NCBI GenBank assembly: GCA_902614905.1
Contig: CACMMN010000008.1
Coordinates: 1 to 34,495 of the forward strand
Origin: an uncultured Pelagibacteraceae bacterium
GTDB taxonomy: Bacteria > Pseudomonadota > Alphaproteobacteria > Pelagibacterales > Pelagibacteraceae
Length of the DNA stretch: 34,495 nucleotides
Direction: 5' to 3'
A program made the position numbers and the translations under genes. Shown piece after piece: positions 1 through 34,495 of this stretch. The notes under the pieces are model-generated. The model was not told the origin of the DNA. It saw only the letters and a list, made by a program, of their open reading frames with translations, and ran no database searches. How positions within the stretch are numbered: position 1 is the stretch's first letter; the number at the start of each line of letters is the position of its first letter.

Positions 1-47
1 TCAAATTGGATAGAGTTTAAAAACTTTGCAAATAAAATTATTTCATC

Positions 48-1436
48 TTATTCTGGTTGAATCATTTTTCTAGGATCTACAATTTTTTGATATTCTTTTT
101 CATTTAATAAGCCACTTTTAAGCACTTCATTTTTAAGAGTAGTTTTATTTTTTAGGGCTTTTTTTGCAATACTTGCGGCTTGGTCATAACCAATCTTTGG
201 GGCGAGCGCTGTAACTAACATTAAAGAATTATCTAAGTCTCTCTTAATTTTGTCTTTATTCGCCTTAATCCCTTTAACACAGTATTTTGCAAAATTTTTT
301 GAGCTATCAGAAATAAGATCAATTGACTGCAAAATATTATGCGCAATTAGTGGTTTGAATACATTTAGCTCAAATTGTCCTTGTGAACCTGCAATTGTAA
401 TTCCCGTGTGATTACCAATCACTTTAACACAAACCATTGTTACTGCCTCTGATTGTGTTGGATTTACTTTTCCAGGCATTATTGATGATCCTGGTTCATT
501 TGATGGCAAAGTTAATTCACCATAACCAGCTCTTGGTCCAGACCCAAGAAATCTGATATCATTAGCAATCTTAAGTAAGCATACTGCCGTTGTATTTAAC
601 GTTCCAGAAAAGTTAACAATTGAGTCATGTGCAGCAAGAGCTGCGAATTTGTTGTTAGACGGTTTAAATTTTATGTTTGTTAATTTGCTAATTTCTTTAC
701 AAATTTTTTTATCAAAGTTTTTTTTAGTATTAATCCCTGTGCCAACTGCAGTACCACCTTGTGCAAGAAAATATATTTCTTTTATAGCAATTTTAATTCT
801 ATTTATACAATCCTCTAATTGAGATTGATAACCAGAAAATTCTTGTCCTAGTGTTAAAGGTGTTGCATCCTGTAAATGCGTTCTGCCAATTTTTATTATC
901 TTTTTAAATTTTTTTACTTTATTTTTTAACTCTTTATTTAAAAGATTTAAACTTGGTAATAGCTTATTTTTTGTTTCTAAAGCAATTGCTATATGCATAG
1001 CTGTTGGAAATACATCATTTGTAGATTGTGATTTGTTTACGTGATCATTAGGATGAACAGGTTTTTTCGAGCCCATTTTACCACCTAAATACTTAATTGC
1101 CCTATTTGAGATTACTTCATTGACATTCATGTTTGTTTGAGTACCTGATCCAGTTTGCCAAACTTTTAAAGGAAAATTACTATCAAGTTTACCTGAAATA
1201 ACTTCGTTGGCTGCAATAATAATTGCATTCGCTATTTTTGAGCTAATTTGATTATCTTTTTTGTGAACTATTGCAGCAGCTTTTTTAATAATTGCAATTG
1301 ATTTAATTAAATTTTTTTTTACAAGAATTTCACCAATATCAAAAAATTTCTTTGATCTTTCAGTTGAGGCACCCCAAAACTTATCATTTGGGACATTAAT
1401 TTTTCCAATACTATCGTACTCTTTTCTAAATTTCAT
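48..1436 (-). CDS. fumC: class II fumarate hydratase
   Basis: Hydrates fumarate reversibly to L-malate in the TCA cycle as a cytosolic homotetramer without an Fe-S cluster. The protein carries the aspartase/fumarase family signature GSSIMPGKVNP around residue 320, the GRTHLQDATPLTLGQ active-site segment, and the GSGTQTNMNVNEVI segment of the first conserved region. The open frame extends to 1472, but the family normally begins at a MKFRKEYDS-like sequence, so the internal ATG at 1436 is chosen; this gives 462 residues, the usual FumC length. A plausible promoter ends only 7 bases before that ATG, which also argues against the longer start. It is divergent from the MazG-like gene. Function is confident; the start is likely. 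Confidence 0.95.
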   Translation of the reverse strand: MKFRKEYDSIGKINVPNDKFWGASTERSKKFFDIGEILVKKNLIKSIAIIKKAAAIVHKKDNQISSKIANAIIIAANEVISGKLDSNFPLKVWQTGSGTQTNMNVNEVISNRAIKYLGGKMGSKKPVHPNDHVNKSQSTNDVFPTAMHIAIALETKNKLLPSLNLLNKELKNKVKKFKKIIKIGRTHLQDATPLTLGQEFSGYQSQLEDCINRIKIAIKEIYFLAQGGTAVGTGINTKKNFDKKICKEISKLTNIKFKPSNNKFAALAAHDSIVNFSGTLNTTAVCLLKIANDIRFLGSGPRAGYGELTLPSNEPGSSIMPGKVNPTQSEAVTMVCVKVIGNHTGITIAGSQGQFELNVFKPLIAHNILQSIDLISDSSKNFAKYCVKGIKANKDKIKRDLDNSLMLVTALAPKIGYDQAASIAKKALKNKTTLKNEVLKSGLLNEKEYQKIVDPRKMIQPE

Positions 1437-1443
1437 TTGGATA

Positions 1444-1472
1444 ATAGTATTTATCTTATACATTAAAAACAA
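1444..1472 (-). promoter_or_regulatory. possible fumC promoter, leaderless-type
   Basis: On the minus strand TTGTTT (1472-1467) and TACTAT (1449-1444) are separated by 17 bases. The predicted transcription start would fall at or next to the ATG at 1436, so the mRNA would have almost no leader, and no Shine-Dalgarno sequence is seen. In DNA this AT-rich such hexamers arise easily by chance, so support is weak. Confidence 0.3.
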
Positions 1473-1493
1473 AAAGAATCATATAGGAGAGCT

Positions 1494-1865
1494 ATGACAA
1501 ATTTTGAAAAAGTTGGATTGTTTATGACAACATTTGGACAAGAAGTTAAAAAAAAACCAAGTTTAAGTACTGACAAAATTAATAATTTAAGAATTAAATT
1601 GATTGAAGAAGAACTTAACGAATTAAAAGAGGCTATATCAAAAAAAGACTTAAAAGAAGTGGCAGATGCGTTAACAGACATTTTATATGTTGCTTATGGT
1701 GCAGGACATGCATTTGGCATCAATCTTGATGCATGTTTTGAAGAAGTCCAAAAATCAAATATGAGCAAATTGGGAAATGATGGAAAACCAATTTATAATG
1801 AAAATGGCAAGGTTATGAAAGGCCCAAATTATTTTAAACCGGATTTAAATAAATTTTTGATTTAA
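1494..1865 (+). CDS. MazG-like nucleotide pyrophosphohydrolase
   Basis: A 123-residue all-alpha NTP pyrophosphohydrolase-superfamily protein (MazG / phosphoribosyl-ATP diphosphatase-like). The Mg-binding pattern is visible: a glutamate cluster in EEELNEL (residues 38-44), followed by E55, D58 and D62 in EVADALTD. These enzymes cleave nucleoside triphosphates, often non-canonical ones, to the monophosphate and pyrophosphate; the substrate here cannot be read. The C-terminal segment with GPNYFKPDL is typical of small stand-alone members rather than of HisE fused in histidine operons, and no his genes are nearby. The start is supported by an AGGAG sequence about 6 bases upstream. It converges tail to tail with the next minus-strand gene, 2 bases apart. 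Confidence 0.8.
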   Translation: MTNFEKVGLFMTTFGQEVKKKPSLSTDKINNLRIKLIEEELNELKEAISKKDLKEVADALTDILYVAYGAGHAFGINLDACFEEVQKSNMSKLGNDGKPIYNENGKVMKGPNYFKPDLNKFLI

Positions 1866-1867
1866 TC

Positions 1868-2164
1868 TTAATTGTTTAAAATAAACATAAGAACGTCGCT
1901 TATTAAATACATAGAAACAGTAAATCCTATGAAAAAATTCCAATACATGAATGAAACTGTTCTATTTCTAATTCTTCTTTTTCTAACAAATTCTTTGTCA
2001 TCTAAATCAGAAATATCTCTCACTCCTTTTACTTGATAGTCATAAGACCACCGCCAAACAGAGTCCCCGAATCTTTCATCTGTTTTGTTAAAATATTTGA
2101 TCCAAGCAGTTATGTATTTATGTAAAAGATATATTATAAATAAAGTGACGAAACCTAAAAACAT
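1868..2164 (-). CDS. small membrane protein of unknown function
   Basis: A 98-residue protein that I do not recognise. A hydrophobic helix at about residues 2-16 and a second at about 72-95 flank a charged central region (about 25-68) rich in Asp, Glu, Arg and Lys, including a WRWSYDYQVKGVRD segment. A two-helix membrane protein with a hydrophilic loop is the simplest reading. It lies directly downstream of the tmRNA gene on the same strand, about 35 bases beyond the tmRNA 3' end, but the tmRNA terminator-like hairpin separates them. Coding is supported by a clean frame and by its tight fit between neighbours. Confidence 0.65.
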   Translation of the reverse strand: MFLGFVTLFIIYLLHKYITAWIKYFNKTDERFGDSVWRWSYDYQVKGVRDISDLDDKEFVRKRRIRNRTVSFMYWNFFIGFTVSMYLISDVLMFILNN

Positions 2165-2190
2165 AGTTCTAATTTATAAAATTTTTAACC

Positions 2191-2224
2191 AAAAAAAAAG
2201 GGGCGTTCTGTTGCCAGGTGCCCC
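2191..2224 (-). terminator. tmRNA 3' hairpin followed by a T run
   Basis: On the minus strand GGGGC (2224-2220) pairs with GCCCC (2204-2200), followed directly by nine T residues (2199-2191). The stem probably doubles as part of the 3' pseudoknot of the coding piece and as an intrinsic terminator. Confidence 0.65.
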
Positions 2225-2459
2225 AAACCCCGTAACTTAATTAAAAAATTAATTAAGCTGCAAGTGCAAATTTATTATTTGCAATTATAAATAGCCCGTT
2301 ACGGTGGAACAATTCCGAACGAAAGAAAGACTTTTAGACATCCGTCGATCCTAGTTCACCCCCATAAGTTGTAAATTTTTGGTGGAGGTGGTGGGTACTG
2401 CCCCCACGTCCGCAATGTTTATTACGAAATTCGTTTATCGTCGTAGTTGGAAAACCAAC
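2200..2459 (-). ncRNA. ssrA: circularly permuted two-piece tmRNA
   Basis: tmRNA rescues stalled ribosomes and tags the nascent peptide. Reading the minus strand, the upstream acceptor piece ends with CCACCACCTCCACCA at 2394-2380, followed by a 16-base spacer (2379-2364), and then the coding piece starts GGGGGTGAACTAGGATCGAC at 2363, the tmRNA 5' consensus. The coding 5' GGGGGUG pairs with CACCUCC of the acceptor piece as a 7-bp acceptor stem with one G-U. A 9-codon tag with stop follows at 2282-2253. This acceptor-spacer-coding order is the permuted arrangement of alphaproteobacteria. The T stem is GTGGG/CCCAC with loop GGCAGTA instead of the usual TTCGAAT type. The 5' end of the acceptor piece is uncertain; a GTTGG/CCAAC hairpin lies at 2459-2446. 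Confidence 0.94.
2253..2282 (-). other. tmRNA proteolysis tag reading frame
   Basis: Within the coding piece of the tmRNA the frame GCA-AAT-AAT-AAA-TTT-GCA-CTT-GCA-GCT-TAA encodes ANNKFALAA followed by a stop. The LAA end matches the degron recognised by ClpXP-type proteases. The resume codon is taken as GCA at 2282-2280 because most tags start with Ala; this has not been shown experimentally. Confidence 0.88.
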
Positions 2460-2462
2460 ACA

Positions 2463-2468
2463 TATAAT
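2463..2468 (+). promoter_or_regulatory. possible -10 box for thyX
   Basis: A perfect TATAAT on the plus strand, 35 bases before the thyX ATG, inside the same segment as the divergent tmRNA -10. No good -35 was found at the usual distance. If real, the two promoters share their melting region. Confidence 0.3.
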
Positions 2469-2493
2469 ATAAAAGCAATATTATTAGATTCAA
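2464..2493 (-). promoter_or_regulatory. probable tmRNA promoter
   Basis: On the minus strand TTGAAT (2493-2488) and TATTAT (2469-2464) are 18 bases apart, or 16 bases from the overlapping TATATT (2471-2466). The position just ahead of the acceptor piece suits transcription of the tmRNA precursor. The -10 region is nearly symmetrical and could also serve thyX on the other strand. Confidence 0.5.
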
Positions 2494-2503
2494 TAAATAA
2501 TTC

Positions 2504-3451
2504 ATGAAACTTACAAAAGAACAAGCTCAGGAAATAAAGGATTTACAATCTCAAGAAAATAAAACTAAAAGAGTAGTTGCACCAGAGCTAGAGAAAATAC
2601 TTTACGATGCAATTTCTGTTTTAGACCATGGTTTTGTTAGAGTTATAGATTACATGGGCGATGATACTTCTATCGTTCAAGCAGCAAGAGTATCATACGG
2701 TAAAGGAACAAAAAAAGTTTCAACAGATAGTGGTTTAATAAAATATTTAATGAGACATTGGCACAGCACTCCATTTGAAATGTGCGAGATTAAATATCAC
2801 GTAAAACTTCCAATATTTATAGCGAGACAATGGATTAGACACAGAACAGCAAATGTAAATGAATATTCAGCTAGATATTCTATTTTAGATAAAGAATTTT
2901 ATCTTCCAAAAAATGAGCACCTTGCTGCACAATCTAAAAGTAATAGACAAGGAAGAGGAGAAGTTCTTCAAGGCGAGCAAGCAAAAAAAGTTCTTAACCT
3001 TTTAAAGAATGATGCAGAAAGAACATATGATAATTACGAAACGATGTTGAATGAAAGATATGACGGTTCTGTAGTTGATGAAAATGAAACTGGACTTGCT
3101 CGAGAACTTGCAAGAATGAATTTAACATTAAATACATATACCCAGTGGTATTGGAAAACTGATCTTTTAAATTTAATGAATTTTTTAAGATTGAGAGCTG
3201 ATCATCATGCCCAATATGAAATAAGAGCTTACGCGGACGTGATGTTAGATAGTTTAAAAAGATGGGTCCCAATTACCTATGATGCATTTATGGATTATAG
3301 AGTAGGTGGAACAGAGGTTTCCTCAAAGGGTAAAAAAATCATCCAAAAATTAATAAGTGGAGAAAGTGTTGATGCAGAACAATCTGGTTTATCAAAAAGA
3401 GAGTGGAATGAGCTTATGACAGCCTTAGAACTTAACGATAGATTAATTTAA
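2504..3451 (+). CDS. thyX: FAD-dependent thymidylate synthase
   Basis: Makes dTMP from dUMP using methylenetetrahydrofolate with FAD/NADPH as reductant, the alternative to ThyA. The diagnostic RHR-X7-S motif is complete (R112, H113, R114 and S122 in [11 protein letters not shown]). At 315 residues it is longer than short ThyX proteins (about 220-250) because of an N-terminal helical region and the segment [16 protein letters not shown] (about 39-54), a form I associate with alphaproteobacteria. ThyX oxidises folate to tetrahydrofolate rather than dihydrofolate, so such organisms can often do without FolA; whether this one does cannot be seen here. The ATG at 2504 lies 45 bases from the divergent tmRNA acceptor region. 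No clear Shine-Dalgarno. Confidence 0.96.
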
Positions 3452-3458
3452 AAGTCTA

Positions 3459-3470
3459 TACTTTAAAGTA
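3459..3470. terminator. short palindrome between convergent genes
   Basis: TACTTTAAAGTA is a perfect 12-base palindrome between the ends of thyX and mrp. It has no loop or G/C content, so a role as bidirectional terminator is only a weak possibility suggested by position. Confidence 0.15.
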
Positions 3471-3473
3471 AAA

Positions 3474-4271
3474 TTAATTTTCAATAAAAGAAGATTTAAT
3501 TTTTTTTGCAATATCTAAATAAATTTTAGATATTTCGTTATTTGGATTACTTTCAACAATCGGCTTTCCTTGATCACCTGATTTACCAACCTCTGGATCA
3601 ATTGGAATTTCACATAAAAATTCTTTACTAAATTCCTCAGCAGTCCTTTTAACTCCTCCCTCTCCAAAAATAGGATATTTTTTTCCATCTTCTCCCTTAA
3701 AAAAACTCATGTTATCTACGAGACCGATAATTTTAATGCCCAATTTATCAAACATTCTTATTCCTCTTTTAACATCTTGTAGGGCAAGTTCTTGAGGAGT
3801 TGAAACTATAATTGCTCCATCCATTTCTATTTCCTGAGCAAAAGTAAGTTGAGTATCACCTGTTCCAGGCGGCATATCAACAATTATAAAATCTAAATTA
3901 TTCCAACCTACTTTTTGAGCAAAAGTTTTAACAGTGCTGGTTACCATCGGACCTCTCCAAATCATTGGTGTTTGTTCATCAGTAAGAAAACCAATTGACA
4001 TACATTGAATGTCGTATTTAACAATAGGTTTTAAGTTAGAACCATCACTTTCGGGTTTTTGATTAATTGAAAAAAGTTTTGGTAATGATGGACCGTAAAT
4101 ATCAGCATCTAACAACCCTACCTTACAGCCTAAATTTTTTAATGCTAAAGCTAAGTTTGTTGCAAAAGTTGACTTTCCTACACCACCTTTTGCACTTGAA
4201 ATTGCAATAGTGAATTTTGTGCCTGCTATTGGGTTTTTGACAAAGGTTTTTTTATAAGGTTTTCCTATCAT
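3474..4271 (-). CDS. mrp: Mrp/ApbC-type Fe-S cluster carrier P-loop ATPase
   Basis: A 265-residue P-loop NTPase of the Mrp/NBP35/ApbC family, which binds and delivers iron-sulfur clusters to apoproteins. The deviant Walker A reads AKGGVGKST (residues 27-35), and DADIYGPSLP and PPGTGDTQLT are family hallmarks. The N-terminal MIP18-like (DUF59) domain of many bacterial Mrp proteins is absent, leaving only a short N-terminal lead ending in NPIAGTKF. After VDNMSFF (about residue 204) the usual CxxC cluster-ligand motif is missing; the segment reads GEDGKKYPIFG. From memory other alphaproteobacterial Mrp proteins also lack it, so this is likely lineage-typical. It converges on thyX and is divergent from hflK. 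Confidence 0.9.
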   Translation of the reverse strand: MIGKPYKKTFVKNPIAGTKFTIAISSAKGGVGKSTFATNLALALKNLGCKVGLLDADIYGPSLPKLFSINQKPESDGSNLKPIVKYDIQCMSIGFLTDEQTPMIWRGPMVTSTVKTFAQKVGWNNLDFIIVDMPPGTGDTQLTFAQEIEMDGAIIVSTPQELALQDVKRGIRMFDKLGIKIIGLVDNMSFFKGEDGKKYPIFGEGGVKRTAEEFSKEFLCEIPIDPEVGKSGDQGKPIVESNPNNEISKIYLDIAKKIKSSFIEN

Positions 4272-4318
4272 TGCTACATTAAGTCCAATTTTTTTAGAGT
4301 TCTTTTAACATACTAAAC

Positions 4319-4346
4319 TTGTTTTTCCCAACAAAGACACTATATA
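4319..4346 (+). promoter_or_regulatory. possible hflK promoter giving a leaderless mRNA
   Basis: TTGTTT (4319-4324) and TATATA (4341-4346) are 16 bases apart. The ATG of hflK starts 7 bases after the -10 box, where transcription would be expected to start, and no Shine-Dalgarno is present. This would be the head of the long plus-strand run. Sequence-only support in AT-rich DNA. Confidence 0.4.
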
Positions 4347-4352
4347 AAGTGC

Positions 4353-5450
4353 ATGGTTGATGATTTTAGAAGTAGAGGTGGAAGCCCTTGGGGATCACCC
4401 CCGGGAGGTGGTGGTAATGGTTCAGGCAGAAGAGGTCCAACTCCACCAAACATTGATGAAATAATAAAAACTCTACAAGACAAGATTAATAAGTTCTTAC
4501 CAGGTGGTGCGTCTAAAGGTGGAAAACCAATCATTTTTGGAATTTCAATTTTATTAATTATTTGGGCACTTAGTGGATTGTATCGTGTTCTCCCAGACGA
4601 ACAGGGTGTTGTTTTAAGATTTGGAAAGTTTGTTTCAACTACACAACCTGGTTTAAATTATCACATACCTTTTCCGATTGAAAGTGTGCTTACACCTAAG
4701 GTTACTAAAGTAAATAGAATTGATATTGGATTTAGATCAGAAAGAGACTCAGGATTTAGTTCAGGAGTTGTAGCAGATGTTCCAGAAGAAAGCTTAATGT
4801 TAACTGGTGATGAAAATATCGTTAACATAGATTTTTCAGTTTTTTGGGTAATCAAAGATGCTGGAAAATTTTTATTTAAGATACAAGATCCAGAGGGAAC
4901 AGTAAAAGCTGCAGCAGAAACTGCTATGAGAGAGGTAATAGCTAAAAGCAATATTCAACCAATTTTAACAGAAGGAAGATCAGTTATTGAACAAGAAACT
5001 GAAACGATTATTCAACAAATTTTAGATGAGTATCAAAGTGGAATTCAAGTAACACAAGTTCAAACTCAGAAAGCCGACCCACCTGATCAAGTTATTGATG
5101 CATTTAGAGATGTTCAAGCAGCAAGAGCAGACATGGAAAGATCAAAAAACGAAGCCGAAGCGTATGCTAATGATGTTATTCCAAGAGCTAGGGGTGAGGC
5201 TGCAAAAATTCTACAGGCTGCTGAGGCGTATCAAAAAGAAGTTGTTGCAAAAGCTGAAGGTGAAGCAAGTAGATTTTTATCAATATTTAATGAGTATAGA
5301 AAAGCAAAAGAAGTTACACAAGAGAGAATGTATTTGGAGACGATGGAAAAAGTTTTGGCTGATATTGATAAAGTTATAATCGATAAAGACTCAGGTTCAG
5401 GAGTTGTTCCATATCTCCCATTACCAGAGTTAAAAAAGAAAACCAATTAA
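4353..5450 (+). CDS. hflK: HflK, SPFH-domain regulator of FtsH
   Basis: With HflC it forms the large membrane-anchored SPFH assembly around the FtsH protease, controlling membrane protein turnover. The 365-residue protein has a Gly/Pro-rich cytoplasmic N-terminus (residues 8-32), one transmembrane helix (about 59-76), then the SPFH/band 7 domain starting VLPDEQGVVLRFGK, and an Ala/Glu-rich coiled-coil region (about 250-320). The glycine-rich start is typical of HflK and distinguishes it from HflC. A second in-frame ATG lies three codons downstream, but the first is kept because it sits at the predicted transcription start. It is followed after one base by hflC. Confidence 0.96.
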   Translation: MVDDFRSRGGSPWGSPPGGGGNGSGRRGPTPPNIDEIIKTLQDKINKFLPGGASKGGKPIIFGISILLIIWALSGLYRVLPDEQGVVLRFGKFVSTTQPGLNYHIPFPIESVLTPKVTKVNRIDIGFRSERDSGFSSGVVADVPEESLMLTGDENIVNIDFSVFWVIKDAGKFLFKIQDPEGTVKAAAETAMREVIAKSNIQPILTEGRSVIEQETETIIQQILDEYQSGIQVTQVQTQKADPPDQVIDAFRDVQAARADMERSKNEAEAYANDVIPRARGEAAKILQAAEAYQKEVVAKAEGEASRFLSIFNEYRKAKEVTQERMYLETMEKVLADIDKVIIDKDSGSGVVPYLPLPELKKKTN

Positions 5451-5451
5451 T

Positions 5452-6321
5452 ATGAAAAAATTTGCGATACCAATTATTTTAATTATAGCATTCACAGTTT
5501 TCTTTTCAATTTTTATTGTTAAAGAAGTTAACCAGGCTATCGTTTTACAATTTGGTGATCCAAAAAAAATTATTTTAAAACCTGGAATAAATTTTAAATT
5601 ACCTTTTATCCAAAACGTGGTTTATTTAGATAAAAGAATTTTAAATTTAGATACCCCACCCGAAGAAGTCATTGCATCAGATCAGAAACGTTTAATCGTG
5701 GATGCATTTGCAAGATTCCAAATTATAGATCCTTTAAAATTCTATATATCAGTTGGCAATGAAAGAGTTGCAAGATCGAGATTATCGACAATTATAAACT
5801 CAAGAATAAGAAACGTTTTAGGTCAACAAGAATTACAAACGCTATTATCACAAGATAGAACAAAACAGATGGCTTTAATACAAGAAGGCGTAAATAATGA
5901 AGCCGAAAATTTTGGAATAAAAATTGTTGATGTAAGAATAAAGAGAGCAGATCTTCCTCAAGCTAATAGTGATGCTATTTATAGAAGAATGCAAACCGAA
6001 AGGGAGAGAGAAGCGAAAGAATTTAGAGCAAAAGGTGCAGAGATGGCAGTTACCATAACATCTACTGCGGACAAAGAAGTTACAGTAATACTTGCAGATG
6101 CAGAAAAAAAATCTCAAATTATGAAGGGTGAAGGAGATGGAAAAAGAAATAAAATATTTGCAGATGCATTTGGACAAGACCCTCAATTTTTTGCATTTTA
6201 CAGAGCAATGCAGGCTTACGAGAAAGCTCTTATAGGTGGTGAGACTTCTCTAATTCTTTCACCTGATAGTGAATTTTTTAAATTCTTCGGAGATATAAAA
6301 GCAAAACAATTAAATCAGTAA
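5452..6321 (+). CDS. hflC: HflC, SPFH-domain partner of HflK
   Basis: A 289-residue partner of HflK in the FtsH-associated complex. An N-terminal transmembrane helix (about residues 4-24) is followed by the SPFH domain starting VNQAIVLQFGDPKK and the conserved NSRIRNVLGQQELQTLLSQDR stretch (about 112-132), then RMQTEREREAKEFRAKG (about 179-195), the standard HflC coiled-coil entry. Length is normal for HflC. The ATG is one base after the hflK stop, so the pair is probably translationally coupled. Confidence 0.96.
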   Translation: MKKFAIPIILIIAFTVFFSIFIVKEVNQAIVLQFGDPKKIILKPGINFKLPFIQNVVYLDKRILNLDTPPEEVIASDQKRLIVDAFARFQIIDPLKFYISVGNERVARSRLSTIINSRIRNVLGQQELQTLLSQDRTKQMALIQEGVNNEAENFGIKIVDVRIKRADLPQANSDAIYRRMQTEREREAKEFRAKGAEMAVTITSTADKEVTVILADAEKKSQIMKGEGDGKRNKIFADAFGQDPQFFAFYRAMQAYEKALIGGETSLILSPDSEFFKFFGDIKAKQLNQ

Positions 6322-6325
6322 GAGT

Positions 6326-6514
6326 ATGAGGGAAATAATAGTCGCTTTTGGGCTATTTCTATTTATAGAAGGTGCTTTATACGCCTTATTTCCCACAAAA
6401 ATGAGAAATATGTTAGAAAAATTAAAGTTGATGAAAGACTCACAACTAAGATTTGGAGGAGCAATATTTGCATTAGTTGGTTTTTTAATCATCTGGTATA
6501 TGAAAGTTTTATGA
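6326..6514 (+). CDS. DUF2065 (YjeT-like) small membrane protein
   Basis: A 62-residue protein with two hydrophobic helices (about residues 4-20 and 43-60) around a short basic segment (MRNMLEKLKLM). It matches the DUF2065/YjeT family, whose function is unknown and which commonly lies next to hflKC in proteobacteria. Here it sits 4 bases after hflC and overlaps the protease gene by four bases (ATGA), so it belongs to this operon. A role with HflKC or DegP is inferred from position only. Confidence 0.85.
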   Translation: MREIIVAFGLFLFIEGALYALFPTKMRNMLEKLKLMKDSQLRFGGAIFALVGFLIIWYMKVL

Positions 6515-7917
6515 GAGTAATATTAAAAAAATATTTTACTTTAATCTTGTTATTTTCAATTATAACAATTTTACCAACAAACTCCCAGGATAGACCAGCT
6601 TCTTTTGCAGATTTGGCAGAGGAGTTAATGCCATCTGTTGTAAACATTTCAACAACAACAACTGTTGTGCAAAATACAAACCCTTTCCCCTTTGAATTCC
6701 CTCCAGGGTCACCTTTTGGGGATATGTTTAAAGAATTTGGATCACCTCAGAAAAGGAAAGCAAGCGCTTTAGGATCAGGTTTTGTAATAGATAGTAATGG
6801 AACAGTAATAACAAATAATCACGTAATAAAGGGTGCCGAAGATATAGTTGTTAGATTTAGTAATGATAAAGAATATAAAGCAGAAATAATCGGTGCTGAC
6901 CCATTATCAGATGTTGCAGTTTTAAAAATTAAATCTGACGATAAGTTTCAACCTGTTAAATTTGGAGACTCTGACAAGGCTAGAATAGGTGATTGGGTAA
7001 TAGCTATTGGAAATCCTTTTGGTTTAGGAGGCACAGTTACATCAGGAATAATTTCTGCAAGAAATAGAAATATTGGTTTATCAAGGTACGAAGATTTTAT
7101 CCAAACTGATGCATCAATTAATACAGGAAATTCTGGCGGACCTTTGTTTAATATGGATGGAGATGTGATAGGAATAAATACTGCAATACTTGGCCAACAA
7201 GGATCAATAGGAATTGGTTTTGCAATTCCGTCGAATAGTGCAAAACAAGTAATAGATCAATTAATTGAGTTTGGTGAAACAAAAAGAGGATGGCTAGGTG
7301 TGAGAATTCAAAATGTTTCAAAAGAAATAGCAGAAATTGAAAAATTAGGAAAAGCAAGAGGTGCATTAGTTGCAAGTGTTGCACCAGGAAGTCCTTCAGA
7401 CAAAGGAGGAATTAAAGATGGGGATATTATATTAGAGTTCGATGGAAAAAAAATAAACGAAATGCAAGAACTTCCATTAATAGTTGCTCAAACAAAAGTT
7501 GGCAAGACTGTTAAACTTAAAGTTTGGAGAAATAAAAAAGAAATAACAAAAACCATTACCCTTGGCAGACTGGAAACTTCAGAAGATTTTAAAGCTGAAA
7601 CTCCAAATATTCCAAAGATTGAAGTTATAAATGCTTTAAAAATAGAAGTAAGACAAGCAACAAAAGAAGATATAATTCAAAGACAACTACCACCAAATGT
7701 ATCAGGTTTAATAATAACTAAAATAGAGCCAGATAGTCCTATAAATTATTTAAAAGTAAATGACATAATTGTAGAAGCAGGTAAAAGAAAAATTAAGTCT
7801 GCTAATCAGTTAAATAATTTAGTTAACACAGCATTAAAGTCACAAAATAAAACTATATTAATTGCAATATTTAATAATCAAAATCAAAAAAGATATATTG
7901 GTGTAAAATTGGATTAA
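6511..7917 (+). CDS. periplasmic Do/DegP-family serine protease
   Basis: An HtrA-type protease/chaperone of the periplasm that degrades misfolded envelope proteins. The 468-residue protein has a signal peptide (about residues 1-25, ending TNSQ), a trypsin-like domain with the catalytic triad H104 (TNNHVIKG), D134 (PLSDVAVL) and S208 (TGNSGGPLF), and two PDZ domains (about 260-345 and 375-465). The segment SALGSGFVIDSNGTVITNNH is characteristic of Do proteases. The ATG overlaps the DUF2065 stop. Whether it is DegP, DegQ or a MucD-like type cannot be settled from sequence reading, so no symbol is given. Confidence 0.95.
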   Translation: MRVILKKYFTLILLFSIITILPTNSQDRPASFADLAEELMPSVVNISTTTTVVQNTNPFPFEFPPGSPFGDMFKEFGSPQKRKASALGSGFVIDSNGTVITNNHVIKGAEDIVVRFSNDKEYKAEIIGADPLSDVAVLKIKSDDKFQPVKFGDSDKARIGDWVIAIGNPFGLGGTVTSGIISARNRNIGLSRYEDFIQTDASINTGNSGGPLFNMDGDVIGINTAILGQQGSIGIGFAIPSNSAKQVIDQLIEFGETKRGWLGVRIQNVSKEIAEIEKLGKARGALVASVAPGSPSDKGGIKDGDIILEFDGKKINEMQELPLIVAQTKVGKTVKLKVWRNKKEITKTITLGRLETSEDFKAETPNIPKIEVINALKIEVRQATKEDIIQRQLPPNVSGLIITKIEPDSPINYLKVNDIIVEAGKRKIKSANQLNNLVNTALKSQNKTILIAIFNNQNQKRYIGVKLD

Positions 7918-7918
7918 T

Positions 7919-8830
7919 ATGGACCTGAAGTCCAAAATAATATTAATTTCTGGACCCACAGCATCAGGTAAATCAAAATTTGCAATAAAACTTGCAAAAA
8001 AGATTGGTGGAGAAATCATTAATGCTGATAGTATGCAAATATTTAAAGAGATAAAAATTTTAAATGCAAGGCCGAACTCAAAAGATAAATCAAATATTAA
8101 ACATCACTTATATGGCTTTCTAAGTGTAAAAAAAAATTTTTCAGTAGGTGAGTGGTTAAAAAAATGTCTTACAAAAATTTCAGAAATAAAAAAAAGAAAA
8201 AAAGTTCCAATAATTGTTGGCGGTACTGGCCTTTATTTCAAATCTTTAGTTGATGGTTTAGCAAAAATACCAAATATAAGTAAAAGAAATAGGGATAAAG
8301 CAAGAAAATTACAAAAAAAAATTGGTCAAAAAAATTTTTATGAAAAATTAATAAAATTAGACCCTTTGTGTAAAAATTATATTAATATCAATGATCAAAA
8401 CAGATCTATTAGAGCTTATGAAGTGTATATTCAAACCAATAAATCTTTGTATACTTGGTTCAAGAATACAACAATTCATTTTCAAGATAAGGACTTTGAA
8501 AAAATATTTATTGATATTTCAAGAAATGAAGTTTTAAAAAGCTTATCAAATAGGATAGAAAAAATGTTCAAAGCAGGAGCCATTCAGGAAGTAAAGAGGT
8601 TTAATAATCTGAAAGTAAAAAAATCAAATAGCTCATTCAAGATAATAGGGATAAGAGAAATTAATGAATTGAAACCTCATAAGACCAATTTAAGTCTTAT
8701 CAAAGAAAAAATTACCATAAAAACAAGGCAATATGCCAAAAGACAGATGACTTGGGCAAGAGGACATATGAAAGACTGGTATAGAGTTGCTCCAAACAAT
8801 CTAAATTCTTATCTAAATAAGATTAGTTAA
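7919..8830 (+). CDS. miaA: tRNA dimethylallyltransferase
   Basis: Adds the dimethylallyl group to N6 of A37 in tRNAs reading UNN codons, the first step to ms2i6A. The 303-residue protein has the P-loop GPTASGKSKFA (residues 12-22), the conserved INADSMQIFKEI segment, GGTGLYFKSLVDGL (about 101-114), and the C-terminal IGIREI and TRQYAKRQMTWAR motifs. Length is normal. It starts one base after the DegP-like gene stop and is followed by a hairpin and ilvB, so it probably ends the first functional block of the run. Confidence 0.95.
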   Translation: MDLKSKIILISGPTASGKSKFAIKLAKKIGGEIINADSMQIFKEIKILNARPNSKDKSNIKHHLYGFLSVKKNFSVGEWLKKCLTKISEIKKRKKVPIIVGGTGLYFKSLVDGLAKIPNISKRNRDKARKLQKKIGQKNFYEKLIKLDPLCKNYININDQNRSIRAYEVYIQTNKSLYTWFKNTTIHFQDKDFEKIFIDISRNEVLKSLSNRIEKMFKAGAIQEVKRFNNLKVKKSNSSFKIIGIREINELKPHKTNLSLIKEKITIKTRQYAKRQMTWARGHMKDWYRVAPNNLNSYLNKIS

Positions 8831-8832
8831 AC

Positions 8833-8868
8833 TTGACCAATTAGCACAACTTCAGCTAGATTGGTTAA
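8833..8868 (+). promoter_or_regulatory. hairpin ending exactly at the ilvB start codon
   Basis: TTGACCAATTAGC (8833-8845) can pair with GCTAGATTGGTTAA (8855-8868) as a 13-bp stem with one bulged G at 8859 and one G-U pair, closing a 9-base loop ACAACTTCA. The 3' arm ends at 8868 and the ATG of ilvB is 8869-8871. No T run follows, so it does not look like a terminator, and no Shine-Dalgarno is visible. Control of ribosome access to ilvB, or an RNA processing site between miaA and ilvB, are possible roles. No recognised riboswitch class fits by eye. Confidence 0.6.
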
Positions 8869-10635
8869 ATGTCAAAATTATATACAGGTGCAGAAATCGT
8901 TTTTAAATGTATGGAAGACCAAAAAGTTGAATTCATTTTTGGTTATCCTGGAGGCGCTGTATTACCAATTTACGATGAATTAAAAAATCACGATACAATT
9001 AAACATATACTTGCACGACATGAACAAGGAGCAGGACATGCTGCCGAAGGCTATGCAAGGTCATGTGGAAAACCTGGTGTAGTTTTAGTCACCTCTGGTC
9101 CTGGTGCAACAAATGTTGTTACTGCTTTAACAGATGCATATATGGACTCTATTCCATTAGTATGTATTTCGGGACAAGTTCCAACACATTTAATAGGCAC
9201 TGATGCTTTTCAAGAATGTGATACCACTGGAATTACTAGACCGTGCACTAAGCATAATTGGTTGGTAAAAGATGTTAAGGATTTAGCAAAAACAATTCAT
9301 AAAGCTTTTGAAGTTGCAACAACAGGAAGGCCCGGACCAGTTTTAGTCGACATTCCAAAAGATATTCAATTTCAAAAAGCTAAATATACAAATTTTAAAA
9401 AACAAAAAAAACTTAATGGAAAATCAAATAATAGATTTTCACAAAAAGATATCGACAAACTTGTTGCAATGATGGGTAAAGCAAAACGACCAATATTTTA
9501 TACAGGTGGTGGAGTGATTAATTCTGGTCCAAAGGCAAGTGAACAATTAAGAGAATTAGTTTCAATCAGTGGTTTTCCAATAACCTCTACACTACAAGGT
9601 CTTGGTTCATTTCCAGGAGATGACAATCAATTTTTGGGAATGTTAGGTATGCATGGCACATACGAAGCCAACAATGCTATGCACGATTGTGATCTTATGA
9701 TTAATATAGGTGCAAGATTTGATGATAGGATAACAGGAAAAATTGATGAATTCTCTCCTAAATCTAAAAAAGTTCATATAGATATAGATCCATCTTCAAT
9801 AAATAAGAATGTGAAGGTAGACCTTCCTATTGTAGGTGATGTCTCAGAAGTAATTTCGTTACTAATTAAGACAATTAAAAAACATAAACCAAATTTTTTA
9901 AGGTCTAACAAAGAAAATATTTCAAAATGGTGGGAACAAATTGAAAAATGGAGATCTGTTAATTCTCTAAACTTTATTAATAGTGATAAAACAATAAAAC
10001 CACAATTTGCGATTCAAAGACTTTACGAGTTAACTAAAAATAAAGATACATTTATTACAACTGAGGTTGGCCAGCATCAAATGTGGGCTGCTCAACATTA
10101 TAAATTTGATAAACCAAATAGATGGATGACATCAGGTGGTCTTGGTACAATGGGCTACGGTTTACCAGCGGCGGTTGGTGTTCAAATAGCTCATCCTGAT
10201 AAATTAGTAGTTGATATTGCAGGAGAGGCTTCAGTTCTTATGACAATGCAAGAAATGTCCACAGCTGTTCAGTATAATTTACCAATAAAGATTTTTATTT
10301 TAAATAATGAGTACATGGGGATGGTAAGACAATGGCAAGAATTACTTCATGAAAAAAATTATTCTGAAAGTTACACCGCAGCTCTGCCTGACTTTGTAAA
10401 ATTAGCAGAGGCTTATGGATGTGTTGGAATAAGAGCGAAAACTCCTGATGAATTAGATCAAAAAATTCAAGAAATGATTGATGTAAAAAAACCTGTAATA
10501 TTTGATTGTTTAGTTGATAAAGAAGAAAATTGTTTTCCAATGATTCCCTCAGGTAAACCTCATAATCAAATGTTACTAGGTCCTAATGATCAAAAAGAAA
10601 ATAAAATTACAGGAAAAGGAAAAACTTTAGTATAA
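8869..10635 (+). CDS. ilvB: acetolactate synthase large subunit
   Basis: The thiamine-diphosphate enzyme that makes acetolactate and acetohydroxybutyrate, committing carbon to valine, leucine and isoleucine. The 588-residue protein shows the catalytic glutamate in RHEQGAGHAAEGYAR (E52), the FAD-binding middle domain, and the C-terminal ThDP domain with EVGQHQMWAAQHY and NNEYMGMVRQWQELL. The usual GDG of the ThDP motif is GEA (DIAGEASVLMTMQEM); this variant is, as far as I recall, normal for alphaproteobacterial IlvB. ilvH starts within the last base of its stop codon (TAATG), so the subunits are coupled. A hairpin abuts the start codon. Confidence 0.97.
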   Translation: MSKLYTGAEIVFKCMEDQKVEFIFGYPGGAVLPIYDELKNHDTIKHILARHEQGAGHAAEGYARSCGKPGVVLVTSGPGATNVVTALTDAYMDSIPLVCISGQVPTHLIGTDAFQECDTTGITRPCTKHNWLVKDVKDLAKTIHKAFEVATTGRPGPVLVDIPKDIQFQKAKYTNFKKQKKLNGKSNNRFSQKDIDKLVAMMGKAKRPIFYTGGGVINSGPKASEQLRELVSISGFPITSTLQGLGSFPGDDNQFLGMLGMHGTYEANNAMHDCDLMINIGARFDDRITGKIDEFSPKSKKVHIDIDPSSINKNVKVDLPIVGDVSEVISLLIKTIKKHKPNFLRSNKENISKWWEQIEKWRSVNSLNFINSDKTIKPQFAIQRLYELTKNKDTFITTEVGQHQMWAAQHYKFDKPNRWMTSGGLGTMGYGLPAAVGVQIAHPDKLVVDIAGEASVLMTMQEMSTAVQYNLPIKIFILNNEYMGMVRQWQELLHEKNYSESYTAALPDFVKLAEAYGCVGIRAKTPDELDQKIQEMIDVKKPVIFDCLVDKEENCFPMIPSGKPHNQMLLGPNDQKENKITGKGKTLV

Positions 10636-11183
10636 TGTCTAAATCTAAATCAGCTTATAGCGATCCAGGCAAAAAAGGAAAACTAGATACGCATATAATA
10701 GTAGTATGGGTAGATAATGAGGCTGGGGTTTTAGCTAGAGTAGTAGGTCTATTCTCTGGCAGAGGATATAATATAGAGTCTTTAGCTGTTGCAGAGGTTG
10801 ATCCCAAAAGAGGTATATCAAGAATAACTATTGTAACTACTGGAACACCTCAGGTAATTGAGCAGATTAAATTACAATTAGGCAAACTAGTGCCAGTTCA
10901 CAAGGTTGCAGATTTTATGAGAGGGGATAAAAAAATTATTTTTAAAGAAATGGCTTTATTAAAGCTAGTAGGGAATACTTCTAAAAGAAATAAAGCATTA
11001 AAAGTTTGCAAAAAATTTAATCCAGTAGTATTAGACAAAACTCAAAAATCAGTTGTACTTCAAATAACTGCATTAAGAAGAGAAATAGATACTGTGATGG
11101 GAGATTTAAAAAAATTTGGATTAGTTAGTGTGTCTAGAACTGGCGCAGTAGCTATGACAAGAGGGTCAGAAATTTTTAAATAA
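10635..11183 (+). CDS. ilvH: acetolactate synthase small (regulatory) subunit
   Basis: The regulatory subunit that activates IlvB and gives feedback inhibition by branched-chain amino acids. The 182-residue protein has an N-terminal ACT domain (about residues 20-90) with the segment NEAGVLARVVGLFSGRGYNI, where the effector binds in the family, and a C-terminal ALS small-subunit domain ending SRTGAVAMTRG. It has about 18 extra polar N-terminal residues rich in Ser and Lys compared with minimal IlvH. It overlaps the ilvB stop by one base. Confidence 0.96.
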   Translation: MSKSKSAYSDPGKKGKLDTHIIVVWVDNEAGVLARVVGLFSGRGYNIESLAVAEVDPKRGISRITIVTTGTPQVIEQIKLQLGKLVPVHKVADFMRGDKKIIFKEMALLKLVGNTSKRNKALKVCKKFNPVVLDKTQKSVVLQITALRREIDTVMGDLKKFGLVSVSRTGAVAMTRGSEIFK

Positions 11184-12218
<1,035 letters not shown>

Positions 12219-12256
12219 AAATAACCTATAAAACCCATAATTGACTGTTTTGTTTT

Positions 12257-12277
12257 GCAATCTCTGCTAGAGATTGT
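12257..12277 (+). promoter_or_regulatory. perfect hairpin between ilvC and leuA
   Basis: CAATCTCT (12258-12265) and AGAGATTG (12269-12276) form a perfect 8-bp stem with a GCT loop, extended by a possible G-U pair. It is followed by TATTATCC, not by a T run, so it is not a classical terminator. It lies in the only sizeable gap (89 bases) of the amino acid block, 31 bases before leuA. A processing site, RNA stabiliser of the ilvBHC message, or protein-binding site are possibilities. Confidence 0.5.
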
Positions 12278-12307
12278 ATTATCCAGAAAAAATAATTTAC
12301 AAAAATT

Positions 12308-14918
<2,611 letters not shown>

Positions 14919-14924
14919 GATAAA

Positions 14925-15773
14925 ATGGAAACAAACAGAGATGATTTCATTATTGCAATCAGATCTGCCTTTTTAAAAAAGGGAACAAAACAAAGATTTT
15001 CACTAATAGTTTTACTTTTTTTTTCAATTACAATTTTAGTTTTAGGTAAATACAATTTTAAAGCTATAGATTTTTTAAGAACTGGATTAAACGAATTTGT
15101 TTATCGTGCTACATTTATAATTTCTGCACCTGAAAACTTTATTAAAAACACTTATAAGTTAACTGTATCACATATTAATTTATACAATGATCACAAAAAA
15201 CTGAAAAAAGACTTTAAAGCTTTGCAGGCAGAAAATTTTAACAATAATTTTATTATTTCTGAAAATAAAATGTTAAAATCAAAAATAGAAGATATTGTGG
15301 ACTCATCTTCAGAAATTTTAGCTAAAGTATTGGTAGATAAACAAAGTCCTTTTCTTAAATCTGTGATTGTTAACAGAGGGAGTAAAGATGGGGTAAAATT
15401 AGGAATGGCAGTATTAGATGAGAAGTTTTTAATTGGTAAAATTGTGGAAGTAAACTTTAGAACTTCAAGAGTATTATTATTATCAGATTTAAACAGCAAA
15501 GTACCGGTCTCGGTTGAGCCTAATAGTATTCAATCAATTTTAACTGGCACTGGTGAAAAATTTGGAAAGCTACAGTATACGCAATTAGACAACATCATCC
15601 TAAACAATGGTGATCAAATTTATTCTTCTGGATCAGGTGGTATATTCAAATCAGGAATTCCAATAGGTAAAATAAATTTTATAGATGATAGCAACGAAAG
15701 CTACGTATTGTTTCACTCTGATTTTACTCAATTAAGATTGGTTAAAATAGTTTTATATGAAAATTTAAATTAA
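14925..15773 (+). CDS. mreC: cell-shape protein MreC
   Basis: A bitopic inner-membrane scaffold of the elongasome with its bulk in the periplasm. The 282-residue protein has a cytoplasmic N-terminus, one transmembrane helix (about residues 23-42), a coiled coil (about 85-125, Lys/Glu/Leu-rich) and the beta-sandwich domain with VIVNRGSKDGVKLGMAVLDE (about 147-166) and DLNSKVPVSVE, which are MreC hallmarks. It starts 6 bases after mreB. Confidence 0.93.
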   Translation: METNRDDFIIAIRSAFLKKGTKQRFSLIVLLFFSITILVLGKYNFKAIDFLRTGLNEFVYRATFIISAPENFIKNTYKLTVSHINLYNDHKKLKKDFKALQAENFNNNFIISENKMLKSKIEDIVDSSSEILAKVLVDKQSPFLKSVIVNRGSKDGVKLGMAVLDEKFLIGKIVEVNFRTSRVLLLSDLNSKVPVSVEPNSIQSILTGTGEKFGKLQYTQLDNIILNNGDQIYSSGSGGIFKSGIPIGKINFIDDSNESYVLFHSDFTQLRLVKIVLYENLN

Positions 15774-15777
15774 TTTT

Positions 15778-16290
15778 ATGGCTTTATCAAAATTACCTAT
15801 TTCCAGAAAAATTTTGTCTTTGGGACCAATAATGTTACTTTATATTTCAGTTTTAAATGAATTTGATTTTAATTATTTAAATTTTAAATATTTTTCATTT
15901 AATTTTCCTTACATATTAATTTTTTACTGGAGTTTAAAAGGGGAAGGTAGATTAAGCTATGTACTAGTTTTTATTGCTGGACTTATTAACGACGTAGTAA
16001 TTGGATTACCAATTGGTATAAGCAGCATGACATATTTGATAATATGTGTATTTGCAGTTTATCTTAGAAATATTACATTAAGACCAAGCTTAATTAAAGA
16101 TTGGTTTTTTTTCCTTTTTACTATTTTAGTCACAAGCTCACTTTTTTACACGATAATAGTAATTTTTTTCAATGTTAGAGTTAGTTACAACGACTTACTA
16201 TTTAATGTTTTATTTACCTTCTTGTTCTATTATTTATTTTCATATATTTTTGGTTACTATTTAAATTTACTCAGAAGAACAAATGATTAG
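15778..16290 (+). CDS. mreD: rod-shape protein MreD
   Basis: A 170-residue integral membrane protein with about five hydrophobic helices and very few charged residues apart from loops. Sequence conservation in MreD is low; the call rests on size, topology, the segment FIAGLINDVVIGLPIGISSM (typical MreD motif with the Asp in GLxxD) and its place between mreC and the PBP2 gene. It overlaps the next gene by 8 bases. Confidence 0.88.
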   Translation: MALSKLPISRKILSLGPIMLLYISVLNEFDFNYLNFKYFSFNFPYILIFYWSLKGEGRLSYVLVFIAGLINDVVIGLPIGISSMTYLIICVFAVYLRNITLRPSLIKDWFFFLFTILVTSSLFYTIIVIFFNVRVSYNDLLFNVLFTFLFYYLFSYIFGYYLNLLRRTND

Positions 16291-18265
16291 TTTTGGATCA
16301 GATACTAGCTACAGAAAACAAAGTGTAGTTAATAGAAGAATGTTTATTCTTTCTGCTGCTAAAGTATTAGTGTTTGGTGGTATAGTTGCAAAATTATTTA
16401 CACTTCAAATAAACGAAAATAAAAAATACTTAACACTTTCAGATAAAAACCGTCTAAGGGAGTGGAAACTACCTCCTATAAGAGGTGATTTTCAGGATTT
16501 TTTTGGAAATACGATAGCAGGAAATTTAAAAGTTTACCAACTTCATGTAATTCCAGAGCAAGTTGAGAATTTTAATAATTTAATTGTAAGAGTAAAAGAT
16601 ATTTTAGATTTAGACCAAAAAACTTTAAATAGAATTATCAAAAAAAAAAATTCTCAAAAACCTTGGGAAACTTTAATCGTATCAGAGAATTTATCCTGGG
16701 ATCAATTTGTTAAGATAAATTTTTATTTACATGAATTATCAGGTGTTAAGCCAGTTTTATCTGTAGCTAGAAGTTATCCTTATAATGAAAATTATACACA
16801 CCTTTTAGGTTATGTTGCACAAGCAAGTCAAAATGATCTTCTAAATAATGAAGAAATTAAAAAAAAACATGTCCCTGGTTTAAGAGTAGGAAAAATTGGT
16901 TTAGAGAAGTCTTTAGAAAATGAGTTGATAGGTATGAATGGGGTTCAAAGATATGAGGTAAACGCGTATGGAAAAAGAATAAATCAAATTGATCATATTG
17001 AAGGTCAAAAAGGTAAATCAATTAGATTAACGGTTGATACAAAAATCCAACAAAAGTGTAATGAACTTTTAAAAGATAAAGCGGGCTCAATAAGTGTTAT
17101 GGATATATATACAGGTGATATTATTGCAATGCACTCATCTCCATCCTTTAATCCTAATTTATTTTTATATGGAATAAGTTATGAAAATTGGGAGAATATT
17201 ATAAACAATCCAAAAAAACCGCTTATAAATAGATCAATTACAGGCCTGTACCCGCCTGGCTCAACAATAAAACCAATTGTTGCACTTTCTGCACTTGAGA
17301 ATGATGTTATCTCAACAAAATTTAAAGTTAATTGTACTGGAAAAATAGAAATGTATGGACAAACATATAATTGCTGGAAAAAAAAGGGTCATGGAGTTGT
17401 AAATTTAAGAGATGCTTTAAAAGTTTCATGTGATACATTTTTTTATGAAATGTCTAGACGACTCGGTGTAGATCGTTTGAATGAGACTGCAAAAAAATTT
17501 GGATTAGGTGATAAAGTTTTTAAAAACATATTTAATGAGGAAAAAATAGGATTAGTTCCATCCACAGAATGGAAAAAAAATGCCTTAGGAAGGGGCTGGG
17601 TTTTAGGTGAAACGTTAATAACAGGAATAGGCCAAGGTTACATTCAAACTACACCTCTTCAATTATGCTTAATGACTGCTCAATTAGCCAATGGTGGATT
17701 TAAGATAAAACCAAAAATAATTGTTAATAAAGACGATCTATCTTTAGAGGAAATAAAATCAAAAATGAATGAAAACTTAGAAAAAATTACAGAAGAACCT
17801 GATTTTGATGATGCGCTATTAGATTTAAAAATTACATCAGGTGATAGTGATGGCAAAATGTTTAAACCTCTTTTTAGAAATCAAGAAAATGTAAAATTTG
17901 TTTTAGACGCTATGTTTGCATCTACAAATGAAGTTAGAGGAACATCATACTCCTCAAGAATTAATGATAAAAAATATCAGTTTGCAGGAAAAACAGGTAC
18001 ATCACAAGTAAAAAAAATAACAGAGGCTGAGAGAGAGCTAGATTTGGACATTTCTCAAATACCTTATGAAGATAGGGATCATGCACTTTACATTGCTTTT
18101 GGTCCTTATAAAAATCCAAGATATGCATTGAGTATATTAATAGAACATGGTGGTTCAGGTGGTTCAGCCGCAGCTCCACTAGCAAAAAAATTATTTAAAA
18201 TAATTATAGATAGACACGAAGAGAGAAAAAAAACCAATTCAAAAAAAAATAACTTACAAGTATAA
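16283..18265 (+). CDS. mrdA: penicillin-binding protein 2 (elongasome transpeptidase)
   Basis: Class B transpeptidase that cross-links peptidoglycan during elongation with RodA. The 660-residue protein has one N-terminal membrane helix (about 20-43), a pedestal domain (PPIRGDFQDFFGN about 64-76, equivalent to the usual RG[LI]I-D-RNG motif but with unusual residues), and the transpeptidase domain with the active-site S327 in GSTIK, SCD at 382-384 (second motif) and KTGTSQV near residue 570. All three catalytic motifs are present. The start overlaps mreD by 8 bases and the stop overlaps the rodA start by one base. Confidence 0.96.
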   Translation: MISFGSDTSYRKQSVVNRRMFILSAAKVLVFGGIVAKLFTLQINENKKYLTLSDKNRLREWKLPPIRGDFQDFFGNTIAGNLKVYQLHVIPEQVENFNNLIVRVKDILDLDQKTLNRIIKKKNSQKPWETLIVSENLSWDQFVKINFYLHELSGVKPVLSVARSYPYNENYTHLLGYVAQASQNDLLNNEEIKKKHVPGLRVGKIGLEKSLENELIGMNGVQRYEVNAYGKRINQIDHIEGQKGKSIRLTVDTKIQQKCNELLKDKAGSISVMDIYTGDIIAMHSSPSFNPNLFLYGISYENWENIINNPKKPLINRSITGLYPPGSTIKPIVALSALENDVISTKFKVNCTGKIEMYGQTYNCWKKKGHGVVNLRDALKVSCDTFFYEMSRRLGVDRLNETAKKFGLGDKVFKNIFNEEKIGLVPSTEWKKNALGRGWVLGETLITGIGQGYIQTTPLQLCLMTAQLANGGFKIKPKIIVNKDDLSLEEIKSKMNENLEKITEEPDFDDALLDLKITSGDSDGKMFKPLFRNQENVKFVLDAMFASTNEVRGTSYSSRINDKKYQFAGKTGTSQVKKITEAERELDLDISQIPYEDRDHALYIAFGPYKNPRYALSILIEHGGSGGSAAAPLAKKLFKIIIDRHEERKKTNSKKNNLQV

Positions 18266-19389
18266 TGTTTCAAGAGACAGCACTTAGTGGTCAAACTACT
18301 TTTTTTCAAAAATTAAGATCCTTGGATTATATTTTGTTGTTCTGTTTGATAATTCTTGGATTAGTTAGCTCCTTGTCGATGTATTCAACAGAAGGTGGTG
18401 AAGTCTTATATCATACTAAAAGCCATGTATTAAGATTTTTAATATTCTTTTCAATGATGTTGATATTTTCTTTTGTAAATTTAAAATTCTGGCATTCTAT
18501 TGGATATTTATTCTACTTTGTGGTTTTGTGTTTGTTAATATGGGCTTCTTTGTATGGTGTTAAGGCTTCAGGCTCACAAAGATGGGTAGATCTGTATTTT
18601 ATCAACTTGCAACCATCAGAATTAATGAAAGTTGCTATAATTATGTGTTTTGCAAAATTTTATCACCGAACACAAATACATGTGGTTAATAATTTTAAAA
18701 ACTTAATAGTTCCTATAGTGGTTTTAATTTTGCCTATATTGTTAGTTGTTAGCCAACCAGATTTAGGTACCTCTATTTTAATTGGGTTATGTGGGTTAGT
18801 TGTGTTATGGTTATCAGGGGTTAATGTTAAATATTTTATATACTCCTCACTTGTTTTGTTTATATCCCTACCTTTTGTAATTTCATTTTTAAAACCATAT
18901 CAAAAGTTGAGAATATTAACTTTTTTTAATCCTGACAGAGATCCTCTTGGGGCAGGTTATCAAATAATTCAATCAAAAATTGCTGTCGGATCTGGAGGAC
19001 TTTCTGGAAAAGGTTTTTTAAAAGGAACACAGAGTTACTTAGACTTTTTACCGGAAAAACATACTGATTTTATATTTACTTTATTTTCTGAGGAACATGG
19101 ATTTATTGGCTCCGTTCTTTTACTTTTATTATATGCGATTATAATTTATAGAACTGCAAAGATTGGAGCATCCGCTAGAAGTTTTTTTGGAAAATTATTT
19201 TGCTATGGATATGCATCGTCGATATTTATTTTTGTAACAGTTAACATGAGTATGGTATTAGGACTACTTCCAATTGTAGGATCTCCTTTACCTATAATGT
19301 CCTATGGAGGGTCATCCATGTTAGCTACCATGATTGGTTTTAGTGTAGTAATGAGTACAAAAATTTACCAAAAACAGATTATTGCTTAA
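18265..19389 (+). CDS. rodA: RodA, SEDS peptidoglycan glycosyltransferase
   Basis: Polymerises lipid II during elongation, paired with PBP2. The 374-residue protein has about ten membrane helices and the SEDS signatures QPDLGTSILI (about 166-175), NPDRDPLGAGYQIIQSKIAV (about 217-236), FLPEKHTDFIFTLFSEEHGF (about 262-281) and MSYGGSSML near the C-terminus. The context directly after the PBP2 gene favours RodA over FtsW. It begins at the last base of the PBP2 stop and closes the 15-kb run. Confidence 0.96.
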   Translation: MFQETALSGQTTFFQKLRSLDYILLFCLIILGLVSSLSMYSTEGGEVLYHTKSHVLRFLIFFSMMLIFSFVNLKFWHSIGYLFYFVVLCLLIWASLYGVKASGSQRWVDLYFINLQPSELMKVAIIMCFAKFYHRTQIHVVNNFKNLIVPIVVLILPILLVVSQPDLGTSILIGLCGLVVLWLSGVNVKYFIYSSLVLFISLPFVISFLKPYQKLRILTFFNPDRDPLGAGYQIIQSKIAVGSGGLSGKGFLKGTQSYLDFLPEKHTDFIFTLFSEEHGFIGSVLLLLLYAIIIYRTAKIGASARSFFGKLFCYGYASSIFIFVTVNMSMVLGLLPIVGSPLPIMSYGGSSMLATMIGFSVVMSTKIYQKQIIA

Positions 19390-19390
19390 T

Positions 19391-19410
19391 TTGTCGCGAT
19401 AATTTTTTTT
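19391..19410 (+). terminator. weak terminator-like element after rodA
   Basis: TTGTCGCGATAA (19391-19402) is a near-palindrome followed by eight T residues (19403-19410). The stem could form only four pairs around a CGCG loop, so as a hairpin it is poor; the T run and the position at the end of the long run are the reasons for listing it. Confidence 0.3.
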
Positions 19411-19432
19411 ATTGTTATTGTAGATTTATAAA

Positions 19433-20677
19433 ATGACAAAAAATGAAGTTGCAATAATTGGTGCTGGAATTCAAGGTGTCTGTAACGCGTTATTCCTCCA
19501 AAAAAAAGGAATTGATGTAACATTATTTGATAAAGATGAACCAGGATGCGCGGCATCTTATGGAAATGCAGGTCATTTTTCTCCATATGCATCTTTGCAA
19601 CTAAATAGATCAGATGTACTTTCAGATGTTCCAGCAATGCTGTTAGGCAACAGAGGACCATTAGCTTTAAAGTGGAATTATTTTTTTAAAATGATCCCAT
19701 GGTTTTCAAAATATATAATGAGTTGCTCTGAAAAAAAAATGATGCATACAGCGAAATATATGCATCAAATTTTGGATATTTCACTAGATGCATATGATGA
19801 ACTGTTTGAAGATATTAATTTAGACGGTTTAGTTGAAAAAAAAGGAATTATGTATGTATGGGAAAAAAAAGGAATTAAGAGCAGAAAGATTGAAATTAAT
19901 ATTCGTAAAAAATTAGGAGTAAAACAAAAAATTTTAAATCCAAAAGAAATTCATGATTTGGAACCAAATTTAAAACCATTTTATGACGGTGGTGTGTTTT
20001 ATGAGTACGCAAGGCATGCAAGAAATCCTAAAAAGATAATAGAAAAATTATTTACAGACTTTTTAAAAAAAGGTGGAAAATTTAACAAAACAAATATTAA
20101 TAATATTAATTTTAAAGATCAAAAGCCAATTTTAATTACAGAAAACGATAAGTTATTATTTGATAAGGTTGTTATTGCCTGTGGTGCATTTTCTAAAAAG
20201 CTAACAGACAAATTAGATGAAAAAATTCCATTGGATACTGAGAGAGGTTATCATATTCATTTCAAAAATTACTCTAAACTACTTTCTAGACCAGTTGTTT
20301 GGGCTGATAGAGGTTTTGGCATTACACCTATGGAACAAGGGTTAAGAGTTGTTGGAACAGTCGAGTTTGGTGGATTAGATAATCCTCTTTCTAAATCAAG
20401 AATTAAAAATTTAATATTAAACGCACAAGATATGTTAAATGGTTTACCTGAAAATGAAGATCATGACGATGAGTGGCTAGGGTTTAGACCAACATTACCT
20501 GACTTTCTTCCAGTAATTGGTAAGTCAAAAAATTATAATAATGTTTATTACTCCTTCGGCCATCATCATTTGGGATGGACATTAGGAGCAATTTCAGGGA
20601 AAATAGTCTCTAAAATGATTCTCGGTGAAAAAACTAATTTAGATTTATCTCCATATAGTTCATCAAGATTTAATTAA
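19433..20677 (+). CDS. DadA-like FAD-dependent amino acid/amine oxidoreductase
   Basis: A 414-residue DAO-fold flavoprotein. The N-terminal Rossmann motif IIGAGIQGVCNALFLQKKG (about 8-26) binds FAD, CAASYGNAGHFSP matches the DadA-type flavin contact region, and the C-terminal GFRPTLPDFLPVIG and HHHLGWTLGAISGKI segments are typical of D-amino acid dehydrogenases. Such enzymes oxidise D-amino acids or related amines to oxo-acids and ammonia, passing electrons to the respiratory chain. The substrate cannot be read. It is the first gene of a plus-strand run containing a permease, a deacetylase and, further on, an ammonium sensor, which would suit nitrogen scavenging. Confidence 0.85.
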   Translation: MTKNEVAIIGAGIQGVCNALFLQKKGIDVTLFDKDEPGCAASYGNAGHFSPYASLQLNRSDVLSDVPAMLLGNRGPLALKWNYFFKMIPWFSKYIMSCSEKKMMHTAKYMHQILDISLDAYDELFEDINLDGLVEKKGIMYVWEKKGIKSRKIEINIRKKLGVKQKILNPKEIHDLEPNLKPFYDGGVFYEYARHARNPKKIIEKLFTDFLKKGGKFNKTNINNINFKDQKPILITENDKLLFDKVVIACGAFSKKLTDKLDEKIPLDTERGYHIHFKNYSKLLSRPVVWADRGFGITPMEQGLRVVGTVEFGGLDNPLSKSRIKNLILNAQDMLNGLPENEDHDDEWLGFRPTLPDFLPVIGKSKNYNNVYYSFGHHHLGWTLGAISGKIVSKMILGEKTNLDLSPYSSSRFN

Positions 20678-20685
20678 GGATTAAT

Positions 20686-21579
20686 TTGTCAAAAAATTAT
20701 TTAGCTTATGCGTTGCTTGTCTTTGCTACATTTTGCTGGTCAGGTAATTTTATCGTAGGAAAATTTGCCTATTTACACGAAGTACCCCCATTAACTTTAA
20801 ATTTTTTTAGATGGATCTCAGTCTGGTTGATTTTAATACCATTTACATACAAAGAAATTTTCAATAATTGGAATTATATTAAAAAAAATTTGATTGTGAT
20901 AAGTTTTATGGGATTAATGACAATAAGCACATTTAACTCAGTGGTATATTTTGCATTGAACTACACACAGGTAATAAATGTAGCTTTAGTTTTAGCTGCT
21001 ATTCCAGCGGTAACAATAATTATCTCATCGTTTATGAAAGTAGATAAAACAAATGTTTTTCAATTAATTGGATTATTATTGTCTGTTATAGGAATTAGTT
21101 CAATTATTTCTAACGCAGATATAAATAAAATTTTAGCTTTAAATTTTAATAAAGGTGATCTTTGGATGTTGGTTTGTGTTATTTGTTGGTCTCTTTATTC
21201 AACATTGCTTAAAAAGCATAGTTTTAAGTTTTCGCAATTTACGTTAATTCAATTGATGGTTTCCGTTGGAATTTTGTTCTTAATACCACAATTTTTTTAC
21301 GAAAAGTCAATTGGTCTAGAAACAAATTTTAATACACCATTTTTTATAATTCTTTTCTATGTTGTTATGTTCCCCGCTCTAGCTGCTTATTACTGTTGGC
21401 AAAAGGGCGTAGAGATAGTGGGGCCAAATCGTGCCACGATGTTTATCCAATTAATGCCGCTATTAAGTGCAGTACTAGCAATTTTAATATTCCAAGAAAA
21501 ATTTGAATTGTACCATTTCATAGGAGCTTCATTTATTCTTTCAGGAATTTATTTGTCTAATAAAAAAACTGTCAAATGA
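20686..21579 (+). CDS. EamA/DMT-family permease
   Basis: A 297-residue inner-membrane transporter with about ten helices in two repeated EamA domains (about residues 5-140 and 155-292); the phrases CWSGNFIVGKFA and CWSLYSTLLKKHSF start each half. Family members export or import amino acids and other metabolites; the substrate is unknown. The start is TTG at 20686, supported by AGGA at 20677-20680 five bases upstream and by the family alignment beginning just there; no ATG fits. The stop overlaps the next gene by four bases (ATGA). Confidence 0.88.
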   Translation: MSKNYLAYALLVFATFCWSGNFIVGKFAYLHEVPPLTLNFFRWISVWLILIPFTYKEIFNNWNYIKKNLIVISFMGLMTISTFNSVVYFALNYTQVINVALVLAAIPAVTIIISSFMKVDKTNVFQLIGLLLSVIGISSIISNADINKILALNFNKGDLWMLVCVICWSLYSTLLKKHSFKFSQFTLIQLMVSVGILFLIPQFFYEKSIGLETNFNTPFFIILFYVVMFPALAAYYCWQKGVEIVGPNRATMFIQLMPLLSAVLAILIFQEKFELYHFIGASFILSGIYLSNKKTVK

Positions 21580-22469
21580 AACTACCAGTGGTCAACCACC
21601 AGGATTACGTTGCAAAATTAAATGATGATAATAAGTTCCCAATAAAAAAGTTTGGAGAGCTTGCAAAATATTTAATTGAACAAAAAATAGTAGATAAATT
21701 TTATAAACCCGAGTTTTGTTCAGAGAATACTTTAAGTAGAGCACATTCTTTAGATTATATAAATAGTGTCAAAAAAAAAACTTTAGATACTAAATCTCAA
21801 AAAAAAATTGGTTTCCCAATCAATGATAGCGTTGTGAACAGATCTTTTAGAGCAACTGGTGGGACTGTTTTAGCAAGCAAACTTGCTGTTGATCATCGTA
21901 TTGCATGTAATACTGCTGGAGGAAGTCATCATGCAAGTTATAACGAAGGTGCTGGTTATTGCGTTTTTAATGATGTGGCGGTTGCAACTAGATATTTACA
22001 ATCAAGAGGCTATGCAAAAAATGTTTTAATAGTTGACCTTGATGTTCATCAAGGAAATGGAACTTCAGATATTTTCAAAAACGATAAATCTGTTTTCACC
22101 TTTAGTATGCACTGTAAATCTAATTATCCTGCAAAAAAAACAAATGGTGATTTAGATGTTGGCCTAGATGATAACACTGAAGATTATGAATATCTTAACA
22201 AACTTAAGGAAAATATTTTACTATTAAATAAAGAAAAGTATGATTTTGTATTTTATGTAGCTGGAGTCGACATTCATTTAAATGACAGATTGGGCAAATT
22301 GAAAGTTTCAGAAAAAGGAATAAAACAAAGAGATGAAATAATAATTAACAACTTTTTTGAAAAAAAAATTCCTATTTGCGGTGTTTTGGGAGGTGGTTAC
22401 AATAAAGATTTTGAAACATTGGTCCAACTTCATGCTATATTACACAAAACTTGTGCATCAGTAATATGA
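21576..22469 (+). CDS. HDAC-family zinc deacetylase (class IV-like)
   Basis: A 297-residue arginase/deacetylase-fold enzyme. The tandem catalytic histidines H118 and H119 (GGSHHAS), the zinc ligands D156 and H158 (DLDVHQGNGT) and D232 (AGVDIH) are all present, so it should be active. The opening HQDYVAKLNDDNKFPIKKF and the GFP segment resemble the bacterial relatives of eukaryotic class IV HDAC (HDAC11). Substrates in bacteria can be acetyl-lysine proteins, acetylpolyamines or acyl groups; none can be assigned here. It overlaps both neighbours (EamA permease upstream, msrB downstream). Confidence 0.9.
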   Translation: MKLPVVNHQDYVAKLNDDNKFPIKKFGELAKYLIEQKIVDKFYKPEFCSENTLSRAHSLDYINSVKKKTLDTKSQKKIGFPINDSVVNRSFRATGGTVLASKLAVDHRIACNTAGGSHHASYNEGAGYCVFNDVAVATRYLQSRGYAKNVLIVDLDVHQGNGTSDIFKNDKSVFTFSMHCKSNYPAKKTNGDLDVGLDDNTEDYEYLNKLKENILLLNKEKYDFVFYVAGVDIHLNDRLGKLKVSEKGIKQRDEIIINNFFEKKIPICGVLGGGYNKDFETLVQLHAILHKTCASVI

Positions 22470-22834
22470 AAAAAAATCCTAATTTAACATCTGAGCAAAA
22501 ATTAATTTTATTTGAAGAGGGAACAGAAAGACCTGGATCTAGTGAATTAAATTTTGAGAAAAGAGAAGGAAGTTATCACTGTGCAAATTGTGATGTAAAA
22601 CTTTTTGACTCAAAAAAAAAATACGAGAGTGGTTCTGGTTGGCCATCATTTTTTGAATCTTTGCCAGATGTGTTCGAAACAAAAACGGATCATCATATTG
22701 GTTATGCAAGAACCGAATATCATTGTAAAAGTTGTGGCGGTCATCATGGTCACATATTTGAGGATGGGCCTAAACCTACTGGCAAAAGATACTGTAATAA
22801 TGGACTCTGTTTGGTATTTAAACCTAAAATTTAA
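22466..22834 (+). CDS. msrB: peptide methionine-R-sulfoxide reductase
   Basis: Repairs the R form of methionine sulfoxide in proteins. Taking the ATG at 22466, which overlaps the HDAC stop (ATGA), gives 122 residues. Two CxxC pairs bind structural zinc (C39/C42 in CANC, C87/C90 in CKSC), and the catalytic cysteine is C110 in GKRYCNNGLCL; the usual RYCxNSxSL motif is altered after the Asn, with an extra cysteine at C115 that could act in resolving. SGSGWPSFF is the conserved family motif. A longer start at 22451 exists but adds five residues of no family similarity. Confidence 0.94.
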   Translation: MKKNPNLTSEQKLILFEEGTERPGSSELNFEKREGSYHCANCDVKLFDSKKKYESGSGWPSFFESLPDVFETKTDHHIGYARTEYHCKSCGGHHGHIFEDGPKPTGKRYCNNGLCLVFKPKI

Positions 22835-22883
22835 TTAGTAAATTAATAATAAATAAATTACACTATTTCTACAAAGGAGTTTT

Positions 22884-23216
22884 ATGATTAAAAAAACAAT
22901 CTTATTTGTTATATTTTTTTTCATGACCACAAATTTATTTGCTGCACAAACTCAAATTGCTCAAGTAAATGGAATGATGTGTGTTAAATGTCAGAAAATG
23001 GTTACCAAGGCTCTCCAAGAAGCAATGCCTAATGCAAAGGTAAAAGTATCTTGGCCAGAGGGAGTTGCCGTTTCTAGTTTTGCTGAAAAATCACCTATAT
23101 CAGAAGAAGAATACAAAAACACAATTCTTGGAACTGGATTTGAAGTTGTTAAAGTAATGTCAGTTGATGAAATTATAACAGATGCAGAAAAAGCAAGAAA
23201 ATTAATAGATCAATAA
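22884..23216 (+). CDS. secreted heavy-metal-associated (HMA) domain protein
   Basis: A 110-residue protein with a signal peptide (about residues 1-20, ending NLFA) followed by one ferredoxin-like HMA domain with the metal-binding motif GMMCVKC (C33, C36). The fold is that of CopZ/MerP-type carriers, here placed in the periplasm. Metal identity, Cu or other, cannot be decided. Start supported by AAGGAG 5 bases upstream. It lies 49 bases after msrB and only 6 bases before the ammonium transporter fusion, so it is probably cotranscribed with it. A periplasmic metal carrier next to an ammonium sensor is an unexpected pairing. Confidence 0.8.
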   Translation: MIKKTILFVIFFFMTTNLFAAQTQIAQVNGMMCVKCQKMVTKALQEAMPNAKVKVSWPEGVAVSSFAEKSPISEEEYKNTILGTGFEVVKVMSVDEIITDAEKARKLIDQ

Positions 23217-23222
23217 AATTTT

Positions 23223-25460
23223 ATGACTGTAGCTGATCTTCAGATTTTAATAGATAAGCTGCAGTCAAAAATAAGCCAGTTAGAACTCACAAATAAAGGT
23301 GCACTTAAAGCTACGGAATTTCGACTTGAAGCAATTCTTCAAGCAAATCTTGATACTTTTTGGTTATTGATTTGTGCAATTCTAGTTTTCTTGATGCAAG
23401 CTGGTTTTATGTGCCTTGAGTCCGGCCTATCAAGAAATAAAAATAGTATTAATGTTGCATTAAAAAATATTACTGATTTTGGAATAGCTGTTGTTACATT
23501 TTGGGCATTTGGATTTGCACTTATGTATGGAACAAGTGTTATGGGTTTGTTTGGTGATAAGTTTTATTTTTTCACAACAAAAGTAGCTGGTTATCAAACA
23601 TATTTTGTCTTTCAAGCGATGTTCGTAGCAACTGCAGCAACAATTATTTCTGGAGCTGTTGCAGAAAGGCTAAGATTTTTTTCTTATGTAATTATTACAT
23701 TTGTCACGTCAGGATTTTTGTATCCAATTGTAGGTCACTGGGCTTGGGCATTTAATTTTGACGAACCATCTGAAAAATTTGGATGGCTAGGCAAGATGGG
23801 ATATTTGGATTTTGCAGGCTCATCTGTGGTTCACTCTGTAGGAGGATGGGTTGCTCTTGCAATTCTATTAATTATTGGGAGCAGAACAGGTAGATTTAGA
23901 AAAGATCAAGATAAAAAATTATTTCAAGGCAGCAATACACCTATAGCAGCACTTGGGGCATTGATTTTGTGGTTTGGCTGGTTCGGATTTAATGGTGGAG
24001 CCAATGGGGCAATGGATTTAAAAATTCCATTAATTTTAATTAATACATTTTTGTCTGCTTCTTTTGGTTTAATCTTTTCAAGCATACTAGGAATTTTTGT
24101 CATGAAAAAACCTGAGCCATTATTTATGATTACCGGACCTTTGGCTGGATTAGTCTCAATCACAGCAAGTTGTGCTTATGTAAATCCAAGTGAGGCTATT
24201 TTTATTGGAAGCATTGGAGGACTGCTTTCAGGCTTTGGTATAGTCTTATTAGAAAAATTAAAAATTGACGATGTTGTGAGTGCAATACCAGTTCATCTTA
24301 TTGCTGGAGTTTGGGGATCTTTGTCTGTAGCTATATTTGGTGATTTTGAAATGATGGGTTTAGAAATTTCAAGAATGGAACAATTATACATTCAATTGAT
24401 CGGAGTAACTAGTATTGGAGGGTTTTGTTTTATATCCGCATTCGTAATATTTAAATCCATAAATTATGTTTTTCCTTTAAGAGTTGGAAAAATTCAGGAA
24501 GAATTAGGATTAAATATTTCTGAACATAATGCATCAACAGATACTCATGAATTATTAGAGGTATTAACTAATCAAGCTAAAACTGAAGATTATTCACTAA
24601 GAGCACCACAAGATCCTTTTACAGATAGTGGAATAATTGGAACACAATATAACATTTTAATGGATCGATTAGAACAAAGCGAAAAACAAAAAAACAAATG
24701 GAAGAAAAGAGTATCTTCAGAAATTAAATTAGCAATGAATGTTCAAAAAAAACTTATGCCAAATAGGGATCTCACAAATTATCCTATCTATGGATTAAAT
24801 ATTCCTGCTAGGGAAATTTCTGGTGATTTTTATGATTTTTATCTTCACGATGACCAGGTTTATTTTACTCTATCTGATGTATCTGGAAAAGGTGTGAATG
24901 CTGGGATGGTAATGGCTAAATCAATTACGTTATTTAAAATATTTTCAAAGCTAAAATTTAAACCAAACGAAATTCTACTAGAAATGAATAACGACTTAAA
25001 AGAAACAAATCCAACTGGGACTTTTGTGACTTCAATTGTGGGGTGTTATAATTTAAAAACAGATATTGTAGAAATAGCAAACGCGGGACATCAACCAGCA
25101 TTATACAGAAAAGAAAAGGATTTTAGAGAATTTCCATCTGAAACAACACCACTAGCTATTGTTAAACAAACTAACTCAAATGTTTATAAATTAGAGAGCT
25201 TTAAATTAGATAATGGTAGAATTTATTGTTTCACAGACGGTTTTTCAGAATGTTTGGATGAAAATAATGAAGAATTAGGTATTAATGGAGTTAAAAAATT
25301 AATCCTTAAACATGAAAACCAAGTTTTAAAAAAGGAATTAGATAACGCTACGGAAGAAATAAAACAAAAAAGTCTTAAAAAAAATTATTTTGAGAAAGGC
25401 ATAAAAGATAATAATGATATACTTGATGACGATTTAACTATAATTGGAATTGGAAAATGA
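23223..25460 (+). CDS. ammonium transporter fused to SpoIIE/PP2C phosphatase
   Basis: A 745-residue fusion. Residues 1-42 are hydrophilic and helical, possibly a coiled coil. Residues about 45-415 form an Amt/MEP ammonium channel: the entry phrase MQAGFMCLESGLSRNKN, conserved D196, the twin pore histidines H204 and H358, and phenylalanines F134 and F256; the position matching Ser219 of E. coli AmtB appears to be A260. A linker (about 425-500) with a HAMP- or coiled-coil-like stretch leads to a SpoIIE/RsbU-type PP2C phosphatase (about 500-745) with its metal ligands D535 (SGDFYDFY), D552 (SDVSGKG), D672 (TDGFSE) and D735-D737. The likely role is ammonium-dependent control of a phosphorylated partner on the cytoplasmic side; the partner is not in this window. 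No frameshift or stop separates the domains. Confidence 0.93.
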   Translation: MTVADLQILIDKLQSKISQLELTNKGALKATEFRLEAILQANLDTFWLLICAILVFLMQAGFMCLESGLSRNKNSINVALKNITDFGIAVVTFWAFGFALMYGTSVMGLFGDKFYFFTTKVAGYQTYFVFQAMFVATAATIISGAVAERLRFFSYVIITFVTSGFLYPIVGHWAWAFNFDEPSEKFGWLGKMGYLDFAGSSVVHSVGGWVALAILLIIGSRTGRFRKDQDKKLFQGSNTPIAALGALILWFGWFGFNGGANGAMDLKIPLILINTFLSASFGLIFSSILGIFVMKKPEPLFMITGPLAGLVSITASCAYVNPSEAIFIGSIGGLLSGFGIVLLEKLKIDDVVSAIPVHLIAGVWGSLSVAIFGDFEMMGLEISRMEQLYIQLIGVTSIGGFCFISAFVIFKSINYVFPLRVGKIQEELGLNISEHNASTDTHELLEVLTNQAKTEDYSLRAPQDPFTDSGIIGTQYNILMDRLEQSEKQKNKWKKRVSSEIKLAMNVQKKLMPNRDLTNYPIYGLNIPAREISGDFYDFYLHDDQVYFTLSDVSGKGVNAGMVMAKSITLFKIFSKLKFKPNEILLEMNNDLKETNPTGTFVTSIVGCYNLKTDIVEIANAGHQPALYRKEKDFREFPSETTPLAIVKQTNSNVYKLESFKLDNGRIYCFTDGFSECLDENNEELGINGVKKLILKHENQVLKKELDNATEEIKQKSLKKNYFEKGIKDNNDILDDDLTIIGIGK

Positions 25461-25798
25461 TTTTAAAGTTTGCTAGTTATTTAATAGGAATAATATGGTC
25501 TTATTCATTAATAAAAACTCAATCTGTATTTAGTAAAAAAGCGGGGCTAATATTTAAAATATTTATAACAAAAGTATCTTGGTTTACGCTGATCGCTGCT
25601 ATTTATTTTGGATATAAAAACTTTTCAATTAAACTTTTGTTTATTGGTTTAGTTGTTGGAATTTTAACCGTTAATCTAATTTTTTTTCTGTTTAAAAAAT
25701 TTTTGATACAAAAATTTAATGTAAAGCAATTGAAACTTTTTAAAAGTTTTTTTGAGTATACGTTAATATTCTGGATGATTTATTACGTTTTTTTTTAG
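25457..25798 (+). CDS. small integral membrane protein coupled to the Amt-phosphatase
   Basis: A 113-residue hydrophobic protein I do not recognise, with about four membrane helices (around residues 3-20, 28-50, 57-80 and 92-112) and basic loops. Its ATG overlaps the stop of the Amt-phosphatase gene (ATGA), so it is translated with it. No catalytic motif is visible. A subunit or modulator of the fusion protein is possible from position alone. It converges on the minus-strand lipoprotein gene 8 bases later. Confidence 0.7.
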   Translation: MILKFASYLIGIIWSYSLIKTQSVFSKKAGLIFKIFITKVSWFTLIAAIYFGYKNFSIKLLFIGLVVGILTVNLIFFLFKKFLIQKFNVKQLKLFKSFFEYTLIFWMIYYVFF

Positions 25799-25806
25799 AA
25801 TTGTAA

Positions 25807-26142
25807 TTATCTATAGATACTCAAAGGATCGTAAATACAACCTTTTTTGTCTTGTGTTTCAAAAAATATAGATCGTAATTCTGAACTATGTAATTCTTGA
25901 CAAATTCTTTCTGGATTGACCTCATCTTTGTAACTTTGTTTTGCACTTGAAAATAAGTAGGACCTACCATAAGAGTTTGTGGCTTGTAAAACACTCCCTG
26001 ATTCAAGAAGTGTAACACTTGGACCAATCATTGCAGTATATTGACCACAATTTGTTAATAATAGTAAACAAAAAAGTATAAAATAGCTTCTAAAAGTTAG
26101 AAGTATTTTTACAGAATGATAAAATATTTCTTTTCCAAACAT
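25807..26142 (-). CDS. small lipoprotein of unknown function
   Basis: A 111-residue protein with a long N-terminal hydrophobic stretch (about residues 12-31) ending LLTNC, a good lipobox with C32 as the lipidated cysteine. After cleavage about 80 residues remain, including GPSVTLLESGSVLQATNSYGR and two more cysteines near the C-terminus (in ERICQEL and KKGCIYD) that could form a disulfide. Family not recognised. It follows the glutaredoxin gene by 11 bases on the same strand. A later start is possible but would shorten the signal peptide n-region only. Confidence 0.65.
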   Translation of the reverse strand: MFGKEIFYHSVKILLTFRSYFILFCLLLLTNCGQYTAMIGPSVTLLESGSVLQATNSYGRSYLFSSAKQSYKDEVNPERICQELHSSELRSIFFETQDKKGCIYDPLSIYR

Positions 26143-26153
26143 AAATTATAATT

Positions 26154-26408
26154 TTACTTTAAGGTGTCCAACAATTTTTTGTTTTTTTCTAGTTCCCTAA
26201 TTTCAACATATCCACCTATGTGTTTATTGTCAAAAAAAATTTGAGGAATAGTTCTTTTGCCATTTGATTTCTTAATCATTTCATTTAAAACTTCTGGCCC
26301 AGAGGAAATATCAATTTCACTAAATTGCAAACTATTTCTTTGGAGTAATCTTTTTGCCGCATCACAATAATTACAAATTGGTCCTGTATAAATTGTAATT
26401 TTTTTCAT
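26154..26408 (-). CDS. grxC: glutaredoxin 3-type
   Basis: An 84-residue thioredoxin-fold protein using glutathione to reduce disulfides. The dithiol active site is C12-N13-Y14-C15 in the segment TGPICNYCDAAKRLL, a variant of the usual CPYC where Pro is replaced by Asn. The cis-proline segment RTIPQIFF and the glutathione-contact GGYVEI, usually GG[CS]DDL, are present. Length is that of GrxC. It sits between DUF2805 and the lipoprotein gene in a three-gene minus-strand cluster. Confidence 0.92.
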   Translation of the reverse strand: MKKITIYTGPICNYCDAAKRLLQRNSLQFSEIDISSGPEVLNEMIKKSNGKRTIPQIFFDNKHIGGYVEIRELEKNKKLLDTLK

Positions 26409-26411
26409 AAT

Positions 26412-26705
26412 TTATATATAATCATTTTTATTAACTTTTCTTCTAATTTCTTTTCTATTTTCCTCAAATTTTTTTCTATGTTTAATACTTTGTCCTTTTG
26501 CTCTTTTTCTCCAAAGCTTGAAGGATGATGGTTTTAAAGATTTTCTCATTATTTTTATTACATTTCCTTCGGACAAACCTGTTTTAAATTTTATATCTTC
26601 AAATGTAATACGGTCTGCCCACGCCGCCCAAATGACCCAATCTTGAGTGCCCACTTTGGGCTCTGGATTTTTTACCTTTGTCATGGGTCTGCGACTTTTT
26701 TTCAT
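26412..26705 (-). CDS. DUF2805 (TIGR03643) family protein
   Basis: A 97-residue basic protein. The core WVIWAAWADRITFEDIKFKT and LSEGNVIKIMRKSLKPSSFKLWR match the DUF2805/TIGR03643 family, which has a helix-turn-helix-like look and unknown function. The C-terminal third is very rich in Lys and Arg, which would suit nucleic acid binding. It is divergent from the LysE-family gene across a 119-base spacer holding the inverted repeat, so it or the exporter could be controlled by that spacer. Only 3 bases separate it from grxC. Confidence 0.82.
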   Translation of the reverse strand: MKKSRRPMTKVKNPEPKVGTQDWVIWAAWADRITFEDIKFKTGLSEGNVIKIMRKSLKPSSFKLWRKRAKGQSIKHRKKFEENRKEIRRKVNKNDYI

Positions 26706-26755
26706 AAATTATTAATAAATATGAAAAAATTGATTAATGCAATTTTTTCTACCTG

Positions 26756-26764
26756 TGGTATATT
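26756..26764 (+). promoter_or_regulatory. extended -10 promoter for the LysE-family gene
   Basis: TGG followed by TATATT is an extended -10 (TGn-TATAAT type). Transcription would start about 26771-26772, at the first base of the inverted-repeat stem downstream. No clear -35 was found at 17 bases, which extended -10 promoters can do without. Confidence 0.45.
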
Positions 26765-26771
26765 GATGTTA

Positions 26772-26818
26772 GATAGTCCTATCTAGCCATCTTTAGCTCC
26801 CGGTTTTTTAGGACTATC
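26772..26818 (+). promoter_or_regulatory. inverted-repeat leader of the LysE-family exporter
   Basis: GATAGTCCTA (26772-26781) and TAGGACTATC (26809-26818) are perfect 10-base inverted repeats around a 27-base loop containing AGCTCCCGG and a T run. The 3' arm ends 6 bases before the ATG at 26825. As RNA the whole 5' leader would be one stem-loop starting at the predicted transcription start and covering the ribosome site; no Shine-Dalgarno is visible. A small riboswitch or translational switch for the exporter is an attractive reading; a DNA operator is the alternative. It matches no riboswitch class that I can recognise by eye. Confidence 0.55.
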
Positions 26819-26824
26819 CTTAGA

Positions 26825-27439
26825 ATGCTTCCCCTAGATTATTTTCTTTTTTTACAAATTATACTTTTTTTATTCATAACTCCAGGAACTCCAAGAATAG
26901 TAATTATTTCATATGCAATGAATTATGGTACTAAAAATTGCATTTGGATTGCACTAGGCGACATTACTGCAAACCTTATTCAAGCTACTTTGGTAATATT
27001 TTTTATAGACTCTTTCATTGCCAACAATGGTGAAATTTTAAATATTTTGAAATGGTTTGGCATAGCCTACTTATTTTATCTTTCTTACGATATTTATAAA
27101 TCTAGACCTAAAAAATTTAATAAAAAAACATTAAAACCAAAAACATTGTTTTCCTTTTTTAAAGATGGATTTATTGTAGCCGGAACCAGTCCAAAAGCCT
27201 GGATTTTTTTTCCACTAATTTTTCCACAATTTATAAATTTTAATGAAAATTATATCTCACAATTTTTAATTTTAATAACTACTTATATGATGTTAGATTT
27301 TCTTTCATTAATTGGTTATGCAATACTAGCAAAAAAACTTTTAAACTGGATCAATGCAAATCCGAGAGTAATAAGCTCAATTTCAGCATTTGTATTGATT
27401 TTAATTGCTATTTTTATTGGATTTACACAAAATTATTAA
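26825..27439 (+). CDS. LysE/RhtB-family amino acid exporter
   Basis: A 204-residue membrane protein with about six helices. The N-terminal LFLFITPGTPRIVIISYAMNYG segment matches the LysE-family entry motif (TPGPxxxxV), and VAGTSPKAWIFFPLIFPQF matches the second conserved region (NPKAxLFF). Family members export lysine, homoserine, threonine or related compounds; substrate not readable. It is the first gene after the divergent spacer with the inverted-repeat leader and precedes the ProC-like gene by 18 bases. Confidence 0.85.
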   Translation: MLPLDYFLFLQIILFLFITPGTPRIVIISYAMNYGTKNCIWIALGDITANLIQATLVIFFIDSFIANNGEILNILKWFGIAYLFYLSYDIYKSRPKKFNKKTLKPKTLFSFFKDGFIVAGTSPKAWIFFPLIFPQFINFNENYISQFLILITTYMMLDFLSLIGYAILAKKLLNWINANPRVISSISAFVLILIAIFIGFTQNY

Positions 27440-27457
27440 CAACTATATTAATTCTTT

Positions 27458-28234
27458 ATGAAATTAGGTTTTATAGGAACAGGACAAATAACCAAAGCGG
27501 TAGTAACAGGGATAATTAACTCAAATATAAAAATTTCAAAAATATTTATATCTGAAAGAAATAAAAAAATTTCAAGAATTTTAAAATTTAAAAGTAAAAA
27601 AATTAAAATAATAAAATACAATCAAGATATTATTGATAAATCCGACTGGGTCTTTCTTGCAGTAACACCAGTTGTAGGAAATAAAATTTTAGAGCAATTA
27701 AAATTTAATAAAAGGAAGTTAATTATTAGTTTTATTTCAACTATTAATTTAACTCAACTAAAAAAAATTACAGGATTAAAAACAAATATTGTTAGAGCTA
27801 TACCATTGCCACCAATTGCATTATGCAAAGGACCAGTGCCTATTTATCCCCCTAATAAAAAAGTTAAAAAGTTTTTTGATAAATTAGGATCTACAGTTGA
27901 AATAAACAATGAGAAACTATCTTTAAATTTTTGGACTACTTCTGCAATGATGGCTCCTTTTTATGAAATTTTGTACTTTTTATCGGACTGGTTAGTTAAA
28001 AAAGGAATAAAAAAACAAAATGCACAAAAATATATATCTTCTTTATTTCTTGCGCTATCAGAAGATGCTTTTAAACATAAAAAAAATTTAAAAAAACTTG
28101 TTAAAGAATCTCAGACACCAGGCGGATTAAATGAGCAAGCAGTTAAAGACTTACGAAAAGCAGGTTTTTATAGATTACTTGAAAAAACATCTAACAAAAT
28201 AATAAAAAGGTTAAATAAGTCACAATCAAATTAA
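27458..28234 (+). CDS. divergent pyrroline-5-carboxylate reductase-like protein
   Basis: A 258-residue NAD(P)-dependent reductase of the ProC fold: Rossmann motif GFIGTGQITKAVV (about 4-16), VFLAVTP (about 69-75), VRAIPLPP (about 112-120) and a C-terminal helical dimer domain with TPGGLNEQA. True ProC usually reads RxMPNTP and [ST]SPGGTT at the last two places, so two substrate-contact motifs are changed here (NTP to LPP, SPGGTT to TPGGLN). It may still make proline from pyrroline-5-carboxylate, or may act on another imine or oxo-acid. Very rich in Lys and Asn through AT bias. Follows the exporter in the same direction. Confidence 0.75.
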   Translation: MKLGFIGTGQITKAVVTGIINSNIKISKIFISERNKKISRILKFKSKKIKIIKYNQDIIDKSDWVFLAVTPVVGNKILEQLKFNKRKLIISFISTINLTQLKKITGLKTNIVRAIPLPPIALCKGPVPIYPPNKKVKKFFDKLGSTVEINNEKLSLNFWTTSAMMAPFYEILYFLSDWLVKKGIKKQNAQKYISSLFLALSEDAFKHKKNLKKLVKESQTPGGLNEQAVKDLRKAGFYRLLEKTSNKIIKRLNKSQSN

Positions 28235-28259
28235 AATAATTTAGCTTATATTGAAAATA

Positions 28260-28895
28260 ATGACAGAAAAAAAACAATTAAAAAGAAAAATAAAAGTCGC
28301 TCTGAAAAGAAAAAGTAAAATATTCAAAAGATCAATTACAAAAAAAAAAGAGATTATATCTGAAAAAATTAATACATCTTTTAAAGATAAAAAAATTGAT
28401 CTTGGAAAATCTGTAAAAAATTTTTTTGATTGGGTAAAAGGTGCTGAAATTATTGAGCTGCCAAACTGCAATACTTCAGAAGATCCAGTTAGACCTGAAC
28501 TTGACAATGAATTTAGAACAAGTTTTGGAAGGAAGATATATGGTGTAAAATATCAAGATGAAATACATGCAGTGATGTGCTTTGCCTTTACGAATAATAT
28601 TCCTAAAACTGTGGAAGAGTTAGATATGATGAGTAAGGATGCATATCTTCAAAGTATAAATAGAGATTTTAAAGTTGGACAAATTGCTATCGCTTATACA
28701 GTTTGGTCTAAAAAAAAAGGTGGTGGAAGATTAATAGTAAAAGAAGTTTTTAAGAAAATAAAAAAAACAAATCATTTAAATAGATTAGTTACACTTTCCC
28801 CACTTACTGATATGGCTAGGAAATTTCATTTAAGCAACGGAGCAATTGAAGTTAGCGTAAATGAAACTTCACAAAATTTCGAGTATAAAATGTGA
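28260..28895 (+). CDS. basic protein with GNAT-like region
   Basis: A 211-residue protein using the ATG at 28260; a TTG at 28251 would add three residues. The first 55 residues are extremely Lys-rich. The rest shows YGVKYQDEIHAVMCFAFTNN, then QIAIAYTVWSKKKGGGRLIVK, a GNAT-like beta4 and acetyl-CoA pyrophosphate-loop arrangement, and TLSPLTDMARKFHLSNGA, like the C-terminal end of GNAT proteins. I infer an acetyltransferase-like fold but cannot name a substrate; the motif match is by eye. Similar proteins occur, as far as I recall, in marine phages, so a phage origin is conceivable. It ends one base before the convergent minus-strand gene. Confidence 0.6.
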   Translation: MTEKKQLKRKIKVALKRKSKIFKRSITKKKEIISEKINTSFKDKKIDLGKSVKNFFDWVKGAEIIELPNCNTSEDPVRPELDNEFRTSFGRKIYGVKYQDEIHAVMCFAFTNNIPKTVEELDMMSKDAYLQSINRDFKVGQIAIAYTVWSKKKGGGRLIVKEVFKKIKKTNHLNRLVTLSPLTDMARKFHLSNGAIEVSVNETSQNFEYKM

Positions 28896-29588
28896 TTACT
28901 GGTATTTATTATCTAAATAGTAATCAAAAAAATTTGATAAAAGTTTATCTATTTTATAAAAATTTGGCACTAAGAATGGTCTTCTTGCATGCACTCTATC
29001 ATTTACCCAGTGCTTTGACCATTCAGTAGTTGTTTCTATACATTGTTTTGGAAATTCATTAATTTTATATTTCTCCTTAATCTGAAAACAACCACCTATA
29101 AATAAATCGACATATGATTGAACAATTGGATGACTATTACTTGGTTTTTTTATTTTTTTAGGACTAGCTGAATAAACCCAAAAGTTTTTATTATCAGTTT
29201 TAATTTTTTTTCCATAGAAACTTAAGTCTTTACCTTCAACTTTTACTCTACAATATCCACTCTCTCTCCTATCAGTCTTATTTAAGTCCTTTATCGAAAC
29301 TGGGTAATAAACTGCGTTAACAGTTGAGTTTTCTTTTTTAATTATTGTTAAAAAAGTAATTTTGTACATTCCTCCACGAAGTCCCCAAGTTCTTTCAAAG
29401 CCTTTAATTAAAATAGGTTTTACTACAAAAGCTGATTTATTTGTTCTAATTCTCGACTCTTTATCCATTAAGGATCCATAGCCAATAATATAATTTTTAC
29501 TCCCTCGCTCTGGATTTAAGTTACATTCTTGACTTTGTGCCAATTGTGTTGAAAAAATTAATATTATAATTATTAAAAACCTTTTCAT
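28896..29588 (-). CDS. secreted gamma-glutamylcyclotransferase-like protein
   Basis: A 230-residue protein with a signal peptide (about residues 1-20, ending QLAQSQ). The mature part starts the GGCT/AIG2 fold with IIGYGSLMDKESR (GYGSL at 36-40) and keeps the acidic catalytic candidate E109 in DRRESGYCRV. Cytosolic GGCT enzymes release 5-oxoproline from gamma-glutamyl amino acids; a secreted version would act in the periplasm. Four cysteines could form disulfides. It shares strand and close spacing (9 bases) with the upstream TerC gene. Function in detail is inferred from the fold. Confidence 0.75.
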   Translation of the reverse strand: MKRFLIIIILIFSTQLAQSQECNLNPERGSKNYIIGYGSLMDKESRIRTNKSAFVVKPILIKGFERTWGLRGGMYKITFLTIIKKENSTVNAVYYPVSIKDLNKTDRRESGYCRVKVEGKDLSFYGKKIKTDNKNFWVYSASPKKIKKPSNSHPIVQSYVDLFIGGCFQIKEKYKINEFPKQCIETTTEWSKHWVNDRVHARRPFLVPNFYKIDKLLSNFFDYYLDNKYQ

Positions 29589-29597
29589 ATTTAATAT

Positions 29598-30224
29598 TTA
29601 AAAATATTTCTTAAATTCCTCATTAACCCGTAAAATTTCTAAATCCACTAATCCCCCTATTATTAATTGAATAGCAACAAGTAAAATAAATGCTAAACCC
29701 ACATAAGCAATCCATAAATGTTTTTGAATATAATTCGCAAGATAAGTTGCGAGGGCCCCAGTCAAAATAACTGACAAAACTAAACCAAAAATCATAAAAC
29801 CAAAATAACCTTTGGAAGCCCCAACAACACCAATAACATTGTCAAAACTGATTGTTATATCTGCAAATAAAACTTTATACACACTTTGTATATATGAGGG
29901 CTCTTTAGAAACTTTTGTTGGTGATTTTACTTTCTTAATCTCAAACAAGTCTTTCCTTAAATCATAAACTATCCAAATTAATAGTAGCCCACCCAAAATT
30001 TTAATAAAATAGAACTTGAATAAATAAGTAGCAAAAATTGCAAAAATAACTTTGAAAATTAATGCACCTGCTACACCCCAAAGTATAATTTGTCTTCTAT
30101 GTTTTGGAACAAAGTTAGCGGCTATTAAGCCGATTATTATTGCGTTATCTGCGGCTAAAATAATATCTATAAATATTATTTGCAAAAGTATTAAAGATTG
30201 CTCTAAAAATAGTGATTGTTCCAT
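29598..30224 (-). CDS. TerC-family (YjbE-type) membrane protein
   Basis: A 208-residue protein with about seven helices. The paired intramembrane Asp-Asn motifs DIILAADNAIIIGL (about 19-32) and DITISFDNVIGVVG (about 121-134) identify the TerC superfamily, here the short YjbE form. Members are linked to metal, notably manganese, export or metalation of secreted enzymes. It is upstream of the secreted GGCT-like gene by 9 bases, so the two are probably cotranscribed. Divergent from dctP over 116 bases. A charged linker (about 80-108) separates the two halves. Confidence 0.88.
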   Translation of the reverse strand: MEQSLFLEQSLILLQIIFIDIILAADNAIIIGLIAANFVPKHRRQIILWGVAGALIFKVIFAIFATYLFKFYFIKILGGLLLIWIVYDLRKDLFEIKKVKSPTKVSKEPSYIQSVYKVLFADITISFDNVIGVVGASKGYFGFMIFGLVLSVILTGALATYLANYIQKHLWIAYVGLAFILLVAIQLIIGGLVDLEILRVNEEFKKYF

Positions 30225-30340
30225 TGGAATTTTTAGATAATAAATGATTATTAGGATTTTTCAATTAAAAGTAGATAATTTTTATATTGATTTAACATTA
30301 AATAAATAATCAAATATATTTTTTAAAAAGAGGAGGTGAA

Positions 30341-31309
30341 ATGAGAATAATAAAATACTTCATTTCAATATTAATATCACTATTTTTACTTTCAAATGTA
30401 TCATACGCAGAAAAATGGGATATGGCATTAGCTTATGGTGCTGGTAATTTTCATTCTGCAAATGCAACTGAATTTGCAAAAAATGTAACCGAAAAAAGTG
30501 GTGGTAAATTGACTATAGTAACACACCCAGGTGGATCATTATTCAAAGGTGGAGAAATTTTTAGGGCAGTAAGAACAGGACAAGCTCCGATTGGTGAAAG
30601 ATTTATGTCGGCATTAGGTAAAGAAGATCCTTTACTTGAAATCGACTCTTTGCCTTTTTTAGCTACATCGTACACAGATGCTATGAAATTATATAAAGCA
30701 TCAAAAGCTGAAATAGCAAAAAGTTTAGATGCTAAAGGTTTAGTATTTTTATACGCAGTGCCTTGGCCTGCTCAAGGCTTGTATTCTAAAAAAGAGATAA
30801 ATAGTGTTGCGGATTTAAAAGGTCTAAAATTTAGAGCTTATAATGGTGCAACAATTAGAATTGCGGAGTTGACAGGTATGTCACCTACAAAAATTGAGGC
30901 AGCAGAAATATCTCAAGCTTTTTCTACAGGAGCTGTTGAAAGTATGATCACTTCACCGACAACTGGAAAAAATAGCAAGATATGGGAAAATGGAGTTAAA
31001 TATTTTTATGATATAGCTGCATGGTTTCCAAAAAATATGATAATTGCAAATAAAAAGGCTTGGAATAAATTAGATAAAGAAACCCAAGATCTAATAATGA
31101 AAGAAGCGGCTCTTGCAGAAAGAAAAGGGTGGCAACTTTCAAAAATGGGAAATAAAAATGATAAGAAAGCTTTGGCTGATGCTGGAATGAGTGTTGGCAA
31201 AGTTAATTCTGCATTAAAGCAACACTTTGAAAAAGTTGGATCCCAAATGGCATCTGAGTGGACTAAGAAGGCCGGTGCTAGAGGTGAAACAGTTTTATCT
31301 GCTTATTAA
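30341..31309 (+). CDS. dctP: TRAP transporter solute-binding protein
   Basis: Periplasmic DctP-family binding protein delivering a solute to the DctQM permease. The 322-residue protein has a signal peptide (about 1-23, ending SYA) and the family segment KGLKFRAYNGATIRIAEL, where R165 is the expected carboxylate-binding arginine. Substrate is therefore probably an organic acid but is not readable. Start supported by a very strong AGGAGG 7 bases upstream. It is followed by a textbook terminator before dctQ, which would let the binding protein be made in excess. High expression of TRAP and ABC binding proteins is known for SAR11. Confidence 0.93.
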   Translation: MRIIKYFISILISLFLLSNVSYAEKWDMALAYGAGNFHSANATEFAKNVTEKSGGKLTIVTHPGGSLFKGGEIFRAVRTGQAPIGERFMSALGKEDPLLEIDSLPFLATSYTDAMKLYKASKAEIAKSLDAKGLVFLYAVPWPAQGLYSKKEINSVADLKGLKFRAYNGATIRIAELTGMSPTKIEAAEISQAFSTGAVESMITSPTTGKNSKIWENGVKYFYDIAAWFPKNMIIANKKAWNKLDKETQDLIMKEAALAERKGWQLSKMGNKNDKKALADAGMSVGKVNSALKQHFEKVGSQMASEWTKKAGARGETVLSAY

Positions 31310-31324
31310 ATAATCATTTCTTAT

Positions 31325-31351
31325 AAAGGCCGTTATTTTAAACGGCCTTTT
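31325..31351 (+). terminator. intrinsic terminator between dctP and dctQ
   Basis: AAAGGCCGTT (31325-31334) and AACGGCCTTT (31341-31350) form a perfect 10-bp stem with loop ATTTTA and a short T-rich tail (31348-31351, then ATTAT). It lies 15 bases after the dctP stop and 5 bases before the dctQ ATG. Partial read-through would give more DctP than DctQM. Confidence 0.85.
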
Positions 31352-31356
31352 ATTAT

Positions 31357-31842
31357 ATGCTTAATAAAATCAATAACTACTTGGAAAAAATCTATAAATA
31401 TTCTGGTTACATAGCTGGTATATTCTTAATTTTTATAGCTATTTTCATTTTACTAGGTGTTTGTTCAAGAATATTTGGCTTTTATGTAAGAGGTTTGTCT
31501 GAATATTCAGGTTATTGTATGGCTGCCTCTACATTTTTTGCATTAGCTTACACATTTGCTGAAGGAGGACATATTAGAATTACTTTATTTTTAGAAAAGT
31601 TAAACAAAAAATTAAGAAAAATTTTTGAAATGTGGTGTTTATTAGTTGCTTCAATTTTTTCAGGTTATGCTGCATTTTATTTCACAAAAATGCTAACAAT
31701 TTCATTTGTGTTTAAAGAACGAAGCGAGGGTGCTGATGAAATACTAATATGGATTCCTCAAACACCGCTCGCAATTGGATCTATATTACTTTTTGTATGC
31801 GTGTTCCACCATCTATTAAAATATTTTTATAATAATGACTGA
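31357..31842 (+). CDS. dctQ: TRAP transporter small permease subunit
   Basis: A 161-residue membrane protein with four helices, the DctQ fold that supports the large subunit. RIFGFYVRGLSEYSGYCMAA and FTFAEGGHIRITLFLEKL-like segments (the latter reads YTFAEGGHIRITLFLEKL) are typical. ATG is five bases past the terminator stem, so its mRNA depends on read-through or processing. It overlaps dctM by 8 bases. Confidence 0.92.
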   Translation: MLNKINNYLEKIYKYSGYIAGIFLIFIAIFILLGVCSRIFGFYVRGLSEYSGYCMAASTFFALAYTFAEGGHIRITLFLEKLNKKLRKIFEMWCLLVASIFSGYAAFYFTKMLTISFVFKERSEGADEILIWIPQTPLAIGSILLFVCVFHHLLKYFYNND

Positions 31843-33145
31843 GATACTTCTAAGCGTATTCTTTATTTCTATTCTTCTACTATTTCTTAGCACTGGGGTT
31901 TGGGTTGCATTGAGTATGATTGGCGTTTCTACAATAGCAATGACTATATTTACATCAAGACCAGTTGGAGATGCAATGGCAACTACTATTTGGGGGACAT
32001 CTTCATCATGGACTTTGACTGCTTTACCATTATTTGTTTGGATGGGGGAAATATTATTTAGAACCAAATTATCTGAAAATCTTTTTGAAGGCTTATCTCC
32101 TTGGATGCAAAAGTTACCTGGAGGTTTAATACATGTTAATGTTATTGGATGCGCTTTATTTGCAGCAATATCAGGTTCATCTGCTGCTACAGTTGCAACA
32201 GTTGGAAAAATGTCAATTCCAGAATTAAGAAAAAGAAATTATCCTGAAAAAATTTTATTAGGTAGTTTAGCAGGCTCAGGAACTTTAGGGTTATTAATTC
32301 CTCCTTCTATAATCCTGATCATATATGGAGTAACTGTTCAAGAGTCTATAGCAAAATTATTTATAGCCGGGATTATACCTGGAATAATGATTGCTTTGAT
32401 TTTTATGAGCTATGTTATTTTTTGGTCTTTGTTAAATAAAAAACAAATGCCAATTATTTCTATAAAATATAAATTTATTGAAAAAATCAAAAGGTCAGGC
32501 CAATTAATTCCTGTAATACTTTTAATAATTTCTGTAATTGGCTCAATATATACCGGTATTGCTACAGCTACAGAGGCCGCATCTCTTGGTGTAGTAGGTT
32601 CATTAATTTTATCTTATTTTCAAAACAGTCTAACTTGGAATAATTTTAAAAATTCTCTTTTAGGAGCTACAATTACTTCATGTATGATTTCTTTTATTTT
32701 AGCTGGTTCAGCTTTTCTATCTCTAGCTATGGGTTTTACAGGATTACCAAGAAATTTAGCTATATGGATAAATAGTCTTGAACTTTCACCATATATCTTA
32801 ATTTTTGTACTGATGATTTTTTATATTATTTTAGGAATGTTTTTAGATGGAATATCAGCTGTGGTTCTTACAATGGCAATAATTGAACCAATGATTAGAC
32901 AAGCAGGCTTTGATATGATCTGGTTTGGAATATTTCTTGTAGTGGTAGTTGAAATGGCTCAAATCACTCCTCCGGTTGGTTTTAATTTATTTGTTCTTCA
33001 AGGAATGGCAGGCAAGGACATGGGATTTATTGCAAAAAGTGCTTTCCCATTATTTTTGTTAATGATATTTGCCACATTAATTATAATTATTTTTCCTGAG
33101 ATAGTAATGTGGTTACCAGATCAAATGATTAAAAATATTAATTAA
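31835..33145 (+). CDS. dctM: TRAP transporter large permease subunit
   Basis: The sodium-coupled transport subunit, 436 residues with about 12 helices. The conserved segments AAISGSSAATVATVGKMSIP (about 102-121), GTLGLLIPPSIILIIYG (about 146-162), TATEAASLGVVGSL and the C-terminal EMAQITPPVGFNLFVLQG match DctM. Start codon overlaps the dctQ stop (ATGACTGA). Together with dctP and dctQ the system is complete. Confidence 0.95.
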   Translation: MTEILLSVFFISILLLFLSTGVWVALSMIGVSTIAMTIFTSRPVGDAMATTIWGTSSSWTLTALPLFVWMGEILFRTKLSENLFEGLSPWMQKLPGGLIHVNVIGCALFAAISGSSAATVATVGKMSIPELRKRNYPEKILLGSLAGSGTLGLLIPPSIILIIYGVTVQESIAKLFIAGIIPGIMIALIFMSYVIFWSLLNKKQMPIISIKYKFIEKIKRSGQLIPVILLIISVIGSIYTGIATATEAASLGVVGSLILSYFQNSLTWNNFKNSLLGATITSCMISFILAGSAFLSLAMGFTGLPRNLAIWINSLELSPYILIFVLMIFYIILGMFLDGISAVVLTMAIIEPMIRQAGFDMIWFGIFLVVVVEMAQITPPVGFNLFVLQGMAGKDMGFIAKSAFPLFLLMIFATLIIIIFPEIVMWLPDQMIKNIN

Positions 33146-33663
33146 TATTTTGATTTTTTAGTTCCATTAATGACTTGCTTAAGCTGATTGTACTCTTCAC
33201 AATTACAATTTTCTAAAACAGCCAATCTTTTTTTTGCCTCATCTATTCTGTTCGTTACAACGAAAAGTTCACCCATATATTCATTAATCCCTATATGTTT
33301 TGGATCAACTTCTAACCCCATTGAATAATAAATTTCTGCATTATCATAATCACCAATTTTCCTATGGGAAAAACCTAAAAGATTCAAAATATCAGGATTA
33401 CCAGGGTTTTGTTTATTAGCCTGTAATAAATTTGAGATCGCTTTTTTGTAGGCATTTTTAGCTTTAACTTGCTTATTTTTTTTTTCAAATTTTTTTGCTT
33501 TAGTTACCCATTTCAATCCTATATCAAATTTTGTTGCAGCTTTAACACCTGTGCTTGCCGTAGTTTTTCCTTTAGAGTCAGTTGGAGAAGGTCCTGCCGC
33601 AAAAGCGTTCAAACTGTAAATACTAATTAAAATTAAAAATATAATTTTTCTCATAAATATCAT
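33142..33663 (-). CDS. secreted tetratricopeptide-repeat protein
   Basis: A 173-residue protein with a signal peptide (ending NAFAAG) followed by about two to three TPR units in residues 55-150 (for example NAYKKAISNLLQANKQNPGN, and DYDNAEIYYSMGLEVDPKH), a protein-protein interaction scaffold in the periplasm. The start at 33663 overlaps the pxpA stop (ATGA); an internal ATG at 33654 would give a more standard signal peptide start (MRKIIF). Either is possible. The stop overlaps the end of dctM by four bases, convergent. No link of TPR to PxpA function is known to me. Confidence 0.8.
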   Translation of the reverse strand: MIFMRKIIFLILISIYSLNAFAAGPSPTDSKGKTTASTGVKAATKFDIGLKWVTKAKKFEKKNKQVKAKNAYKKAISNLLQANKQNPGNPDILNLLGFSHRKIGDYDNAEIYYSMGLEVDPKHIGINEYMGELFVVTNRIDEAKKRLAVLENCNCEEYNQLKQVINGTKKSKY

Positions 33664-34433
33664 AAAAATTTTTTTAGGTAATTTAATGGTTTAAGGTAAA
33701 TATTATTTTCTTCAAGAACTTTTTTAACCTGTTTCGCAGTCTCAAGTGACTCAATATTATCACCGTGAATACAAATAGAGTCTATTTCACACTTAATTTT
33801 CTTTCCGGATATACAGCTGATTGACTGGTTTTTGACCATTTCCAAAACATGTTTCTTACATTTTTCTGGGTCATGTATAATTGCATTCCCCTTTCCTCTT
33901 GATACCAGATTGCCATCGTCTTCATAATTTCTATCAGCAAATATTTCACATGCTATTTTCATATCAAATTTTCTAGCTGCTTCTTCCATCTTTGATCCAG
34001 TAGGTACTAAATAAATTAAATTTTTATCAATATTATAAATAGTTTCTGCTAATATTTTTGATAAATTTAAATCTTCACATGCCATATTATTTAGAGCCCC
34101 ATGGGGCTTGATATGTGTGACCTTTGTACCAAGATTTTCGGCTATTCTTTGTAGTGCTTCGTATTGATCAATTATAAGTTTTTTTATTTCATTTTCTGGC
34201 AGGTTTTGTCTTTTCCTTCCAAAATTTTCGGGATCGTTAAACGAGGGATGCGCACCTATACTTACATTATTTTTTTTTGAAATTTCTATTGTATTTTTCA
34301 TTGTTTTTTCATCACCTGCATGAAAACCACAAGCAATATTTGCTGAGTTTACAATCTTAAGTAAATCTGGGTCGTACTTTGTAGAATGATGTTCAGATTT
34401 TTCACCTAAATCACAATTAATATTAATTTCCAT
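33660..34433 (-). CDS. pxpA: 5-oxoprolinase subunit A (LamB/YcsF family)
   Basis: With PxpB and PxpC it forms the bacterial ATP-dependent 5-oxoprolinase that turns pyroglutamate into glutamate. INCDLGEKSEH at the start, NIACGFHAGDEKTM (about 33-46), IGAHPSFNDPENFGR (about 63-77), HIKPHGALNNMA (about 110-121) and the C-terminal CIHGDN are the family signatures. The open frame extends to 34457, but family proteins begin at a MxIxINCDLGE sequence, so the ATG at 34433 is chosen (257 residues). It is divergent from the partial pxpB-like frame at the right edge. Confidence 0.92.
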   Translation of the reverse strand: MEININCDLGEKSEHHSTKYDPDLLKIVNSANIACGFHAGDEKTMKNTIEISKKNNVSIGAHPSFNDPENFGRKRQNLPENEIKKLIIDQYEALQRIAENLGTKVTHIKPHGALNNMACEDLNLSKILAETIYNIDKNLIYLVPTGSKMEEAARKFDMKIACEIFADRNYEDDGNLVSRGKGNAIIHDPEKCKKHVLEMVKNQSISCISGKKIKCEIDSICIHGDNIESLETAKQVKKVLEENNIYLKPLNYLKKFL

Positions 34434-34460
34434 AAAAATTTTCATGAAGTATAACATTGT

Positions 34461-34495
34461 ATGATTAAAAATATAGTCAATCTTGGTGACGCAGC
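34461..34495 (+). CDS. start of probable 5-oxoprolinase subunit B (partial)
   Basis: An open frame from ATG at 34461 runs off the window and encodes MIKNIVNLGDAA. PxpB/KipI proteins commonly begin with a short strand followed by LGDxA, and pxpB is the expected neighbour of pxpA. Only 12 residues are visible, so the call rests on this motif plus context. The gene would be divergent from pxpA, with 27 bases between the two start codons. Confidence 0.5.
   Translation, partial: MIKNIVNLGDA

Follow-up and report, generated by a model that had tools for sequence, protein, structure and literature searches.

An ammonium channel fused to a SpoIIE-type phosphatase in Pelagibacteraceae: a candidate ammonium receptor-phosphatase of a STAS/RsbW partner switch

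Introduction

To our knowledge, the sensor of the SAR11 nitrogen response is not known. The response is reportedly PII-independent, to go by the title of Smith et al. 2013. SAR11 has been ranked first in abundance among the groups of marine planktonic heterotrophs (PMC13198564; papers given by PMC number are cited for the passages drawn on here). A gene in a 34,495-nucleotide stretch of DNA from an uncultured Pelagibacteraceae bacterium (the window, at its full length) raises the question of whether such cells might perceive ammonium through a channel protein joined to a phosphatase, and on which partner that phosphatase would act. An earlier note, made from the sequence alone, had proposed that the protein senses ammonium and dephosphorylates an unknown partner, giving a PII-independent signal.

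Results

The fusion is intact and conserved among relatives

As the earlier note had described, the gene (Table 1) is a single unbroken ATG-to-stop frame encoding, in this order, an Amt domain, a linker and a SpoIIE-type PP2C domain. The profile search that it had proposed for the two halves matched both, PF00909 (Ammonium_transp) with an E-value of 7.9e-108 and 361 bits, and PF07228 (SpoIIE) with 5.3e-27 and 95.4 bits (cut-off 25). The protein encoded upstream is weakly HMA-like (21.4 bits, cut-off 24.8) and its gene is conserved at this position upstream of type B in relatives; the small hydrophobic protein encoded downstream had no Pfam match. The same genome also encodes a second Amt-PP2C fusion (type A, 716 aa, 55% identical), one GAF-PP2C and one separate plain Amt.

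Table 1. Features of the fusion gene and of the genes flanking it; positions are those of the window.
Feature	Position	Strand	Basis or remark
Amt-linker-PP2C fusion gene, type B, 745 aa	23223..25460	+	
Amt (ammonium channel/receptor) domain, residues 47-438	23361..24536	+	Pfam, Ks-Amt5 alignment
Ala260 codon, AmtB Ser219 position (S1 recruitment site)	24000..24002	+	alignment
Conserved linker, residues 439-515, boundary by eye	24537..24767	+	half-HAMP-like motif, then helix into PP2C
SpoIIE-type PP2C (PPM) serine/threonine phosphatase domain, residues 543-740	24849..25442	+	
110-aa protein, signal-peptide-like start and CxxC (by eye)	22884..23216	+	ends 6 bp upstream of fusion
113-aa hydrophobic protein	25457..25798	+	start overlaps fusion gene stop by 4 bp

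We aligned 106 fusions of at least 690 residues, 54 of type B (including the copy in the window) and 52 of type A (including its paralogue). The twin pore histidines H204 and H358 and D196, which the earlier note had listed as kept, were invariant, as were F130, F256, W173, D535 and D552. D672 was kept in 105 of the 106, and D736 and D737 in all 104 sequences reaching that far. The loss of pore or PP2C residues that would have spoken against a working protein was thus not observed. Only D735 drops out of the list of aspartates that we, like the earlier note, take to bind metal: type B has Asp in 44 sequences, Glu in eight and gaps in two, and type A has Ser in 50/52. An assembly error or chance join was ruled out, since the fusion is intact in 53 other type-B copies and likewise in the 52 type-A paralogues, and its surroundings are the same in the closest relative. 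Values of dN/dS against five orthologues were low for Amt, linker and PP2C taken separately (about 0.00-0.11); in four of these pairs dS was close to 1 or higher. In other Alphaproteobacteria, six class- or family-level matches that start inside the linker were checked, and none of the six had an Amt part.

The change noted earlier at what we take to be Ser219 of the S1 recruitment site, in AmtB numbering, is present, as Ala260 in 54/54 type-B sequences. The suggestion that it favours sensing was rejected: Ser occupies this position in 52/52 type-A sequences, in 15 alphaproteobacterial Amt-histidine kinase (HK) or GGDEF sensors and in an Amt-MCP fusion, with Thr in one further genome (G034). 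Since the other sensors and type A keep Ser, Ala260 marks the type-B paralogue and not sensors.

The Amt half carries marks of a receptor

The PF00909 profile, the twin histidines, the Phe gate and the conserved Asp place the Amt half in the Amt/Mep/Rh family; the fused cytoplasmic output and cation-site residues that are rare or absent in plain transporters are features of receptors. In a tree, it falls within a clade made up of fused Amts and separate from plain transporters, and the PP2C-fused Amts are monophyletic (support 100 for each of these groups). Residues Q59, E66, N82, D85, T140 and S143 align with the cation site of Ks-Amt5, an ammonium sensor histidine kinase of Kuenenia stuttgartiensis. 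Of the seven residues of that site, five are identical (Q24, E31, N47, D50 and T109 of Ks-Amt5; PMC5764959), one is replaced conservatively (T112 by S143) and one differs (T51, F86 in the fusion). Q59 and T140 each occur in 30/30 fused and 0/16 plain Amts, and D85 in 30/30 and 2/16, in counts that place the distant Amts L202 and L204 in neither group and leave out some further Amt matches. E66 and N82 are also found in many plain Amts.

Alternatively, the protein might be a regulated transporter which still imports ammonium and whose PP2C domain acts locally, on the Amt or on nearby nitrogen proteins. In line with this reading, the fusion retains the twin histidines, W173, D196 and the Phe gate, and the bulky helix-1 pore plug of Ks-Amt5 (F27, Y30 and F34; PMC5764959) is only partly present: F62, common in plain Amts too, is there, but L65 and L69 replace the Tyr and the Phe. 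Because these pore-blocking residues are only partly kept, transport may persist. The corresponding genes of strain HTCC1062 (see below) are moreover annotated as ammonium transporters (PMC2217521). However, a separate plain Amt is already present in the genome, and the placement in the sensor clade, the receptor-site residues and the strong linkage to STAS and RsbW genes in relatives described below make a merely regulated transporter unlikely.

That the Amt half works as a receptor is also consistent with its linker, whose motif is common to Amt-HK and Amt-PAS-GGDEF-EAL fusions. Among 17 non-PP2C fusions the linker leads into HisKA in 16 and into PAS-GGDEF-EAL in one. Profile searches found no Pfam family in either SAR11 linker (type A or type B), and a named HAMP domain was rejected for them; two of four Amt-HK linkers gave sub-threshold half-HAMP matches (E 0.0096 and 0.023), and an Amt-MCP fusion scored 22.7 bits for HAMP, below the cut-off of 25. 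The Amt-linker emerges as a transferable module that can carry a kinase, a GGDEF-EAL or a phosphatase output. A structure model, built from 27 sequences, had a mean pLDDT of 64.1; over Amt and linker it was too weak to reveal how these domains are coupled, and it was used only to name neighbours. The nearest solved protein was Sd-Amt1 (PDB 8qj3, 8qj4 and 8qpf), titled 'Receptor' and solved in ON and OFF states; it is 46-48% identical in the Foldseek alignment, and its sequence match continues through the linker. The PP2C domain of the model aligns with that of SiaA (PDB 6k4e) over 260 columns (TM 0.83 by target).

STAS and RsbW genes accompany the fusion in relatives

The survey proposed in the earlier note, of SAR11 genomes for the fusion and for STAS and kinase genes, was made with profile searches and cut-offs chosen by hand. 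Matches beginning at query residue 7 or earlier were taken as Amt-PP2C (59 of 108); the copy in G058 is a 426-aa frame close to the end of a contig, that in G175 a 646-aa frame. For RsbW-type kinases an E-value of at most 2e-14 to HATPase_c_2 was required, which left 87 of the 172 genomes with a match, and STAS proteins were matches with E up to 1e-13 (84 of 89 genomes, five with matches only in 531-561-aa frames being dropped). For PilB 93 of 109 genomes were kept, the matches in the other 16 all being PilT-like, ~440 aa long or very weak, and for PP2C 97 of 108, 11 having E above 1e-6. Counts for CHASE2-PP2C, which also took in Amt-PP2Cs, were left aside. The genome set and the related-locus set overlap and are not independent samples.

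An RsbW-type kinase was present in 55 of the 59 genomes with Amt-PP2C and in 32 of the 238 without it, a co-occurrence for which Fisher tests ignore shared ancestry, and a STAS gene in 54/59. In 45 of the 55 the kinase gene lies at most 5.1 kb from the fusion, mostly together with a STAS gene and in the midst of type IV pilus genes. The STAS motif MDSSGI was found in 44/44 cases and the kinase N-box in 42/44. A complete partner-switch set (PP2C, STAS with a phosphorylatable Ser and HATPase_c_2 kinase) is therefore present together in relatives. The association is not strict, 32 of 87 RsbW genomes having no Amt-PP2C and 10 of 97 PP2C genomes no RsbW.

The genome of the window, 81.6% complete, gave no STAS, HATPase_c_2 or PilB match in profile searches, and type B lies away from pilus genes both there and in the sibling genome G036. 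We do not conclude that the partner is absent, since the position at 52.9 kb of its contig C6, which ends at 59,968, matches 143.9 kb of contig C2 of G036, where STAS and RsbW lie at 127.8-128.5 kb, a distance of about 15-16 kb that leads past the end of C6. The partner that the earlier note had left unknown is probably a STAS/RsbW pair adjoining the fusion in most relatives, though unmatched in its own genome.

In genome G011 both fusions, two STAS genes, rsbW, pilC and pilB adjoin each other. The order is autotransporter, CAP-like, symporter, Amt-PP2C A, Amt-PP2C B, CxxC protein, small protein, two pilins, two STAS and RsbW. This is the gene order tabulated for Ca. Pelagibacter ubique HTCC1062 (PMC2217521), and the STAS/RsbW position fits rsbW being SAR11_0057 (PMC13198564), so that G011 appears to be a genome matching HTCC1062. 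Two genes of hypervariable region 1, SAR11_0049 and SAR11_0050, are annotated as ammonium transporters, and strain HTCC1002 is without one of them (PMC2217521). By this match they appear to be Amt-PP2C fusions near rsbW; in the cited passages they are called only ammonium transporters, the phosphatase half going unmentioned (PMC2217521). Among the matches listed in the open-licence literature no Amt-PP2C fusion was described, and the one paper containing both 'ammonium transporter' and 'SpoIIE' concerned, in the part available, phosphate solubilization in Bacillus.

The PP2C domain could act on a substrate other than STAS, such as another Ser/Thr-phosphorylated SAR11 protein, the linkage reflecting only a shared variable island. 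The location of both HTCC1062 genes in hypervariable region 1 would agree with this, and a 2025 phosphoproteome of HTCC1062 describes widespread Ser/Thr/Tyr phosphorylation with RsbW as sole Ser/Thr kinase and, in the passages cited, no annotated protein phosphatase, which points to one yet to be described (PMC13198564). We nevertheless consider such a substrate slightly less probable than a regulated transporter: anti-anti-sigma factors of the STAS family are described as targets of bacterial PPM phosphatases (PMC11418112), PP2C was present in 87/87 genomes with an RsbW-type kinase, and the gene arrangement recurs, in another genus as well.

P-II and a cognate sigma factor were not found

The earlier note had pointed to published work on Ca. 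Pelagibacter ubique that describes a nitrogen response without PII proteins. Profile searches found P-II in 0/38 genus members, the genome of the window included, which speaks against a PII-regulated AmtB in the genus; P-II was found in 42 of 97 genomes of the order. The cognate alternative sigma factor of a sigma-B-type switch was not found in 12 genomes (six with Amt-PP2C), all 12 having only two Sigma70_r2 proteins, in frames of 610-629 and 299-310 aa. Since only sigma-70- and sigma-32-sized factors were found, the output of the switch is probably not a sigma-B-like factor. Binding to one of the two Sigma70_r2 proteins may occur.

Discussion

Together these results suggest, with a probability of roughly 70%, that the fusion is an ammonium receptor-phosphatase which drives a STAS/RsbW partner switch, its output perhaps being the pilus. 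In the sequences the domains are intact, the Amt is of the sensor type, the linker is shared with other fusions, the partner genes lie near the fusion in relatives and P-II has no match; from these we infer the effect of the ligand and its sign, the substrate and the output. The idea of an ammonium sensor-phosphatase thus stands on the sensor-clade Amt, the Ks-Amt5 site residues, the sensor linker and the intact PP2C, while the argument from Ser219 falls away.

The Amt domain, presumably a trimer as Amts are, would bind ammonium at the Ks-Amt5-like receptor site, and binding would change its cytoplasmic C-terminus. The half-HAMP-like linker and its helix would pass this change to the PP2C domains, whose pairing and activity may be altered as in RsbU. 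The PP2C would dephosphorylate the serine in the MDSSGI motif of the small STAS protein that the RsbW-type kinase would phosphorylate, so that external ammonium could set the switch without PII; the location of the genes points to type IV pili as a possible output. A different ligand, such as methylamines or a metal handed over by the CxxC protein conserved upstream, would fit the Ser-to-Ala change at S1 in 54/54 type-B sequences and the weakly HMA-like gene directly upstream, but is improbable given that most Ks-Amt5 ammonium-site and pore residues are kept and that Ks-Amt5 strongly prefers ammonium over methylammonium (PMC5764959).

More tentatively, the two paralogous Amt receptor-phosphatases (with Ser or Ala at S1), joined in some strains by CHASE2- and GAF-PP2Cs, might converge on a single STAS/RsbW switch. 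Through proteins acting directly, with no sigma factor, this switch might govern how type IV pili are assembled or used (in attachment or DNA uptake). If so, an ammonium-gated pilus could replace part of the PII system, and a cell thought to be without a protein phosphatase would have one. The kinase, phosphatase and switch set becomes concrete in what appears to be a cultured strain, with two fusions a few genes from RsbW. Our data thus suggest a candidate, PII-independent way for SAR11 cells to sense nitrogen.

Among known systems, the alphaproteobacterial Amt-HK and Amt-PAS-GGDEF-EAL fusions share the Amt clade and the linker motif but carry a kinase or a cyclase/phosphodiesterase in place of PP2C, so that a serine phosphatase now joins the outputs known on Amt receptors. 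Sd-Amt1 of Shewanella denitrificans, the closest solved relative, has what we take to be a diguanylate cyclase as its output domain. Ks-Amt5 likewise uses an Amt as receptor with a C-terminal signalling output, but this is a histidine kinase and is reported to work without a HAMP-like transducer (PMC5764959). The set of PP2C, STAS and HATPase kinase is that of RsbU/RsbV/RsbW and of RbaY/RbaV/RbaW of Rhodobacter capsulatus, for which, in the passages cited, likewise no cognate sigma factor was identified; the input of RbaY is a receiver domain (PMC3999984), whereas that of Amt-PP2C is an integral-membrane Amt. The sensor inputs of SiaA (Pseudomonas aeruginosa) and of HmpU-W also differ from Amt. 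HmpU-W of Nostoc punctiforme is a partner switch that acts in hormogonium development and motility, with the STAS protein described as its output (PMC6495340).

Conservation of the Amt-PP2C fusion

The earlier note described one uninterrupted frame joining an ammonium channel to a SpoIIE/PP2C phosphatase, and profile searches confirmed this. Pfam Ammonium_transp matched residues 47-438 (E 7.9e-108) and SpoIIE residues 543-740 (E 5.3e-27), and no Pfam family was found between these two parts. The fusion gene starts 6 bp downstream of a gene for a 110-aa protein with a signal-peptide-like start and a CxxC motif, and its end overlaps by 4 bp the next gene, which encodes a small hydrophobic product; it is therefore probably part of an operon. 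The same genome (1.01 Mb, 37 contigs, 81.6% complete) also encodes a paralogous fusion (type A, the window copy being type B), a GAF-PP2C protein and one separate plain Amt.

In a scan of species genomes, 74 loci with the fusion were recovered (from the best 80 of 150 matching stretches), and every record concerned had Pelagibacteraceae, Pelagibacterales or Candidatus Pelagibacter in its title. The alignment contained 106 fusions, namely 104 unique sequences of at least 690 aa from these loci and the two of the window's genome: 54 of type B (window copy included) and 52 of type A (own-genome copy included), the types being about 55% identical. The twin histidines, Phe gate, W173, D196, D535 and D552 are kept in all 106, D672 in 105, and D736 and D737 in each of the 104 sequences long enough to include them. 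Compared with five orthologues, dN/dS of the window fusion was 0.01-0.09 for Amt, 0.00-0.11 for the linker (residues 439-515) and 0.08-0.10 for PP2C; in four of the five pairs dS was close to 1 or higher. An artefact is ruled out as the origin of the fusion, which recurs across relatives with pore and catalytic residues kept.

Features and their coordinates
Feature	Stretch	Position	Strand	Remarks
Amt-PP2C fusion, type B	window	23223-25460	+	one intact frame, 745 aa
Short CxxC protein	window	22884-23216		signal-peptide-like start, weakly HMA-like
Short CxxC protein	L070	11227-11583		as above
Short CxxC protein	L215	12575-12904		as above
Lipoprotein-like gene	window	25807-26142		near Amt-PP2C
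Lipoprotein-like gene	L063	12571-12864		near Amt-PP2C
Lipoprotein-like gene	L065	12365-12691		near Amt-PP2C
Lipoprotein-like gene	L215	13037-13327		near Amt-PP2C
Small protein	L007	14749-15042		adjoining own-genome GAF-PP2C
Small protein	L070	5511-5909		near G034 STAS/RsbW
FecR-domain protein and CHASE2-PP2C	L063 (genome G114)	9140-12507		near Amt-PP2C in pilus locus
PilB of pilus locus	L065	2431-4179		MshEN domain (52 bits)
Amt-MCP fusion	L195	1288-3801

The Amt half is of the sensor type

As judged from its sequence, the Amt half is a sensor-type Amt and not a plain transporter. The best solved match of the fusion is Sd-Amt1 of Shewanella denitrificans, whose PDB entries are titled 'Receptor Sd-Amt1', ON and OFF state, and this match extends through the linker to residue 496. 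In the receptor Ks-Amt5 of Kuenenia stuttgartiensis, two ammonium ions are held via Q24, E31, N47, D50, T51, T109 and T112 (PMC5764959), which correspond, in an alignment read by hand, to Q59, E66, N82, D85, F86, T140 and S143 of the window fusion. In a count leaving out two distant Amts, Q59 and T140 were present in 30/30 fused but 0/16 plain Amts, and D85 in 30/30 versus 2/16; E66 and N82 are common to many plain Amts also. In a midpoint-rooted maximum-likelihood tree the fused Amts form one clade apart from the plain Amts (support 100), and the PP2C-fused Amts are monophyletic (support 100).

The suggestion that a Ser-to-Ala change at the AmtB Ser219 position (S1, residue 260) favours sensing did not hold. 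All 54 type B fusions have Ala here and all 52 type A fusions have Ser; Ser is also kept in 15 aligned Amt sensors with histidine kinase or GGDEF outputs and in the Amt-MCP protein, and the fusion of G034, a genome of another genus of the family, has Thr. On this alignment Ala260 is a fixed difference between the paralogues, not a sensor mark; it might alter affinity.

One linker with different outputs

Among the matches listed from a class sample of 385 genomes, only the window genome matched the full linker plus PP2C, and none of six matches starting inside the linker has an Amt part. In 20 other genomes, among the matches listed, the match ran from the linker start and ended before most of PP2C. 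Seventeen of these 20 fetched regions gave a long Amt frame, 16 with HisKA and HATPase_c and one with PAS-GGDEF-EAL; in the remaining three, a kinase-like H-box comes after the same linker. Another Amt is fused to an MCP signalling domain, and its Amt part is directly followed by a half-HAMP match below threshold. The linker is conserved in kinase, GGDEF-EAL and PP2C fusions (alphaproteobacterial loci L153-L172). It matched no Pfam family at cut-off in these or in the window fusion, and resembles the second half of HAMP with scores below that cut-off. A common Amt-linker input has thus acquired different outputs (HisKA, PAS-GGDEF-EAL, MCP and PP2C), PP2C being the SAR11 output.

Partner-switch genes in pilus loci

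The proposed surveys for the fusion and for co-occurring STAS or anti-sigma kinase genes were run on 297 genomes of the order, with thresholds for Amt-PP2C, RsbW, STAS and PilB set by hand. Amt-PP2C was found in 59 genomes (type B in 17), an RsbW-type kinase in 87, STAS in 84 and PilB in 93. The kinase was present in 55/59 Amt-PP2C genomes versus 32/238 others, STAS in 54/59 and PilB in 53/59, in tests that take no account of shared descent. The four Amt-PP2C genomes without a kinase match are the window's, G175, G232 and G239. Where both occur, they lie on one contig in 51/55 genomes and at most 5.1 kb apart in 45/55. All 87 kinase genomes have a PP2C and 84 have STAS; 10/97 PP2C genomes lack the kinase, and the 32/87 RsbW genomes without Amt-PP2C presumably use other PP2Cs.

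A usual order is pilB-pilC-(rsbW-STAS, opposite strand)-pilin-pilin-Amt-PP2C A-CxxC gene-Amt-PP2C B, with variants. RsbW and STAS are present in 44/74 loci; those without them include short contigs, type-A loci distant from the pair, and the window-like L071 and L072. In G034 the order is secretin-pilB-pilC-pilin-CxxC gene-Amt-PP2C-prepilin-peptidase-like gene-STAS-RsbW. The STAS motif MDSSGI was found in 44/44 loci, and simple patterns detected the kinase N-box in 42, G1 in 37 and G2 in 41 of the 44.

CHASE2-PP2C and a FecR protein are additional in some strains, and one pilus-locus PilB carries MshEN (Table), a domain that binds c-di-GMP. Wherever the contig extends far enough, the CxxC gene immediately precedes type-B Amt-PP2C, and it also lies directly upstream of the Amt-PP2C of another genus; its product is a possible periplasmic partner. 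The lipoprotein-like genes, from several strains, and the small proteins in the Table were grouped as look-alikes by eye.

The earlier note had the phosphatase act on an unknown partner. A STAS/RsbW pair lies beside the fusion in most relatives, but in the window's own 81.6% complete genome no STAS, HATPase_c_2 or PilB match was found. The closest relative is G036, with 99% identity across the final 369 residues. Its STAS/RsbW genes are found some 15-16 kb past the position that matches 52.9 kb on contig C6 of the window's genome. C6 ends at 59,968, before it would reach these genes, and a contig gap is the likely explanation for their absence. In the window strain and G036, type B is located away from the pilus genes noticed; the linkage is therefore a property of the family and not of this locus.

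P-II and sigma factors

P-II, counted by hand, is present in 42/97 genomes of the order: 0/38 searched members of the genus (own genome included), 4/10 in other genera of the family and 38/49 elsewhere. All 19 Amt-PP2C genomes in this sample lack it. In 12/12 genomes there are just two Sigma70_r2 proteins. Their frames measure 610-629 and 299-310 aa, in agreement with the sigma-70 and sigma-32 that PMC13198564 gives for SAR11.

Comparison with HTCC1062

Genome G011, with several gene names assigned by eye, has the order autotransporter-like, CAP-like, symporter-like, Amt-PP2C A, Amt-PP2C B, CxxC protein, small protein, two pilins, two STAS, RsbW, pilC, pilB. This agrees gene for gene with hypervariable region 1 of HTCC1062 in PMC2217521: autotransporter (0046), lexA/cap (0047), sodium symporter (0048), ammonium transporter (0049, 0050), metal ion transporter (0051), unknown (0052), pseudo-pilin (0053) and pilin (0054). 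We infer that G011 is HTCC1062. The rsbW of HTCC1062 is SAR11_0057 (PMC13198564), and since pilin 0054 and rsbW flank two STAS genes in the G011 order, these would be SAR11_0055 and SAR11_0056. If so, 'ammonium transporters' 0049 and 0050 would be Amt-PP2C fusions lying next to the only Ser/Thr kinase known from the strain, and both would be candidates for the phosphatase that PMC13198564 calls undescribed. PMC2217521 also lists, with the pilin genes of region 4, a 'phosphatase, sigb regulator' (SAR11_1218); the same paper reports HTCC1002 to be without one of the two tandem ammonium transporters.

Under the name of ammonium transporters, these HTCC1062 genes have apparently been on record since 2007 (PMC2217521). 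No description of the fusion or its PP2C half was found among the matches listed from the open-licence literature searched. An Amt-based sensor-transducer is an already known kind; what appears new is the phosphatase output and its link to a partner switch, at a pilus locus and in SAR11 without P-II, on genome searches covering Pelagibacterales and Alphaproteobacteria samples.

Proposed mechanism and known systems

PMC12143880 shows RsbU to be controlled through a helical linker that brings its PP2C domains together as a pair, and proposes that phosphatases, kinases and cyclases can exchange sensor domains; the Amt fusions fit this picture. The Amt trimer would drive PP2C pairing, and the trimer-to-pair symmetry problem is the same one noted for the Ks-Amt5 kinase. 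With no alternative sigma factor found in the 12 genomes, possible targets of the switch are RpoH and RpoD, by binding, or the pilus itself, by direct action. Precedents are Rba of R. capsulatus and Hmp of Nostoc, for which the published accounts (PMC3999984, PMC6495340) either identify no cognate sigma factor or describe the STAS protein itself as the output.
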